A program made the position numbers and the translations under genes. This document shows positions 1 through 64,000 of a DNA stretch of 64,000 nucleotides, one piece after another. Below the pieces are notes generated by a model that saw nothing but the letters and a program-made list of their open reading frames with translations, made no database searches and had not been told where the DNA came from. Position 1 is the first letter of the stretch. Each line of letters begins with the position of its first letter. Source of the DNA: Oscillospiraceae bacterium (lineage in GTDB: Bacteria; Bacillota; Clostridia; Oscillospirales; Acutalibacteraceae); contig SVPV01000007.1 of NCBI GenBank assembly GCA_015065725.1, forward strand, positions 1-64,000, written 5' to 3'.

Positions 1-137
1 ATTATGTAGATACAGTCGGTCGAAATAAAAAAGTAATAGCTGAATATATAAGAAATCAGTTAGAAGAAGATTTTGCAGCAGAACAAATGAGCATAAAAAA
101 ATATATAGACCCGTTTACGGGTGACAAGAGAAAGTAG
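1..137 (+). CDS. tnpA: IS200/IS605-type transposase TnpA, C-terminal fragment (5' end outside window)
   Basis: Open frame from the window edge: YVDTVGRNKKVIAEYIRNQLEEDFAAEQMSIKKYIDPFTGDKRK*. Resembles the IS200-type TnpA C-terminus (YVDTVG...I..YI..Q..ED...DPFTG). Followed by terminal hairpins. Confidence 0.75.
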   Translation, partial: YVDTVGRNKKVIAEYIRNQLEEDFAAEQMSIKKYIDPFTGDKRK

Positions 138-271
138 GCAAAAAAAGACAGCCGCACGTGAGCGGCTGCCTGAGATGGTAATGCGTTGCCAAACTTTCGA
201 GGTCCCTTTTAGGGACCTGGCCAGTAGGTGCACCTTATAGGGGCTGTGCATACCACTAGTTTACTAGTGGT
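138..271 (+). mobile_element. Probable right end of IS200/IS605-type element with successive hairpins
   Basis: Noncoding tail after tnpA with cagccgc-acgtga-gcggctg (149-168), ggtccct-ttt-agggacc (201-217) and accactagt-tt-actagtggt (252-271). Subterminal palindromes are typical of IS200/IS605 ends. Confidence 0.65.
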
Positions 272-1863
272 TATGATTCTCTGCTGAAATCTTCTAAAAT
301 AAGGTCTTTGTTCTTATCAAGAGCCCAATTTATATTCCATTCGCTTGTGAAAATAAGTAGATTGTTACCCTTGAAATCCTGTACCCAACGTGTGTCGGAG
401 GTAAGGTTTAGAGATTTCATATCAATGTCCTTATTTACAACCCAACGTATGTGCTGATAGGGAAGATTGTTTCGTACAACGTCAACCTTATATTCGTTTT
501 TAAGACGATATTCAAGCACCTCAAACTGCAATACACCAACAACGCCTACTATTACACGTTCCATACCCGAATTCGGCTCGTGGAAAATTTGTATAGCACC
601 TTCTTGTGCTATCTGCTCAACACCCTTTACAAACTGTTTACGCTTAAGACTGTCTATCTGCTCAATAAGGGCAAAATGTTCAGGTGCAAAGGTGGGTATA
701 CCCTCAAAGGTAACCTTGTTTTTGGTCTCGCAAACTGTATCGCCTATTGAGAAAATACCAGGGTCAAATACGCCTATAATATCACCTGCATAGGCTTCGT
801 TTACTATCTGTCTTTCATCAGCCATCATTTGTTGCGGCTGTGACAAACGAAGAGATTTTCCGCCTTGAACGTGATAATATTCTTTATCTCGCTCAAATTT
901 GCCCGAGCATATACGCATAAATGTCATACGGTCACGGTGAGCCTTGTTCATATTTGCCTGTATTTTAAATACAAATGCAGAAAAATCATCACTTGTAGGC
1001 TCAACACTGCCGTCTTTTGTGTTACGCGGCAGTGGGGAAGTGGTCATTTTAAGGAAATTTTCGAGAAAAGGTTCCACACCGAAATTCATAAGTGCCGAAC
1101 CGAAGAATACGGGGGTTAGCTTTCCTGTTCTAACCTTCTCTAAATCAAAGTCAAAGCTAGCACCGTCTAAAAGTTCTATTTGGTCGACAAGCTCGCGTCG
1201 CTGATATTCACCTATAAGACTGTCAAGTTTTTCTGTATCGGTAAGCTCACAGGGCGTCGGCTTTATACGCTCTTGTCCGTGATGCATTTCGCCAAAGCTC
1301 AATATCTGCCTTTTTTCGCGGTCAAACACACCTTTAAAGTCCACGCCGCAGCCGATAGGCCAGTTTATAGGATAAGTGCCTATACCAAATTCCTTTTCAA
1401 GCTCGTCAAGTAACTCAAACGGGTCACGTGCCTCACGGTCAAGCTTGTTTATAAAGGTGAATATCGGTATGTTTCTCATAGCCGTAACCTTGAAAAGCTT
1501 TCTGGTTTGTGGCTCAATACCCTTTGCGGCATCAATAACCATCACAACGCTGTCAGCTGCCATTAGTGTACGGTAGGTATCCTCCGAGAAATCTTGGTGT
1601 CCGGGTGTGTCAAGAATATTTATACAGTATCCGTCATACTGAAACTGCATTACAGAGGAGGTTATTGAAATACCTCTCTGCTTTTCAAGGTCCATCCAGT
1701 CAGAAACGGCGTGCTTGGCGGTTGCCTTGCCCTTTACCGAGCCTGCGGTTTGAATGGCACCTCCGTATAAAAGTAATTTTTCGGTCAAGGTGGTTTTACC
1801 TGCGTCAGGGTGCGATATAATCGCAAAAGTACGTCTACGCAGTATTTCGTCTTTTAAAGCCAC
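271..1863 (-). CDS. prfC: Peptide chain release factor 3
   Basis: GTPase motifs AIISHPDAGKTTLTEK, DTPGHQDFSEDTYRTL, INKLDREARDPFELLDE; 530 aa; RF3-type C-terminus. Confidence 0.95.
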   Translation of the reverse strand: MALKDEILRRRTFAIISHPDAGKTTLTEKLLLYGGAIQTAGSVKGKATAKHAVSDWMDLEKQRGISITSSVMQFQYDGYCINILDTPGHQDFSEDTYRTLMAADSVVMVIDAAKGIEPQTRKLFKVTAMRNIPIFTFINKLDREARDPFELLDELEKEFGIGTYPINWPIGCGVDFKGVFDREKRQILSFGEMHHGQERIKPTPCELTDTEKLDSLIGEYQRRELVDQIELLDGASFDFDLEKVRTGKLTPVFFGSALMNFGVEPFLENFLKMTTSPLPRNTKDGSVEPTSDDFSAFVFKIQANMNKAHRDRMTFMRICSGKFERDKEYYHVQGGKSLRLSQPQQMMADERQIVNEAYAGDIIGVFDPGIFSIGDTVCETKNKVTFEGIPTFAPEHFALIEQIDSLKRKQFVKGVEQIAQEGAIQIFHEPNSGMERVIVGVVGVLQFEVLEYRLKNEYKVDVVRNNLPYQHIRWVVNKDIDMKSLNLTSDTRWVQDFKGNNLLIFTSEWNINWALDKNKDLILEDFSRES

Positions 1864-2000
1864 TTAATATAACTCCTAACATAAGATAATCAATCACAAA
1901 CATTAAAATTTTACCACAAACTTAAAGCAATATCAAGTTTTTAATTTAATAACATAAAAAAGTGTGTTTTTGGTAAAAATATCTTAAAAAGCAAAGGGAA

Positions 2001-3332
2001 GTGCAAAAGGTGAAAAGTAAAATTTTAATTATTATAACAAGTGTGGCTTTAGCGGTAATACTCGTTTTAACTGTGGCTTTGATAGCTACTAACAGAAAAC
2101 TTAACGACTATAAGCTTGAAGCCAAAACGGAATTTTCAAAGAATTTAAGCGAACTGAGTTCTGCTATGAACAATATAACCCTTTTATTATTCAAGGCAAG
2201 ACATACTTCATCGGCGGCTGCAATGAGCGGATTTGCATCCGAGCTTTTTAGTGAAGCAGAGCTTGCTAAAAACGCTCTTGGTGAGTTGCCTATGACTTCC
2301 CGCCCTGAAACACTAAACCGCTTTTTATCTCAGGTGGGCAATTACGCACTTTCAATTTCTAAAAGTGTAATAAGAGGGGAAGAAATGACTTCAAAGCAGC
2401 AAGAAAATTTAAAAACTCTTTTTGATACTGCAGTCACTGTAGCAGATGCGGTATCGCTTTCGGACACCACCTATAACAATAGCGAATATTGGGCAAAAGA
2501 GGTTGAAAACGAGCTTTCAAGTGTAGAGAATTCCGCTCTTGCCGACAGTCTTACCGAGCTTGAGGAAAACTTGACCGATTATCCAACACTTATATATGAC
2601 GGACCTTATTCCGACCATATAATAAATAAATTGCCTATTTTTTTAGAAAACAAAGCGGAGGTAAGCAAAGAAACAGCTTTAAAAACAGCCACAGAGCTTT
2701 TAGCTGGTAGTGCTACCGAACTTAAATTTTCAGCAGAGGAAAACGGTAAAATAGCTACGTATAGATTTTCAGACACAGACATAGATATATCTATAAGTAA
2801 AAAAGGCTCATATCCCGTATATTACAGCAAAAACCGAACGGTTAATGAAAACAATATAGAGTATCAGTCGGCACTTGAAAAGGCAAAGGCATTTTTAGAA
2901 AAAGCAGGATATAAATCTATGAGGGAAACCTACTATTTTACTGACGGGGGTGTAACAGTCTTTAATTTTGCCTTCCTTGACGGTCAAACCCTTTGCTATA
3001 CCGATTTGGTAAAGGTTGGCGTAGCCTTGGATAACGGTGAAATTGTATTTTTAGAGGCTAGCGGATATCTTTATAACCATACCGAAAGAGCCTTTAAAAC
3101 ACCGACCTATACAAGTGAACAGGCATTAGAAAAGTTAAATAAAGTTTTAGTAGTAAAGGATAGTAAAATTACACTTATACCTACAAGCGGAGGGGCAGAG
3201 AAGCGTTGCTACGAGTTTTTATGTGAGGGTGATGATAAAAAGGAAATATTGGTATATATAAATGTAAATACCCTCGAAGAAGAGCAGATTTTCATTCTTC
3301 TTAAAACCGATGGCGGAACATTGGTAAAATAA
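2001..3332 (+). CDS. ypeB: Germination protein YpeB-like
   Basis: N-terminal TM segment, then LSSAMNNITLLLFKARHTSSAAAMSGFASELFSEAELAKNALGELP, and PepSY-like repeats; matches YpeB architecture. GTG start at 2001 (GTG at 2010 also possible). Confidence 0.85.
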   Translation: MQKVKSKILIIITSVALAVILVLTVALIATNRKLNDYKLEAKTEFSKNLSELSSAMNNITLLLFKARHTSSAAAMSGFASELFSEAELAKNALGELPMTSRPETLNRFLSQVGNYALSISKSVIRGEEMTSKQQENLKTLFDTAVTVADAVSLSDTTYNNSEYWAKEVENELSSVENSALADSLTELEENLTDYPTLIYDGPYSDHIINKLPIFLENKAEVSKETALKTATELLAGSATELKFSAEENGKIATYRFSDTDIDISISKKGSYPVYYSKNRTVNENNIEYQSALEKAKAFLEKAGYKSMRETYYFTDGGVTVFNFAFLDGQTLCYTDLVKVGVALDNGEIVFLEASGYLYNHTERAFKTPTYTSEQALEKLNKVLVVKDSKITLIPTSGGAEKRCYEFLCEGDDKKEILVYINVNTLEEEQIFILLKTDGGTLVK

Positions 3333-3364
3333 AAAACGAAATACTTTTAAAATCCTATTGACTT

Positions 3365-3427
3365 TTTATTTGCCGAGTGATAAACTGTACAGTCGTTGAG
3401 TGCGTTTTAGTTTGCTCGGCAAATAAA
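3365..3427 (+). promoter_or_regulatory. Leader stem-loop upstream of antiporter gene
   Basis: Perfect 13-bp inverted repeat tttatttgccgag (3365-3377) / ctcggcaaataaa (3415-3427) with a 37-nt loop, ending 13 nt before the ATG at 3441. Confidence 0.5.
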
Positions 3428-3440
3428 TTGAGGTGATTTT

Positions 3441-4727
3441 ATGCAGATACTTCTAAGTCTTTCTATAGCTATGCTTGCGGGTCTTATGCTGTCGCGTGTA
3501 GCAAAGCTTTTAAAACTACCTGCCGTTACGGCATATCTAGTTGCAGGTATATTCGTAGGGCCTTATGTTTTAGGCGGTTTTGGTGTAAAAGGTTTGGGCT
3601 TTATTAATATGGCCGACGTCGATTCCTATTCGCTTATATGCGATGTAGCACTAGGATTTATTGCCTTTTCAATTGGAAACGAATTTCGTCTTTCACAGCT
3701 TAAAAAAACAGGTAAGCAGGCTACTGTAATAGGCATTTTTCAAGCCGTTATTACAACCCTTATAGTAGATGCGGCTTTAATTGGATTACATTTTTTAATA
3801 CCTGATAAATTGCCTCTTTCGGCAGCCATTGTGCTTGGTGCAATAGCCTCAGCAACGGCACCTGCGGCTACGCTTATGGTTGTTCGTCAATATAAGGCAA
3901 AGGGTGAGCTTACAGATGTCCTTTTGCCCGTTGTAGCACTTGATGATGCGGTTGGTTTGATGCTTTTTGCCGTTTCTTTCGGCGTTGCAAAGGCGTTAAT
4001 GTCGGGTAAGATCGATTTGATTTCGGTTGTTGTAGAGCCGCTTTTAGAGGTTGTGCTTTCTTTAGGTTTAGGTGCTGCTATGGGAGTTGTCTTTACATTT
4101 ATAGAAAGATTTTTCCACTCTAATTCAAAACGTCTTTCAATGTCGGTTTGTTTTGTCTTTTTAACCGTTGCACTTTCAATGCTTAAGTTTGAAATTTTTG
4201 GAATACATATTGCATTTTCGTCCTTGCTTGTTTGTATGATGCTAGGCTCTGTTTTCTGTAATATATGTGATTTCTCTGAAGAACTTATGGAAAGGGTGGA
4301 CCGTTGGACATCGCCACTTTTTATGCTGTTCTTTGTTATAAGCGGTGCCGAACTTGAACTTTCCGTATTTAAAGATTTTATGGTTGTCATAATAGGCTTG
4401 GTTTATATTCTAAGTCGCTGTGTAGGTAAATATTACGGTGCTGGAATAAGTGCCAGAGCGGTTAAGGCTTCACCGAACATAGTAAAATACTTAGGTATAA
4501 CACTTTGGCCGCAGGCGGGTGTTGCACTTGGTATGGCTATAAAGTCTGCAGAGTTAGGCGAAGTTGGTACAGTAATTGCAAATATAACCCTATTCTCTGT
4601 ACTTGTTTATGAACTTTTAGGTCCAAGCTTTACAAAGTGGGCACTTACAAAGTCGGGCGATATTAAGCCCGAGGGTAAAAAGAGTTCTCGCGGTACTCTC
4701 CATAACGAACCCGCATCTTCAAAATAA
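3441..4727 (+). CDS. Cation:proton antiporter (CPA2/Kef-like)
   Basis: Multi-TM protein with LPAVTAYLVAGIFVGPYVLGG and GAIASATAPAATLMVVRQYKAKGELTDVLLPVVALDDAVGLMLFA. Confidence 0.85.
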   Translation: MQILLSLSIAMLAGLMLSRVAKLLKLPAVTAYLVAGIFVGPYVLGGFGVKGLGFINMADVDSYSLICDVALGFIAFSIGNEFRLSQLKKTGKQATVIGIFQAVITTLIVDAALIGLHFLIPDKLPLSAAIVLGAIASATAPAATLMVVRQYKAKGELTDVLLPVVALDDAVGLMLFAVSFGVAKALMSGKIDLISVVVEPLLEVVLSLGLGAAMGVVFTFIERFFHSNSKRLSMSVCFVFLTVALSMLKFEIFGIHIAFSSLLVCMMLGSVFCNICDFSEELMERVDRWTSPLFMLFFVISGAELELSVFKDFMVVIIGLVYILSRCVGKYYGAGISARAVKASPNIVKYLGITLWPQAGVALGMAIKSAELGEVGTVIANITLFSVLVYELLGPSFTKWALTKSGDIKPEGKKSSRGTLHNEPASSK

Positions 4728-4741
4728 TAGTTTTAAATGTA

Positions 4742-4781
4742 TAATGCTGTGTATTATTTGCGATACACAGCATTAATTTTT
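4742..4781 (+). terminator. Intrinsic terminator downstream of antiporter
   Basis: taatgctgtgtat / atacacagcatta 13-bp stem followed by atttttt. Confidence 0.8.
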
Positions 4782-4830
4782 TCCTTAATTTAGGTGTGCA
4801 ATGCATATAACTATCACATAATTGTTTTAG

Positions 4831-4859
4831 TTGACAAATGTTCTTAAAAATAGTAAAAT
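4831..4859 (+). promoter_or_regulatory. Sigma-A-type promoter of the polysaccharide operon
   Basis: TTGACA (4831-4836), 17-nt spacer, TAAAAT (4854-4859), about 110 nt upstream of the first ORF. Confidence 0.7.
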
Positions 4860-4971
4860 AGAATGTGTCTTTATATGCTGGTGTTATTATGTCCATAGGC
4901 GATTAGAAAAGCACACTTTAGGCTAATTTGTTTTTAATATTTTAAAGTAAGGTGTATTGAGGGTTACATAT

Positions 4972-5604
4972 ATGTATAGTAAATATTTTAAACGATTATT
5001 GGACTTTGTTTTATCACTGCTTGCAATAATTGTACTTTCGCCGGTCTTGCTAGCTTTGACTGTGATTGGTGCCTTTGCGATGAAAGGCAATCCGTTTTTT
5101 GCACAACTTCGCCCAGGAAAAGATGAGAAGATTTTTAAACTTATAAAGTTCCGCACAATGACCTGTGAAAAGGACAAAAACGGAGAGCTTTTACCCGATG
5201 ACGTAAGACTTACAAAGTACGGCAAATTCCTACGTTCAACATCGCTTGATGAGTTGCCTGAACTGTTTAACATTCTTAAGGGTGATATGTCAATTGTTGG
5301 TCCAAGACCGCTGTTGGTACAATATCTGCCTTTATACAATGAACAACAAAAACATCGTCATGATGTACGACCAGGGCTTACAGGGTTTGCACAGGTCAAG
5401 GGAAGAAATGGTGTTTCTTTTGAGGAACGATTTAAATTTGATATTGAATACATACAAAATATTTCATTAAAAACTGATATTGCAATTATTTTTAAAACAG
5501 TAACAATCGTTTTAAAGAGTGAAGGTATTAGCTCAAATACCTCGGAAACGATGGAATATTTTACAGGAACACCTGAAGAAGAGAAGGAGACTACAAGCGT
5601 ATGA
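4972..5604 (+). CDS. Undecaprenyl-phosphate sugar-1-phosphate transferase (initiating glycosyltransferase)
   Basis: KRLLDFVLSLLAIIVLSPVLL, FFAQLRPGKDEKIFKLIKFRTM, LRSTSLDELPELFNILKGDMSIVGPRPLL, RHDVRPGLTGFAQVKGRN. ATG at 4972 with GAGGG 8 nt upstream preferred over TTG at 4957. Confidence 0.93.
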   Translation: MYSKYFKRLLDFVLSLLAIIVLSPVLLALTVIGAFAMKGNPFFAQLRPGKDEKIFKLIKFRTMTCEKDKNGELLPDDVRLTKYGKFLRSTSLDELPELFNILKGDMSIVGPRPLLVQYLPLYNEQQKHRHDVRPGLTGFAQVKGRNGVSFEERFKFDIEYIQNISLKTDIAIIFKTVTIVLKSEGISSNTSETMEYFTGTPEEEKETTSV

Positions 5605-6566
5605 CGGATAAAACAATCCGTATTTTGTTTACAAGTGTTGGAAGGCGTGTTGAACTTGTGCAGGAATTCAAAGCTGCCGCTGAGACACTTAACTGCAAAT
5701 TAGAAATTTATGCTGCAGATATCACAGATACGGCTCCTGCACTAAACTTCTGTGACCATGCTGTAATTGTTCCGCGTATTAACGATGAGGAATACATACC
5801 TAGTTTATTAAAATATTGCAAAGAGAATAAGATTACTGCACTTATTCCTACAATTGATACCGACCTTTTGATCTTAGCAAAAAACAAAAAGGTTTTTGGG
5901 GAAGTTGGAACGTTTGTTTTAGTAAGCGATGAAGATAAGATAGCTATATGCAGAGATAAACGGTTAACATCTTCTTATTTTGAGTCAGTAGGGTTGTTAA
6001 CGCCGTATCCCATTGATAATTATAAAGATTATTGTGGTGGGTTTCCGGCATTTATAAAACCTAAGGATGGAAGTTCAAGTGTTTTTGCTTATAAGGTAAA
6101 TAATCAACAAGAGCTTGAAAATTATGCAAATCAAGTTCCGGATTATATTATTCAACCTTTTATTGATGGTACGGAGTATACGGTTGATGTTTTTTGTGAT
6201 TTTGAAGGAAATCCCATTTATATAACTCCACGAATTCGTCTTGCTGTGCGTGCAGGAGAAGTTTTAAAAACTAAAATAGACCAAGATGAAACTATTATTG
6301 ATGAAATTAAAAAGTTAATTGCTGATTATAAACCGTGCGGTGCGATTACGATTCAACTTATTCGCCAAAATAAAATGGGCAAAAATTATTATATTGAGAT
6401 AAACCCTCGATATGGTGGCGGTGCTCCTCTTACGATGAATGCGGGGGCAAATTCTGCAATCGCAGTGCTTAAACTTCTTATAGGAGAGAAGATAAGTTAT
6501 ACACCGAAAGCTGCAGTCGATGGTGCGATTTATTGTCGATTTGATCAAAGCGTAAGGGTGAAATAG
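5601..6566 (+). CDS. ATP-grasp domain protein (CarB-like)
   Basis: ATP-grasp features: GGFPAFIKPKDGSSSVFAYKVNNQQEL, YIIQPFIDGTEYTVDVF, YYIEINPRYGGGAPLTMNAGAN. Confidence 0.85.
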   Translation: MTDKTIRILFTSVGRRVELVQEFKAAAETLNCKLEIYAADITDTAPALNFCDHAVIVPRINDEEYIPSLLKYCKENKITALIPTIDTDLLILAKNKKVFGEVGTFVLVSDEDKIAICRDKRLTSSYFESVGLLTPYPIDNYKDYCGGFPAFIKPKDGSSSVFAYKVNNQQELENYANQVPDYIIQPFIDGTEYTVDVFCDFEGNPIYITPRIRLAVRAGEVLKTKIDQDETIIDEIKKLIADYKPCGAITIQLIRQNKMGKNYYIEINPRYGGGAPLTMNAGANSAIAVLKLLIGEKISYTPKAAVDGAIYCRFDQSVRVK

Positions 6567-6568
6567 TC

Positions 6569-7201
6569 GTGCTGGAAGTAAGCAAACTTTATGATGCAAC
6601 AAGTTATCTACTAAAATATTCTGTTGTTATTTTTGATTTAGATGATACATTGTATTCTGAAAAAGAATATATTAAAAGCGGTTATGCAGAAATTGCTCGC
6701 AACTTTAAACAAATTGATGATATGGAAAACAAGCTTTGGAATGCTTTTAAAGATGAAAAACCTGCAATTAATTATGTTTTAGAGCAAGAAGGTTTGTTTT
6801 CAAATGATGCTTTAAATTTTTGTCTTAATATTTATAGAAATCATATTCCCCAAATATCGCTTTATCCTGATGCTGAAAAAATGCTCGCTTCTCTTAAAAA
6901 ACAGGGAATATCACTGGGTATGATTACCGATGGCAGACCGGAGGGGCAACGTGCGAAGATTAAAGCATTAGGAATCGAGCATTTTTTTGACAAGATTATT
7001 GTAACGGATGAGCTTGGTGGTATTGAATTTAGAAAACCTAATACAATAGCATTTGAGAAAATGCAAAAACATTTTAATGTTCTATATGAAGCTATGGTCT
7101 ATTTGGGTGATAATCCTAAAAAAGATTTTATTGCACCAAAGCTATTAGGAATGAATAGTATATATTTTAAAAACCCTGATGGGTTGTATTCAAATAATTA
7201 G
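6569..7201 (+). CDS. HAD-family hydrolase
   Basis: DxD motif VVIFDLDDTLYSEKEYI; GMITDGRPEGQRAKIKALGI; VYLGDNPKKDFIAPKLLGM. Confidence 0.88.
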   Translation: MLEVSKLYDATSYLLKYSVVIFDLDDTLYSEKEYIKSGYAEIARNFKQIDDMENKLWNAFKDEKPAINYVLEQEGLFSNDALNFCLNIYRNHIPQISLYPDAEKMLASLKKQGISLGMITDGRPEGQRAKIKALGIEHFFDKIIVTDELGGIEFRKPNTIAFEKMQKHFNVLYEAMVYLGDNPKKDFIAPKLLGMNSIYFKNPDGLYSNN

Positions 7202-8438
7202 TAAGGAAGGGATCGATATAAACGTTTTATTTTTATCTTTATTAGATTTTGATTCATTGGATGAAAGAAATATTTATACCGATCTATTGCGTACTTTTAA
7301 CAAGAATGGACATAATTTGTATGTAATTTCTCCTGTTGAAAGACACAAAAATCAACCAACTCGCATTATAGAAAATGGTAATGTTTCAATTTTAAAACTT
7401 CGCATAGGAAATACACAAAAGACTAATATTATAGAAAAAGGTATTTCAACCTTAACCCTTGAAAATTTGGTAAAGAGCGGGATAAAAAAATATTATTCCA
7501 ATATTAAATTTGATTTGGTTTTGTATTCAACCCCTCCAATAACATTTGCAAATGTTATTGAATATGTTAAAAAACGCGATAATGCTAAAAGTTATCTTTT
7601 GCTTAAAGATATATTTCCTCAAAATGCTGTCGATATTGGTATGCTGACTAAAACCGGACTAAAATCTATTCTTTATAAATTTTTCAAAAAGAAAGAAGAA
7701 AAGTTATATTGTTTATCGGATTTTATTGGTTGTATGTCCCAAGCGAATATAGACTATTTGATAAAGAATAACACTGGTATTGATAAATCAAAACTGCATA
7801 TTAATCCGAATAGTTTTGAGGTTCAAGACATTAAATTTGATGAAGAAAAAAAGGAAGAAATTTATAATAAATATTCAATACCGAAAGATGTTACAACTTT
7901 TTTGTACGGAGGAAATTTGGGCAAACCACAGGATATACCGTTTATTATTAACTGCTTGAAATATAATCTGGATAAAGAGGATAGATATTTTGTGATTTGC
8001 GGGAACGGCACGGAATACGGCAAGTTGAAATGTTTTGTAGAAAAATATAATCCTAAAAATGTTCGACTTTTAGATTGGGTGCCGCGTGCCGAATATGAAG
8101 ATTTTATTAAATATTTTGATGTTGGCTTAATTTTTCTTGACCACCGTTTTACAATACCGAATTTCCCATCAAGATTACTTTCTTATATGCAAAGTAAAAT
8201 GCCGATTCTTGCTTGTACAGATAAGAACACTGATATTGGTAAGGTTATAACCGAAAATAATTTTGGTTGGTGGTGTGAGAGTAATGACGAAACTCTTTTC
8301 ACACAAAAAGTTGATGAAGCGATAAAATCAGATTTATCTTTGTTGGGTGAAAATGCTTTTTCTTATCTTTCTAAACACTATACAGTGGATTTAAGTTATC
8401 AAAAAATTTTAAATTGTTTTTTAAAGGAGAACATTTGA
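7179..8438 (+). CDS. Glycosyltransferase, GT4 (WbuB-like)
   Basis: LLLKDIFPQNAVDIGMLTKTG; FLYGGNLGKPQDIPFIINCLKY; NFPSRLLSYMQSKMPILACTDKNTDIG. True start may lie downstream of 7179. Confidence 0.82.
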   Translation: MGCIQIISKEGIDINVLFLSLLDFDSLDERNIYTDLLRTFNKNGHNLYVISPVERHKNQPTRIIENGNVSILKLRIGNTQKTNIIEKGISTLTLENLVKSGIKKYYSNIKFDLVLYSTPPITFANVIEYVKKRDNAKSYLLLKDIFPQNAVDIGMLTKTGLKSILYKFFKKKEEKLYCLSDFIGCMSQANIDYLIKNNTGIDKSKLHINPNSFEVQDIKFDEEKKEEIYNKYSIPKDVTTFLYGGNLGKPQDIPFIINCLKYNLDKEDRYFVICGNGTEYGKLKCFVEKYNPKNVRLLDWVPRAEYEDFIKYFDVGLIFLDHRFTIPNFPSRLLSYMQSKMPILACTDKNTDIGKVITENNFGWWCESNDETLFTQKVDEAIKSDLSLLGENAFSYLSKHYTVDLSYQKILNCFLKENI

Positions 8439-9631
8439 TGAAAGTTTTGCAAATAAATTCTGTGTGCGGTATTCGTAGCACAGGAAGAATTTGTACGGAT
8501 ATTGCAGAAGTATTGGAAAAAGAAGGCAATGAGTGCAAAATCGCCTATGGCAGAGAAACTGTGCCGGAAAAATATCAAAAATACGCTATAAGAATAGGCT
8601 CTGATTTTAGTAATAAGGTTGATGCAATAAAAACTCGTATATTTGATAATGCAGGCTTTAATTCCTCAAAAGAAACAAAGAGATTTTTAAATTGGGTTAA
8701 AGGGTATGATCCTGATATTATCCATTTGCACAATATTCATGGATATTATATAAACATTGAATTGCTTTTCGAATATTTAAAAGAATCAAACAAACCGGTT
8801 GTTTGGACGTTGCATGACTGTTGGCCGTTTACTGGGCATTGTGCATACTACGATTATTTCGGTTGTGAAAAGTGGAAAACACAGTGCTGTAATTGCGAAC
8901 AAACAAAGGAATATCCTTCTGCAATTTTTAAGGATATGTCTAGAAAAAATCACAATAAAAAAACTGCATTTTTCAGTGCGGTTGATACATTGCAGTTTGT
9001 TGCAATTTCAAATTGGATTGCACTGCAAAAAGAACAGTCTCTTTTGAAGTCAAAGCCTCACACGATTATTCACAACGGTATTGATCTTATTCGATTCCAA
9101 CCTACAATTAGTACCTTTAGACAAAAATGGAGAATCGTTGACAAAAGAGTATATTTAGGGGTAGCGAGCGTTTGGGATCGTCGAAAAGGTTTTGATACAT
9201 TCTTAAAACTGTCCGAAATGATTGATGAAAATGAAGTTATTGTTATGGTTGGTGTTACTAAAGAGCAAAAAAAACTTCTCCCTAAAAATATAATAGGTAT
9301 AGAAAGAACTAATAATGTTCAAGAGTTGTCAGAGATTTACAGTGCAGCAGATGTGTTTTTGAATCCTACGATGGAGGATAATTATCCTACTGTTAATATG
9401 GAGGCTATCGCTTGCGGTACCCCTGTTGTTACATATGACACAGGCGGAAGTCCCGAAAGCATTTCCAAATCAAGCGGAGCAGTTGTGCCAAAGGGAGATA
9501 TAATGGCATTACTAAAAACCGCACGTTCGCTTGAATTAGATAGCGAAAAAGTGGCACTTGAAGCACAAAAATTTGATAAAGAAAGAAAATATAAAGAATA
9601 TTTGCAGTTCTACGCGAGGTGCTTAAAGTGA
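8438..9631 (+). CDS. Glycosyltransferase family 4 with Cys-rich insert
   Basis: DIIHLHNIHGYYINIELLFEYL; TLHDCWPFTGHC...CEKWKTQCCNCEQ; EIYSAADVFLNPTMEDNYPTVNMEAIACGTPVVTYDTGGSPE. ATG at 8438. Confidence 0.9.
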   Translation: MKVLQINSVCGIRSTGRICTDIAEVLEKEGNECKIAYGRETVPEKYQKYAIRIGSDFSNKVDAIKTRIFDNAGFNSSKETKRFLNWVKGYDPDIIHLHNIHGYYINIELLFEYLKESNKPVVWTLHDCWPFTGHCAYYDYFGCEKWKTQCCNCEQTKEYPSAIFKDMSRKNHNKKTAFFSAVDTLQFVAISNWIALQKEQSLLKSKPHTIIHNGIDLIRFQPTISTFRQKWRIVDKRVYLGVASVWDRRKGFDTFLKLSEMIDENEVIVMVGVTKEQKKLLPKNIIGIERTNNVQELSEIYSAADVFLNPTMEDNYPTVNMEAIACGTPVVTYDTGGSPESISKSSGAVVPKGDIMALLKTARSLELDSEKVALEAQKFDKERKYKEYLQFYARCLK

Positions 9632-10266
9632 TTAGTTTTAGCGGTATAGACTGTGCGGGAAAATCAACTCAAATAGATTTGATTGCGAAAAGTTTTAAAG
9701 ATAAAAATAAAAAAGTAAAGATTATTCATTCCAGAGGCGGATATACACCGCTATTGGAGGCTGTTAAAACTTTAATTCGCAAGGATAAGGGGCTTAATAT
9801 AGAGAAACAAGATGTTTACCGTGAGCAAATACATAAAAACTCTAAAAAAAGGAAAATACTTTTGTGGGTGTCTATTTTTGATATTGCTCTTTATTATGGT
9901 ATATATTTTCGCTTGGTTGAAATTTTTGGAACGAAAATCTTGGCTGACCGTTATTTTTGGGATTCTTATATTGATTTTAAACTTAAATATTCGGAATTTG
10001 ATTTTGAAAATTGGTTGGTTTGGAAGCTTGCAAAACTAATTTATTTAAAACCTAAAAAAGCAATAATTTATACTATTCCCACTGAATTATCAATGTATAG
10101 GTCTACTTTAAAGGATGAGCCTTGGCCCGAAAATGCCGAACAAAGAAAAATAAGAATAGAAAAATATATGGAAGAAATTGAAAATGGCAGATGGACTTCT
10201 ATTATTGATGCAACGCCTTCAATTGAAGAAGTTTTCGATAAAACTATGGAGTATATATTAAAATGA
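9619..10266 (+). CDS. Thymidylate-kinase-like P-loop protein
   Basis: P-loop FSGIDCAGKSTQIDLIAKSF; LADRYFWDSYIDFKLKY as in dTMP kinase-like folds. Confidence 0.75.
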   Translation: MLKVISFSGIDCAGKSTQIDLIAKSFKDKNKKVKIIHSRGGYTPLLEAVKTLIRKDKGLNIEKQDVYREQIHKNSKKRKILLWVSIFDIALYYGIYFRLVEIFGTKILADRYFWDSYIDFKLKYSEFDFENWLVWKLAKLIYLKPKKAIIYTIPTELSMYRSTLKDEPWPENAEQRKIRIEKYMEEIENGRWTSIIDATPSIEEVFDKTMEYILK

Positions 10267-11321
10267 AAATAACTTATATGAGGTTGTGCGAAGATTTCGA
10301 CCGCATAAATAAAGAAACATTAAATTCTTTTTATACCAATTCTGATAAAGAAACGGACTTATTTGTTTATCCCGAACTTAATGCGATTATCGTTAGAAAC
10401 CCATCAAAAAAAGTTAAAAAGTTTATATATACAGAATATTCCGTGTCGGGCTCTATATTTAAGCGTATTGCAGTTTGGTGCTATATTAGATTACTGCTTA
10501 ATTCTTTTGGGCTTTTAGCCAGTAGCAGAATAAGGCAAAAAGGAGATATAGGTTCAAGCGTACTTCTATATCCTTGCAATAAAAAATATAGAATTTTCGA
10601 TTTTGCTTCAAATACTGTTACAGTATTAACTAAAAGCGGTTTTCCAAATTCGGCTATAAAGGAAGAAATAGATTTTAGAAATAACCATAAAGTCGACTTT
10701 ATACTTCCTTTGAAAAATTTTAAAGAAAATCAATATACAGAGGAAATAATCGACGGTATGCCGCTGGCTAGAATAAAAAATGACAAAGAACAATATATAG
10801 AAACGGCAAACAAAATTTGGAGAGAATATGCTTCTAAATATGATAAAGAAATCTCTCCCAAAGAATACTGTGATATTATAAATAAGAGTTTATCAGAAAA
10901 ACTTGAAATTTTAAAAAGCAATATAGAAGACGGTGCAATAACAAAACTTCAAGATACAATAAAAGAACTTTGTTTAAAAATTATTTTGTTTGATTCTAGT
11001 ATTACCATAACTTTAAGTCATGGTGATTTGCAACCTGGAAATATATGGATAGAAAATATTACCGACAAGGTATATATTATCGATTGGGAAACCGCTAAAT
11101 TGAGAAGTGTTTGGTATGATGAGTTTCTGTTGTATGAGGGTTTGCGAATGCCGGGAGGTTTAAATAAGCTTTTTGAATTAAAACCAAGTCTTCGTAAATA
11201 TGTGGTGATTTTAGAAGAATTGTTGTATAGATTAGATGATGCTTGTTGTTTGCCAAATGATATAAGGGGGAAAACTCTTGATGGAATCTCAAATGATTTC
11301 GATGTTTCAAATATTAAATGA
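10263..11321 (+). CDS. Phosphotransferase (APH/choline-kinase-like fold) protein
   Basis: LSHGDLQPGNIWIENITDKVYIIDWETAKLRSVWYDEF matches HGDxxxxN...IDWE of the APH superfamily. Confidence 0.7.
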   Translation: MKITYMRLCEDFDRINKETLNSFYTNSDKETDLFVYPELNAIIVRNPSKKVKKFIYTEYSVSGSIFKRIAVWCYIRLLLNSFGLLASSRIRQKGDIGSSVLLYPCNKKYRIFDFASNTVTVLTKSGFPNSAIKEEIDFRNNHKVDFILPLKNFKENQYTEEIIDGMPLARIKNDKEQYIETANKIWREYASKYDKEISPKEYCDIINKSLSEKLEILKSNIEDGAITKLQDTIKELCLKIILFDSSITITLSHGDLQPGNIWIENITDKVYIIDWETAKLRSVWYDEFLLYEGLRMPGGLNKLFELKPSLRKYVVILEELLYRLDDACCLPNDIRGKTLDGISNDFDVSNIK

Positions 11322-12471
11322 TCCACTGGTTGATTTAATGTTATCTTTGAGTGCAGAAAATCGCAAAAATAGGGAAGAACTGTTAAACAAATTAAAGAAT
11401 ATTGATGTTTTACAACTTTTCGAACTGTGTGTCGAGCATGAACTTGACGGCATAGTCGCTTCGCATATTATGGAGGATGATTTAATCGAACTTCCTGAAA
11501 TTTGGCTAGAGGCATATAACAAACAAAAAGAGTGTCAGACCTTTTTGAAACAGAAAGCCATAGAAGTATGCGGTAAAATGCACGAAAACGGCATAAAAAT
11601 GGTTATTCTAAAAAACGGCGGAATTATGCTTGATTTAATTGAGGACCCTGCGGCATGCCCGATGGAAGATGTTGATTCTTTGGTGCGTAAAGATGATTTT
11701 TATAAAGCACATGAGATTTTGTTATCCCAAGGCTTTAATTTTAAGTTCCGTAGTGAATTTGAGTTTGAGCATTTAGAAGAAGCGTTCAAAGATGGTGCAA
11801 CTGAATATTATTTAACTATGCCTAATAGCGAAAAAATATGGTTTGAATTGGCTTGGCGGGCTGTTGCAGGAAGATGGATACGTCCGGATTTAGAACCTGA
11901 TACTGATTTGTTTATAGAAAATTCTCATACGGCGAAAGGAACGTTTGCAGGTGTTTTATCCCCAGAAGATAATCTTTTGCAAGTTTGTATTCATACCGCA
12001 AAGCATTCTTATGTTAGAGCACCTGGTTTAAGACTTCATTTGGATGTTGATAGAATAGTATCGCATTGCGAAATTGATTGGGATTTATTTTTAGAGAAGG
12101 TAAAACAATCGCACACAAAATCGGCCATTTATTTATCATTGTGGATTCCGACTTGTTTGTTTGATACTCAAATTCCGCAATATGTATTAGAAGCGTTAAG
12201 GCCCAAAAAAAGAAAACTTATGGTTTTGTGCAAAGGATTATCAAATACGGGCTTGTTGCACCCGAAACAAAAGAAGTTTTCAAAATTAGCCTTTCTTCGT
12301 TTTCAAACCGCAATTTATGATTCATATAAAGATGTGATTAAAGTTATATATCCAAGTTCAAAATGGATGAAGGAGCGTTATGGATATAAATCTTCATTTT
12401 TAACCCTTAAATATATTTTGGTAAGAACTTTGGATTTAGTAGGGATAAGAAAAAAGAAAGCGAGTAAATAA
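11281..12471 (+). CDS. Nucleotidyltransferase-fold family protein (PF14907-like)
   Basis: KMVILKNGGIMLDLIEDPAACPMEDVDSLVRKDDFYKAHEILLSQGF with a DxD in the NTase position; IHTAKH...LRLHLDVDRI. Confidence 0.65.
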   Translation: MESQMISMFQILNDPLVDLMLSLSAENRKNREELLNKLKNIDVLQLFELCVEHELDGIVASHIMEDDLIELPEIWLEAYNKQKECQTFLKQKAIEVCGKMHENGIKMVILKNGGIMLDLIEDPAACPMEDVDSLVRKDDFYKAHEILLSQGFNFKFRSEFEFEHLEEAFKDGATEYYLTMPNSEKIWFELAWRAVAGRWIRPDLEPDTDLFIENSHTAKGTFAGVLSPEDNLLQVCIHTAKHSYVRAPGLRLHLDVDRIVSHCEIDWDLFLEKVKQSHTKSAIYLSLWIPTCLFDTQIPQYVLEALRPKKRKLMVLCKGLSNTGLLHPKQKKFSKLAFLRFQTAIYDSYKDVIKVIYPSSKWMKERYGYKSSFLTLKYILVRTLDLVGIRKKKASK

Positions 12472-12472
12472 A

Positions 12473-12553
12473 ATGCGATATTTATTTTTCGGTTTGTTGT
12501 TTGAGCCGAAATATGAGCAAAAAATGTTGGCACTTTCAAATTCAAATATTTAA
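12473..12553 (+). pseudogene. Possible N-terminal remnant of a glycosyltransferase
   Basis: 26-aa ORF MRYLFFGLLFEPKYEQKMLALSNSNI* immediately after the preceding gene; resembles the beta1/alpha1 start of GT4 proteins but stops at once. Confidence 0.3.
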
Positions 12554-12633
12554 TATTATCTAGCGACTTAAGTGTTTGGATGTCGCCTTGTATAGAAAAA
12601 TGATATTATATATAATTTAAGTGAGTAAAGCAA

Positions 12634-13908
12634 ATGAAAAAACATATTGTTGTAATGCTAGGGGGATATTATCCAGTGATTTCTCCCGGAAGTATGATAC
12701 TAGATAGGTTAATCGATATTTGGAAAAAAGAATATGATGTCACTATAATTTCTACAAGGAATGTTTTTGGATTGAAAAAGATAGAAACTATTGATGGGAT
12801 TAATATTCATAGAGTTTATGATTTTAACAGGCTGATTCATAACGAATTAGAAAATAAAATTAAGAACACTACGGGACTATATAAGCATTTTTTTAAAGCT
12901 TGTCTTAGAATTAAACAGGTTCTTTTTTATATTTACCGTGTTTTTCGTTTAGAAAGTATAGATAATAATTATGTAAATAGGTTAAAAAAAGAAATTAAAA
13001 ATATAAATAACAATAGAAAGATAGATATACTTATTTCAACAGTTGACCCACATGAAAACAGTGCGGCGGCATATTTATACGCTAAAAAAAATAATGTTAA
13101 ATGGTTTATTTATCAGTTGGATAGATTTGCAAACGCCAATAGTCTTTACGAAACGGAACTCACTAAAAAGGTGAAGATGAGTAGGCATTACAAACGGGAA
13201 TGTTCTTATCTTGAAAAATGTGAAAAATTGTTTGTGTTAAAACCTATTATGGAACATTACCGAGAGCATTGTTTTAACGAGTATTTACAAAAAATCATTG
13301 TAACAGACCATCCGTTGTTATGCAAGCCAGCTATAGATGTGGTTGGTAGTGGTATGATGGATAGTATTCGTTTTATATATGCAGGATCGCTTGATAAAAA
13401 GTTAAGGAATCCTACAAATATTCTAAAAATTTTTTCCATTGTGTATAAAAAAACATCTTTAAAACTTGATTTTTTTTCTTTTGGAAATTGTTCGGATATT
13501 CTTGAGGAATACCATAATACAAATCCAACAGTGATAGAAAACCATAATAGGATTTCAAGAGAAGGTCTAGTTAATGAAATTTGCCGTAGCGATGTTATAG
13601 TAAGCATTGGTAACAATTCGGATAACGAGGTTCCAAGTAAAACGTTTGATTATCTCTCTTATGGATTGCCAATAGTTCACTTTTATTCAAATCCCAAAGA
13701 TCCCGTGTTAGAGTATATGAAGATTTATCCTATGGCTATATGTTTATATATGGGTGATGAATCTACTGATTCAAATGTTAAGAAATTGATTGATTTTTGC
13801 AGTAGCATAAACAAAAGAAAATTAGATTTTAAAGAGGTAGAAGCACTTTATCCTATGTGCACACCAGAATTTGTTTCGAAAATGTTTACAGAGGAGTTTA
13901 ATAAATGA
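12634..13908 (+). CDS. Glycosyltransferase (GT4-like)
   Basis: GGYYPVISPGSMILDRLIDIWKKEYDVTIIST; RFIYAGSLDKKLRNPTNILKIF; SDNEVPSKTFDYLSYGLPIVHFYSNPKDP. Confidence 0.78.
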   Translation: MKKHIVVMLGGYYPVISPGSMILDRLIDIWKKEYDVTIISTRNVFGLKKIETIDGINIHRVYDFNRLIHNELENKIKNTTGLYKHFFKACLRIKQVLFYIYRVFRLESIDNNYVNRLKKEIKNINNNRKIDILISTVDPHENSAAAYLYAKKNNVKWFIYQLDRFANANSLYETELTKKVKMSRHYKRECSYLEKCEKLFVLKPIMEHYREHCFNEYLQKIIVTDHPLLCKPAIDVVGSGMMDSIRFIYAGSLDKKLRNPTNILKIFSIVYKKTSLKLDFFSFGNCSDILEEYHNTNPTVIENHNRISREGLVNEICRSDVIVSIGNNSDNEVPSKTFDYLSYGLPIVHFYSNPKDPVLEYMKIYPMAICLYMGDESTDSNVKKLIDFCSSINKRKLDFKEVEALYPMCTPEFVSKMFTEEFNK

Positions 13909-15146
13909 AAAAAAACAGTGTGCTTGTGGCACACCCAATGCAACAACATTCATTTAAGCTTTGCCATGCTCTTGAAAAGCAAGGTCTATTAAACAAATAT
14001 TTCACTACTATTTTTATTAAAGAAAAAAGTGTTTTTTGGAAGTTGTTTGGAAAAATCACCGCAGGAAAGTTCGAGAATGCCATTAGCAAGAAACGTTGTC
14101 CGGAAATTGAGAAAAAAGCAAATGTTATTTGTGGGATTAGCGGTTTGATTTTTGCATTTTTATCTAAAGTAAATTATCCTCTTGCGTGCAAATATTATTT
14201 TATACTTACAAAGTTGTTTGGCAAAAAGATTGCTAAATATGTTATAAAACATAACGATGTAGAAGCGGTTGTGATGTATGATTTTACGGCAGTTTCTTGT
14301 TTTGAAATATTGAAAAAGAAGAGGCCAAATGTTGTTAGGGTGTTAGATATGTCAAGTATTCCCGCACAATCAATTAAAGCAATTTTGGACAAGGAAGAAG
14401 TTAATGGTTTTGGGAAATATCACCTTAATAAGCGTAAGAGTTATAGCAATGAAATAGTGGCATATTATTCGAAGGAAATAGAATTTGTTGATTATTTTTT
14501 GGTTCCAAGCAATTATGTGTTGAATACACTTGTGTCACTTGGTGTAGATAAAGAAAAATGTTTTGTTGCACCGTATGGCGTTAACACAAAAGATTTTGTT
14601 TATAATCGCGAGAATAGTGAGATTGAACAATTTGAGTTTGTTTTTACAGGTCGTATTGAGGCAGCCAAAGGTGTATTTTATATGCTTGATGGTTTGAATA
14701 AACTATGGCAAGAAAGGCAAGACTTTAGGTTGCATTTATTTGGAGCATTATGTTTTGATAAGCGGGATTTAATAAAATATAATGATTTTTGCGAGTTTCA
14801 CGGTTATACTGATAAACATACGCTAATCCAATATTACAATAAATCGCATTGTTTTATATTGCCGTCTTTGTGGGAAGGTATGAACCTTAGTGCACTTGAA
14901 GCACTTTCTTGTGGACTTCCATGTATACTTTCTGCCAATACGGGTGCATCTGAATATATTAATGATGGTATTAATGGTTTTGTTATTAAACCTTTTTGTT
15001 GTGAATCGGTTTACGATAAGGCCAAATGGTTTTTAGAAAACAAGAATCTATGGCAAAAAATGTCGAATAATTCGCGCAGTGCAATTCCTGGCACTTGGGA
15101 AGATTACAATAATCGTATAGCACAAGTATTCAATTCAATCGGGTGA
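13905..15146 (+). CDS. Glycosyltransferase family 4
   Basis: FVAPYGVNTKDFVYN; FVFTGRIEAAKGVFYMLDGLNKL; FILPSLWEGMNLSALEALSCGLPCILSANTGASEYI. Confidence 0.88.
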   Translation: MKKNSVLVAHPMQQHSFKLCHALEKQGLLNKYFTTIFIKEKSVFWKLFGKITAGKFENAISKKRCPEIEKKANVICGISGLIFAFLSKVNYPLACKYYFILTKLFGKKIAKYVIKHNDVEAVVMYDFTAVSCFEILKKKRPNVVRVLDMSSIPAQSIKAILDKEEVNGFGKYHLNKRKSYSNEIVAYYSKEIEFVDYFLVPSNYVLNTLVSLGVDKEKCFVAPYGVNTKDFVYNRENSEIEQFEFVFTGRIEAAKGVFYMLDGLNKLWQERQDFRLHLFGALCFDKRDLIKYNDFCEFHGYTDKHTLIQYYNKSHCFILPSLWEGMNLSALEALSCGLPCILSANTGASEYINDGINGFVIKPFCCESVYDKAKWFLENKNLWQKMSNNSRSAIPGTWEDYNNRIAQVFNSIG

Positions 15147-15150
15147 AGAT

Positions 15151-16350
15151 ATGAAAATATTATTTGTAAATATTGGTAATGCCGGAAGCACAGGTAAAAT
15201 AATACAGGGAATATCAGCCGCTGCTGAAAGCAAGGGATTTGAGGTCCTGTGTGCGTATCCAGATAATAAAGTTAATCCACCAATGAGGGAACATGATTAC
15301 ATTATTGAATCTGTCACTCAAAAATTGATAACCAGAGAACTTACATACATAACAGGATTAGAGGGCGGATTATCTTTTGTACCAACTATTCGATTAATAA
15401 AAAAAATCAAAGAATTTAAGCCGGATATTATCCATTTGCATAATCTGCACGGTTGGTATTTAAACTTAAATATGTTATTTAAGTTTATAAGTGAAAATGA
15501 TATTAAAATTATATGGACTTTTCACGATTGTTGGCCTTTTACAGGTCATTGTACTCATTTTCAAAAAACAAATTGTAAAAAATGGATAACGGGTTGTCAT
15601 TCGTGTGAGCAACATTTAGACACACCGAAAAGTTATTTGGATAATTCAAAAAGGATGTATAAATTAAAGAAAAAATTGTTTTTATCACCTAAAAACCTAA
15701 CTATTGTCACACCTTCTAATTGGCTTGCAAATTTGGTAAGGCAATCCTTTTTTAAGGATGTAGATATTCGTGTTATACATAATGGAATAGATAGAAGTAT
15801 TTTCAAACCAACTGAATCTAATTTCAGACAAAGATATAGTCTGGAAAACAAAAAAATTATTCTTGGTGTTTCTTCAGTTTGGGGAGAAAAAAAGGGGTTA
15901 GATATATTTATTAGATTGGCAAACGACCTAGATGATAATTATAAAATCGTTTTAGTTGGAACAGATGATAGAGTGGATTCTATTTTGCCTAAAAATATTA
16001 TTTCTATTCATAGAACAAACAATCAAATTGAATTAGCAGAGATTTATTCTGCAGCAGATGTTTTTGTAAATCCGACAAGGGAAGATACTTTCCCAACAGT
16101 TAATATTGAAGCATTGTCTTGTGGTTGTCCTGTTATTACATTTGATGTTTGCGGATGTACAGAAATCCCTGATAATACAAGTGGTATTGTTGTGCCAAAA
16201 GATGATTATAAGTCTATTTTAATGAATATTGAATTAGTGTGTCAGCAAGGGTTTATAGATAAAAAGTCTTGTGTTGAAAGAGCAAAACTTTTTGATCAAA
16301 AACAAAAAACAGAAGATTATATTAACCTCTATTATTCAAGTTGTGTTTAG
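15151..16350 (+). CDS. Glycosyltransferase family 4 with Cys-rich insert, paralogous to 8438-9631
   Basis: DIIHLHNLHGWYLNLNMLFKFI; TFHDCWPFTGHCTHFQKTNCKKWITGCHSCEQ; EIYSAADVFVNPTREDTFPTVNIEALSCGCPVITF. Confidence 0.9.
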   Translation: MKILFVNIGNAGSTGKIIQGISAAAESKGFEVLCAYPDNKVNPPMREHDYIIESVTQKLITRELTYITGLEGGLSFVPTIRLIKKIKEFKPDIIHLHNLHGWYLNLNMLFKFISENDIKIIWTFHDCWPFTGHCTHFQKTNCKKWITGCHSCEQHLDTPKSYLDNSKRMYKLKKKLFLSPKNLTIVTPSNWLANLVRQSFFKDVDIRVIHNGIDRSIFKPTESNFRQRYSLENKKIILGVSSVWGEKKGLDIFIRLANDLDDNYKIVLVGTDDRVDSILPKNIISIHRTNNQIELAEIYSAADVFVNPTREDTFPTVNIEALSCGCPVITFDVCGCTEIPDNTSGIVVPKDDYKSILMNIELVCQQGFIDKKSCVERAKLFDQKQKTEDYINLYYSSCV

Positions 16351-16366
16351 AAGCAAGGGAGAAATA

Positions 16367-17575
16367 ATGAACAACGAAAAAACAAGCAATATTTTATTCT
16401 ATATTCCAATTTTGTATTTCTTTTTAAAAATCGGTCTAGTATTTATAAAAGAGAACAACCTTTTTTCTATACCTGCGACATTGATTGTTGGTATAATTTT
16501 TATTTTTCTTTATTTATGTAAAAAAAAGACAATTGTGTTTGACAAAAGTTTTTTTTCTTTTTTGTTTTATTCAATTTTTATTTCTCTAGTATATATTGCA
16601 ACTACAAATAGCAACTATAAGTTAACAGTAAAGAGTTATCTTTGCCAAATTTTTATATCCTTTGTTGCTTTTGTAATATATAAATTTTTAAGTGAAGAAA
16701 ACAGTTTAAACAAGGCTAGACTCGCAAAAATATTATTATTAATTATTTTAGTCAGTGCTGTGTATACGGCGTATGTTGCAACAACATCTGATAATTTACA
16801 TATAATAAGAGATGCTGCGTCTGGGCGAGTGGATGATAACTATGCAACATATGGTGGATTTAGTTTTATTTATGGTTTGGTTGTAGTTTATACAATAACA
16901 TTAGCTTATTTACGACAAAGTTCCGCAACTATAAAAAACTCAACAAAAATTTTTTTAATAGGATTTCTAATTATCATTGCATATACTATCATTATTTCCG
17001 CCTATACAACAGCTTTTATTATCGTTTTTGCCGGCACTGTTATTCAAGTTTTTAAAAAAACAAGCGTGAAATTTTTGATTTTGTTTTTAGCGGCTTTAGT
17101 AATTTTATTTTTGCCCGAGTTATTGGTTTCAATAATTAAAGCCATGGATTTTCTACCTAAAATAACTTCGGAAAGAATTATTTCAATACTTTTGTCAAAA
17201 GAAACAACGGGTGAATTTCAATTTATTAGTATTTCGGGACGTTTAGATAAACTATACAACGATTGGCAAATAATTAAAGAAAATCCATTCCTAGGCGGAT
17301 ACATAAACAACACGATGATTAGATTCGGTGATCATACTCAATGGATAGGTAATTTGGCAAGATATGGTATTTTTGCTGAAATGTTGTTGTGGTCTACTTT
17401 TATAGGTATATATAAACAGGCTGGAAACGATGAGACATTGTCATCTATTTCGAAAAAATGTTTTAAAAGTGGACTGATTGTTTGCCTTATTATAGGTTTT
17501 TTCAACCCTATTGAACTTACATTTGTTTTAACTCCTGTGTTTTTGTTGAGTCCTATTATTGATGAAATTAGGTGA
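16367..17575 (+). CDS. O-antigen/polysaccharide polymerase-like membrane protein (Wzy-like)
   Basis: Multi-TM protein between glycosyltransferases; SGRLDKLYNDWQIIKENPFLGGYINN resembles the Wzy/ligase large-loop region. ATG at 16367 with GGGAG upstream. Confidence 0.7.
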   Translation: MNNEKTSNILFYIPILYFFLKIGLVFIKENNLFSIPATLIVGIIFIFLYLCKKKTIVFDKSFFSFLFYSIFISLVYIATTNSNYKLTVKSYLCQIFISFVAFVIYKFLSEENSLNKARLAKILLLIILVSAVYTAYVATTSDNLHIIRDAASGRVDDNYATYGGFSFIYGLVVVYTITLAYLRQSSATIKNSTKIFLIGFLIIIAYTIIISAYTTAFIIVFAGTVIQVFKKTSVKFLILFLAALVILFLPELLVSIIKAMDFLPKITSERIISILLSKETTGEFQFISISGRLDKLYNDWQIIKENPFLGGYINNTMIRFGDHTQWIGNLARYGIFAEMLLWSTFIGIYKQAGNDETLSSISKKCFKSGLIVCLIIGFFNPIELTFVLTPVFLLSPIIDEIR

Positions 17576-18756
17576 TTGAAGTGAATATTGTTTTTGTTTC
17601 TAATTTTTTAAATCATCATCAACTCCCTTTGTGTCAGGCTTTTATTAATGCGGGGGTGGATTTTTCTTTTGTTGCGACTAAACCTTTGACCAAAGAACGT
17701 ATAAATCTTGGCTATGAAAATATGAACGAGGTATACGGATTTGTTATAAAAGCCTACGAAAACCATGATAATTATAATAAAGGGCTGAAAGTATGTTTAG
17801 ATGCTGATGTTGTTATACTAGGTAGTGCACCAATTGAATTTGTAAAACAAAGAATTAAAACCGGAAAGTTAACCTTTATATATACTGAAAGGATTTACAA
17901 AGACAAAGTTAGACCTTATAAATTGCCGTTCCATTTTTTAAGATTTATGAAAAAAGGTTATCGAAAAAACAATGTACATTTGTTATGTGCAAGTGCTTTT
18001 ACAGCGGCGGATTTTGCTAAGACTTTTACTTTTTTAAATAAAGCATATAAATGGGGGTATTTCACAGAAATTAAAAAATATGATGATATTAATTTTTTAA
18101 TTGAAGCAAAGAAGAAGTTGTCGCTTTTATGGGTGGGTAGATTAATTGATTGGAAACACCCTGAACTTCCGATTGAGATAGCTTCACGTTTAAAAAGTGA
18201 TGGATATAAATTTAACATTAATATAATAGGCGTCGGTCCTATGGAGGATGATATAAGGGCCAGTATTGAAAACAAGCAACTTGAAGGTTATGTTAGACTT
18301 TTAGGTTCTATGTCACCGCAAGCGGTTCGAGAACATATGGAAGGCTCTGAAGTATTTCTTTTTACATCGAACAGAAAAGAGGGATGGGGTGCCGTTCTTA
18401 ATGAAGCTATGAATTCTTCTTGTGGTGTTGTAGCTAGTAGTGCAATCGGCTCTGTGCCGTTTTTAATAAAAGATGGAGAAAATGGATTGATTTATGAAGA
18501 TGGTAATATAGATGATTTGTATAAAAAAGTCAAATTTTTACTTGACAATACAAAAGTAAGAGAGCAATTAGGACTGTATGCATATAAAACAATGGTAGAG
18601 CAATGGAATGCAGATAATGCGGCAGAGAGATTAATTGAATTATCAAAGTCTATAATTGCTGGCAATAAAAAAGATAATGTTTTTAGCGAGGGCGTATGTA
18701 GTAAAGCTCCGTTAATTAGAGATAATCGGTATAGGAGGACAAAAAGTCAATTTTGA
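17572..18756 (+). CDS. Glycosyltransferase family 4
   Basis: LLWVGRLIDWKHPELPIEIASRLKSDGYKFNINIIGVGPMEDDI; VFLFTSNRKEGWGAVLNEAMNSSCGVVASSAIGSVPFLIKDGENG. Confidence 0.88.
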   Translation: MIEVNIVFVSNFLNHHQLPLCQAFINAGVDFSFVATKPLTKERINLGYENMNEVYGFVIKAYENHDNYNKGLKVCLDADVVILGSAPIEFVKQRIKTGKLTFIYTERIYKDKVRPYKLPFHFLRFMKKGYRKNNVHLLCASAFTAADFAKTFTFLNKAYKWGYFTEIKKYDDINFLIEAKKKLSLLWVGRLIDWKHPELPIEIASRLKSDGYKFNINIIGVGPMEDDIRASIENKQLEGYVRLLGSMSPQAVREHMEGSEVFLFTSNRKEGWGAVLNEAMNSSCGVVASSAIGSVPFLIKDGENGLIYEDGNIDDLYKKVKFLLDNTKVREQLGLYAYKTMVEQWNADNAAERLIELSKSIIAGNKKDNVFSEGVCSKAPLIRDNRYRRTKSQF

Positions 18757-20042
18757 TTATAAGAATAAAAAAATTATTTGCAAATCGTATTGTAAAAAAT
18801 GCAAGTTGGATTATAGGAGAAAAGGTTATACAAATGCTAATAAGTTTTGTTGTTGGCATTTTAACGGCCCGATATTTAGGCCCATCAAATTACGGTTTAA
18901 TAAATTATGCTAGTTCTTATGCGGCTTTTTTTATGGCTTTTTGTACATTGGGCATTAATTCAATTTTGGTAAAAGAATTCATTGATTCCCCTGATGAGGT
19001 TGGTGTTACGATAGGTACAACTTTGGTGCTTAGAAGTGTGTCAAGTTTCCTTTCAGCGATAACTATAATTGTTATAGTTTGTTTTGTTGATGCAGGCGAG
19101 CCAACTACGATATGGGTTGTTGCATTAAGTAGTTTAGGTTTGATTTTTCAGGTCTTTACAACATTCAATTATTGGTTTCAAGCTCAGTTGAAATCTAAAA
19201 TAACAGCTATCGCATCTTTTGTGGCATATATAGTAACTGCGGCATATAAAATTTATTTGCTTTATTCAAATAAAAGCGTTCTTTGGTTTGCTTTTTCGCT
19301 TTCTGTCGACTATATAGTTGTGGCACTTTTTTTGTTTATTGCTTATAAGAAAAACAACGGTAAACCCTTAAGGTTTTCTTGGAAATCTGGAAAAAGATTA
19401 TTAAGTAAGAGCTATCATTTTATTTTACCTAGTTTAATGGTGGCGATTTACGGAAATACTGATAGATTTATGCTAAAACATATGATGGATACAGCAGAGG
19501 TGGGTATATATGCTATTGCCACCGCAATATGTTCTATGTGGTGCTTTGTCTTAAGTGCTATAATAGATTCCTTTTATCCATCAATTATGGAGGCTAATAA
19601 TAACAATGAGGAACTTTTCAAAAAGAAAAACAAACAACTTTATGCTATAGTTTTTTATGTTTCTATGTTTGTGTCTTTAATGTTTCAAATATTTGCTCCG
19701 CTTGTAATTAAGATTTTATACGGCGTGGAGTTTATAGAAGCAATTGATCCTTTACGAATTGTTACTTGGTATACTGCTTTTTCATATCTTGGAGTAGCAC
19801 GTAATGCGTGGATTGTTTGCAAAGATAAGCAAAAATATTTAATATTAATTTATACTTTTGCGGCAGTGAGCAATATTGGCTTGAATATGATTTTTATACC
19901 ATTATTTGGTGCTTCGGGTGCGGCAGTTGCATCATTAATAGCACAAATCTTTGTTGCGATAGTTTTACCTTTATTTATAAAACCGTTAAGAGAGAATTCT
20001 GTTATGATGTTAGAAGCAATCTTATTAAAAGGAATAAAATAA
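18753..20042 (+). CDS. Oligosaccharide flippase (Wzx-like)
   Basis: NASWIIGEKVIQMLISFVVGILTARYLGPSNYGLINYASSYAAFF; multi-TM. TTG start overlapping the previous stop. Confidence 0.88.
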   Translation: MIIRIKKLFANRIVKNASWIIGEKVIQMLISFVVGILTARYLGPSNYGLINYASSYAAFFMAFCTLGINSILVKEFIDSPDEVGVTIGTTLVLRSVSSFLSAITIIVIVCFVDAGEPTTIWVVALSSLGLIFQVFTTFNYWFQAQLKSKITAIASFVAYIVTAAYKIYLLYSNKSVLWFAFSLSVDYIVVALFLFIAYKKNNGKPLRFSWKSGKRLLSKSYHFILPSLMVAIYGNTDRFMLKHMMDTAEVGIYAIATAICSMWCFVLSAIIDSFYPSIMEANNNNEELFKKKNKQLYAIVFYVSMFVSLMFQIFAPLVIKILYGVEFIEAIDPLRIVTWYTAFSYLGVARNAWIVCKDKQKYLILIYTFAAVSNIGLNMIFIPLFGASGAAVASLIAQIFVAIVLPLFIKPLRENSVMMLEAILLKGIK

Positions 20043-20061
20043 TTATTATTGGAGTTGAATT

Positions 20062-20910
20062 ATGAATTCGTCAGTTCAGCAAACACAAAAACTTAAAAGT
20101 GTGGAATTGGAAATTCTCAAGTATTTTATAGATATTTGCGAAAAAGAAAATATACAATATTTTTTAATCGGCGGTACGGCTTTAGGGGCTGTACGTCATA
20201 AAGGGTTTATACCTTGGGACGATGATATTGATGTTGGTATGCCAAGGGCTGATTATGAAAAATTCATCAGTGTCGCTCAAAAATATTTGCCTGAATATTA
20301 TTTTCTTCAAAATTTTTATACAGATCAAAATTATCCTAATAATTTTTCAAAAATCCGAGATTCGCGAACTGCATTTATAGAAACTTCATGCAGAAATATC
20401 GATATGAATCATGGTGTTTATATCGACATATTTCCTTTGGACGGATATCCTGCAACAAAATTACCTAGTAAAATTTTTGATTTTAAAAAAAAGTTGATCA
20501 ATAGTCGTATTAGTATGGTTTTTGAAACTTATCAGGCAAAAAGTTTAAAAAGCAAAATCGCTTTGTTTTTATTGAAAATTGTTTATCCGAATTATAGAAC
20601 AGCAGTTAGAAGTAGAGAAACACTTTATAAAAAATATAACTATTCAGACTCAAGGTATGTTGTTAATCATGGTGGTGCTTGGGGGCGGAAAGAAATTGTG
20701 TTAAAATCTTATTTTGGTAACGGGGCACTTGGAGAATTTGAAAATTTAAAGGTGATTATACCTGAAAATTATGATCAATATTTAAAAAATGTATATGGCG
20801 ACTATATGACATTACCCCCTAAAGAAAATAGAAAGGGTCATCATTACTGTACGGTTATTGATTTGGAAAAATCATATATTGAATATTTAAGCGGTGATAT
20901 AAAACAATAG
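20062..20910 (+). CDS. LicD family protein
   Basis: YFLIGGTALGAVRHKGFIPWDDDIDVGMPRADYEKF is the LicD signature; GVYIDIFPLDGYP. Confidence 0.92.
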   Translation: MNSSVQQTQKLKSVELEILKYFIDICEKENIQYFLIGGTALGAVRHKGFIPWDDDIDVGMPRADYEKFISVAQKYLPEYYFLQNFYTDQNYPNNFSKIRDSRTAFIETSCRNIDMNHGVYIDIFPLDGYPATKLPSKIFDFKKKLINSRISMVFETYQAKSLKSKIALFLLKIVYPNYRTAVRSRETLYKKYNYSDSRYVVNHGGAWGRKEIVLKSYFGNGALGEFENLKVIIPENYDQYLKNVYGDYMTLPPKENRKGHHYCTVIDLEKSYIEYLSGDIKQ

Positions 20911-20940
20911 GCTTTTTAACGATGACAACGGATTATTATA

Positions 20941-21321
20941 ATGAAAAAAGTTATAACCTACGGAACCTTTGACTTATTACATTATGGTCATATAAATTTA
21001 TTGAAAAGAACAAGTAAATGTGAGACTACTTAATAATTGCGTTATCTACGGATGAATTTAATTGAAATTCAAAGTGGAAAAATATTATTTTACTTACGAA
21101 AACACAAAGCATTTTTAAGCTATCCGTTATGTAGATTTGGTTATACTTGAAGAAAATCGGGAACAAAAAACAAGATGTTAAGAAATATTATATAGATATA
21201 TTTGTTATTGGTGATGATTGGAAAGGTGAATTTGATTTTCTTTTCGACTGGTGTGAAGTTGTTTATTTGCCTCGCACTCCCCGAAATATCAACAATAAAA
21301 ATCAAACAGGATTTAAAGTGA
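20941..21321 (+). pseudogene. tagD: Glycerol-3-phosphate cytidylyltransferase (TagD), multiply frame-disrupted
   Basis: Fragments in successive frames: MKKVITYGTFDLLHYGHINLLKRTSK | DYLIIALSTDEFN | KYYFTYENTKHF*AIRYVDLVILEENREQK | DVKKYYIDIFVIGDDWKGEFDFLFDWCEVVYLPRT | PEISTIKIKQDLK*. Near full-length coverage of TagD. Confidence 0.9.
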
Positions 21322-21330
21322 GGAAAAATT

Positions 21331-22380
21331 ATGTCTTTATTCAAAAACAAAACACTAATGATTACCGGAGGTACAGGTTCTTTTGGTAATGCTGTGCTTA
21401 ATAGGTTTTTAAAAACTGATATTGGTGAAATCCGTGTCTTTTCTCGTGATGAGAAGAAGCAGGATGATATGCGTCACGAATTTCAGGCAAAGATGCCTGA
21501 GGTGGCAGGCAAAATCAAGTTTTTTATAGGCGATGTACGTGATTTACAGTCGGTTAAAAATGCCATGCATGGGGTGGATTATATTTTTCACGCGGCAGCT
21601 CTAAAACAAGTTCCGTCTTGCGAATTTTTCCCTCTTGAAGCAGTTAAGACCAATGTTATCGGAACCGATAATGTTTTAACCGCGGCTATTGATGCGGGGG
21701 TTAAGTCTGTTATTTGTCTTTCGACTGATAAGGCGGCATACCCAGTAAATGCTATGGGAACAAGTAAGGCAATGATGGAAAAAGTCATTGTTGCAAAATC
21801 ACGTACGGTAGATCCCGATAAAACAAAGATTTGTTGTACAAGGTATGGTAACGTTATGTGCTCAAGAGGTTCAGTTATCCCACTTTGGATAGAGCAGATT
21901 AAGGCTGGAAACCCGATAACTATTACCGAACCATCTATGACTCGTTTTATTATGAGTCTGGATGAGGCTGTTGATCTTGTGTTGTTCGCATTCGAAAACG
22001 GTGTTAGCGGTGATATTTTAGTACAAAAGGCACCGGCTTGTACTATCGGAGTGCTTGCCCAAGCCGTTAAAGAACTTTTTGACAGTAAAGATAGCATAAA
22101 GATTATTGGTATTCGTCACGGCGAAAAAATGTATGAGACCTTACTCACAAATGAGGAATGTAGCGGAGCTATTGATATGGGCGACTTTTATCGCGTTCCT
22201 TGTGACAAGCGTGACCTTAACTATGACAAATATTTTAAGGATGGCGATGTAGAGCGCAATCCGCTTACTGAATTTAATTCTAATAATACAGATTTACTTA
22301 ATGTGGAACAGGTAAAAGAGAAACTTCTTACTTTACAGTATATTCGTGATGAGGTTGCTGTTCGGAAGGAAAGTAAATAA
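21331..22380 (+). CDS. capE: UDP-GlcNAc 4,6-dehydratase/epimerase, CapE/FnlA-like
   Basis: MITGGTGSFGNAVLNRFL; FHAAALKQVPSCEFFPLEAVKTNVIGTDNVL; STDKAAYPVNAMGTSKAMMEKV. Confidence 0.88.
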   Translation: MSLFKNKTLMITGGTGSFGNAVLNRFLKTDIGEIRVFSRDEKKQDDMRHEFQAKMPEVAGKIKFFIGDVRDLQSVKNAMHGVDYIFHAAALKQVPSCEFFPLEAVKTNVIGTDNVLTAAIDAGVKSVICLSTDKAAYPVNAMGTSKAMMEKVIVAKSRTVDPDKTKICCTRYGNVMCSRGSVIPLWIEQIKAGNPITITEPSMTRFIMSLDEAVDLVLFAFENGVSGDILVQKAPACTIGVLAQAVKELFDSKDSIKIIGIRHGEKMYETLLTNEECSGAIDMGDFYRVPCDKRDLNYDKYFKDGDVERNPLTEFNSNNTDLLNVEQVKEKLLTLQYIRDEVAVRKESK

Positions 22381-22383
22381 TAA

Positions 22384-23565
22384 ATGAACGATTTGCAAAA
22401 AAATGTTATAAAGCTCATAAAAAGTGCTTTAACAGGTGAAAAATATCAGTTTGCTGCTGATTTAGATATAGATATAATAGTTAAGATCGCAAAAAAGCAC
22501 CAAATACAAGCGATTGTATATTACGGTGCACTGAACTGCGGACTTTCAAATGATCTTCCTGAAATGCAGAAATTGTTTCTGGAAACCTGCGGATTTATAT
22601 CTATAAGTGCACAGCAAATGCACGAGCTTAAAGAAATTTTCCAACAATTTGATGTGGGTAAAATAGAATATATGCCGCTTAAAGGCACTGTTTTAAAAGC
22701 GTTGTATGCTAAACCTGAAATGCGGGTAATGAGTGATGCAGATATTCTAATACGCACTGAACAGTACAATATCATCAAGCCCATTATGGAAAAACTAGGA
22801 TATGCTGAAGCGATTGAAAGTGACCATGAGCTTATTTGGAAAAAGGGTAAGGTCACCATAGAATTACATAAGAGGCTTATACCATCGTATAATAAGGATT
22901 ATTATGCTTATTTTGGTGATGGTTGGCGGTTAGGCAAACCTGTTTCAGATGACTCTACAAGATATGCTATGTCTATAGAGGATGAAATGATTTATCTTTT
23001 TACCCATTATGCGAAACATTACAGAGATGCGGGAATTGGTATAAAGCATATAGTTGATTTATGGGTTTACCGTAACAGTGTAAAAGAACTTAATAATGAA
23101 TATGTTTTAAAAGAACTAAAAAAATTACAACTTGATGTTTTTTATGAGAACACCATGCGTACACTTGATGTGTGGTTTAAAGATGTGGCACCTGACAATA
23201 CAACTGAGTTTATAACCGGAATTATTTTTAATAGCGGTGTTTATGGTACACATGAGGCACATCTTTTGTCTGAAGCACTAAAAGTATCGAAACAAACAGG
23301 AACTACTAAAAAGGTACGCACAAAAAAAATTATTCAACTGATGTTTTTACCGTATAAATCGATGTGTCAAAAGTATCCCTTCCTTGAAAAAGCTAAGATA
23401 CTTTTACCTGTCATGTGGGTTGTCAGATGGTTTAATGTTTTGCTTTTTAAGCACCAAAAAATCAAGAAAAACCAAGAAGATTTAAAAATAATGTCGGTTG
23501 AAAAAATAGACAATTACCAAAAGGCTTTAAATTTTGTCGGCCTTGATTTCAATTTTGAGGAGTAG
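22384..23565 (+). CDS. Nucleotidyltransferase-fold family protein (PF14907-like)
   Basis: IEYMPLKGTVLKALYAKPEMRVMSDADILIRTEQYNIIKPIMEKLGY; LFTHYAKHYRDAGIGIKHIVDLWVY. Confidence 0.78.
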   Translation: MNDLQKNVIKLIKSALTGEKYQFAADLDIDIIVKIAKKHQIQAIVYYGALNCGLSNDLPEMQKLFLETCGFISISAQQMHELKEIFQQFDVGKIEYMPLKGTVLKALYAKPEMRVMSDADILIRTEQYNIIKPIMEKLGYAEAIESDHELIWKKGKVTIELHKRLIPSYNKDYYAYFGDGWRLGKPVSDDSTRYAMSIEDEMIYLFTHYAKHYRDAGIGIKHIVDLWVYRNSVKELNNEYVLKELKKLQLDVFYENTMRTLDVWFKDVAPDNTTEFITGIIFNSGVYGTHEAHLLSEALKVSKQTGTTKKVRTKKIIQLMFLPYKSMCQKYPFLEKAKILLPVMWVVRWFNVLLFKHQKIKKNQEDLKIMSVEKIDNYQKALNFVGLDFNFEE

Positions 23566-23568
23566 AAG

Positions 23569-24717
23569 ATGAAAATACTTATAACAGGTGCAAAGGGATT
23601 TGTCGGAAAAAATTTATGTGCTACCCTTTACAATATTGCAAGTGGCAAGGATAAGTCTTTTGGTATTGATACAGATATTACGGTTTTGGAATATGATATA
23701 GATACCGATATTTCTTTACTTGACACATATTGCCGCGACTGTGATTTTATATTTCACCTTGCGGGTGTAAACCGTCCAAAAGAACAGTCGGAGTTTATGG
23801 AAGGCAATTTTGGCTTTACATCTAAATTGCTTGATACACTTAAAAAGCACAATAACAAATGTCCTATTATGATTTCATCGTCTGTTCAAGCTGAACTTGA
23901 TAATCCTTATGGAATTTCTAAAAAAGCAGGCGAGGATTTACTCTTTTCATATTCAAAAGAAACAGGTGCAAGGGTTTTAGTTTACCGTTTGCCTAACGTT
24001 TTTGGTAAGTGGTGCAGACCGAATTACAACAGTGCAGTTGCTACGTTTTGTAATAATATTGCAAATGATTTGCCTATTCAGGTTAATGACCCTACGGTTA
24101 ATATGACTTTGGTTTACATTGACGATGTTGTTGCCGAGTTAATTAGAGCTATTAAAGGTGAGGAAAACCGTGAGGGTGATTTTTGTAAAATTCCTGTTGA
24201 ACATAAAATAACCCTTGGTGAAATTGTTGACCTGATTTACAGTTTCAAAGAACAGCCACAAACACTTGTTATGCCCGAAATACCGCTTGGCAGTTTTGAG
24301 AAAAAGTTGTATTCAACATATCTTTCGTATTTACCAAAGGAAAAAGCCAGTTTCCCTTTAAAGATGAATGTTGACAACCGCGGAAGCTTTACTGAACTGT
24401 TAAAGACCGAAAAATGTGGACAATTCAGCGTTAATATTTCTAAACCCGGTATTATGAAAGGTCAGCATTGGCACAATACAAAGTGGGAGTTTTTTATTGT
24501 GGTATCGGGAAAAGGTCTTATTGAGCAACGCAAAATCGGTACTGACGAAGTATTGAGGTTTGAGGTTTCGGGTGAAAAACAAGAGGCAGTGCATATGTTG
24601 CCCGGCTATACTCACAATATATTAAATTTAAGTGATACTGAAAATTTGGTTACAGTTATGTGGGCAAATGAAAGCTTTGACCCAAATAAACCCGATACAT
24701 TTTTTGAGGAAGTGTAG
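23569..24717 (+). CDS. capF: CapF/FnlB-like bifunctional epimerase-reductase with C-terminal cupin
   Basis: N-terminal MKILITGAKGFVGKNL and IFHLAGVNRPKEQSEFMEGN; C-terminal DNRGSFTELLKTEKCGQFSVNISKPGIMKGQHWHNTKWEFFIVVSG. Confidence 0.92.
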   Translation: MKILITGAKGFVGKNLCATLYNIASGKDKSFGIDTDITVLEYDIDTDISLLDTYCRDCDFIFHLAGVNRPKEQSEFMEGNFGFTSKLLDTLKKHNNKCPIMISSSVQAELDNPYGISKKAGEDLLFSYSKETGARVLVYRLPNVFGKWCRPNYNSAVATFCNNIANDLPIQVNDPTVNMTLVYIDDVVAELIRAIKGEENREGDFCKIPVEHKITLGEIVDLIYSFKEQPQTLVMPEIPLGSFEKKLYSTYLSYLPKEKASFPLKMNVDNRGSFTELLKTEKCGQFSVNISKPGIMKGQHWHNTKWEFFIVVSGKGLIEQRKIGTDEVLRFEVSGEKQEAVHMLPGYTHNILNLSDTENLVTVMWANESFDPNKPDTFFEEV

Positions 24718-24719
24718 TT

Positions 24720-25904
24720 ATGGAAATCAGAACAGATTATTCTGGTGTAAAATTTCAAGACAATGGAAAATTAAAATTGCTTATAATTGTAGGTACACGT
24801 CCTGAAATTATAAGACTTGCAGCAGTTATAAACAAATGCCGTAAATATTTTGATTGTATTTTAGCACATACAGGCCAAAATTACGATTATAACCTTAACG
24901 GTGTGTTCTTTAAAGATTTAAAGCTTGCCGACCCCGAGGTTTATATGGACGCTGTAGGTGATGATTTAGGTGCAACAGTTGGCAATATTATCAACTGTTC
25001 ATATAAATTAATGTCACAGATTAAACCCGATGCATTGCTTATTTTGGGTGACACAAATTCTTGCCTTTCGGCGATTTCCGCAAAGCGTTTGCATATTCCG
25101 ATTTTTCATATGGAAGCTGGTAACCGTTGCAAGGATGAATGTTTGCCTGAAGAAACCAACCGTCGAATAGTTGATATTATTTCTGATGTTAATTTGGCTT
25201 ATAGTGAACACGCAAGAAAATATCTTCACGAGTGTGGATTGCCTAAAGAGCGTGTTTATGTAACAGGCTCACCAATGGCAGAGGTTTTACGAAACAATTT
25301 AGAGGATATCAAAAAATCTGATATTCACAAAAAACTCGGTCTTGAAAAAGGTAAATATATTCTGCTTTCAGCTCACAGAGAGGAGAATATTGATACCGAA
25401 AAGAACTTCCTTTCGCTGTTTTCTGCTATAAATAAAATGGCTGAAAAATACGATATGCCGATACTGTATTCTTGTCATCCGCGTTCTAAGAAGCGTTTGG
25501 AGGCAAGTGGCTTTGTACTTGACAAGCGTGTTATTCAGCACGAGCCACTTGGTTTCCACGATTATAATTGCCTTCAAATGAATGCGTTTGCAGTGGTTTC
25601 CGATAGCGGTACATTACCTGAAGAAAGTAGTTTCTTTACTAGTATAGGACATCCTTTCCCAGCGGTATGTATAAGAACTTCTACCGAACGTCCTGAGGCA
25701 CTTGACAAGGCTTGCTTTGTGCTGGCGGGAATTGATGAAAAATCATTGCTACAAGCGGTTGATACTGCAGTTACAGCAAATCTTGAAGGAGATTACGGTA
25801 TTCCTGTACCTGATTATATAGAAGAAAATGTTTCAACAAAGGTTGTAAAGCTTATTCAAAGCTATACAGGTGTTGTTGATAAAATGGTTTGGCGAAAAGG
25901 ATAA
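24720..25904 (+). CDS. capG: UDP-N-acetylglucosamine 2-epimerase, CapG/FnlC-like
   Basis: IIVGTRPEIIRLAAVINKC; AHTGQNYDYNLNGVFFKDL; MEAGNRCKDECLPEETNRRIVD; VVSDSGTLPEESSFF. Confidence 0.9.
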   Translation: MEIRTDYSGVKFQDNGKLKLLIIVGTRPEIIRLAAVINKCRKYFDCILAHTGQNYDYNLNGVFFKDLKLADPEVYMDAVGDDLGATVGNIINCSYKLMSQIKPDALLILGDTNSCLSAISAKRLHIPIFHMEAGNRCKDECLPEETNRRIVDIISDVNLAYSEHARKYLHECGLPKERVYVTGSPMAEVLRNNLEDIKKSDIHKKLGLEKGKYILLSAHREENIDTEKNFLSLFSAINKMAEKYDMPILYSCHPRSKKRLEASGFVLDKRVIQHEPLGFHDYNCLQMNAFAVVSDSGTLPEESSFFTSIGHPFPAVCIRTSTERPEALDKACFVLAGIDEKSLLQAVDTAVTANLEGDYGIPVPDYIEENVSTKVVKLIQSYTGVVDKMVWRKG

Positions 25905-25993
25905 CAAACTAAAAACATAATTTTATAAAATTTCTCATACAATTAAACAGGATATTAGGCGTTGATTGTATTAGAGATGATATAGCTTCAAGA

Positions 25994-26019
25994 GCGGTGT
26001 TTGGTAGCGAAAACACCGC
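25994..26019 (+). other. Hairpin upstream of the capsule terminator
   Basis: gcggtgttt (25994-26002) / aaacaccgc (26011-26019), 9-bp stem, 8-nt loop. Confidence 0.5.
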
Positions 26020-26035
26020 AAAAGCACATACTTTA

Positions 26036-26063
26036 TAGCACGGCGATAAGCCGTGCTATTTTT
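26036..26063 (+). terminator. Intrinsic terminator at end of the polysaccharide operon
   Basis: tagcacggc-gataa-gccgtgcta followed by TTTTT. Confidence 0.88.
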
Positions 26064-26087
26064 GCATTACGAGAGATATATTATAAA

Positions 26088-26119
26088 TAGTGTGGCAGGT
26101 TCAAGCCCTGTCACACTAA
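26088..26119 (+). other. tRNA acceptor/T-arm minihelix-like hairpin
   Basis: tagtgtg (26088-26094) + gcagg (26095-26099), loop ttcaagc (26100-26106), cctgt (26107-26111) + cacacta (26112-26118). 7+5 bp with one G.U wobble; 7-nt loop fits TTCRANY; closing G-C fits G53-C61. Confidence 0.5.
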
Positions 26120-26239
26120 GGTATAACTTTAAAAATAAAATTTCTGTTATCGGCAAAAACATAAATATTGCTTTCGGTTTGTTGATATTCTTCCGATAGT
26201 TATATTTTTTAAATGTGGATTTAAACCTTATAAAACGGA

Positions 26240-26268
26240 TTGATTTTGATTGTAAAAAATGTTATAAT
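26240..26268 (+). promoter_or_regulatory. Sigma-A-type promoter for LysR-type regulator
   Basis: TTGATT, 17-nt spacer, TATAAT. Confidence 0.65.
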
Positions 26269-26299
26269 ACAAAAAACAGTGTAAAAATGGCGGTGAGGA

Positions 26300-27223
26300 T
26301 TGTTGAACCTTCTACATATGAAACACGCACTGGAGGTTGCAAAAGCAGGAACGCTTAGTAAAGCATCCGAGGTGCTTTTAATTGCAGCACCTAATATCAG
26401 TCGCTCTATCAAAGAGCTTGAAGCTGACCTTGGCATTACGATATTTGACCGTACACAAAACGGTATGAAGTTGACACCCGAAGGTGAGGAATTTATTAAC
26501 TTTGCAAAAGAAATTCTCGGTCAGATAGACGAGGTTGAAAAGTTTTATAAAGCAGGAACACCTAAAAAACAGAAGTTTTCCATTTCTGTTCCACGTGCCT
26601 GTTATATTTCAGAAGCCTTTGCAAAGTTTTCAAAAGTTCTCTCAAAGGATGCCGCTGAAGTGTTTTATAAGGAAACCAATTCACAACGCACCATTCATAA
26701 CATGTTAAATAATGATTATAAGCTTGGCATTATCCGCTATGCTGAGAACTACGACAAATATTTCAAAGCTATGCTTGATGAAAAAGGCATTCAATATGAG
26801 TTGGTTACCGAATTTACATATTCACTCATTATGAGCATAGATAGTCCGTTGGCACAAAGGCAAGAAATCACTTTTAATGATTTGGCGGATTATATTGAAA
26901 TTGCTCACGCTGACCCATATGTACCGTCTATGCCGCTTTCTAAAGTGGTAAAAGAGGAATTACCGGATAATATTGACCGCAGAATTTTTATTTTTGAGCG
27001 TGCAAGCCAATTTGACCTTTTATCATTAAACCCTGAAACATTTATGTGGGTATCTCCTGTACCGAATAGGTTACTTGAACGTTACAACTTGGTGCAAAGA
27101 AAATGTGCCGACAACAAAAAAATATATAAGGATGTTTTGATTTATAAAAATGGGTATAAGCTATCAAATTTGGACCGACAGTTTATCACCGAGCTATGTG
27201 AATCCAAGAGAAAATACCTATAA
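26300..27223 (+). CDS. LysR family transcriptional regulator
   Basis: N-terminal HTH: MKHALEVAKAGTLSKASEVLLIAAPNISRSIKELEADLGITIFDRTQNGMKLTPEGEEFINFAKEIL. TTG start. Confidence 0.9.
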   Translation: MLNLLHMKHALEVAKAGTLSKASEVLLIAAPNISRSIKELEADLGITIFDRTQNGMKLTPEGEEFINFAKEILGQIDEVEKFYKAGTPKKQKFSISVPRACYISEAFAKFSKVLSKDAAEVFYKETNSQRTIHNMLNNDYKLGIIRYAENYDKYFKAMLDEKGIQYELVTEFTYSLIMSIDSPLAQRQEITFNDLADYIEIAHADPYVPSMPLSKVVKEELPDNIDRRIFIFERASQFDLLSLNPETFMWVSPVPNRLLERYNLVQRKCADNKKIYKDVLIYKNGYKLSNLDRQFITELCESKRKYL

Positions 27224-27238
27224 ATTCATATTTTTAAT

Positions 27239-27273
27239 CCCAATCTCTTAATTGAGATTGGGCTTTGTTTTTT
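27239..27273 (+). terminator. Intrinsic terminator after LysR gene
   Basis: cccaatctc-ttaatt-gagattggg then ctttgtttttt. Confidence 0.85.
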
Positions 27274-27289
27274 GCAATCTATATAGGGG

Positions 27290-27305
27290 TTATCAATATT
27301 GATAA
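27290..27305. promoter_or_regulatory. 16-bp perfect palindrome upstream of adhE
   Basis: TTATCAATATTGATAA between the LysR gene and adhE. Confidence 0.4.
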
Positions 27306-27346
27306 TACCGATTATCCATTTTAAGAATTTGCAAGTATCAAAAAAG

Positions 27347-27364
27347 TTGTTAAAATAATAACAA
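27347..27364. promoter_or_regulatory. Rex-box-like operator upstream of adhE
   Basis: TTGTTAAAATAATAACAA versus clostridial Rex consensus TTGTTAANNNNTTAACAA, one mismatch in the defined positions. Confidence 0.6.
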
Positions 27365-27526
27365 ACTTGAGATAAATGAGGCAGTGCGATGGAAAAATCT
27401 TCTGTAGCAATAGCAAATCCGGGTAGATTTCCGAGATATCTTGATTTTTTAAAACAACTACCACCGAACAAGTTTCCTTGCACACCTTAACAACCAATTA
27501 TGTAATTTGAATTAGGAGGATATAAA

Positions 27527-30169
27527 ATGGACACCAAAAATCATTTAATCGTAGACAGCGTGGAAAAGCTGGAAGAAGCTATTGCACGCATCAAAGAGGT
27601 ACAGAAGGTGTTTGCAACCTACACACAGAACCAAGTTGACAAAATATTTTTAGCTGCTGCATCTGCCGCTAACAAGGCGAGAATTCCGCTCGCAAAATTA
27701 GCTGTTGAAGAAACGGGAATGGGTATTGTTGAAGACAAGGTTATTAAGAATAACTATGCTTCCGAATATATTTATAATGCTTACAAAAACACCAAAACTT
27801 GCGGTGTTATCGAAGAAGATAAGGCGTTCGGTATAAAGAAAATTGCAGAGCCTATCGGTGTTATTGCAGCAGTTATTCCTACTACCAACCCTACCTCTAC
27901 CGCAATATTCAAGTGCTTGCTCGCTCTTAAGACTCGTAATGCTATCATCATAAGTCCTCATCCTAGAGCTAAGAACAGTACCATTGCTGCTGCGAAGTTG
28001 GTGCTTGAAGCTGCTGTTGCTGCAGGTGCACCCGAAGGAATTATCGATTGGATAGATGTACCAAGCCTTGAAATGACCAATACTGTTATGAAAGAAGCAG
28101 ATATTATTCTTGCAACAGGTGGTCCTGGAATGGTTAAGGCTGCATATTCCAGCGGTAAACCTGCACTGGGTGTTGGTGCCGGTAATACTCCTGCTATTAT
28201 TGATGACACGGCTGATATTTTACTTGCCGTTAATTCTATTATACATTCAAAAACCTTTGATAACGGTATGATTTGTGCTTCTGAACAGTCGGTTATAGCG
28301 ATTGAAAGTGTTTACGATGCTGTAAAGGAAGAATTTGCAACCCGCGGCTGTTATTTCTTAAAGCCTGACGAAATTGAAAAGGTTAGAAAGACCATTTTAA
28401 TAAACGGTGCATTAAATGCTAAAATTGTTGGTCAGTCTGCCGCAAGAATTGCAGAGCTTGCAGGCGTTAGTGTACCCGAGGGTACAAAAATCCTTATGGG
28501 TGAGGTTGAAAGCGTTGAATTGTCTGAAGAATTCGCTCATGAAAAGCTCTCTCCCGTACTTGCTATGTATAAGGCGAAGAATTTTGCAGAGGCTCTTGAT
28601 AAAGCAGACCGCCTAGTTGCTGACGGCGGTTACGGACATACTTCCTCTGTATATCTTAATGAATTAACCGAAACCGAGAAGCTTAATGCTTTTGCAGCTC
28701 GTATGAAGACCTGCCGTATTCTTGTAAATACTCCGTCTGCTCATGGCGGTATCGGCGACCTATACAACTTTAAATTGGCTCCCTCTTTAACCCTTGGTTG
28801 CGGTTCTTGGGGTGGAAACTCGGTTTCTGAGAACGTTGGTGTTAAACACCTCTTAAATATTAAAACAGTAGCAGAAAGAAGGGAAAATATGCTTTGGTTC
28901 AGAGCACCCGAAAAGGTATATATCAAGAAAGGCTGCTTACCTGTAGCTTTAGACGAACTTAAAAATGTACTTGGCAAAAAGAGAGCCTTTATTGTAACAG
29001 ACACATTCCTTTATGAGAACGGCTATACCAAGCCTATTACCGATAAGCTTGACGAAATGGGTATTGTACACACCACCTTCTTTGATGTTCAACCTGACCC
29101 GACCCTTAAGAATGCCAAAAACGGTGCTGCTCAAATGGCGGCATTTAAGCCCGATACAATAATCGCTTTGGGTGGCGGTTCTGCAATGGACGCTGCAAAG
29201 ATTATGTGGGTACTTTATGAGCATCCGGAAGCAGACTTTATGGATATGGCAATGAGATTTATTGATATCCGTAAGCGTGTATATACATTCCCCAAAATGG
29301 GCGAAAAGGCATACTTTATTGCTATCCCGACCTCTGCAGGTACAGGTTCTGAGGTTACACCTTTTGCCGTTATTACCGATGAGCAAACAGGTGTTAAATA
29401 TCCTCTTGCAGACTACGAGCTGCTTCCCAATATGGCAATCATTGATACCGATTTCCACATGAGTGCTCCAAAAGGCCTCACCGCTGCTTCGGGTATTGAT
29501 GCTGTAACCCACGCTGTTGAAGCTTACGCTGCAATGCTTGCAACCGACTATACCGACGGTCTCGCATTACAGGCTCTTAAGAACATTTTTAAGTATTTGC
29601 CACGTGCTTATGACAACGGTCAAATTGATGTTGAAGCTAGAGAGAAGATGGCTAACGCCGCTACAATGGCAGGTATGGCATTTGCAAATGCTTTCCTTGG
29701 CGTATGTCACTCTATGGCACACAAGCTTGGTGCTTTCCACCACCTACCTCACGGCGTTGCTAATGCACTTATGATTGAAGAAGTTTTACGCTTTAACGCC
29801 GCAGAGGCTCCCGCAAAGATGGGTACCTTCTCACAGTACGACCACCCACACACCCTTGCACGCTATGCAGAAATTGCTGATTATTTATGTCTTGGTGGTA
29901 ATACTGACGAAGAGAAACTTGAAAATCTAATTAAAGCTATCAATGACCTTAAAGCTCGCGTTGGAATCAAGGATACCATTAAGGATTACGGTATTGACGA
30001 GAAAGACTTCCTTGACCGTCTTGATGATATGGTAGAGCAGGCATTTGACGACCAGTGTACAGGTGCAAACCCCCGTTATCCTCTTATGAGCGAAATCAAG
30101 CAGATGTACTTAAACGCTTACTATGGCAAGCATTTTGTAGAAAAAGCTATGCCCACTGCAAAAGCTTAA
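27527..30169 (+). CDS. adhE: Bifunctional acetaldehyde-CoA/alcohol dehydrogenase
   Basis: 880 aa. ALDH part: PIGVIAAVIPTTNPTSTAIFKCLLALKTRNAIIISPHPRAK. Fe-ADH part: GGGSAMDAAKIMWVLYEHP, AIPTSAGTGSEVTPFAVITD, HSMAHKLGAFHHLPHGVANA. Strong RBS aggagg. Confidence 0.97.
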   Translation: MDTKNHLIVDSVEKLEEAIARIKEVQKVFATYTQNQVDKIFLAAASAANKARIPLAKLAVEETGMGIVEDKVIKNNYASEYIYNAYKNTKTCGVIEEDKAFGIKKIAEPIGVIAAVIPTTNPTSTAIFKCLLALKTRNAIIISPHPRAKNSTIAAAKLVLEAAVAAGAPEGIIDWIDVPSLEMTNTVMKEADIILATGGPGMVKAAYSSGKPALGVGAGNTPAIIDDTADILLAVNSIIHSKTFDNGMICASEQSVIAIESVYDAVKEEFATRGCYFLKPDEIEKVRKTILINGALNAKIVGQSAARIAELAGVSVPEGTKILMGEVESVELSEEFAHEKLSPVLAMYKAKNFAEALDKADRLVADGGYGHTSSVYLNELTETEKLNAFAARMKTCRILVNTPSAHGGIGDLYNFKLAPSLTLGCGSWGGNSVSENVGVKHLLNIKTVAERRENMLWFRAPEKVYIKKGCLPVALDELKNVLGKKRAFIVTDTFLYENGYTKPITDKLDEMGIVHTTFFDVQPDPTLKNAKNGAAQMAAFKPDTIIALGGGSAMDAAKIMWVLYEHPEADFMDMAMRFIDIRKRVYTFPKMGEKAYFIAIPTSAGTGSEVTPFAVITDEQTGVKYPLADYELLPNMAIIDTDFHMSAPKGLTAASGIDAVTHAVEAYAAMLATDYTDGLALQALKNIFKYLPRAYDNGQIDVEAREKMANAATMAGMAFANAFLGVCHSMAHKLGAFHHLPHGVANALMIEEVLRFNAAEAPAKMGTFSQYDHPHTLARYAEIADYLCLGGNTDEEKLENLIKAINDLKARVGIKDTIKDYGIDEKDFLDRLDDMVEQAFDDQCTGANPRYPLMSEIKQMYLNAYYGKHFVEKAMPTAKA

Positions 30170-30201
30170 TTTGCAATAAGTAATCGAAGGGAGAAAATAT
30201 T

Positions 30202-30951
30202 GTGAAACTTGATAAAATAATTGCAGTAAGAAAAAATAAAACAATCTACCGCGACGGTAATAAGTGTATTAAAGTTTTTAATAAAGACTTTTCCAAGGCC
30301 GACGTTCTTAATGAGGCATTAAATCAAGCAAGAATCGAAGAAACAGGCCTTAATATCCCCAAAATTTTAGAGGTTACTACTATTGATGGCAAGTGGGCTA
30401 TTGTATCTGAGTATATAAGCGGTAAAACCTTAGCTCAGCTTATGGAAGAAGATGCGGAGAAAAAGGATGAATACCTAGAAATGCTTGTTGATTTACAGCT
30501 TTCTGTTCACTCTAAGGAATGCCCTCTCCTTAACAAACTTAAGGATAAAATGAATCGTAAAATCAGCGAGTCGAGTCTTGACGCTACAACCCGTTACGAT
30601 CTTCATACACGTCTTGAGGGCATGCCAAAGCACAACAAGGTTTGCCACGGCGACTTTAACCCCAGTAATATTATCATCTCCGAAGATGGTACTCCCTTTA
30701 TCCTTGATTGGTCACATGCAACACAGGGTAATGCTTCTGCTGATGCGGCTAGAACCTATCTTTTATTCTGTCTTAACAATGATATTGATGGTGCAAAAGC
30801 ATATTTAGATATGTTCTGCAAAAAAAGCAATACGGTAAGACAGTATGTTCAAAAGTGGATGCCAATTGTTGCCGCTTCTCAGTCTGTTAAGGGCAACGAA
30901 AAAGAACGTGAATTTTTACTTTCTTGGGTAGATGTTGTAGACTATGAATAA
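30202..30951 (+). CDS. Phosphotransferase (APH-superfamily) protein
   Basis: NKVCHGDFNPSNIIISEDGTPFILDWSHATQGNASADAARTYLLF. Confidence 0.8.
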   Translation: MKLDKIIAVRKNKTIYRDGNKCIKVFNKDFSKADVLNEALNQARIEETGLNIPKILEVTTIDGKWAIVSEYISGKTLAQLMEEDAEKKDEYLEMLVDLQLSVHSKECPLLNKLKDKMNRKISESSLDATTRYDLHTRLEGMPKHNKVCHGDFNPSNIIISEDGTPFILDWSHATQGNASADAARTYLLFCLNNDIDGAKAYLDMFCKKSNTVRQYVQKWMPIVAASQSVKGNEKEREFLLSWVDVVDYE

Positions 30952-31078
30952 TACGCTTGGTTTGTCGCAACAAGGCATTGAAATGAAAATTATGCTAAAC
31001 TTAAAAAGTTTGGCTAAGCCGATTATCAGTTTCTTGTCTTCATGTAAAAAGCAGGCTTTTTTGTAAAATAACACACAC

Positions 31079-31135
31079 GAAGCACTTGAAGGTTTTTATT
31101 ACGGCAGCATCAGTCCACATGAAAGGTATATTTAA
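31079..31135 (+). pseudogene. Possible short gene remnant (DUF6809-like motif)
   Basis: Start-less reading EALEGFYYGSISPHERYI* resembles the L.ELYYGNI.P.ER motif of small Firmicutes proteins. Confidence 0.25.
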
Positions 31136-31183
31136 CAAATTATTTTCATATAATTAACCAAGTCCTTTTAAGGTGGTTAAAGT

Positions 31184-31432
31184 ATGAGAAATTTTTGCGA
31201 AGATAGGGCAATAATGCTTGGAGAATATATAATAGATACCGGTGCTACCGTACGTGCAGCGGCAAAGATTTTTAAAATAAGTAAATCTACCGTACATAAA
31301 GACGTGACAGAAAGGCTTATGAGGGAAAATCCTCAAATGTACCGTGAGGTTCAAGCGGTGCTTCAAAAAAACAAGCAAGAGCGGCATATTAGAGGCGGTA
31401 TGGCGACTCGCAGAAAATACAAAGGTGAATAA
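31184..31432 (+). CDS. spoIIID: Sporulation transcriptional regulator SpoIIID
   Basis: 82 aa; EDRAIMLGEYIIDTGATVRAAAKIFKISKSTVHKDVTERL....HIRGGMATRRKYKGE. Confidence 0.95.
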   Translation: MRNFCEDRAIMLGEYIIDTGATVRAAAKIFKISKSTVHKDVTERLMRENPQMYREVQAVLQKNKQERHIRGGMATRRKYKGE

Positions 31433-31443
31433 AAATATTGTTT

Positions 31444-31508
31444 GGCGGTCAGTTTTGACCGCCGTTTTTGTTTTATATCAAAAGCTGACAGTCTGCTGTC
31501 AGCATTTT
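31444..31508 (+). terminator. Tandem hairpins/terminators after spoIIID
   Basis: ggcggtca-gttt-tgaccgcc + TTTTT (31444-31468) and gctgacag-tctg-ctgtcagc + attttt (31484-31508). Confidence 0.7.
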
Positions 31509-31560
31509 TACTTGTAATCTAAAGGTAAATATAGTATAATATATACTGATAAATTATATT

Positions 31561-32250
31561 ATGGAGTGGTATTGCTTGTTATCTACAGTTTTAAGCGGCA
31601 ATTTTTCATTTGTATCGGTAATAGTTTATTTACTGTCAAGCTTGGCGGTAATATTTTTAACATTGCCTATACACGAGTTTGCACATGGTTATGCTGCAAC
31701 AAAGCTCGGGGACTATACACCTAGATATCAAGGCAGATTAACCCTTAATCCTTTTGCTCATATCGATTATATCGGTGCTATGTGTATTTTGCTTTTCGGC
31801 TTTGGGTGGGCAAAACCCGTACAGGTAAATGCACGCAATTTTAAAAACGCAAAGGTTGGTATGGCAATCACCGCGTTTGCAGGCCCGTTAGCTAATATTG
31901 TATTGGCATTCGTTTCTTTAGTGCTTGCTAATGTGTGTCAGGTGATACCTATAAATACAGAAATATTGATATATATCTATATGTTTTTTAATTATATTGC
32001 AACTATCAATATTTATCTTGCGGTGTTTAATTTAATACCTATTCCGCCGCTTGACGGCTCGCGGTTGTTGTCGGCTTTTTTACCGAATAAATATTATTAC
32101 TCACTTATGCGTTATGAAAGATATTTTTCTATAATAATACTTGCACTTCTTTGGATAGGTGTGCTTGATGTACCGCTTGGATTTCTCTCAAATGCAATAC
32201 GTTCTGCACTTCAGTTTGCGGCAAATCTGCCGTTTGTTTTGATTTTTTAA
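31561..32250 (+). CDS. Site-2 protease family (M50) membrane metalloprotease
   Basis: PIHEFAHGYAATKLGD (HExxH) and NLIPIPPLDGSRLLSA. Confidence 0.9.
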   Translation: MEWYCLLSTVLSGNFSFVSVIVYLLSSLAVIFLTLPIHEFAHGYAATKLGDYTPRYQGRLTLNPFAHIDYIGAMCILLFGFGWAKPVQVNARNFKNAKVGMAITAFAGPLANIVLAFVSLVLANVCQVIPINTEILIYIYMFFNYIATINIYLAVFNLIPIPPLDGSRLLSAFLPNKYYYSLMRYERYFSIIILALLWIGVLDVPLGFLSNAIRSALQFAANLPFVLIF

Positions 32251-32265
32251 TTTTAGGGGTAGGAT

Positions 32266-32994
32266 ATGGAAAAAAATGTACTGTCCTATAAGCTTGAAAG
32301 CTTTGAAGGACCGCTTGATTTGCTTTTACAGCTTATAGCAAGAAATAAACTCAATATTTATGATATACAGCTAACTGTGCTTGTAGAACAGTATCTTGAG
32401 CAGATGGAGGCTTTTAGAGAAGCTAATCTTGAAATTGCAAGTGAGTTTCTTGAGATGGCGGCGAGACTTATTTATATTAAAACCGCCAGCCTTTTACCAA
32501 AGCATGAAGAGGTTGAGCGTTTAAAAGAGGAGCTTACAGGTGAGCTTATTGAATATCAGGTTTGTAAATCTATTGCCGAAAAACTTGGAACAATGACAGA
32601 CGGCTTTAACCGATTTGTAAGGCAGCCGTCTATGCCTGAACTCAACCAAACCTATGATTTGATTCATACAAGTGATACTCTTTATTTAGCCTATTTAGCG
32701 GCCGTTGGCAGAGGACAGAGAAAACTGCCACCGCCTGTAACCCCTTTCACCAAAATTGTAGCAAAAAAAATAGTTGCGGTGTCCACAAAGATTGTGTTTG
32801 TTATGCGTAATCTTTTAAAGGGCGGTAGCAGTAAGCTTTCAAATCTGTATAAAACCGCCAAAAGCCGTTCTGAGCTTGTAGCAACCTTTTTGGCGGTGCT
32901 TGAGCTTTGTAAGGCAAGCCGTGTAGAAATTTCTGGTGACGGACAGGACGCTAGTATTAAACTTATAAAGGGAAGGAAAAACAATGAAAACTAA
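32266..32994 (+). CDS. scpA: Segregation and condensation protein A
   Basis: LESFEGPLDLLLQLIARNKLNIYDIQLTVLVEQYLEQME. Confidence 0.93.
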   Translation: MEKNVLSYKLESFEGPLDLLLQLIARNKLNIYDIQLTVLVEQYLEQMEAFREANLEIASEFLEMAARLIYIKTASLLPKHEEVERLKEELTGELIEYQVCKSIAEKLGTMTDGFNRFVRQPSMPELNQTYDLIHTSDTLYLAYLAAVGRGQRKLPPPVTPFTKIVAKKIVAVSTKIVFVMRNLLKGGSSKLSNLYKTAKSRSELVATFLAVLELCKASRVEISGDGQDASIKLIKGRKNNEN

Positions 32995-33571
32995 AGAACT
33001 GATTTCTGCTGTTGAGGCGGTGCTTTTTGCCGCAGGAGAGCCGATAAGCATAGATAGGCTTTCACAGGTGTTTGAAATATCCTCTGAAAAGGTAGAAAAT
33101 TTAATAGACAAGCTTCAAGATGGCTATAATGAAGACGGTAGGGGAATAGAGATTGTAAGACTTGAAAACACCTATCAGCTAACCACAAAAAAACAATATG
33201 CCGAATATATTAAAAAGGCCTTTGATATGAGAAGACGTACTCCACTATCTCCTGCAGCACTCGAAGTTTTAGCTGTTATTTCTTATAATCAGCCTGTAAC
33301 CAAGGCGTTTATTGAGCAGGTCAGAGGAGTTGATTGTTCGGGAGTAGTATCCACACTTATCGAAAAAGGACTTGTTGAGGAACGCGGAAGACTAGAGCTT
33401 CCTGGCAGACCGCTTTTATATGGTACTACTAAAAACTTTTTACGTTGTTTCTCACTTTCGGATTTAAATGAGCTTCCGCCTATAGACAATAATCGTCCCG
33501 AAGTAGACGAGGTTGGCGAACAGCTTGCTATTGTTGATGAGGACGAGCATAATGCGGGAGATAGCGAATAA
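32984..33571 (+). CDS. scpB: Segregation and condensation protein B
   Basis: AVEAVLFAAGEPISIDRLSQVFEIS; LSPAALEVLAVISYNQPVTKAFIEQVRGVDCSGVVSTLIEKGLV. Confidence 0.95.
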   Translation: MKTKELISAVEAVLFAAGEPISIDRLSQVFEISSEKVENLIDKLQDGYNEDGRGIEIVRLENTYQLTTKKQYAEYIKKAFDMRRRTPLSPAALEVLAVISYNQPVTKAFIEQVRGVDCSGVVSTLIEKGLVEERGRLELPGRPLLYGTTKNFLRCFSLSDLNELPPIDNNRPEVDEVGEQLAIVDEDEHNAGDSE

Positions 33572-33608
33572 AAATCTTCAAAAACTTTAAAAGGGTAGAG
33601 GTGGTTTT

Positions 33609-34232
33609 TTGACGGCATTAATTGTTATAGGTGTTATTTTGCTGTTGCTTATTCTTATAGGTCTTGTAAGGATAACGGTGCATATCGGCTATAACGAAAG
33701 GTTTTCTCTTTTAGTTTCGGTTTTTGGTATAACACTTTATTCAACCGAGCAACCTAAAAAAGAAAATACCGATAAAAAACAAACCGAAAAATCTTCCGAT
33801 AAGAAAGAAAATACAGTAAAAAAAATATATCAACAAAAGGGATTAAAATATACGATAGATATTTTTGTAAATCTACTTAAAACTGTTGTGAGAAAATTTA
33901 AGTGGTTTGTAAAAAAACTTAAAATCCGCAATTTTTTAATGTCACTTTCGGTGGTTGGCAGCGACGCGGCAAATACTGCAATAACATACGGTGCGGTATG
34001 TTCTTTAATTTATCCTGCAATAACTTTTATTGATACAAATCTAAATTTCAAGGCAAAAAAAATCGATATATATGCCGATTTTGATAATAAAGACGCAAAA
34101 TTTTCTATATCCACAGATATAAAAGCTTCAATAAGTGTAATTCTAGTTTTAGCTCTCGGCTGTCTGTGGGAATTTTACAATGTTTATAAAACTGTCAAAA
34201 CAGATTTAGATAATAAAAATTTAAACAAATAG
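33609..34232 (+). CDS. DUF2953-like membrane protein
   Basis: N-terminal TM; gene order scpB - DUF2953 - ytfJ typical of Clostridia. Confidence 0.6.
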   Translation: MTALIVIGVILLLLILIGLVRITVHIGYNERFSLLVSVFGITLYSTEQPKKENTDKKQTEKSSDKKENTVKKIYQQKGLKYTIDIFVNLLKTVVRKFKWFVKKLKIRNFLMSLSVVGSDAANTAITYGAVCSLIYPAITFIDTNLNFKAKKIDIYADFDNKDAKFSISTDIKASISVILVLALGCLWEFYNVYKTVKTDLDNKNLNK

Positions 34233-34262
34233 AAAAACAACTTTACAAGGGATGTGTTTTAA

Positions 34263-34646
34263 ATGTCTGAAAACAATATCAAGGGAATTATGGACACCAC
34301 AATGGACAAGCTTCACGCTATGGTTGATGCCGATACTATTATTGGTACACCCATTGTGCTGGGTGATACTACTCTTCTTCCTGTATCAAAGGTGGCTTTT
34401 GGCTTGGCTACAGGTGGTAGTGATTTCCCAAGTAAGTCGGGTACAGGACTTTTTGGCGGCGGCGGTGGTGCTGGCGTCACCATTACGCCTGTAGCATTTA
34501 TTTCGGTTACAGGTCAGTCTGTTAAAATGATGCCGATTTATAATGACCTATCAACCGTTGATAAGGCACTTACTATGGCACCCGAATTGCTTGATAAAAT
34601 AAAGGAACTATTTAAAAAAGAAGACAAGGCAAAAATCGAAGAATAA
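34263..34646 (+). CDS. ytfJ: GerW family sporulation protein YtfJ
   Basis: IGTPIVLGDTTLLPVSKVAFGLATGGSDF; GGGGGAGVTITPVAFISV. Confidence 0.92.
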   Translation: MSENNIKGIMDTTMDKLHAMVDADTIIGTPIVLGDTTLLPVSKVAFGLATGGSDFPSKSGTGLFGGGGGAGVTITPVAFISVTGQSVKMMPIYNDLSTVDKALTMAPELLDKIKELFKKEDKAKIEE

Positions 34647-34681
34647 GCATAAAAAGCACCGATAAAACATAGCATTTATCG

Positions 34682-35815
34682 GTGATGTATTTGAAAAGGC
34701 TGTTTGTTTTTTTGCTTTCGTTAACTACCTTTTTATGTCTTAATGTGGGTGGTTGCGTTAAGGTGTCGGCGGTATCGTCGTCGGCTGTAGCTGCGGCGGT
34801 AATATACGCTGATACGGGTGAGATAATCTATTCAAAAAACTGTGAAGAGCGTCTGCCGATGGCAAGCACTACTAAAATAATGTCAGCACTACTGCTTTGC
34901 GAATACGGTAATTTAGACCGCGAAATTAAGGTGACGCGTGAAATGGTTACGGTAGAGGGCTCGTCTATGGGACTTCTGCCCGACGACATTGTAACCTTGC
35001 GGGGACTTTTGTACGGTATGATGCTGCCGTCCGGTAACGATGCGGCAAATGCTACCGCACATGTGGTTGGTGGCTCGGTTGAAGGCTTCATAGAGCTTAT
35101 GAACAAAAAAGCTTTAGAGCTAGGGCTTAATAATACCCATTTTGTAACACCTTCAGGGCTTGATGCTGAGGGGCATTATACCACAGCTTATGAGCTTGCT
35201 TTACTTGCCGCAAAGGCACTTGAAAACTCGGATTTTTTGGCGGCGGCATCGGCTAAAAGTGCGGTGCTTTATTATGGTAATCCACCCTATAGACGCACCC
35301 TTACAAATCATAATAAGCTACTAGGTTCTTATGAGGGTTTAATAGGTGTTAAAACGGGGTTTACCAAAAAATCGGGTAGATGCCTTGTAACTGCCGCAGA
35401 GCGTGACGGCAAACGTATAATAGCTGTAACGCTTCATGATTCTAATGATTGGCAGGACCATAAGGTGCTTTTGGATTATGGATTTTCACAGATTAAAAGT
35501 CAAGATGTATTACCCGAAACCGAGAGTATAACGCTTTCGGTAGTAGGCGGGGAACAAAATAGTGTAACGGCAAAAATACCCGCCGTTACGGTAAACACTG
35601 TTGGCGAAAAGCAGCTTGAAACAACGCTTTTGAGTGAGGACTTTTTATATGCACCCATAAAGGCTGGGCAAAATGTCGGGACGCTGTGCATTTATTCGGA
35701 CGGTGTGCTTTTAAAAAAGGTTGATATTAAGGCCGATAAAGCGGTGCCTTTAATTAAAAACAGTAAAAAAGAAAAATTTAAAAATATTTTTTTAGATATA
35801 TTATCCGCAATATAG
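34682..35815 (+). CDS. dacF: D-alanyl-D-alanine carboxypeptidase (DacF-like)
   Basis: RLPMASTTKIMSALLLCEYG (SxxK), SGNDAANATA (SxN), GVKTGFTKKSGRCLV (KTG). Confidence 0.9.
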   Translation: MMYLKRLFVFLLSLTTFLCLNVGGCVKVSAVSSSAVAAAVIYADTGEIIYSKNCEERLPMASTTKIMSALLLCEYGNLDREIKVTREMVTVEGSSMGLLPDDIVTLRGLLYGMMLPSGNDAANATAHVVGGSVEGFIELMNKKALELGLNNTHFVTPSGLDAEGHYTTAYELALLAAKALENSDFLAAASAKSAVLYYGNPPYRRTLTNHNKLLGSYEGLIGVKTGFTKKSGRCLVTAAERDGKRIIAVTLHDSNDWQDHKVLLDYGFSQIKSQDVLPETESITLSVVGGEQNSVTAKIPAVTVNTVGEKQLETTLLSEDFLYAPIKAGQNVGTLCIYSDGVLLKKVDIKADKAVPLIKNSKKEKFKNIFLDILSAI

Positions 35816-35838
35816 CGGATTTAGGACGGAGAAAAATA

Positions 35839-36576
35839 ATGACCACTAAAATTCGTTTACAAAAATTTTTATCAGAAAGCGGTGTTGCATCTCGCCGAAA
35901 GGCAGAGGATTTAATACTTGCAGGCAAGGTAAAGGTTAACGGTCATATAGCCGAAATAGGCTCAAAGGTAGACCCTAAAAGAGATAAGGTGACTGTTCGC
36001 GGCAAGCTTGTTGTAGCTAATACCGAAAAGGTTTACATTATGTTACATAAACCGCGTGGCTATGTTACTACTATGAGTGATGAGTTTGACCGTAAAAACG
36101 TTGCCGACCTAGTTAAGAATGTAGGTGTAAAGCTATTTCCTGTAGGAAGACTTGACCGCGATTCTGAGGGACTTTTATTTATGACCAATGACGGTAATTT
36201 TGCGAACGAGCTTACACACCCGTCAAAGCACGTTAATAAAACCTATAGAGTTACGGTTGCAGGTGAGGTTGATGATGAAAAATTATTAAAGCTTGCAAAC
36301 GGTATTGAGATAGAGGGAAGAAAAACCCTGCCTTGCGATGTTTTTGTAATAGAACGTAAAACCGATAGAACGGTGCTTAATTTTATAATACACGAGGGTA
36401 GAAACCGTCAGATTAGAAAAATGTGTGAGGCGGTGTCGCTCGATGTGTTACGCCTTAAACGTACCGAAATAGCAGGCGTTAAAATGGGTATGCTTAAAAA
36501 AGGCGATTGGCGTCACCTAAACGAGCGTGAAATGCAACGTCTTACTAATATTTCAAGTACCAAGGAGGGAAGATAA
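35839..36576 (+). CDS. rluB: Ribosomal large-subunit pseudouridine synthase B-like
   Basis: S4 domain RLQKFLSESGVASRRKAEDLILAGKVKVNG; FPVGRLDRDSEGLLFMTNDG. Confidence 0.93.
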   Translation: MTTKIRLQKFLSESGVASRRKAEDLILAGKVKVNGHIAEIGSKVDPKRDKVTVRGKLVVANTEKVYIMLHKPRGYVTTMSDEFDRKNVADLVKNVGVKLFPVGRLDRDSEGLLFMTNDGNFANELTHPSKHVNKTYRVTVAGEVDDEKLLKLANGIEIEGRKTLPCDVFVIERKTDRTVLNFIIHEGRNRQIRKMCEAVSLDVLRLKRTEIAGVKMGMLKKGDWRHLNEREMQRLTNISSTKEGR

Positions 36577-36956
36577 TGATTACTGTATCTCCCGAAAAGG
36601 ACAAGCAGAGAATAAAAGAATTATTCCTTGAAAACGACCTTGAATTTTTAGAAAATTCCTGTGCAGTAATAGCCTTGTGTGATGATGAGGTTTTAGGTTG
36701 CTGCCTTTATGATTTGTACGAAGAATCAGACCGTAAAATAGTTGTACATAAGGTTTTCCCCGACAGTGATATTATGTTAGCAGACGGAATTCTCCGCTCG
36801 GCACTTCACGTTGCGGCAGAGCGTAGTATAATGGATGCTTTTTATTCGGACTCTGCCCCAAAAGAGCTTTTTTTAAAGCTCGGATTTATTAAATCAGAGC
36901 CAGAAAAACGTCTTGATATAGACAAGCTTTTTGGCGGATGTAATTGCTCAAAGTAA
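36576..36956 (+). CDS. GNAT-like N-acetyltransferase domain protein
   Basis: VIALCDDEVLGCCLYDLYE...LADGILRSALHVAAERSIMDAF...ELFLKLGF. Confidence 0.55.
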   Translation: MITVSPEKDKQRIKELFLENDLEFLENSCAVIALCDDEVLGCCLYDLYEESDRKIVVHKVFPDSDIMLADGILRSALHVAAERSIMDAFYSDSAPKELFLKLGFIKSEPEKRLDIDKLFGGCNCSK

Positions 36957-36994
36957 AGAATTCATCTGACAGTTTAAATGGCTTAAAAAAACAC

Positions 36995-37023
36995 TTGCAA
37001 AAAATCTTTTTATGTGGTATAGT
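36995..37023 (+). promoter_or_regulatory. Sigma-A-type promoter for secG
   Basis: TTGCAA, 17-nt spacer, TATAGT. Confidence 0.65.
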
Positions 37024-37057
37024 ATATTGTGCTTAAATTTATGGAGGTATATTTATT

Positions 37058-37306
37058 ATGAGTGCTATTGAAATTATACTTGGAATACTTGTTATTTTAG
37101 TTTCTTTGGTTATTATCGCTGCAGTTCTTTTACAGCAGGGTCGCCGTGCAGGTGTTAACGGTGTTATATCCGGTGCTGCTGATACATTCCTTTCTAAAAA
37201 CAAGGCTCGCACATTCGATGCAATGGTTGCTAGATTAACAAAGTATGTTGCAATTGCTTTCTTTGTACTTGCTATTGTAGCAAATGTAATAGCTTTAAGA
37301 GGTTAA
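37058..37306 (+). CDS. secG: Preprotein translocase subunit SecG
   Basis: VLVSLVIIAAVLLQQGRRAGVNGVISGAADTFLSKNKARTFDAMVARLTK. Confidence 0.95.
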   Translation: MSAIEIILGILVILVSLVIIAAVLLQQGRRAGVNGVISGAADTFLSKNKARTFDAMVARLTKYVAIAFFVLAIVANVIALRG

Positions 37307-37320
37307 TTTAATTAAAACTG

Positions 37321-37350
37321 AAAGACCGCTCTTTAAAGAGCGGTCTTTTT
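37321..37350. terminator. Intrinsic, probably bidirectional terminator
   Basis: aaagaccgctcttt/aaagagcggtcttttt between convergent secG and egsA. Confidence 0.85.
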
Positions 37351-37369
37351 GTCGTTATGTAAATATATT

Positions 37370-38644
37370 TTATTTATACATCAAATCAAAGTATAGCCAT
37401 AGTACAGAGTATCTGTCCTTTAAATCCTTTGCAAACCAAATTGCATTTTGTATTTTCTTGTCGCCGTAAAGATTTTTAAAATCATCCATATTAAGTCCGA
37501 TTTTTTCGACATAACTCTGCATTTCTAAACTAGAGGGTGCTTCGGCTAAAATTTCTTTAATTTTATTCCAGTTTTTCTTATATGTATCGAATTTGCTTGT
37601 CTTATACCAACCCATTTTGTCTTGAAGTGCTATTACTTCGTCGGCTACACCGTGATAAATTTCTTTGATTTTTTCTTGATATTCTGCATTTGTAATTTGG
37701 TGTGGAGCCTCTAACTCGTCTATCTTTAAAAGCTCTTCTCTTAATTTTTGTGTACAAACCGATGAATATATAACGTCGGTTCCGTGTGCAAAATATTCAG
37801 TATTTTCTAAAATTCCTGTAATCTCAAAAAAGTGCGACATATGGTGTTCACTGCCCGACGCGGGTCTTGAAGAGCCAACATAGCTCATCATTATTCCTAC
37901 AATTACAAGTGCCTCCATAAGTACGCCAACAGTTTTAGCATCGCGGTTTAGAATTCCGTCGGCTAATGTTGCTACGTTTTTTGCACACTCAAGCGTTAAG
38001 TCATAAACAGACTTACAAAAGTATTCATCGTTAATTAATGCACTTAACTTCCAGTCATTTAGGCAGGAATATTTACCTATAATGTCGCCGTAACCTGCTT
38101 TAAGCATATCAATAGGGGCGTTTTTAAGAACTTCTGTATCGGCTATTATTGCTTTCGGCGGACAGGCGTTTACTGTGACCTTCATTCCGTTTAAAATCAT
38201 CGCAGCACCTACCGAGGCATAGCCGTCCATTGAGGGAGCGGTAGCAACAATGTAATAGGGAAGATGGTTAAAATAGCTTACGTATTTACATAAATCGTTT
38301 ATAACGCCTGAGCCGATACCGATTATTAAATCGTTTTTATCGGTAATGGCATTTTCTATAGCGGCAATGCTTTCCTCATTAGGAATAACTACCTTGCCGT
38401 TTGATTTTAATATAAGATTTTTTGCTATTTTGTCATTTAAAATTGAAAAAACCTTTTCGCCGCAGACTTCATATGTGTTCTCGTCGGAAACTAGCAATAC
38501 GTTACTATATGGCTTGCATAATTCTGTAAGACTATTGGTGGCATCTTCACCTATATTAACATAATCAATAGGGCATATATGCTCTAGCTTACAGCTACAG
38601 TTTTGAAATTTTGAATTTAATTCCTTAATGTTCATACAAATCAC
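37370..38644 (-). CDS. egsA: sn-glycerol-1-phosphate dehydrogenase (EgsA/AraM-like)
   Basis: GIGSGVINDLCKYVSYFNHLPYYIVATAPSMDGYASVGAAMILNGMKVTV; SGSEHHMSHFFE metal-binding His. Confidence 0.85.
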   Translation of the reverse strand: MICMNIKELNSKFQNCSCKLEHICPIDYVNIGEDATNSLTELCKPYSNVLLVSDENTYEVCGEKVFSILNDKIAKNLILKSNGKVVIPNEESIAAIENAITDKNDLIIGIGSGVINDLCKYVSYFNHLPYYIVATAPSMDGYASVGAAMILNGMKVTVNACPPKAIIADTEVLKNAPIDMLKAGYGDIIGKYSCLNDWKLSALINDEYFCKSVYDLTLECAKNVATLADGILNRDAKTVGVLMEALVIVGIMMSYVGSSRPASGSEHHMSHFFEITGILENTEYFAHGTDVIYSSVCTQKLREELLKIDELEAPHQITNAEYQEKIKEIYHGVADEVIALQDKMGWYKTSKFDTYKKNWNKIKEILAEAPSSLEMQSYVEKIGLNMDDFKNLYGDKKIQNAIWFAKDLKDRYSVLWLYFDLMYK

Positions 38645-38697
38645 CCAACTATATTGTAGCAGTATTTTTTAAAGATTTATATATCCTAACTTAATCG

Positions 38698-41372
<2,675 letters not shown>

Positions 41373-41433
41373 AACACACCCTCTTTCGTAATATATTTTA
41401 CGAAAAAAGGCGTTTGTTGTGAATATTTGATTT

Positions 41434-41631
41434 CTATACTAACTCTGGTGTAAAGCCTAAATCTTCAAGAGTTTGTTTAGCTTTGTTTAGGCAATGCTCG
41501 CAACCGTTTATTGTAACGGTTTTATCATCTAGCGATACCGAAAAGTTAACACCTTCGGCATTAAGTGCATTGTTTATACGGTTGACACAATGTTTACAGT
41601 GCATATCGGGCACAAGAATTTTAGTTTCCAT
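41434..41631 (-). CDS. Heavy-metal-associated (CopZ-like) protein
   Basis: METKILVPDMHCKHCVNRINNAL, MxCxxC motif; 65 aa. Confidence 0.88.
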   Translation of the reverse strand: METKILVPDMHCKHCVNRINNALNAEGVNFSVSLDDKTVTINGCEHCLNKAKQTLEDLGFTPELV

Positions 41632-41648
41632 AATCTTTCTCCTTAAAA

Positions 41649-43880
41649 TTATTTTATTTTTTTGAGTTTAAGCCTTAATGCATTACTTACTACACAAACC
41701 GAGCTTAAGGACATTGCAAAGCCTGCAAGCATAGGACTCATAAGAATACCTAAACTGTAAAGTAATCCTGCCGCAACAGGAATACAAACGGTGTTGTAGC
41801 AAAACGCCCAAAACAGATTTTGCTTTATGTTTTTAACTGTAACACGGCTTAAATTGATAGCCGCCGCTACATCTAAAACATCACTTTTCATAAGCACTAA
41901 ATCGGCAGCTTCAATGGCTATGTCACTGCCACTGCCTATAGCACAGCCAACGTCGGCAGAGGATAGGGCAGGGGCATCGTTTATACCGTCACCTACCATC
42001 ATAACTGTGCCGTGCTTGTGCTTGATTTCAGATATAATTTCAGCTTTTTCTGAGGGTAAAACCTCAGAATAAACCTCGTCAGCAGAAAGCTTGTCTGCTA
42101 TATGCTTTGCTGAACGGTTGTTATCACCCGAAAGAATTACTGTTTTAATGCCCATGCTTTTAAGCTTTTTAAATGCCTCTATAGATGTAGCTTTTAGCTC
42201 GTCTGCTATTGCTATAAGACCTAGCGGATTTTTATCTACCGCCACAAATATCAAAGATTTTCCCTCGCTTGAAAAACGGTCGGCATCACAAAGAAATGAA
42301 GATATATCAATTTCGTTTTCTTGCATTAATCTAGTGTTTCCCGCTAGGACTTTTTTGCCGTCAATAGTAGCAATAATGCCCTTACCCGAAATATTAGAAA
42401 ACTCGGTGGGGGTGTCTGTTATTTCAACACCTTCTATAGCGGCATATTCACAAACTGCTACTGCTAACGGGTGGGTAGAAACCGACTCCAGTGTAGCGGT
42501 CAGTTTTAGCAGTTCTCGACGGTTTTCGGTTACTATATCAGTAACCGATGGCTTGCCCTTAGTTACCGTACCCGTTTTATCAAACACACATACTGCCGTT
42601 TTACCTATAATTTCAAGTGCCTCACCGTTTCTTATAAGAATACCGTTTTGTGCACCGAGACCTGTACCAACCATAATGGCGGTAGGTGTTGCAAGACCTA
42701 ATGCACAGGGACAGGCAACTACTAAAACGCTGGTGAATATTTTAAGTGCAAAGGCAATATCACCTTTTGTTATTAACCAAATTAAAGCCGAAAGTGTGGC
42801 TATAATTATAACTAGAGGCACAAAAATTCCTGCAACACGGTCTGCAGTTTTTGAAATTGGTGCCTTTTTGCTTTGTGCTTCCTCTACAAATTTAATTATT
42901 TTTGAAAGGGTTGTATCGCTACCCGTTCTAGTTACTTCAACACACAAAATGCCGTTTAAATTAAGGCTTCCGCCCGTAACCGTATCGCCAACAGTTTTTT
43001 CTATAGGCATACTTTCCCCCGTCAGCATAGACTCGTCCACACTTGAAAAACCCTCTTTGACTATGCCATCAAGCGAAATTTTCTCTCCCGATTTTACAAG
43101 CAACAATTCGCCGACCTTAACATCTTTGGTTGGTATTTTAATATGTTCGCCGTTTTTTATAACTATAGAATAGTCGGGGGATAACTCCATCAAAGCAGTA
43201 ATAGCCCCACGGGTTTTAATGCGACTGCGTTCTTCAAAATATTTACCAAGTCTTACTAAAACAATAACTATTGCGGCAGATTCATAATAAAGATTATGCA
43301 CTGCGTGTTGGTCTATGGATATTAAAAAGGTCATTATAATACTAAAAACAAGTGACGCTAAAGAGCCTATAGCTACTAAAGTGTCCATATTAGGATGTCC
43401 CTTTAAAAGAGTTTTGAAGCCTACGCGAAAGAATTTCCTGCCGGTATAAAGTGCAGGCAGACACAGTATCAACTGTGAAATTGCAAAATTATACGGATTT
43501 TTATTTATATCTATAATTTTGGGTATTGGAAGACCGCTTATTAGCATCTGTCCCATAGAGATATAAAGCAATAATACACCTGCAATCCCCGCAACTATTA
43601 GGTCAAACGGCACGGTATTCTTTTGGACATCTTTTTTTGAAGCTTCGGATTGTGTGATTGCTTCGTCACTATAAGGTTTAATTCCAAAACCTGCCTTTTC
43701 AACCACTCTTATAAAATCTTCTGATGAAAGCTTTTTTTCATCAAAGGTTACTGTCATAATTCCGATAATAAGGTTTACAGTGCATTCACTAACGCCGTCA
43801 AGTCGTTTTACTACACGCTCAACCGAAGCGGAGCATGCCGCACACGACATACCGCTTATTTTGTACTGTTCAGTTTTCAT
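41649..43880 (-). CDS. copA: Copper-translocating P-type ATPase
   Basis: [38 protein letters not shown] (CPC); [30 protein letters not shown]. Confidence 0.96.
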
Positions 43881-43936
43881 TTTTACCTCGCTATTTATTG
43901 TAATAAAATATTTATGTTTGAAAATAATATACTTAC

Positions 43937-44482
43937 TTGTGTTCTTTAAAAGTCACTAGAAAGGATAAGACTGTTGAAATGGTAATAATGCTTTCTGATA
44001 AAGAAAACAACCTTGATAGGCAAATCGCAGAAATTTTAAGCAGAAAAGGTGCAGATGTTGTTCTAGATAATATGATATCTGATAAAGAGGGTGCTTTTAC
44101 GGTTGTAAATCACCATAAGCTGTCCGATATAGCCACAAAAAAGGGGATAATAATAGTGACAGACAGCATCGATAATTTAAAAAGCCAACATTTGCCTGAG
44201 GGTGTTGTGGGCATTTGCAGTGAGGATAACCTTAATGCCCTTAAATTTTTTAAAGCAAACAACACACCTGTAATTACGTGCGGCAGGGGAAGTAAAAATA
44301 CCCTTACCGTATCAAGCGTTAGTGAAGACAGTATGCTTTTAAGCTTGCAAAGAAATATAGAAGATATAAACGGCAGACAAATAGAGCCTTGCGAAATCAA
44401 GGTGAATATTTTAAAAAATGAAGATATATTTTCGGTGCTTGCCGCAACAGCAGTATTGCTTATGTATAGTATAACCCCATAA
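43937..44482 (+). CDS. Conserved protein of unknown function
   Basis: Long ORF divergent from cop[42 protein letters not shown]. Start may be ATG 43979. Confidence 0.6.
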
Positions 44483-44540
44483 TTAATTAAAGTCTTGCCG
44501 AATTAAAGGTTTAATAGTATAATAATATAAAATATAATTG

Positions 44541-44891
44541 CTACGGATTACATTTTTTACAGGGCGAGTAACCCTCGTTTAATAATTGGTCACGGCTTTT
44601 ATTTGTGTCACTTCCGTTTGCCGAGCCACGTTTTGCATATGTACATTCGTATAAATGGAACTTCTTGGTAGAGGTGTTAATAAAATATCCGTCACTAGAT
44701 GAAGGCTTATAATAATTGTCGCTCTGTTCGGTTAACGGATTTCCCGTTTTATATCCGTTAACACTGTCGTCCTTAGGCATAATAATCTTAAAATCAGAGG
44801 CGGTATTTTGCTTTTCGGTATTATTTTCTTTGCAAGAGCAGAGACATATTATAACACCTGTTAATACAAGTAATAATAAAAATTTCTTCAT
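44541..44891 (-). CDS. Lipoprotein with Ada-type Cys4 metal-binding-like C-terminus
   Basis: Lipobox-like VIICLCSCKEN; C-terminal YFINTSTKKFHLYECTYAKRGSAN...LLNEGYSPCKKCNP. Confidence 0.65.
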   Translation of the reverse strand: MKKFLLLLVLTGVIICLCSCKENNTEKQNTASDFKIIMPKDDSVNGYKTGNPLTEQSDNYYKPSSSDGYFINTSTKKFHLYECTYAKRGSANGSDTNKSRDQLLNEGYSPCKKCNP

Positions 44892-44958
44892 AATACACGT
44901 CCAATAATAAACTGAATTTATACATAGTTATTATATTACTTTTGTATATAAAAATCAA

Positions 44959-46806
44959 GTGAAAGGGGGAATATTTACGAACAGTTTTAATGCATCAGAC
45001 AAGATAGCAGAACTCAAAAAAAAGGCAAACCGACTGCCTCTTACTGCAGGCGTTTACATTATGAAGGATAAGTCAGGTAAGATTATCTATATCGGCAAAG
45101 CAAAGTCACTTAAAAACCGTGTAACACAATACTTCGGTAGCGGTAACAACCACACCGAAAAGGTGCGTCAAATGGTGTCAAATGTAAACGATTTTGAATA
45201 TATCCTTTGTGATAGCGAGTTTGAAGCTTTAATTCTTGAAAACTCACTTATTAAACAAAACCAACCCAAATACAATATACTTTTAAAGGACGATAAGGGA
45301 TATCACTATATAAAAATTACTAACGATAAATGGCGTAAAATAGTATCTTCTAAAACTACAGACCAGAAAGCACAGTACATAGGACCTTATAATTCGGGGT
45401 ATATTGTAAACCAAACGGTTGATGAGGTTCGTAAAATATTCCGTCTGCCCGACTGCAACCGTAGCTTTGATAAACCGACAAAGCCGTGTCTTAATTATCA
45501 TTTAGGTATTTGTGATGCACCTTGCAGATGCAAAATTTCGCTTGATGACTACAATGCTACTGTAGACGAGGCAGTAAGCTTTATTAAAAAAGGAAACAGT
45601 CAAAAGCTTACCGAGCTTTTAACAAAACAGATGAATAGGGCAGCTGAAAGACTTGATTTTGAACAAGCGGCAAAGCTTCGCGACCGCATAAACGCTATAA
45701 ATAAGCTTCGCGAAAAGCAAAAGGTTGTGCTTATTCCATATGACAGTCAGGATGTTTTTGCATCTGTTTTTCTGGGTGAAAAGGCAAGTATAAGCGTGCT
45801 TGTGTTTAGAAATAAACGGCTTTCAGATAAGCAGAATTTTATAATAGACGGCATTAACGATAAAAAAGAACTTTATTCTCAATTTTTGCAACAGTATTAT
45901 GGAGATAGGCAGGATATTCCCCAAAGAATAGTGCTTGATGAAAACACCGAAAACGATGCTATCATAGAAAGGTGGCTTACCGAAAAAGCAGGTAAAAAGG
46001 TGAGCATAATTATTCCCAAAATAGGCGAACAGCTAGATATTGTAAAAATGTGCCGTAACAATGCGGCAGAGAGCATTTCAAAGCTTTCTGACACAGGTGG
46101 TAGGGAAATGTATGCTCTTGATGAGCTTGGCAGAATTTTAGGACTATCTTCAATACCACGCTATATTGAAGCCTACGATATATCCAATACGGCGGGTAGC
46201 GAAAACGTTGCAGGAATGGTGGTTTTCCGTGACGGCAGACCTTATAAAAAAGCCTATCGGTTGTTTAAAATTAAGTCGTTTTACGGTCAAGACGATTATC
46301 GTTCTATGGCAGAGGTTTTAGATAGACGTTTCCTTGAATATAAAAAAGGCGAGGACGAGAGCTTTAGTACACTGCCCGACCTCATATTGCTTGACGGCGG
46401 TGAGGGACAGATTTCTGCTGTGTTACCTGTACTCGAAAAGCACAATATTTCAGTATCTTTGTTTGGTATGGTTAAGGATTCCAAGCATAGAACACGTGCG
46501 ATTGCGTCTAGCGGGGGAGATATAGCTATAAAATCTAACCGAGCGGCATTTACGCTTGTGACCTCTATTCAAGACGAGGTGCACCGTTATGCTATAACAT
46601 ACCATAAAAAACGTAGAACAAAATCGATGCTTGCAAGTGAGCTGTTAGAAATTGAGGGCATAGGCGATACAAGACGCAAGGCACTACTTAAGCATTTTAA
46701 AACTCTGACTGCTATAAAAAATGCAAGTATAGATGAGCTATCGTCAGTTAAAGGTATGAACAGAAAATCTGCCGAGGCGATATTTAATTATTATGTTGAA
46801 AAATAA
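44959..46806 (+). CDS. uvrC: Excinuclease ABC subunit C
   Basis: GIY-YIG: LPLTAGVYIMKDKSGKIIYIGKAKSLKNRV; QYIGPYNS; C-terminal HhH ELLEIEGIGDTRRKALLKHF. Start uncertain (see findings). Confidence 0.95.
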   Translation: MKGGIFTNSFNASDKIAELKKKANRLPLTAGVYIMKDKSGKIIYIGKAKSLKNRVTQYFGSGNNHTEKVRQMVSNVNDFEYILCDSEFEALILENSLIKQNQPKYNILLKDDKGYHYIKITNDKWRKIVSSKTTDQKAQYIGPYNSGYIVNQTVDEVRKIFRLPDCNRSFDKPTKPCLNYHLGICDAPCRCKISLDDYNATVDEAVSFIKKGNSQKLTELLTKQMNRAAERLDFEQAAKLRDRINAINKLREKQKVVLIPYDSQDVFASVFLGEKASISVLVFRNKRLSDKQNFIIDGINDKKELYSQFLQQYYGDRQDIPQRIVLDENTENDAIIERWLTEKAGKKVSIIIPKIGEQLDIVKMCRNNAAESISKLSDTGGREMYALDELGRILGLSSIPRYIEAYDISNTAGSENVAGMVVFRDGRPYKKAYRLFKIKSFYGQDDYRSMAEVLDRRFLEYKKGEDESFSTLPDLILLDGGEGQISAVLPVLEKHNISVSLFGMVKDSKHRTRAIASSGGDIAIKSNRAAFTLVTSIQDEVHRYAITYHKKRRTKSMLASELLEIEGIGDTRRKALLKHFKTLTAIKNASIDELSSVKGMNRKSAEAIFNYYVEK

Positions 46807-46845
46807 AATTAAAAATGTTATATTATTAAGAAGAAATTTATTGAG

Positions 46846-47457
46846 GTGATTTATATGTCATGTTTACAGTTAAAGGAAATTACTACAGGTGATACCGTTG
46901 CAGTAATGCATACTTCTATGGGTGATATTAAAATTAAACTTTTCCCAAAGGAAGCACCAAAAACGGTTGAAAACTTTACTACACATGCTAAAAACGGATA
47001 TTATAACGGTCTTATTTTCCACCGTGTAATTAAGGATTTTATGATTCAGGGCGGTGACCCCAGAGGTACAGGCACAGGCGGTGAGTCTATTTGGGGCAGA
47101 AGCTTTGAGGATGAGTTTTCACCCGAGCTTCACAATCTTCGCGGTGCTTTATCAATGGCTAATTCGGGACCTAACACTAACGGTAGTCAGTTCTTTATTG
47201 TACAGGCAAACGAGGCTCCGCAAAATATGATAGAGCAAATGCGTGGTATGACTGCCGAGCAGGGCTTCCCGACCGAGATTACCGATGCTTATGAACAGAT
47301 GGGCGGTACGCCTTGGCTTGATTTCCGCCATAGCGTTTTCGGTCAGGTAATGGAGGGTATGGAGGTTGTTGATGCTATTGCTAATGTAGCAGTAGGTGCA
47401 AGCGATAAACCCCTTGAAGATGTCAAGATAAATAGCATTGATATTATTGAAGCATAA
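46846..47457 (+). CDS. Peptidyl-prolyl cis-trans isomerase (cyclophilin)
   Basis: [48 protein letters not shown]. Confidence 0.95.
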
Positions 47458-47475
47458 AATTAATTTTGAAAATAA

Positions 47476-47519
47476 AAACCTGTCACACTTAAATTTTAAG
47501 TGTGACAGGTTTACTATTT
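47476..47519. terminator. Bidirectional terminator
   Basis: 17-bp stem aaacctgtcacacttaa-att-ttaagtgtgacaggttt between convergent genes. Confidence 0.85.
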
Positions 47520-47529
47520 TTAGAACAGA

Positions 47530-47649
47530 TTAATAGTTGTTATTATTGTTATTATCCTTCTTATTCTGTTCCTTTTTGTTCTGGTCGTTCTTGTTCTGAT
47601 TGTTTTTGTTCTGGTCGTTTTGGTTCTGCTTGTTCTTATTGTTATCCAC
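47530..47649 (-). CDS. 39-aa Asn/Gln/Lys-rich microprotein
   Basis: GTG start (rc of cac 47647-47649): MDNNKNKQNQNDQNKNNQNKNDQNKKEQNKKDNNNNNNY*. SD AAAGGCGGGTGAT just upstream; below the supplied ORF cutoff. Confidence 0.65.
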   Translation of the reverse strand: MDNNKNKQNQNDQNKNNQNKNDQNKKEQNKKDNNNNNNY

Positions 47650-47654
47650 AAAAA

Positions 47655-47693
47655 TCACCCGCCTTTCAGAAATATTATCTGTAGGACGGGTGA
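47655..47693 (-). promoter_or_regulatory. Hairpin overlapping the SD of the microprotein gene
   Basis: On the - strand tcacccgtcc...ggcgggtga pairs about 9 bp with one G.U, including the SD ggcgggtga. Confidence 0.45.
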
Positions 47694-47723
47694 AAAATAT
47701 GCAAAACATTTTAAAAATTACTT

Positions 47724-48158
47724 TTATAAATACTCTCTAATATCTCTAACCAAGCGTTCTTCGATATTTATAAGCCTTTTAGTAATATCCTTCGATTTTT
47801 CGTCAGCGGCTTTGTATTTGTTAAGATACTTACTTAAGGATTTAATACCCATATTGTAGCCTTCAGTCATAAGGTCGGCAATAGTGGCGTCTGATTCGTT
47901 AAGAGCTAACTTTACATTGGTTTTTATATACGACATACTTTTTGCCATCGGGTTTGGCTCTTTTCCGTCATCGTGGTATCGGTCTAAAAGCTCACCGATT
48001 TCGTCTTTAAGCTTGATGTGTTGGTCCTTTGAGCCTGATAGTAAATCTTTAAAATGTTCGTCAGCAACATATTCAATTACATCGTCAATAGACGAAACAC
48101 CCATTTTAATACCTGCGTCACATTCACGAAGTAGTTTTATTGTGTCTTGTTCTATCAT
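47724..48158 (-). CDS. Helical protein, possible ferritin-like/DUF2383-type
   Basis: CDAGIKMGVSSIDDVIEYVADEHFKDLLSGSKDQHIKLKDEIGELLDRYHDDGKEPNPMAKSMSYIKTNVKLALN; amphipathic four-helix pattern. Confidence 0.5.
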   Translation of the reverse strand: MIEQDTIKLLRECDAGIKMGVSSIDDVIEYVADEHFKDLLSGSKDQHIKLKDEIGELLDRYHDDGKEPNPMAKSMSYIKTNVKLALNESDATIADLMTEGYNMGIKSLSKYLNKYKAADEKSKDITKRLINIEERLVRDIREYL

Positions 48159-48274
48159 TTTTTAAAAACTCCTTTCGATTTTAGTATAACCTGTGTTTTA
48201 AAAATCTTACACTTTCGGTTGATTAATTTGCGTAAATTTGATATAATAAATCAGTTCATAGTAATTCTTGCGAG

Positions 48275-49468
48275 GTGATAAAGATAGGTATCCATTTTTT
48301 TAATAAGAGAAATGATAATAACGACGGTTTTTTTGTTTATGATATAGTTGAAAAAATAGAAAAGGAAGAAAAAGCACAAGCCGAGAAAACGGTTTTTGAG
48401 CGTGTGCTTGAACGTCAGCAAAAGCCCGAAAATAATCCTAAAAAACTTTACAGTATTATTTTTGGCGTATGTTTTCTTTTACTGTTAATTATAACCGTTT
48501 TGGGATGCTATCTTAACGTTTATAGCAAAAATCTACCTGCCGAATTTTGCGAAGAAATCGTTTCGGCTTATGAAGGTAAAAATACTGACTTGTTTTTAAA
48601 GCACTGTACAAATCTTCCCAAAGAATTAAAAAACAAAGCAAATTTGCAGAAATATTTAAATAATTTTTTACCTTCAGATGACTGCGGTTTTTATCAAGTG
48701 TCATCAAAATACAATAATTCGCAAAGATATATATTTGAATCAGGCACCAAAAAAATAGGTGAGATTTTGTTTGTTAAAAATAAAAAATCTGCCGCTTTTG
48801 GTATTGATTCATATACGGTTGAAAGCTTTGAAATGTATCCGCTTGTAGAGTATAACATAGCTACATATTCAACCTGTACGTTAAAGATAAACGGTAAGGA
48901 AATTAATAAAAAATATCTTCAAGGCAGAAACACCGCTTTTGGATACTTTACTTCGTCTTCACACACAATGGTCACACAAGACATTTATGCTATTAATGAT
49001 TTAAAATTTATAGAAGAAATTTCGGTTGTTGATACTGACGGTAAGGTTTATGAGGTGCCTTTTGATGCTTCTGACTTTAATATAGATACCACCGTTAACA
49101 GCGGTGATAAACAAGAAGAGTTACTTGAATTTTTTAAAGGCTTTGTATACAATTATATGTATTATACCGTTGTGGATAATAAAAATCCCGATGTAGTTCT
49201 TTACGATGTATATGAGGGGACAAATATCTATAACGCTATTAATAGATATTATAACGATGATACTCTTTTATGTAAAAATTCACGAATTGAAAATCTTAAG
49301 GTGGAGGAAATTTTATATTACGGTTCGGGATATTATACCTGTACAGTTTCGGCTGATTATTTGATTGAATTAGAAGAAGAAACCGTCACTAAAAGCTTTC
49401 AAAAACAAGTTTCCTTACTTTATAGCGACGGTCGGTATTACGTAATTAATTTGTCAGATGTATTTTAA
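48275..49468 (+). CDS. Hypothetical single-TM protein
   Basis: Cytoplasmic charged N-terminus, TM KKLYSIIFGVCFLLLLIITVLGCYL, long extracytoplasmic domain. Confidence 0.6.
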   Translation: MIKIGIHFFNKRNDNNDGFFVYDIVEKIEKEEKAQAEKTVFERVLERQQKPENNPKKLYSIIFGVCFLLLLIITVLGCYLNVYSKNLPAEFCEEIVSAYEGKNTDLFLKHCTNLPKELKNKANLQKYLNNFLPSDDCGFYQVSSKYNNSQRYIFESGTKKIGEILFVKNKKSAAFGIDSYTVESFEMYPLVEYNIATYSTCTLKINGKEINKKYLQGRNTAFGYFTSSSHTMVTQDIYAINDLKFIEEISVVDTDGKVYEVPFDASDFNIDTTVNSGDKQEELLEFFKGFVYNYMYYTVVDNKNPDVVLYDVYEGTNIYNAINRYYNDDTLLCKNSRIENLKVEEILYYGSGYYTCTVSADYLIELEEETVTKSFQKQVSLLYSDGRYYVINLSDVF

Positions 49469-49469
49469 A

Positions 49470-50300
49470 TCAATAGCCGATTTTCTTAATGCGTGAATAG
49501 TGGAATATATATTGTTGTACAATGCCCGCGTAGGGTATTGCACATTCGGGTAAATTTCCGTCAAACAGCATTTCCATAGCACGCTTAATCCAAACGTCTT
49601 TAGGGAATGCCTCTATGTGACCGAGGGAGAAAAGCAAAACACAATCGGCAACCTTTGGTCCGACACCGCTTATCTCCATTAGCTTTTCTGCCGCCTGCTC
49701 ATAGGGTATGGTTCTCAGTTCTTCAAGCTTTACAGTGCCGCTTGCTACCTTTTTTGCGGCGTCTAGTATGTATTTGGCACGAAATCCTGCACGCAAGGGT
49801 TCTAAATCCTCAACGTAAAGCGAGGCAAGCTTTTCGGCAGTAGGGAATGAGTAATATCCGCCCATATCGTTACCAAAAGTTTCGCAAAGGCGTTCAATAA
49901 TACCTTTTATTCTCGGTATATTATTGTTTTGGGATATTATAAACGAGCATAACGCTTCCCAAGGGTCTTGGTTAAGAAGCCGTATACCGCCCGCAAATTC
50001 TATAGCATCGGCGATGGTTTTGTTTGAGCTTACCGCTTCTATTATTTTAGAGTAATCTCTGTCTAAATCAAAATAATTTCGCCAAAAGCTTTGAAAATCC
50101 TTAAGTGATGTATTTTTGAATATTACGATATCACCGTCGCGGTAAAGCTCAAGATATTTGTCGCCTGCAACACCACGCCAAGTTACACCGTCGTCACATT
50201 CCCAGCGGAATGCCTGTCCGCAATCAAGAGTTTGGGCTAAATCAAAATTTTTTGTACCGTATAGGTATAAATCCCCGTTTTTAATTTTTACAGTTAACAT
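49470..50300 (-). CDS. ogg: 8-oxoguanine DNA glycosylase
   Basis: TLDCGQAFRWECDDG; SFIISQNNNIPRIKGIIERLCETFG; LMEISGVGPKVADCVLLFSLGHIEAFPKDVWIKRAM. Confidence 0.93.
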   Translation of the reverse strand: MLTVKIKNGDLYLYGTKNFDLAQTLDCGQAFRWECDDGVTWRGVAGDKYLELYRDGDIVIFKNTSLKDFQSFWRNYFDLDRDYSKIIEAVSSNKTIADAIEFAGGIRLLNQDPWEALCSFIISQNNNIPRIKGIIERLCETFGNDMGGYYSFPTAEKLASLYVEDLEPLRAGFRAKYILDAAKKVASGTVKLEELRTIPYEQAAEKLMEISGVGPKVADCVLLFSLGHIEAFPKDVWIKRAMEMLFDGNLPECAIPYAGIVQQYIFHYSRIKKIGY

Positions 50301-50355
50301 ATAAAATCCCCAATGTTAAAATTTATATTTATAATTTTACCACTTTATTTTTAAA

Positions 50356-51066
50356 ATGACAATAGGAGAATTATGTATGAGAGATGATATTTGCACCATT
50401 CCTGTCACTGAAATTTTTGAAGAAAATGACGGTTGTCCTATTTGCCGTATGTATGCGGAGGTTGACAATAAAATCACCGAATATATTTTGGGCGACGCTT
50501 TAATGGAACCAGATGTTCGTATCGAAACAAACCGTTTAGGCTTTTGTGCAGACCATTATGAAAGTATGTATCTGCGTAGGGGCAGATTAGGCTTTGCCTT
50601 GATGCTCGAAACCCATTTGAAAAGTCTTAACGATAGTGTTTTTACAAAAAACATTTTAGTTTCTAACAGTAAAAAAGCCAGCAAGGCAAAAAAGGTCAGC
50701 GAAAGCTGTTTTATATGCGAAAAGGTAGAATGGGGAATATCCCGAATGATAGATACCATATACCGCACCTATGAAACCGAAAAGGATTTTCGCGATATGT
50801 TTAATTCACAACCTATGTTTTGTATGCCTCATTACGAAAGGCTTATAAGCGGAATAGACAAAAAATTTATGAAGAGATACGGCGGAGAATTGGCTGATAA
50901 TCTGACAAGAATTACCTCGAATTATGCTAAAAGTCTTTCGGAGGATGTTACAAAATACTGTGCTTCTTATAACTATTGCAGAACCGACGGAAAGGTTGAT
51001 TTTGGCAGCAGTATAGATTCGGTGCAACGCAGTATTGCCTTTTTAAGCGGTAGAAATGTTGAATAA
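50356..51066 (+). CDS. Cys-rich protein, DUF6062-like
   Basis: CPICRMYAEVDNKI...LGFCADHYESMY...CFICEKVEWGISR...MFCMPHYERLI; paired CxxC/CxxH. Confidence 0.55.
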   Translation: MTIGELCMRDDICTIPVTEIFEENDGCPICRMYAEVDNKITEYILGDALMEPDVRIETNRLGFCADHYESMYLRRGRLGFALMLETHLKSLNDSVFTKNILVSNSKKASKAKKVSESCFICEKVEWGISRMIDTIYRTYETEKDFRDMFNSQPMFCMPHYERLISGIDKKFMKRYGGELADNLTRITSNYAKSLSEDVTKYCASYNYCRTDGKVDFGSSIDSVQRSIAFLSGRNVE

Positions 51067-51168
51067 TTGATTTTTACTTAGCTTAATGTTTTTACATAAT
51101 TTTGAATAACAAGACTATAAAACGTCCAAAATATACGTGTAGTAAACAGTTCAAAAAGGGGCGTTTTA

Positions 51169-51441
51169 ATGGTAAAGGGCGTTAACAGAACGGTTATAGA
51201 GGTAAATAATACAGGCAGTAAGGTATTTGAAAAAATAGTGTTCTATGTTTCTCCGCAGTACGGAAATTTAAGTGCAAAGGTCTTAAAACGGGCGGCAGGC
51301 GAAATATCGTTAGGCCTTAATTCTTATCCTAAAAAGAAAACACTTAGACAACGTATGATAATAAGACGGAGAGTTATTATCGCCTCTATAGTAACGGCGG
51401 TTTTATTAGCTGCCGTGGGAATTGTTTGGTTGATTTTGTGA
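51169..51441 (+). CDS. Hypothetical small membrane protein
   Basis: 90 aa with C-terminal TM IIASIVTAVLLAAVGIVWLIL. Confidence 0.5.
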   Translation: MVKGVNRTVIEVNNTGSKVFEKIVFYVSPQYGNLSAKVLKRAAGEISLGLNSYPKKKTLRQRMIIRRRVIIASIVTAVLLAAVGIVWLIL

Positions 51442-51450
51442 ATAGAGTGT

Positions 51451-51488
51451 AAAAAAGCAGGAAGACTAGCATATCTTCTTGCTTTTTT
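51451..51488 (+). terminator. Intrinsic terminator
   Basis: aagcaggaaga / tcttcttgctt stem followed by ttttt. Confidence 0.75.
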
Positions 51489-51518
51489 TAAGCTTTTAAA
51501 GTATAATTAATAACGTAT

Positions 51519-52292
51519 ATGATGTTTAAAAGGAATATGGTGATTGTTTTGAAAAAAGATTTAAAAACAGTTTTCACGCTGTGTGGTTATCTTATTGTAG
51601 CAGGAATTATGTGTGTCGTTTGCTATTCATCAATTAAAATACTTGTTAACTCTGCATTTACCGATGTTAAGGGCTACGGCGTTTACGGTACTTTGGAGGG
51701 TTTGGAAGATAAAGAATATCTTTATAGCTTTGTTTATGATAAAGGTGAAACCAATGCAGAAGATGACACTAAGTGGGCGGAATATGAAAAACAAGGCTAT
51801 ACACTTGAAAAATATACCGAACGCACAACACTCTCTAAGAGGGCAAGTGCTATAACATCGGTTGTTTCACAAATTTTGTGTCTTATTTTTGTTGGCTCTT
51901 TTATTTTTTCAATACTGCTTAAACGCGGTAGTAAGGAAGGCAATCTTGTCCGTATAGGTGCAATGAAACCCAATGCACTTAAAGGTCTTATAGTTACTTT
52001 GCTTGCCTGTTTGCCCGCATTTGTTACTTACATAGTATTTCTTATTTCAGTTGTCGGCAACTATGAGGGATTTTCGGTTAACTTATATGCGTTTTTAAAT
52101 GTTACGTACTGGCCGATTTTTGATTTAATTTTCAGCTCTGCAAAAACTGTAAGTGACGTAGGTGTATGGCAGTTAATTGCATGCTTCTTGTTACAGACAA
52201 TAATTCCTTTGATGGGTGCGGTGTCTTACTATATTGGATATAAGGATTATGAGTTTTTAAGTAAACTTTTATATAAAAAGAAGAGGGGTTAA
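51519..52292 (+). CDS. Hypothetical multi-TM protein
   Basis: Several hydrophobic segments; 5 nt from the next ORF. Confidence 0.55.
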   Translation: MMFKRNMVIVLKKDLKTVFTLCGYLIVAGIMCVVCYSSIKILVNSAFTDVKGYGVYGTLEGLEDKEYLYSFVYDKGETNAEDDTKWAEYEKQGYTLEKYTERTTLSKRASAITSVVSQILCLIFVGSFIFSILLKRGSKEGNLVRIGAMKPNALKGLIVTLLACLPAFVTYIVFLISVVGNYEGFSVNLYAFLNVTYWPIFDLIFSSAKTVSDVGVWQLIACFLLQTIIPLMGAVSYYIGYKDYEFLSKLLYKKKRG

Positions 52293-52297
52293 AAACA

Positions 52298-53161
52298 ATG
52301 GCATTTAAGTTTTTTAATTACGATAAGGCGGGACCTGGAATTAGCAAAAATGCTCCGCAAAAAAGAAAATTTATAGTTTTTTTTGAAACTTTCTTTAGAA
52401 ATATATGGAAGTTTATGCCTATTAATTTGGTTTATTTTGGGGTTTCACTTCCGATTATTACGAACGGACTGGCAACTGTAGGTATTACCCACGTTGTAAG
52501 AAATACTGCACTTGATAAACACTCCTTTGGTTTGAGTGATTTTTTTGAAACGATTAAAAAGAATTGGAAACAGGCACTTTCAGTAGGTATTATCAACACT
52601 ATAATCACAATGATTATAGCGTGTGACTTTATGTTCTTTCATAACTATAACGGAAATTCAATTTTTGGCACGGTAGGTTTGGGCTTTTCATTGTTTTTGG
52701 CGTTTACCTTTGCTGTTATGAATTTCTACATTTGGACACTTATGATAACCTTTAATTTTACTACAACCCAGCTTTATAAAAACAGTTTTAAATTTGTATT
52801 TTTAAACCTTTGGAAAAATGCACTCTGCCTTATACTTGAGGTTTTAATGTATGCAGTTTATGCACTTGTTGGATATATAATTTTACATATGTCAGCAAAT
52901 ATTGTTATGATGCTCTTAGCAGTTACAATGATTGTTTTTGTATTAACATTTCCGTGTTATAGGGCACTTATGATACAGTACTTTGTATTTCCGCCAATAA
53001 AGAAGTTTATTATTGAGCCGTATTATAAAGCACATCCTTTTGAGGATATCGAAAAGCGTCGCGATTTAGGCCTTGAAATTGAAGAGCTAAAGCGTTACGA
53101 TGAAGATGGCAATCTTATTACCGATGATGAAGAACTAGTATTTGATGATACAGTTAATTAA
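52298..53161 (+). CDS. YesL/DUF624-like membrane protein
   Basis: ETFFRNIWKFMPINLVYFGVSLPIITNGLATVGITHVVRN resembles the DUF624 N-terminus; multi-TM. Confidence 0.6.
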   Translation: MAFKFFNYDKAGPGISKNAPQKRKFIVFFETFFRNIWKFMPINLVYFGVSLPIITNGLATVGITHVVRNTALDKHSFGLSDFFETIKKNWKQALSVGIINTIITMIIACDFMFFHNYNGNSIFGTVGLGFSLFLAFTFAVMNFYIWTLMITFNFTTTQLYKNSFKFVFLNLWKNALCLILEVLMYAVYALVGYIILHMSANIVMMLLAVTMIVFVLTFPCYRALMIQYFVFPPIKKFIIEPYYKAHPFEDIEKRRDLGLEIEELKRYDEDGNLITDDEELVFDDTVN

Positions 53162-53179
53162 TTTAAAATAATTCAAATT

Positions 53180-53217
53180 AAGTCCGATGGAATTTTGTTC
53201 TATCGGACTTTAATTTT
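53180..53217 (+). terminator. Intrinsic terminator
   Basis: aagtccgat / atcggactt then taatttt. Confidence 0.7.
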
Positions 53218-53257
53218 GTGAAGATTTTCTGCATATATAATTGTGAGGTGATTATAT

Positions 53258-53521
53258 ATGGGTTGTAGAATTGATGAACTCAAAAATAAACAGGTGGTCT
53301 GTATAGGTAACGGATGTGTTATAGGATATGTTTCGGACGTTGAGCTTGATATTGATACGGGTGAATTGATTTCAATAATAATATACGGTAGGTCGCGGTT
53401 TATGGGCTTTTTCGGCAGGGAGGATATTGTTATACCGTGGCGGGATATTAGGGTCATAGGAAACGAAACTATTTTGGTGTCTACAGACCTACCGTCTCTA
53501 AGAGAAATAAGAGGAAAATAA
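53258..53521 (+). CDS. YlmC/YmxH family sporulation protein (PRC-barrel)
   Basis: RIDELKNKQVVCIGNGCVIGYVSDVELDIDTGELISIIIYGRSRFMGFFGREDIVIPWRDI. Confidence 0.88.
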   Translation: MGCRIDELKNKQVVCIGNGCVIGYVSDVELDIDTGELISIIIYGRSRFMGFFGREDIVIPWRDIRVIGNETILVSTDLPSLREIRGK

Positions 53522-53526
53522 TGTAA

Positions 53527-53554
53527 GGTCTGCTGGGTGATATTCTAGCAGACC
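53527..53554 (+). other. Stem-loop after ymxH-like gene
   Basis: ggtctgct / agcagacc 8-bp stem, no T-tract. Confidence 0.4.
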
Positions 53555-53629
53555 ATAAAATTTGTCCAAAATGCCTACTGAATGGCAATATGTTCCACTA
53601 AAGTTTGGATTATGTTTTGTATTACTGTG

Positions 53630-53658
53630 TTGACAAGTGTCGAAAATTGGATTACAAT
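53630..53658 (+). promoter_or_regulatory. Sigma-A-type promoter for the MBOAT operon
   Basis: TTGACA, 17-nt spacer, TACAAT. Confidence 0.7.
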
Positions 53659-53692
53659 AAAGGTCAATGAATTTTAAGGGGTAGGAATTTTA

Positions 53693-55141
53693 ATGGTATT
53701 CTCAAGCTTGTTTTTTCTCTATCTGTTTTTGCCATTAAATTTAATATGTTACTTTTTTGCACCTAGTTTGCGTGCAAAAAATATAGTTATGCTTATTTTC
53801 TCGCTTGTGTTTTACGCTTGGGGAGAGCCAGTGTATCTGTTTTTGCTTTTAGGTATGGCATTTTTTGATTGGATTATTGCTATTTATATCGGAAAACAGG
53901 TACCAAAATCCACTGGTGCAAAGCTTGGTATAGTTATGATGTGTCTGGTAAACCTTGGTCTTTTGTCGGTTTTCAAGTACGGCACATTCTTTCTTTCAAA
54001 TATTAAGGCAATTACGGGTTTCCCTCAAAGTATACCTAATATTTTGTTACCTATCGGTATTTCTTTTTATACCTTTCAGCTTATGTCTTATGTTATTGAT
54101 GTTTATAGAAAAGAAACTGAGGCACAAAAGAATTATTTTAAATTATTGCTTTATGTAAGCCTTTTTCATCAGTGTATTGCGGGTCCTATAGTTAGGTATA
54201 AGGATGTTGAAAATGCTATTACAGAGCGTAGTGTCAGCTCGGCAGATATAAGCTATGGCGTTTGGCGTTTTACAATTGGTCTTGCTAAAAAATCGGTTTT
54301 AGCAAATGTTTGCGGTGCGGTTGCCGATAGCTTTCTTGTAAAAGACAGTGCCGAAAATGCCGCCGCTTTACTTGAGGGACGTTCGGTTGTAGGTGTTTGG
54401 GTTGGCGTTTTGGCGTATATGCTTCAAATATATTTAGATTTCTCTGCTTATTCTGATATGGCAATAGGTATGGGTAAGATGATAGGTTTCCATTATATTG
54501 AAAACTTTAATTATCCCTATATGTCAAGGTCGGTTTCAGAGTTTTGGCGTAGATGGCATATTTCGCTCGGCTCGTTTTTTAGGGATTATCTGTATATTCC
54601 TCTAGGTGGCAACCGTAAGGGTATAGCTCGCACAATTATTAATCTTTTTGTAGTTTGGTTCTTTACGGGTATGTGGCACGGTGCCTCGTGGAATTTTGTG
54701 CTTTGGGGCCTCTACTTTTTTGTCTTTATAGCTTTAGAAAGACTGTTTTTATCAAAGCTGCTCGAAAAAAATAAGGTGATATCACATATTTACCTTTTGG
54801 TTATTATATATTTCGGTTGGATACTGTTTAGATTCCGCGACATGAATTTAATTTTAGTAACCCTAAAGTCTATGTTCGGACTAAACGGTAACGCGTTTTA
54901 TAATTTTGAAACAAATTCGGTGCTTTTAAATAATCTGCTTTTACTGTTGGTATCTCTTGTTGCGGCAACTCCGCTTTTAAAGAATATTTGTAACAATGTA
55001 AAGTTGATTGCTGTTAAAAGCAGTGTTGTTAGTATAGTCTATTCGGTTGTGCGTATAGCTTGGCCTATTATATTACTATTGCTTTCAACCGCTTCATTGG
55101 TCGGAGATTCTTATAATCCGTTTTTGTATTTCCAGTTTTAA
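53693..55141 (+). CDS. MBOAT family O-acyltransferase (DltB/AlgI-like)
   Basis: HQCIAGPIVRY; YLDFSAYSDMAIGMGKMIGF; VSEFWRRWHISLGSFFRDYLYIPLGGNRKG; WFFTGMWHGASWNFVLWGLYF. Confidence 0.95.
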   Translation: MVFSSLFFLYLFLPLNLICYFFAPSLRAKNIVMLIFSLVFYAWGEPVYLFLLLGMAFFDWIIAIYIGKQVPKSTGAKLGIVMMCLVNLGLLSVFKYGTFFLSNIKAITGFPQSIPNILLPIGISFYTFQLMSYVIDVYRKETEAQKNYFKLLLYVSLFHQCIAGPIVRYKDVENAITERSVSSADISYGVWRFTIGLAKKSVLANVCGAVADSFLVKDSAENAAALLEGRSVVGVWVGVLAYMLQIYLDFSAYSDMAIGMGKMIGFHYIENFNYPYMSRSVSEFWRRWHISLGSFFRDYLYIPLGGNRKGIARTIINLFVVWFFTGMWHGASWNFVLWGLYFFVFIALERLFLSKLLEKNKVISHIYLLVIIYFGWILFRFRDMNLILVTLKSMFGLNGNAFYNFETNSVLLNNLLLLLVSLVAATPLLKNICNNVKLIAVKSSVVSIVYSVVRIAWPIILLLLSTASLVGDSYNPFLYFQF

Positions 55142-55174
55142 TTTAAAAATTTTATTAAGAAAGGGGAGGGGTGT

Positions 55175-56542
55175 ATGAAAAAAGCCAAAACCACCAAAGG
55201 CTTTAGTTTTTATTTTACTGATGCATTGATGACACGTGTGTTTTTTGCGGTTTTAATTGTAGTTGCCGTTTTGGCACTTATACCTGCTCTCCGTCCAAAA
55301 TATTCCGAAAGTGAAAAGCGTGAGCTTACAAAATTCCCGAAGTTCAGTTTTGAGGCATTGGCAGACGGTACATATTTTGACAATATAAATTTGTGGTATG
55401 CCGATACATTTCCGCTTCGCGATAGCCTTATAAACCTAAACAACGTTTTAAAGGGAAGTCTTAAGGTTGAAAACTCGGTTGAAATTCACGGCGATTTAAC
55501 GGTGGGTGACGATATTCCTCTAGCAGAAGATAATTCTTCTGATAGCAGTTCCTCACAAGATGTTTCGTCAAGCGAAACTAAAGATAATGTTACTTCGTCC
55601 GAAAGCAGTTCAAGTACTGTTACAACCGACCCCCAGACCGTTGAAACTTTAGGTGCTATTATAAGGGTTAAAAATACTGCGTTTGAGTATTATAATTTTA
55701 ACCAGAGAATTTCGGATTTATATGCCTCTCATATCAGTTATGCCGCCGACAGTCTAAAGGATTATGCAACGGTATATGCGATTGTTCCGCCTACATCAAT
55801 AGGCGTTATGTTGCCTGATGATATGTATGATAAAATTAATTCATCAGACCAGAAAAAAGCGATTGAATATATATATGAAAAAATGTCGCCAACAGTTCAA
55901 AAGGTCAACCCTTATAAAACCTTGAAGGCACGTAACGATGAGTATATATATTTCCGCACCGACCACCATTGGACAGCATTAGGTGCATATTATGCGTATT
56001 GTGACTTGATGAAGGTAAAGGGAGTTACACCCCCTTCGCTTGACGTCTTTACGCGACACGAATTTTCGGGATTTTTAGGTTCTTTTTATAGGCAGACAAA
56101 GTCACCCTATCTTGCCGAAACACCTGATACTGTTTTAGCATTTGAGCCTGTTTGGACTAATACTATTACAACAACTATGGGTGTTGGTAATGTGGTTGAT
56201 AAGAAAATTGTTTCGGACGGAAATGCTTTAAGTGAGGCTAATAAGTATCTTTGTTTTATAACGGGCGACCGACCGTACGGAATAATTAACAATCCAAACT
56301 TAACCGACGGCTCATCCTGCCTTATTATTAAGGATTCTTTTGGTAATGCAATGGTGCCTTATTTTGTGGCAAACTATCAAATGGTCCACGTAATTGATTA
56401 TAGACATTTTCCTACTGTGGATGCACGAAAACTAAAACAGTTTGTAACCGAGAATGCTATTCGGGATGTTGTCTTTATAAACAATGTTTCCTCAACCCGT
56501 AACGAATCACTTGTAAATCAAATAGGTAATTTTGTAAGATAA
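55175..56542 (+). CDS. DHHW family (AlgX/AlgJ-like) protein, partner of MBOAT
   Basis: N-terminal TM, Ser-rich linker, YIYFRTDHHWTALGAYYAYCDLM, CLIIKDSFGNAMVPYFVANY. Confidence 0.88.
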   Translation: MKKAKTTKGFSFYFTDALMTRVFFAVLIVVAVLALIPALRPKYSESEKRELTKFPKFSFEALADGTYFDNINLWYADTFPLRDSLINLNNVLKGSLKVENSVEIHGDLTVGDDIPLAEDNSSDSSSSQDVSSSETKDNVTSSESSSSTVTTDPQTVETLGAIIRVKNTAFEYYNFNQRISDLYASHISYAADSLKDYATVYAIVPPTSIGVMLPDDMYDKINSSDQKKAIEYIYEKMSPTVQKVNPYKTLKARNDEYIYFRTDHHWTALGAYYAYCDLMKVKGVTPPSLDVFTRHEFSGFLGSFYRQTKSPYLAETPDTVLAFEPVWTNTITTTMGVGNVVDKKIVSDGNALSEANKYLCFITGDRPYGIINNPNLTDGSSCLIIKDSFGNAMVPYFVANYQMVHVIDYRHFPTVDARKLKQFVTENAIRDVVFINNVSSTRNESLVNQIGNFVR

Positions 56543-56546
56543 TATA

Positions 56547-56582
56547 AAACAGACGTATGGATTTCCATACGTCTGTTTTTTT
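56547..56582. terminator. Intrinsic terminator between convergent genes
   Basis: aaacagacgtatgg-attt-ccatacgtctgttttttt. Confidence 0.88.
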
Positions 56583-56594
56583 AGTAAATATGTT

Positions 56595-57398
56595 TTATTT
56601 TAACTCTAATGTTCTTTTATATGCGGCTTTAATAGCATTCATACAGCTAGAGCGGAATGCACCGTCTTCAAGTGCATGGACGCCTGCTATTGTTGTACCG
56701 CCGGGACTGCAAACCTCATCCTTTAATGTGGCGGGGTGCTTGCCTGTTTCTATAAGCATTTTTGCGGCACCTAAAAGTGTTTGGTAGGAATAGGATAATG
56801 CCTTATCTCGCGGAATACCGCATTCAACTGCACCGTCGGCTAAAGCTTCGGCAAACATATAAACAAAAGCGGGACCGCAACCCGAAAGTGAGCCTGCGGC
56901 ATCGATAAACTTTTCTTCTATCATATCTATTTTGCCTGCAAATTCTAAAGCGTTCTGAAATGCGTTAATTTCTGCCTCTGTGACGCCGCCGTAGGTAGAG
57001 CATAAAATCATACCCTCACCCACAAAAACGGGTGTATTGGGCATTATACGAATTATAGGATAGCTACCGTCGGCGTACAGGGAAATTTTTTCTGCAGATA
57101 GTCCTGCCGCCATAGTTACAAGCACAAAACGCTCGTTTCGGTTTTTAAGAATATTCTTAATACCGCTTAATACCGATTCCATAACCTGTGGCTTTACTGC
57201 TAAAAATATAAACTTGCATTTTTGGGCTATAGTTTCGTTGTCACTACAGGTGGCGGAAATTTTTTCGGCTAAATTTTTAGCTTTTTCATTGTCGTAGTCT
57301 GAAATTAGTAGCTCTTCACCCGAAAATTTACGGCTTATAGCAGTAGCTAATGCACCGCCCATATTACCCGCACCGATAAAACCAAATGTATTACTCAT
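56595..57398 (-). CDS. proC: Pyrroline-5-carboxylate reductase
   Basis: TFGFIGAGNMGGALATAI; IIRIMPNTPVFVGEGM; SGCGPAFVYMFAEALADGAVECGI. Confidence 0.95.
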   Translation of the reverse strand: MSNTFGFIGAGNMGGALATAISRKFSGEELLISDYDNEKAKNLAEKISATCSDNETIAQKCKFIFLAVKPQVMESVLSGIKNILKNRNERFVLVTMAAGLSAEKISLYADGSYPIIRIMPNTPVFVGEGMILCSTYGGVTEAEINAFQNALEFAGKIDMIEEKFIDAAGSLSGCGPAFVYMFAEALADGAVECGIPRDKALSYSYQTLLGAAKMLIETGKHPATLKDEVCSPGGTTIAGVHALEDGAFRSSCMNAIKAAYKRTLELK

Positions 57399-57409
57399 AT
57401 AAATACCTC

Positions 57410-58660
57410 TTATCTTATGTGTCCGTTTCCACGGATTATATACTTGTAGGTAGTAAGCTCTTCTATACCCATAGGACCTCTTGCGTGTAGCTTTTGGGTG
57501 GAAATACCCATCTCACAGCCAAGACCAAACTCGCCGCCGTCGGTGAAGCGGGTAGAGGCGTTTACATAAACTGCCGCACTGTCAACCGATAAGGTGAATT
57601 TTTCCGCAGTAGAGGGATTATTTGTTATTATAGCTTCGCTATGATGTGTTGAATGTTCGGCAATATGCGAAATTGCCGCGTCAACGCTGTCTACAACGCC
57701 TATCGCTAACTTGTAGTCTAAAAATTCAGTATCAAAGGAGTTTTCATTTTGTGGGGTGCCGTCAATAATTAGTGAGGCGGCTTTATCTAAAATAAGCTCG
57801 GCAGTTTTTGGACGTTCTTTTCCTGTTAATCTTTCCTTCAAAAGCGGTAAAAATTGTTTTGCAATATCTTTATGCACAAGACAAACCTCAGCCGCATTGC
57901 AAACAGACGGACGGCTCATTTTTGCGTTTTCAACTATATTAAGTGCCATATTTATGTCGGCTTCACGGTCTACATAAATGTGGCAAATGCCTGTTCCTGT
58001 TTGTATGCAGGGAACAGTAGCATTTTGTATGCAGGCGTTTATAAGTCCTGCACCGCCACGGGGGATTAGCATATCAACATAGTCGTTAGCTCGCATAAGC
58101 TCGTTTGCACTATCTCTTGAAGTATCTTCAATTAGATTTATAAGGTCGGGATTCTCGCCCGATTTTATAAGTCCCTCACGTAAAGCATCAACAATAGCCT
58201 TAGCACTGCGGTAAGCCTCTTTACCGCCTCGAAGCACACAAACATTACCCGATTTAAGAGCAAGTGCTGCCGCGTCAGAGGTCACGTTTGGTCGGCTTTC
58301 GTAAATTATTGCAATAACGCCGATTGGTGCGGTTATCTTTTCGATAATCAGTCCGTCATCTCTTGTAGAAGAAGATATAACCTTGCCTATAGGGTCGGGT
58401 AGGGAGGCTACCTTTTTAATACCCTCTGCCATATCTAAAATACGGGCGTCTGTAAGGGTTAGGCGGTCTATCATTACGTCAGAAACGCTATTTCTTGCCG
58501 CCTCAATATCAAGTGCATTTGCCTTTAGAATTTCAGCTTTTGCTAAAATAAGGCTTTCTGCCATACTAAAGAGAGCTTTTTCTTTACGTTCTTTAGTTAA
58601 TAAAGAAACGTCGGCAGCCGCACGCTTTGCGGATTTTAAAATATCTATAGTTTTTTTCAT
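57410..58660 (-). CDS. proA: Glutamate-5-semialdehyde dehydrogenase
   Basis: PIGVIAIIYESRPNVTSDAAALALKSGNVCVLRGGKEA; FGLGCEMGISTQKLHARGPMGIEELTTYKYII. Confidence 0.96.
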   Translation of the reverse strand: MKKTIDILKSAKRAAADVSLLTKERKEKALFSMAESLILAKAEILKANALDIEAARNSVSDVMIDRLTLTDARILDMAEGIKKVASLPDPIGKVISSSTRDDGLIIEKITAPIGVIAIIYESRPNVTSDAAALALKSGNVCVLRGGKEAYRSAKAIVDALREGLIKSGENPDLINLIEDTSRDSANELMRANDYVDMLIPRGGAGLINACIQNATVPCIQTGTGICHIYVDREADINMALNIVENAKMSRPSVCNAAEVCLVHKDIAKQFLPLLKERLTGKERPKTAELILDKAASLIIDGTPQNENSFDTEFLDYKLAIGVVDSVDAAISHIAEHSTHHSEAIITNNPSTAEKFTLSVDSAAVYVNASTRFTDGGEFGLGCEMGISTQKLHARGPMGIEELTTYKYIIRGNGHIR

Positions 58661-59430
58661 TGTTTTTTCACCGCTTTAAATCTTGTGCCTATGTTTTCAC
58701 CGTTTACTATATCATAAAGCACTTCGGGGTCGTTGCCGTTTGCAATTACCATTTCAATACCGTTTTTGGTAGCAATTTCTGCCGCGTGCAGTTTAGTCTG
58801 CATACCGCCTGTACCAAGCTTTGTGACCGCACTGCCTGTCATAGCAATAATTTCAGACGTAATTTCGTCAACCTCACTTAAAAGTGTGGCATTCGGATTT
58901 TTGTGTGGGTCTTCGGTATAAAGTCCGTCAATATCGGATAAAAGTATTAATAAATCAGCCTCAGAGGACCTTGCAACAATAGCAGCAAGCGTATCGTTAT
59001 CACCAATAACAATTTCGTCTGTAGCGATAGTATCATTTTCATTAATAATGGGCAGAGCCTCAAGCTCTAAAAGTCTGTAAAGCGTATTTTGGAAATTTTT
59101 ATTTCTTTCCTCGTTTTGTATATCGGCACCTGTTATTAGTATCTGTGCTACTGTGTGATTATGCTCAGAAAACAGCTTGTCATATATGTACATAAGCTCA
59201 CATTGACCTACAGCTGCAGCGGCTTGCTTGGTGGGAATGTCGGTAGGTCTTGTCTTTAAAGACAGTTTTCCAACACCCATACCAATAGCACCCGAGGATA
59301 CTAAAATTATTTGGTGACCTGCATTTTTTAAATCACTCATAACCTCGCAAAGCTTTTCTACGCGGCGAATATTTAAATGTCCGGTAGCGTGTGTGAGGGT
59401 AGAAGTTCCAATTTTTATTACAATACGCAT
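58657..59430 (-). CDS. proB: Glutamate 5-kinase (no PUA domain)
   Basis: MRIVIKIGTSTLTHATGHLNIRRVEKL; LVSSGAIGMGVGKL; INENDTIATDEIVIGDNDTLAAIVA; GTGGMQTKLHAAEIA. Confidence 0.95.
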   Translation of the reverse strand: MRIVIKIGTSTLTHATGHLNIRRVEKLCEVMSDLKNAGHQIILVSSGAIGMGVGKLSLKTRPTDIPTKQAAAAVGQCELMYIYDKLFSEHNHTVAQILITGADIQNEERNKNFQNTLYRLLELEALPIINENDTIATDEIVIGDNDTLAAIVARSSEADLLILLSDIDGLYTEDPHKNPNATLLSEVDEITSEIIAMTGSAVTKLGTGGMQTKLHAAEIATKNGIEMVIANGNDPEVLYDIVNGENIGTRFKAVKKQ

Positions 59431-59472
59431 AAATATTCCCCTTTAAGAGATAAAAATCAATTACAGTTTTAG

Positions 59473-60066
59473 TTATTTATCAGCCATTACAGAGCGTAAA
59501 TCTTCAACTGCAGTGTCGTCGGTTTCTTCTGCTGATGCGGCACATAATACTTCATCAACGGTATCGCATACATAAAGTAAATCTAAATTGCTGGGAGATA
59601 CGAAATGCTGTTCGATAGATGCTTTTAGCATATCAATTAGCGGATTAAAATAACCGTTTATATTAAAAATAATAATCTTTTTAGAATGTCTTTTAAGCTG
59701 ACGCAGAGAATATATCTCAAAAAACTCGTCAAATGTACCTATGCCACCTGGCGTTACAACAAAAGCGTCGGATTTTTCTTCCATAATCTGCTTTCTTTCA
59801 CGCATGGTTTCGGTATAAATAAACTCGGTGCAATCTTCAAAAAGCACACCGTCAACTAAAAAGAAAGAGGGTGCTACGCCTATAATTTCACCTTTGTTTG
59901 AGGCAACACCGCGTGCCACTGCACCCATCATACCGTTTTTACCGCCACCGTAAACAATGCCGTGTCCGCTTTCTGCTAGAGCCTTTCCTAAAGCTTCACC
60001 GGCTTCTATATAGCTTTTATCTATATTATTTGATGCGGCACCGTAAATACAAAGCTTCATAAACAT
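59473..60066 (-). CDS. LOG family protein (TIGR00730-type)
   Basis: GIVYGGGKNGMMGAVARG; MRERKQIMEEKSDAFVVTPGGIGTFDEFFEIYSLRQL (PGGxGTxxE). Confidence 0.92.
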   Translation of the reverse strand: MFMKLCIYGAASNNIDKSYIEAGEALGKALAESGHGIVYGGGKNGMMGAVARGVASNKGEIIGVAPSFFLVDGVLFEDCTEFIYTETMRERKQIMEEKSDAFVVTPGGIGTFDEFFEIYSLRQLKRHSKKIIIFNINGYFNPLIDMLKASIEQHFVSPSNLDLLYVCDTVDEVLCAASAEETDDTAVEDLRSVMADK

Positions 60067-60542
60067 TCCCCAATATCTAAAATTTTATCGTTTAAAACAG
60101 CCGTTATAAGCTTGTCTCCCACATAGCAAAGCTTTAGTGAGAAAAAAGGCGTTTTGCTGTCTTCAATTAGTCTTAAAAAGATTTTATCGCCTACCCAAAT
60201 CGGTAAGTTGTATATCTCTTTTATATCAACCCAACAAAGTTCTCCTTCATCACACTCTTTTAACTCACCGTAAAAATCATCGGTTTTAAAAATGTGCATA
60301 TATTCGGTTTCCCACTTGTCAGATACAAAGGTAACAATTCCGCGATATTCGGCAGAATTAAGGGCAAGTCCTGTTTCTTCAAAGACTTCTCGGCGGTTAC
60401 ATTCTTCGGGACTCTCTTTGTCTTCAAATTTACCGCCTATACCAACCCATTTATCTTCGTTAAGGTCGTTTTTCTTTTTTATTCGGTGCAACATTAAATA
60501 TTTGCCGTCTTTTTCAATGTGGCAAAGGGTGGTGTTTCTCAT
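60057..60542 (-). CDS. NUDIX hydrolase (8-oxo-dGTP diphosphatase-like)
   Basis: GIGGKFEDKESPEECNRREVFEETGL Nudix box. Confidence 0.92.
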   Translation of the reverse strand: MRNTTLCHIEKDGKYLMLHRIKKKNDLNEDKWVGIGGKFEDKESPEECNRREVFEETGLALNSAEYRGIVTFVSDKWETEYMHIFKTDDFYGELKECDEGELCWVDIKEIYNLPIWVGDKIFLRLIEDSKTPFFSLKLCYVGDKLITAVLNDKILDIGECL

Positions 60543-62812
60543 TTGATTACGCCCTCACTTTGCGTGTTAGAAGTATCAATTTCGATTTCGGGCATAACGT
60601 AGTCGGGCAAATAAAATGTTTCCATATTAATATTTTTGCGGTCGAAAATATTGTTATACTGTATTTTTTCGTATTCGTCTAAAAGCTTTGTATAGGGCGA
60701 AGAATCACTCCAACGATAATAGTTACCGTCCTTGTCTATATAACCTACCGTATTAATAACGGGCAGTGTTTCCATAAGATTTAAGAGGTATTTATTGTAT
60801 TCGGTAAGCTTTACACCTGCAGTTTCAAGCACCAAAGAGGAGAGATAATTGGCACTTAATCTTTCGATCTGCTTTTCTTCAATGTCATAGTTTGCCCAAA
60901 TAAAGAATGGTGTCATATAACGCTTCTGTTCGTCTTCAACGCTTAAGTTAACAAGATTATTAACACCTAAAACTTCGGAAATAAAATCTGTTTCAACAGA
61001 GGGCTGATGGTCACCGAACATACATATAACTGTAGGCTCTTCAACCGTGCTAAAGTATTCTATAAGACCTTTAAATGCGTCATCGCTTTTCTTCACAAGA
61101 GAGAGATAACGGTTCGCTTTATTATATGCTTTTGTGGTTGAGGTAGCAAAAATTGTTTCCTCAAAATTTACACAGCTTGTAGTATAACCGCCGTGATTTT
61201 GCATAGTTACATTAAATGCGAAGAAGGGTACACTCTTATCACGGTTTTTAAAATCCTCAATTAAAACCTCATAATTGTATGCGTCGCTTACGTATTGGCG
61301 TAACAGCATATTTCTGTCTGGATAATACTGTTCCATAAGTGACTGCAAATAATCAGGGTTACTGCCGTTTTGCACATATTCGTCCATAAGTGTTACGTCA
61401 AACAAATTTTCAAGACTCTTAAACATATTAAAGCCTAAATTGTTGTAAACCGAAACACGATTCCAACCGCCTGCATAATAGGGGTGGAATGCAAGGGCGG
61501 AATATCCCTGACCTTTAAGGGTAGATACTACCGAGCCAATATGGTCTTTAATATAGAGCATATAAGCATTGCTTCCCGATGGCAAAAAGGCGGTTGTGTG
61601 ACCAGTTAAAAACTCAAATTCTGTATTTGAAGTACCTGCACCTATAACAGGAACAAAAAGATTTCCCTTAATAGTATTTTCGGTAAGACTTCTCATAAAG
61701 GGCATATAATCTTCGTTGGTCTCTAGGTTTCCGAGCACCGATAAATCGGAAAGTGATTCATTCATTATACAAATGATGTTTGGTGCGTTTTTGTTAATTA
61801 CTGTCGGTGGGTCATCATTTTTATCACTAACATTACTGCTTATAATATCGCTTACATCGTCGGGATTATAACCCTCAGGCTCCGACATATAAAGATATTT
61901 TGTGTTGCAGAAAAAACTGAAAGCAAAACCGTAGTTTCTATAACCTCTGCTTTGGTTCCAGAAGTCAGGCTTTATACCTAAATCTGCAAAAAACGAGGTA
62001 AAGAAGAATACTATCATTAGTGTAAAAGAGAAAAGACCCATTGACAGACGAGTTATTACTTTTGAGACTACACTAAATTTAGGCATATTAAATTTAATGC
62101 CTAAGACAATTAAAAACAAAAAGATTTCTGTTGCAATTACCATAATGGGTGTAAAGGAATAATCATAGGTATTTGCAACACCTACAGCTGTTGAAATGCT
62201 TAAAAAGTCCATAGGAATAAAGGGTGTACCTCTAAAATCTGAAACATACGCGTGTGCCAAGGCAAAACCGTATAAAACTGCACTGTTAGTGAGAATTGAA
62301 ACCCTCATACTTCCCGAAAGTGCGTATACAATAAAGTAAAAAATCAAAACAAGTACATAGTTTGCAATAAACCCGAGATAAGTCATATTATAAACAAAAA
62401 TGTTGTTAAGACATTCGGTCATTGTAATGGAAACTAGCGGCATAAACGCTAATGCCACAAAGGTTAAAACTTTGTGTAGAGTTTCTTTTTTAACACGAAT
62501 TGTATAAGCAATTTCAACACCTACGACGAGAGGTAAAAACAACGCGATTGCAAGCAAAACCCACTTTGCATTAAAATCCAACGCCGTAAATTTAGGAAGT
62601 GTCATCAAAACCAAGGTTTCTAAAACTGCAGTAACAACCAAACCTATAACCTTAATGTTTTTACCGGTGGTGATATAAAAGTTTTCACTAAAAAATGTTG
62701 GTACGGTTTTTGTGAAAAAGAATATCAAAAAGTTTATAACCTTATTAAAAACAGACTTTATGCTATTAAGAATTTTTGCACAATTCATCTTTAAAACGTC
62801 AAGTCCTTTCAA
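60539..62812 (-). CDS. LTA synthase/sulfatase-family membrane protein
   Basis: N-terminal TM helices; NAPNIICIMNESLSDLSVLGNL, GAGTSNTEFEFLTGHTTAFLPSGSNAY, FMFGDHQPSVETDF-like region (CMFGDHQPSVETDF). Confidence 0.9.
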   Translation of the reverse strand: MKGLDVLKMNCAKILNSIKSVFNKVINFLIFFFTKTVPTFFSENFYITTGKNIKVIGLVVTAVLETLVLMTLPKFTALDFNAKWVLLAIALFLPLVVGVEIAYTIRVKKETLHKVLTFVALAFMPLVSITMTECLNNIFVYNMTYLGFIANYVLVLIFYFIVYALSGSMRVSILTNSAVLYGFALAHAYVSDFRGTPFIPMDFLSISTAVGVANTYDYSFTPIMVIATEIFLFLIVLGIKFNMPKFSVVSKVITRLSMGLFSFTLMIVFFFTSFFADLGIKPDFWNQSRGYRNYGFAFSFFCNTKYLYMSEPEGYNPDDVSDIISSNVSDKNDDPPTVINKNAPNIICIMNESLSDLSVLGNLETNEDYMPFMRSLTENTIKGNLFVPVIGAGTSNTEFEFLTGHTTAFLPSGSNAYMLYIKDHIGSVVSTLKGQGYSALAFHPYYAGGWNRVSVYNNLGFNMFKSLENLFDVTLMDEYVQNGSNPDYLQSLMEQYYPDRNMLLRQYVSDAYNYEVLIEDFKNRDKSVPFFAFNVTMQNHGGYTTSCVNFEETIFATSTTKAYNKANRYLSLVKKSDDAFKGLIEYFSTVEEPTVICMFGDHQPSVETDFISEVLGVNNLVNLSVEDEQKRYMTPFFIWANYDIEEKQIERLSANYLSSLVLETAGVKLTEYNKYLLNLMETLPVINTVGYIDKDGNYYRWSDSSPYTKLLDEYEKIQYNNIFDRKNINMETFYLPDYVMPEIEIDTSNTQSEGVIK

Positions 62813-62889
62813 AGCGTAAAATTACCATTTTAAATATTATACCATAAAAATACGAAAAAACAAGAGTTTTAATGTCCCGACAAAAGAAA

Positions 62890-62920
62890 TGGAGTATGCT
62901 CACACAAGTAGCATACTCCA
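62890..62920 (-). terminator. Terminator downstream of 62938-63372 gene
   Basis: tggagtatgct / agcatactcca 11-bp stem with T-rich tract in - orientation. Confidence 0.7.
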
Positions 62921-62937
62921 TAAAGAACAATTATTAT

Positions 62938-63372
62938 TTATTTCTTATCGTTTTTAGATTTAAGCAGGGCTAAAATCTCGTTGTTTTGGTTGATACTGTG
63001 GCCTAAAGCGTATATGAGGAACAATACCATTAATGCAACAACAAGACCAAATGTTACTATTGCAATGCAAACAGAAAGATACAAAGGTCTAAACGCAAAA
63101 AGAATATACGCTGCAAGTAGATGCACAGCAATAATTGCAAGGGCAACTATAAAGGCGATGACCTTAACTATATTGCCAAGACTTTTAAAGCCCGTGGTTT
63201 TGATTTTTATAGGATTTTTAATGTCTTTGAACTTAAAGTTTATTGGTTTTTTGAAAAACTTATTTGGTTTTTCTGCGACAGCTTCGGGTTCTACTGTCAC
63301 ATTATCCTCTTCGATTACAAATCCTGTGTTGGTAGAGTTAATATCAATGTTTTTATTTTCCATTAAAGTCAC
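62938..63372 (-). CDS. Hypothetical membrane protein
   Basis: Two hydrophobic segments (VKVIAFIVALAIIAVHLLAAYILF; VCIAIVTFGLVVALMVLFLIYAL). Confidence 0.6.
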   Translation of the reverse strand: MTLMENKNIDINSTNTGFVIEEDNVTVEPEAVAEKPNKFFKKPINFKFKDIKNPIKIKTTGFKSLGNIVKVIAFIVALAIIAVHLLAAYILFAFRPLYLSVCIAIVTFGLVVALMVLFLIYALGHSINQNNEILALLKSKNDKK

Positions 63373-63375
63373 TCC

Positions 63376-64000
63376 TTAAATTTTTTGTACGCCAATAGTT
63401 ACTGCTTCGCCGTTTATATCCCAATCCTTTTTATAGCCGACAGCATCGCCGTAAACTAGGCTGTCAGCCAAGGTGTCGCCCGAAATATCATTAGCACACT
63501 TAAGTGCAATATCTGTAATATTAGAGCTTCCGCAAACGGTAATGTTTATGTGGTCCATAACATTAAAGCCTGCTTCCTTACGCATAGTCTGAATTTTGCT
63601 TACAAGCTCACGTACAATGCCTTCTTCTATTAGCTCTTGTGTAAGGGTTGTGTCAATAGCAACGGTGATACCACGGTCGGATACGGTATAAAAACCTTCC
63701 TTTTGCTCAGATTCTATAAGCAAATCCTCACTAGCAAGTACCACATTACCCGACGGAAGATTTAGTGTAATAGAACCGTTTTTGTCAAGGTCAGCCTTTG
63801 CACTGTTACCGTCAAGGGCGGATAGGGCGTTTCTGATTTCACCTAACTGCTTGCCAAACTTTGGACCTACAGTTTTAAGCTGAGGCTTAAAGATATAGTT
63901 GACAAAGCCGTCAACATCATTCGTGAACTTAACTTCCTTAATGTTAAGCTCATCTTTAATAATGTCGGCATAAAATCCGTCAGCAGTAAGCTCGCTCTTA
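63376..64000 (-). CDS. ileS: Isoleucyl-tRNA synthetase, C-terminal part (continues beyond window)
   Basis: Frame open to the window edge: ...LGKQLGEIRNALSALDG...VVLASEDLLIESEQKEGFYTVSDRGITVAIDTTLTQELIEEGIVRELVSKIQTMRKEAGFNVMDHI. Confidence 0.88.
   Translation of the reverse strand, partial: KSELTADGFYADIIKDELNIKEVKFTNDVDGFVNYIFKPQLKTVGPKFGKQLGEIRNALSALDGNSAKADLDKNGSITLNLPSGNVVLASEDLLIESEQKEGFYTVSDRGITVAIDTTLTQELIEEGIVRELVSKIQTMRKEAGFNVMDHINITVCGSSNITDIALKCANDISGDTLADSLVYGDAVGYKKDWDINGEAVTIGVQKI

Follow-up and report, generated by a model that had tools for sequence, protein, structure and literature searches.

In the Lic phosphocholine system (LicA, LicC and LicD), enzymes of the APH/choline-kinase fold and of the nucleotidyltransferase (NTase) fold are encoded together with glycan genes, and LicD belongs to a family of phospho-group transferases. 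Ethanolamine and choline kinases phosphorylate alcohols and amino alcohols. A further parallel, by analogy alone and with no homology claimed, is found in α-dystroglycan, where a glycan kinase (POMK) is followed by NTase-fold phospho-sugar transferases (FKTN and FKRP) on a short core glycan (PMC6965139). PF14907 (NTP_transf_5) is an uncharacterised family, and the literature searched, with most subscription journals lying outside it, contained no relevant paper for PF14907, for NTP_transf_5 or for the enzyme combination described here.

We analyzed a window of 64,000 nucleotides of an Oscillospiraceae genome (contig SVPV01000007.1; the assembly amounts to 1.46 Mb in 22 contigs), in which a PF14907 protein is encoded with two kinases inside a glycan operon. 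The relevant features are the following:

4742..4775, plus strand: terminator-like hairpin closing the preceding gene (14-pair stem, then a T run)
4831..4859, plus strand: promoter-like site TTGACA-17-TAAAAT ahead of the operon (11 of 12 consensus matches; weak)
4957..5604, plus strand: sugar-phosphate transferase (PF02397) that opens the conserved block (family match and conservation)
5601..6566, plus strand: ATP-grasp protein (PRK12767-like), in the conserved block and outside the triad (profile match)
6569..7201, plus strand: HAD phosphatase paired with the ATP-grasp protein (Pfam and locus comparison)
7179..8438, plus strand: glycosyltransferase GTa (locus comparison)
8414..9631, plus strand: glycosyltransferase GTb, the gene immediately before the triad (locus comparison)
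9628..10266, plus strand: triad gene 1 (kinase 1), thymidylate-kinase-fold P-loop kinase lacking the Arg of the D-R pair (PF02223 match, motif and hydropathy comparison)
10263..11321, plus strand: triad gene 2 (APH), kinase of the APH/choline-kinase fold, extended at its N-terminus by about 85 residues (Pfam, motifs, model)
11281..12471, plus strand: triad gene 3 (NTase1), PF14907 nucleotidyltransferase (Pfam, motifs, model)
12473..12553, plus strand: 26-codon remnant of a glycosyltransferase gene (local alignment to two intact relatives)

The first triad gene may begin at GTG 9619 or at GTG 9628; the latter is preferred, with a GAGG about eight bases upstream, and would place the start 4 bp inside the end of the GTb gene. 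The APH gene starts at ATG 10263, overlapping kinase 1 by 4 bp (ATGA), and NTase1 starts at ATG 11281, preceded by an AAGGGGG that lies within the APH gene and overlapping the latter by 41 bp. The first-pass annotation had described three adjoining ORFs with overlaps of 4 and about 41 bp, encoding a dTMP-kinase-like P-loop protein, an APH-fold protein and a PF14907-like NTase. All of the ORFs, the overlaps and the named motifs (GIDCAGKSTQ, HGDLQPGN...IDWE and EDVDSLV, each present in the window triad and kept in relatives) are confirmed, and the Pfam matches agree with the fold calls, PF01636 alone scoring just below its cut-off.

Upstream of the triad, the assignment of the hairpin relies on its position and stem length, as such sites occur in the region at the shuffled expectation, and neither promoter-like nor terminator-like sites in the region are more numerous than in shuffles. 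In loci L004-L009 of other genomes the order is DegT aminotransferase, sugar-phosphate transferase, ATP-grasp, HAD, GTa, GTb and then the triad, the ATP-grasp and HAD genes being fused as one ORF in L008. The window has no DegT gene upstream, but another contig of the genome carries a copy with 73% identity. The sugar-phosphate transferase is kept in all eight other loci whose contig covers that side, and L014 and L015 carry a GNAT-like gene instead of ATP-grasp/HAD and a GT2-type gene instead of GTb. Downstream of the triad, L004-L009 carry variable glycosyltransferase, polymerase and flippase genes. The remnant at 12473..12553 marks the border between the conserved and the variable part of the operon: it aligns to each intact relative (L005 and L006, where the glycosyltransferase stands whole after the triad) with a score of 41, a value attained in 1 and 0 of 2000 shuffles.

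The order kinase-APH-NTase is kept in nine loci read whole (the window, L004-L009, L014 and L015), with starts overlapping or nearly so in most of them. In a tenth (L016), the contig begins inside the kinase gene, so that the kinase C-terminus lies at the contig start and APH and NTase are whole. A search of genome contigs with the APH profile led to six loci (L004-L009), all with the triad in the same order; L007 and L008 coincide with L002 and L003, two loci of the window's genus, and in L008 a GT2-type gene is inserted between kinase and APH. Those relatives that carry a name are gut-sample MAGs of uncultured Clostridia and of Oscillospiraceae. With the same profile, two other genomes matched among about 60 relatives, three others at the order level (about 394 genomes; L014-L016, in two other families) and none other in a phylum sample of about 399 genomes. 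The cassette is thus rare, with the patchy distribution that is common among polysaccharide genes. The APH protein and the L026 kinase had no match in plasmid records, nor had the kinase profile in viral contigs.

Much of the synteny among L004-L009 could be explained by shared operon ancestry alone. In L014 and L015, identity to the window falls to 31-32% for the kinase, 28-30% for APH and 20-22% for the NTase, and order and close packing are retained. About 30 loci of relatives with GTb-family genes are mostly without the triad, which indicates that the three genes come and go together. Kinase identities correlate with those of GTa (r = 0.97), but this was set aside as evidence, as it may reflect no more than two clades. 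The first-pass annotation had named absence of co-occurrence in other genomes, or of catalytic residues, as grounds for abandoning the idea of a module; the survey instead found the triad in fixed order in other genomes, a preset test that the idea survived, and the catalytic motifs are conserved across the members. That the three genes form one conserved module is well supported.

Kinase 1 shares with thymidylate kinases the fold family (PF02223, Thymidylate_kin, 42.8 bits against a cut-off of 27), the P-loop and the DRY motif, the P-loop and this second motif being invariant in the nine triad kinases. It differs from them in scoring far below the dTMP kinase equivalog cut-off (TIGR00041, 39.2 bits against 83.25), a shortfall that is weak evidence alone, as the relatives' housekeeping Tmks are mostly below this cut-off too. 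It also differs in a D-R pair that precedes the DRY/GRY motif and whose Arg is the thymine-binding residue in Tmk structures: the pair is present in 24/24 housekeeping Tmks listed from relatives, whereas its Arg is lost in 9/9 triad kinases, where D is followed by I, L or M. The 25 residues around the lost Arg have a mean hydropathy of +0.3 to +1.5 in the triad kinases, compared with mostly -0.8 to +0.2 for the same segment of the housekeeping enzymes, and when kinase 1 is compared by profile with solved thymidylate kinases, the P-loop and C-terminal parts align and this hydrophobic segment is left out. A separate Tmk adjoins ThyX in the same genome. Kinase 1 is not the housekeeping Tmk, and the loss of the Arg, the hydrophobic segment and the separate Tmk together make a dTMP kinase role unlikely. 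For dTMP supply the triad is not needed, given the Tmk beside ThyX and the lost Arg; the first-pass annotation had called none of the three genes necessary for ordinary sugar-nucleotide supply. A hydrophobic substrate or a membrane contact for kinase 1 is a reasonable guess from its sequence.

The APH protein matches PF01633 (Choline_kinase) with 30.3 bits (cut-off 29) and PF01636 (APH) with 22.0 (cut-off 23.2). In the ten APH members H253, G254, D255, N260 and the metal-site D274 are invariant, and the same holds for K124 and for several positions in the N-terminal extension. In a Foldseek search with the AlphaFold2 model (mean pLDDT 88.7), ethanolamine/choline kinases rank first (E 1.8e-7, probability 1.00; TM-scores about 0.4), with macrolide and aminoglycoside phosphotransferases close behind; phmmer against solved structures gave nothing useful for this protein. 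Membership of the APH/choline-kinase fold is clear from the model, and it does not imply choline or ethanolamine as the specific substrate. The protein has the fold and the HGD-N-D catalytic motif of the choline/ethanolamine kinases and aminoglycoside phosphotransferases, but is less than 20% identical to them and carries the N-terminal extension.

NTase1 is a clear member of PF14907 (125 bits, gathering cut-off 31.2), set here, in contrast to a family without assigned function, among two conserved kinases. N112 and G114 (N-x-G) and D130 and D132 (D-x-D) are invariant in the ten NTase members. The model (mean pLDDT 84.5) retrieves the toxin MenT1 at Foldseek rank 1 (E 4.3e-4), followed by LnuA and ANT(2''), and phmmer of NTase1 against solved structures again found nothing useful. 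The Pfam scan of NTase1 gave no LicD (PF04991) match, as against 188 bits for the LicD encoded in the window at 20062, and profile comparison of these two proteins gives a probability of 0.2%. Where the LicD/FKRP triple-Asp motif has its first Asp, triad members have M128 and L014-L016 have Ser. In FKRP, a LicD relative, this Asp, two places before D-x-D, is essential (PMC6965139), and its absence from PF14907 separates the two. FKRP's two nearest relatives are also those of NTase1 (PMC6965139). A LicD-type reaction is possible for NTase1, a proposal to which the sequence lends no support. A membrane anchor at its C-terminus, considered in view of a conserved RKKK tail, was rejected, the hydrophobic moment giving no support for an amphipathic segment.

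In three relatives (L113, L118 and L132), LicD lies directly downstream of a GTb/GTe-type gene, the place equivalent to that of the triad, which suggests positional equivalence between the two. However, the triad has an additional P-loop kinase, no LicC-like cytidylyltransferase was found among the operon genes scanned, and the triad NTase is a PF14907 protein with M-x-D-x-D where LicD has its triple-Asp motif. By analogy, the best reading is that the cassette resembles LicA/C/D and is yet distinct from it. The window LicD (20062-20910) was considered as a fourth cassette member and dropped, being absent from the other triad loci, and the conserved block encodes no transferase of known phospho-group type.

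We propose, with confidence a little short of even, that the triad is one functional cassette that adds a phosphate-containing group to a lipid-linked oligosaccharide in a Wzx/Wzy-type surface-glycan operon. The substrates and steps are those that we infer as follows. The cassette would act within the conserved part of the operon, on the cytoplasmic side of the membrane, while the oligosaccharide is still lipid-linked. The APH-fold enzyme would phosphorylate an alcohol group, be it that of a small alcohol, an amino alcohol or a sugar hydroxyl. Kinase 1 would perform a second phosphoryl transfer to an acceptor other than dTMP, perhaps hydrophobic or membrane-bound, as a hydrophobic helix appears to replace the base-binding one. 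The PF14907 enzyme would act last, forming a phosphodiester or nucleotidyl bond to the glycan. The first-pass annotation had suggested a module making a phosphorylated or nucleotidylated decoration; the triad is conserved and its motifs are intact, and such a decoration is the best reading rather than an observation.

The pairing of this kinase family with PF14907 is not confined to the triad. One example is L026, a locus in another family of the phylum, where a member of this kinase family adjoins a PF14907-like protein that scores 24.4 bits, under the cut-off. L054/L077 likewise have such a kinase beside a PF14907-like protein, so that L026/L045 and L054/L077 provide neighbours independent of the triad in two other lineages. 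These are the two cases with a thymidylate-kinase-fold neighbour among the 50 PF14907 loci examined; others have HprK-like or PqqD-like neighbours (L028, L052, L053 and L061), and some PF14907 relatives lie in glycan loci, for example as CapE-PF14907-CapF. The neighbours of the L077 pair are genes for an acyl carrier protein, for an AMP ligase and for an ATP-grasp protein rather than glycan genes, and the chemistry of kinase and NTase therefore need not be glycan-specific. It thus seems that kinase and NTase are chemical partners that more than one pathway employs.

This recurrence, with one non-glycan context, also fits the explanation that we place second and consider rather unlikely, namely that the group is activated in soluble form. 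The APH-fold enzyme would then produce X-phosphate and the NTase NDP-X, kinase 1 would phosphorylate the nucleotide part and a glycosyltransferase-like enzyme of the operon would transfer X. The logic parallels that of ATP sulfurylase with APS kinase and of the Campylobacter methyl phosphoramidate pathway, with its phosphoglutamine cytidylyltransferase and cytidine diphosphoramidate kinase. Both Campylobacter enzymes are named in titles cited in PMC12409886. The small-molecule kinases nearest to the APH protein favor this route, whereas a base-binding segment turned hydrophobic makes kinase 1 a poor fit to a nucleotide acceptor, and the triad has no dedicated transferase conserved alongside it.

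More doubtful still is a scheme of three independent decorations of the glycan. Here the NTase would act directly on a sugar hydroxyl and nucleotidylate it, as do ANT(2'') and LnuA, with phosphorylation at other positions left to the two kinases. NMP transferases are indeed the closest solved folds to the NTase, and the co-variation of GTb, GTa and the triad is unequal between genes; retention of the block even at 20-30% identity suggests, however, a single pathway. A role in nucleotide supply, or mere passenger genes with no glycan role, is disfavored as very improbable: homology annotation would name gene 1 thymidylate kinase, but the Tmk beside ThyX, the low score on the dTMP kinase model, the lost Arg and the conserved glycan setting speak against it. 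A toxin-antitoxin or defence role, suggested by the MenT1 match, is likewise disfavored and the least credible of all, as ANT(2'') and LnuA match as well as MenT1 does (TMt 0.53-0.66 vs 0.59), the genes have a fixed place in a glycan operon and PF14907 relatives occur in glycan loci.

Returning to the lipid-linked decoration, which we retain as the best explanation, the three enzymes, with kinase 1 as a non-nucleotide kinase, may, as a tentative claim, constitute a previously undescribed pathway by which a bacterial lipid-linked glycan acquires a new phosphate-containing decoration, and such a pathway would give PF14907 its first function. Thymidylate-kinase-fold proteins in glycan loci are annotated as dTMP kinases by default. 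For PF14907, a widespread family without a function, a small, co-transcribed and conserved triad with intact active sites offers a well-defined group of partner proteins for expression and assay, making the function of the family directly testable. It is worth noting that a PF14907 match is present in 63/148 genomes of the class.

The ATP-grasp and HAD genes of the conserved block upstream of the triad (thymidylate-kinase-fold kinase, APH-fold kinase and PF14907 nucleotidyltransferase) are fused into one open reading frame in the triad locus L008 (L008:4629-6269), which suggests that they constitute a sub-module of their own, distinct from the triad.

Immediately 3' of the triad lies the remnant of a glycosyltransferase gene (12473-12553), the counterpart of which is intact in L005 and L006. 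It is followed by GTc (12634-13908), a glycosyltransferase-like protein for which no above-threshold match was obtained in Pfam or NCBIfam; its relatives stand after the triad in L014-L016. The window also encodes a LicD-family protein (20062-20910) that matches a diacylglycerol cholinephosphotransferase-like profile with a score under the cut-off and is absent from the other triad loci compared. Outside the glycan operon, a separate, second APH-like protein (30202-30951) can be matched to the APH-fold kinase of the triad only around the HGD motif.

A phosphodiesterase/sulfatase-like protein (L025:6584-8053; PF01663) adjoins a thymidylate-kinase-fold kinase in L025, and another (L136:4767-5639), as judged by eye, adjoins a PF14907 gene of a Halopiger plasmid. 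A single protein of L063 (L063:1144-3450) is a fusion of glycosyltransferase group 1 with PF14907. The second PF14907 protein of the window (22384-23565) is flanked by CapE and CapF, which are UDP-L-FucNAc genes. The same CapE-PF14907-CapF order is found in other families (L055, L062 and L067), and CapE adjoins PF14907 in L065 and L057.
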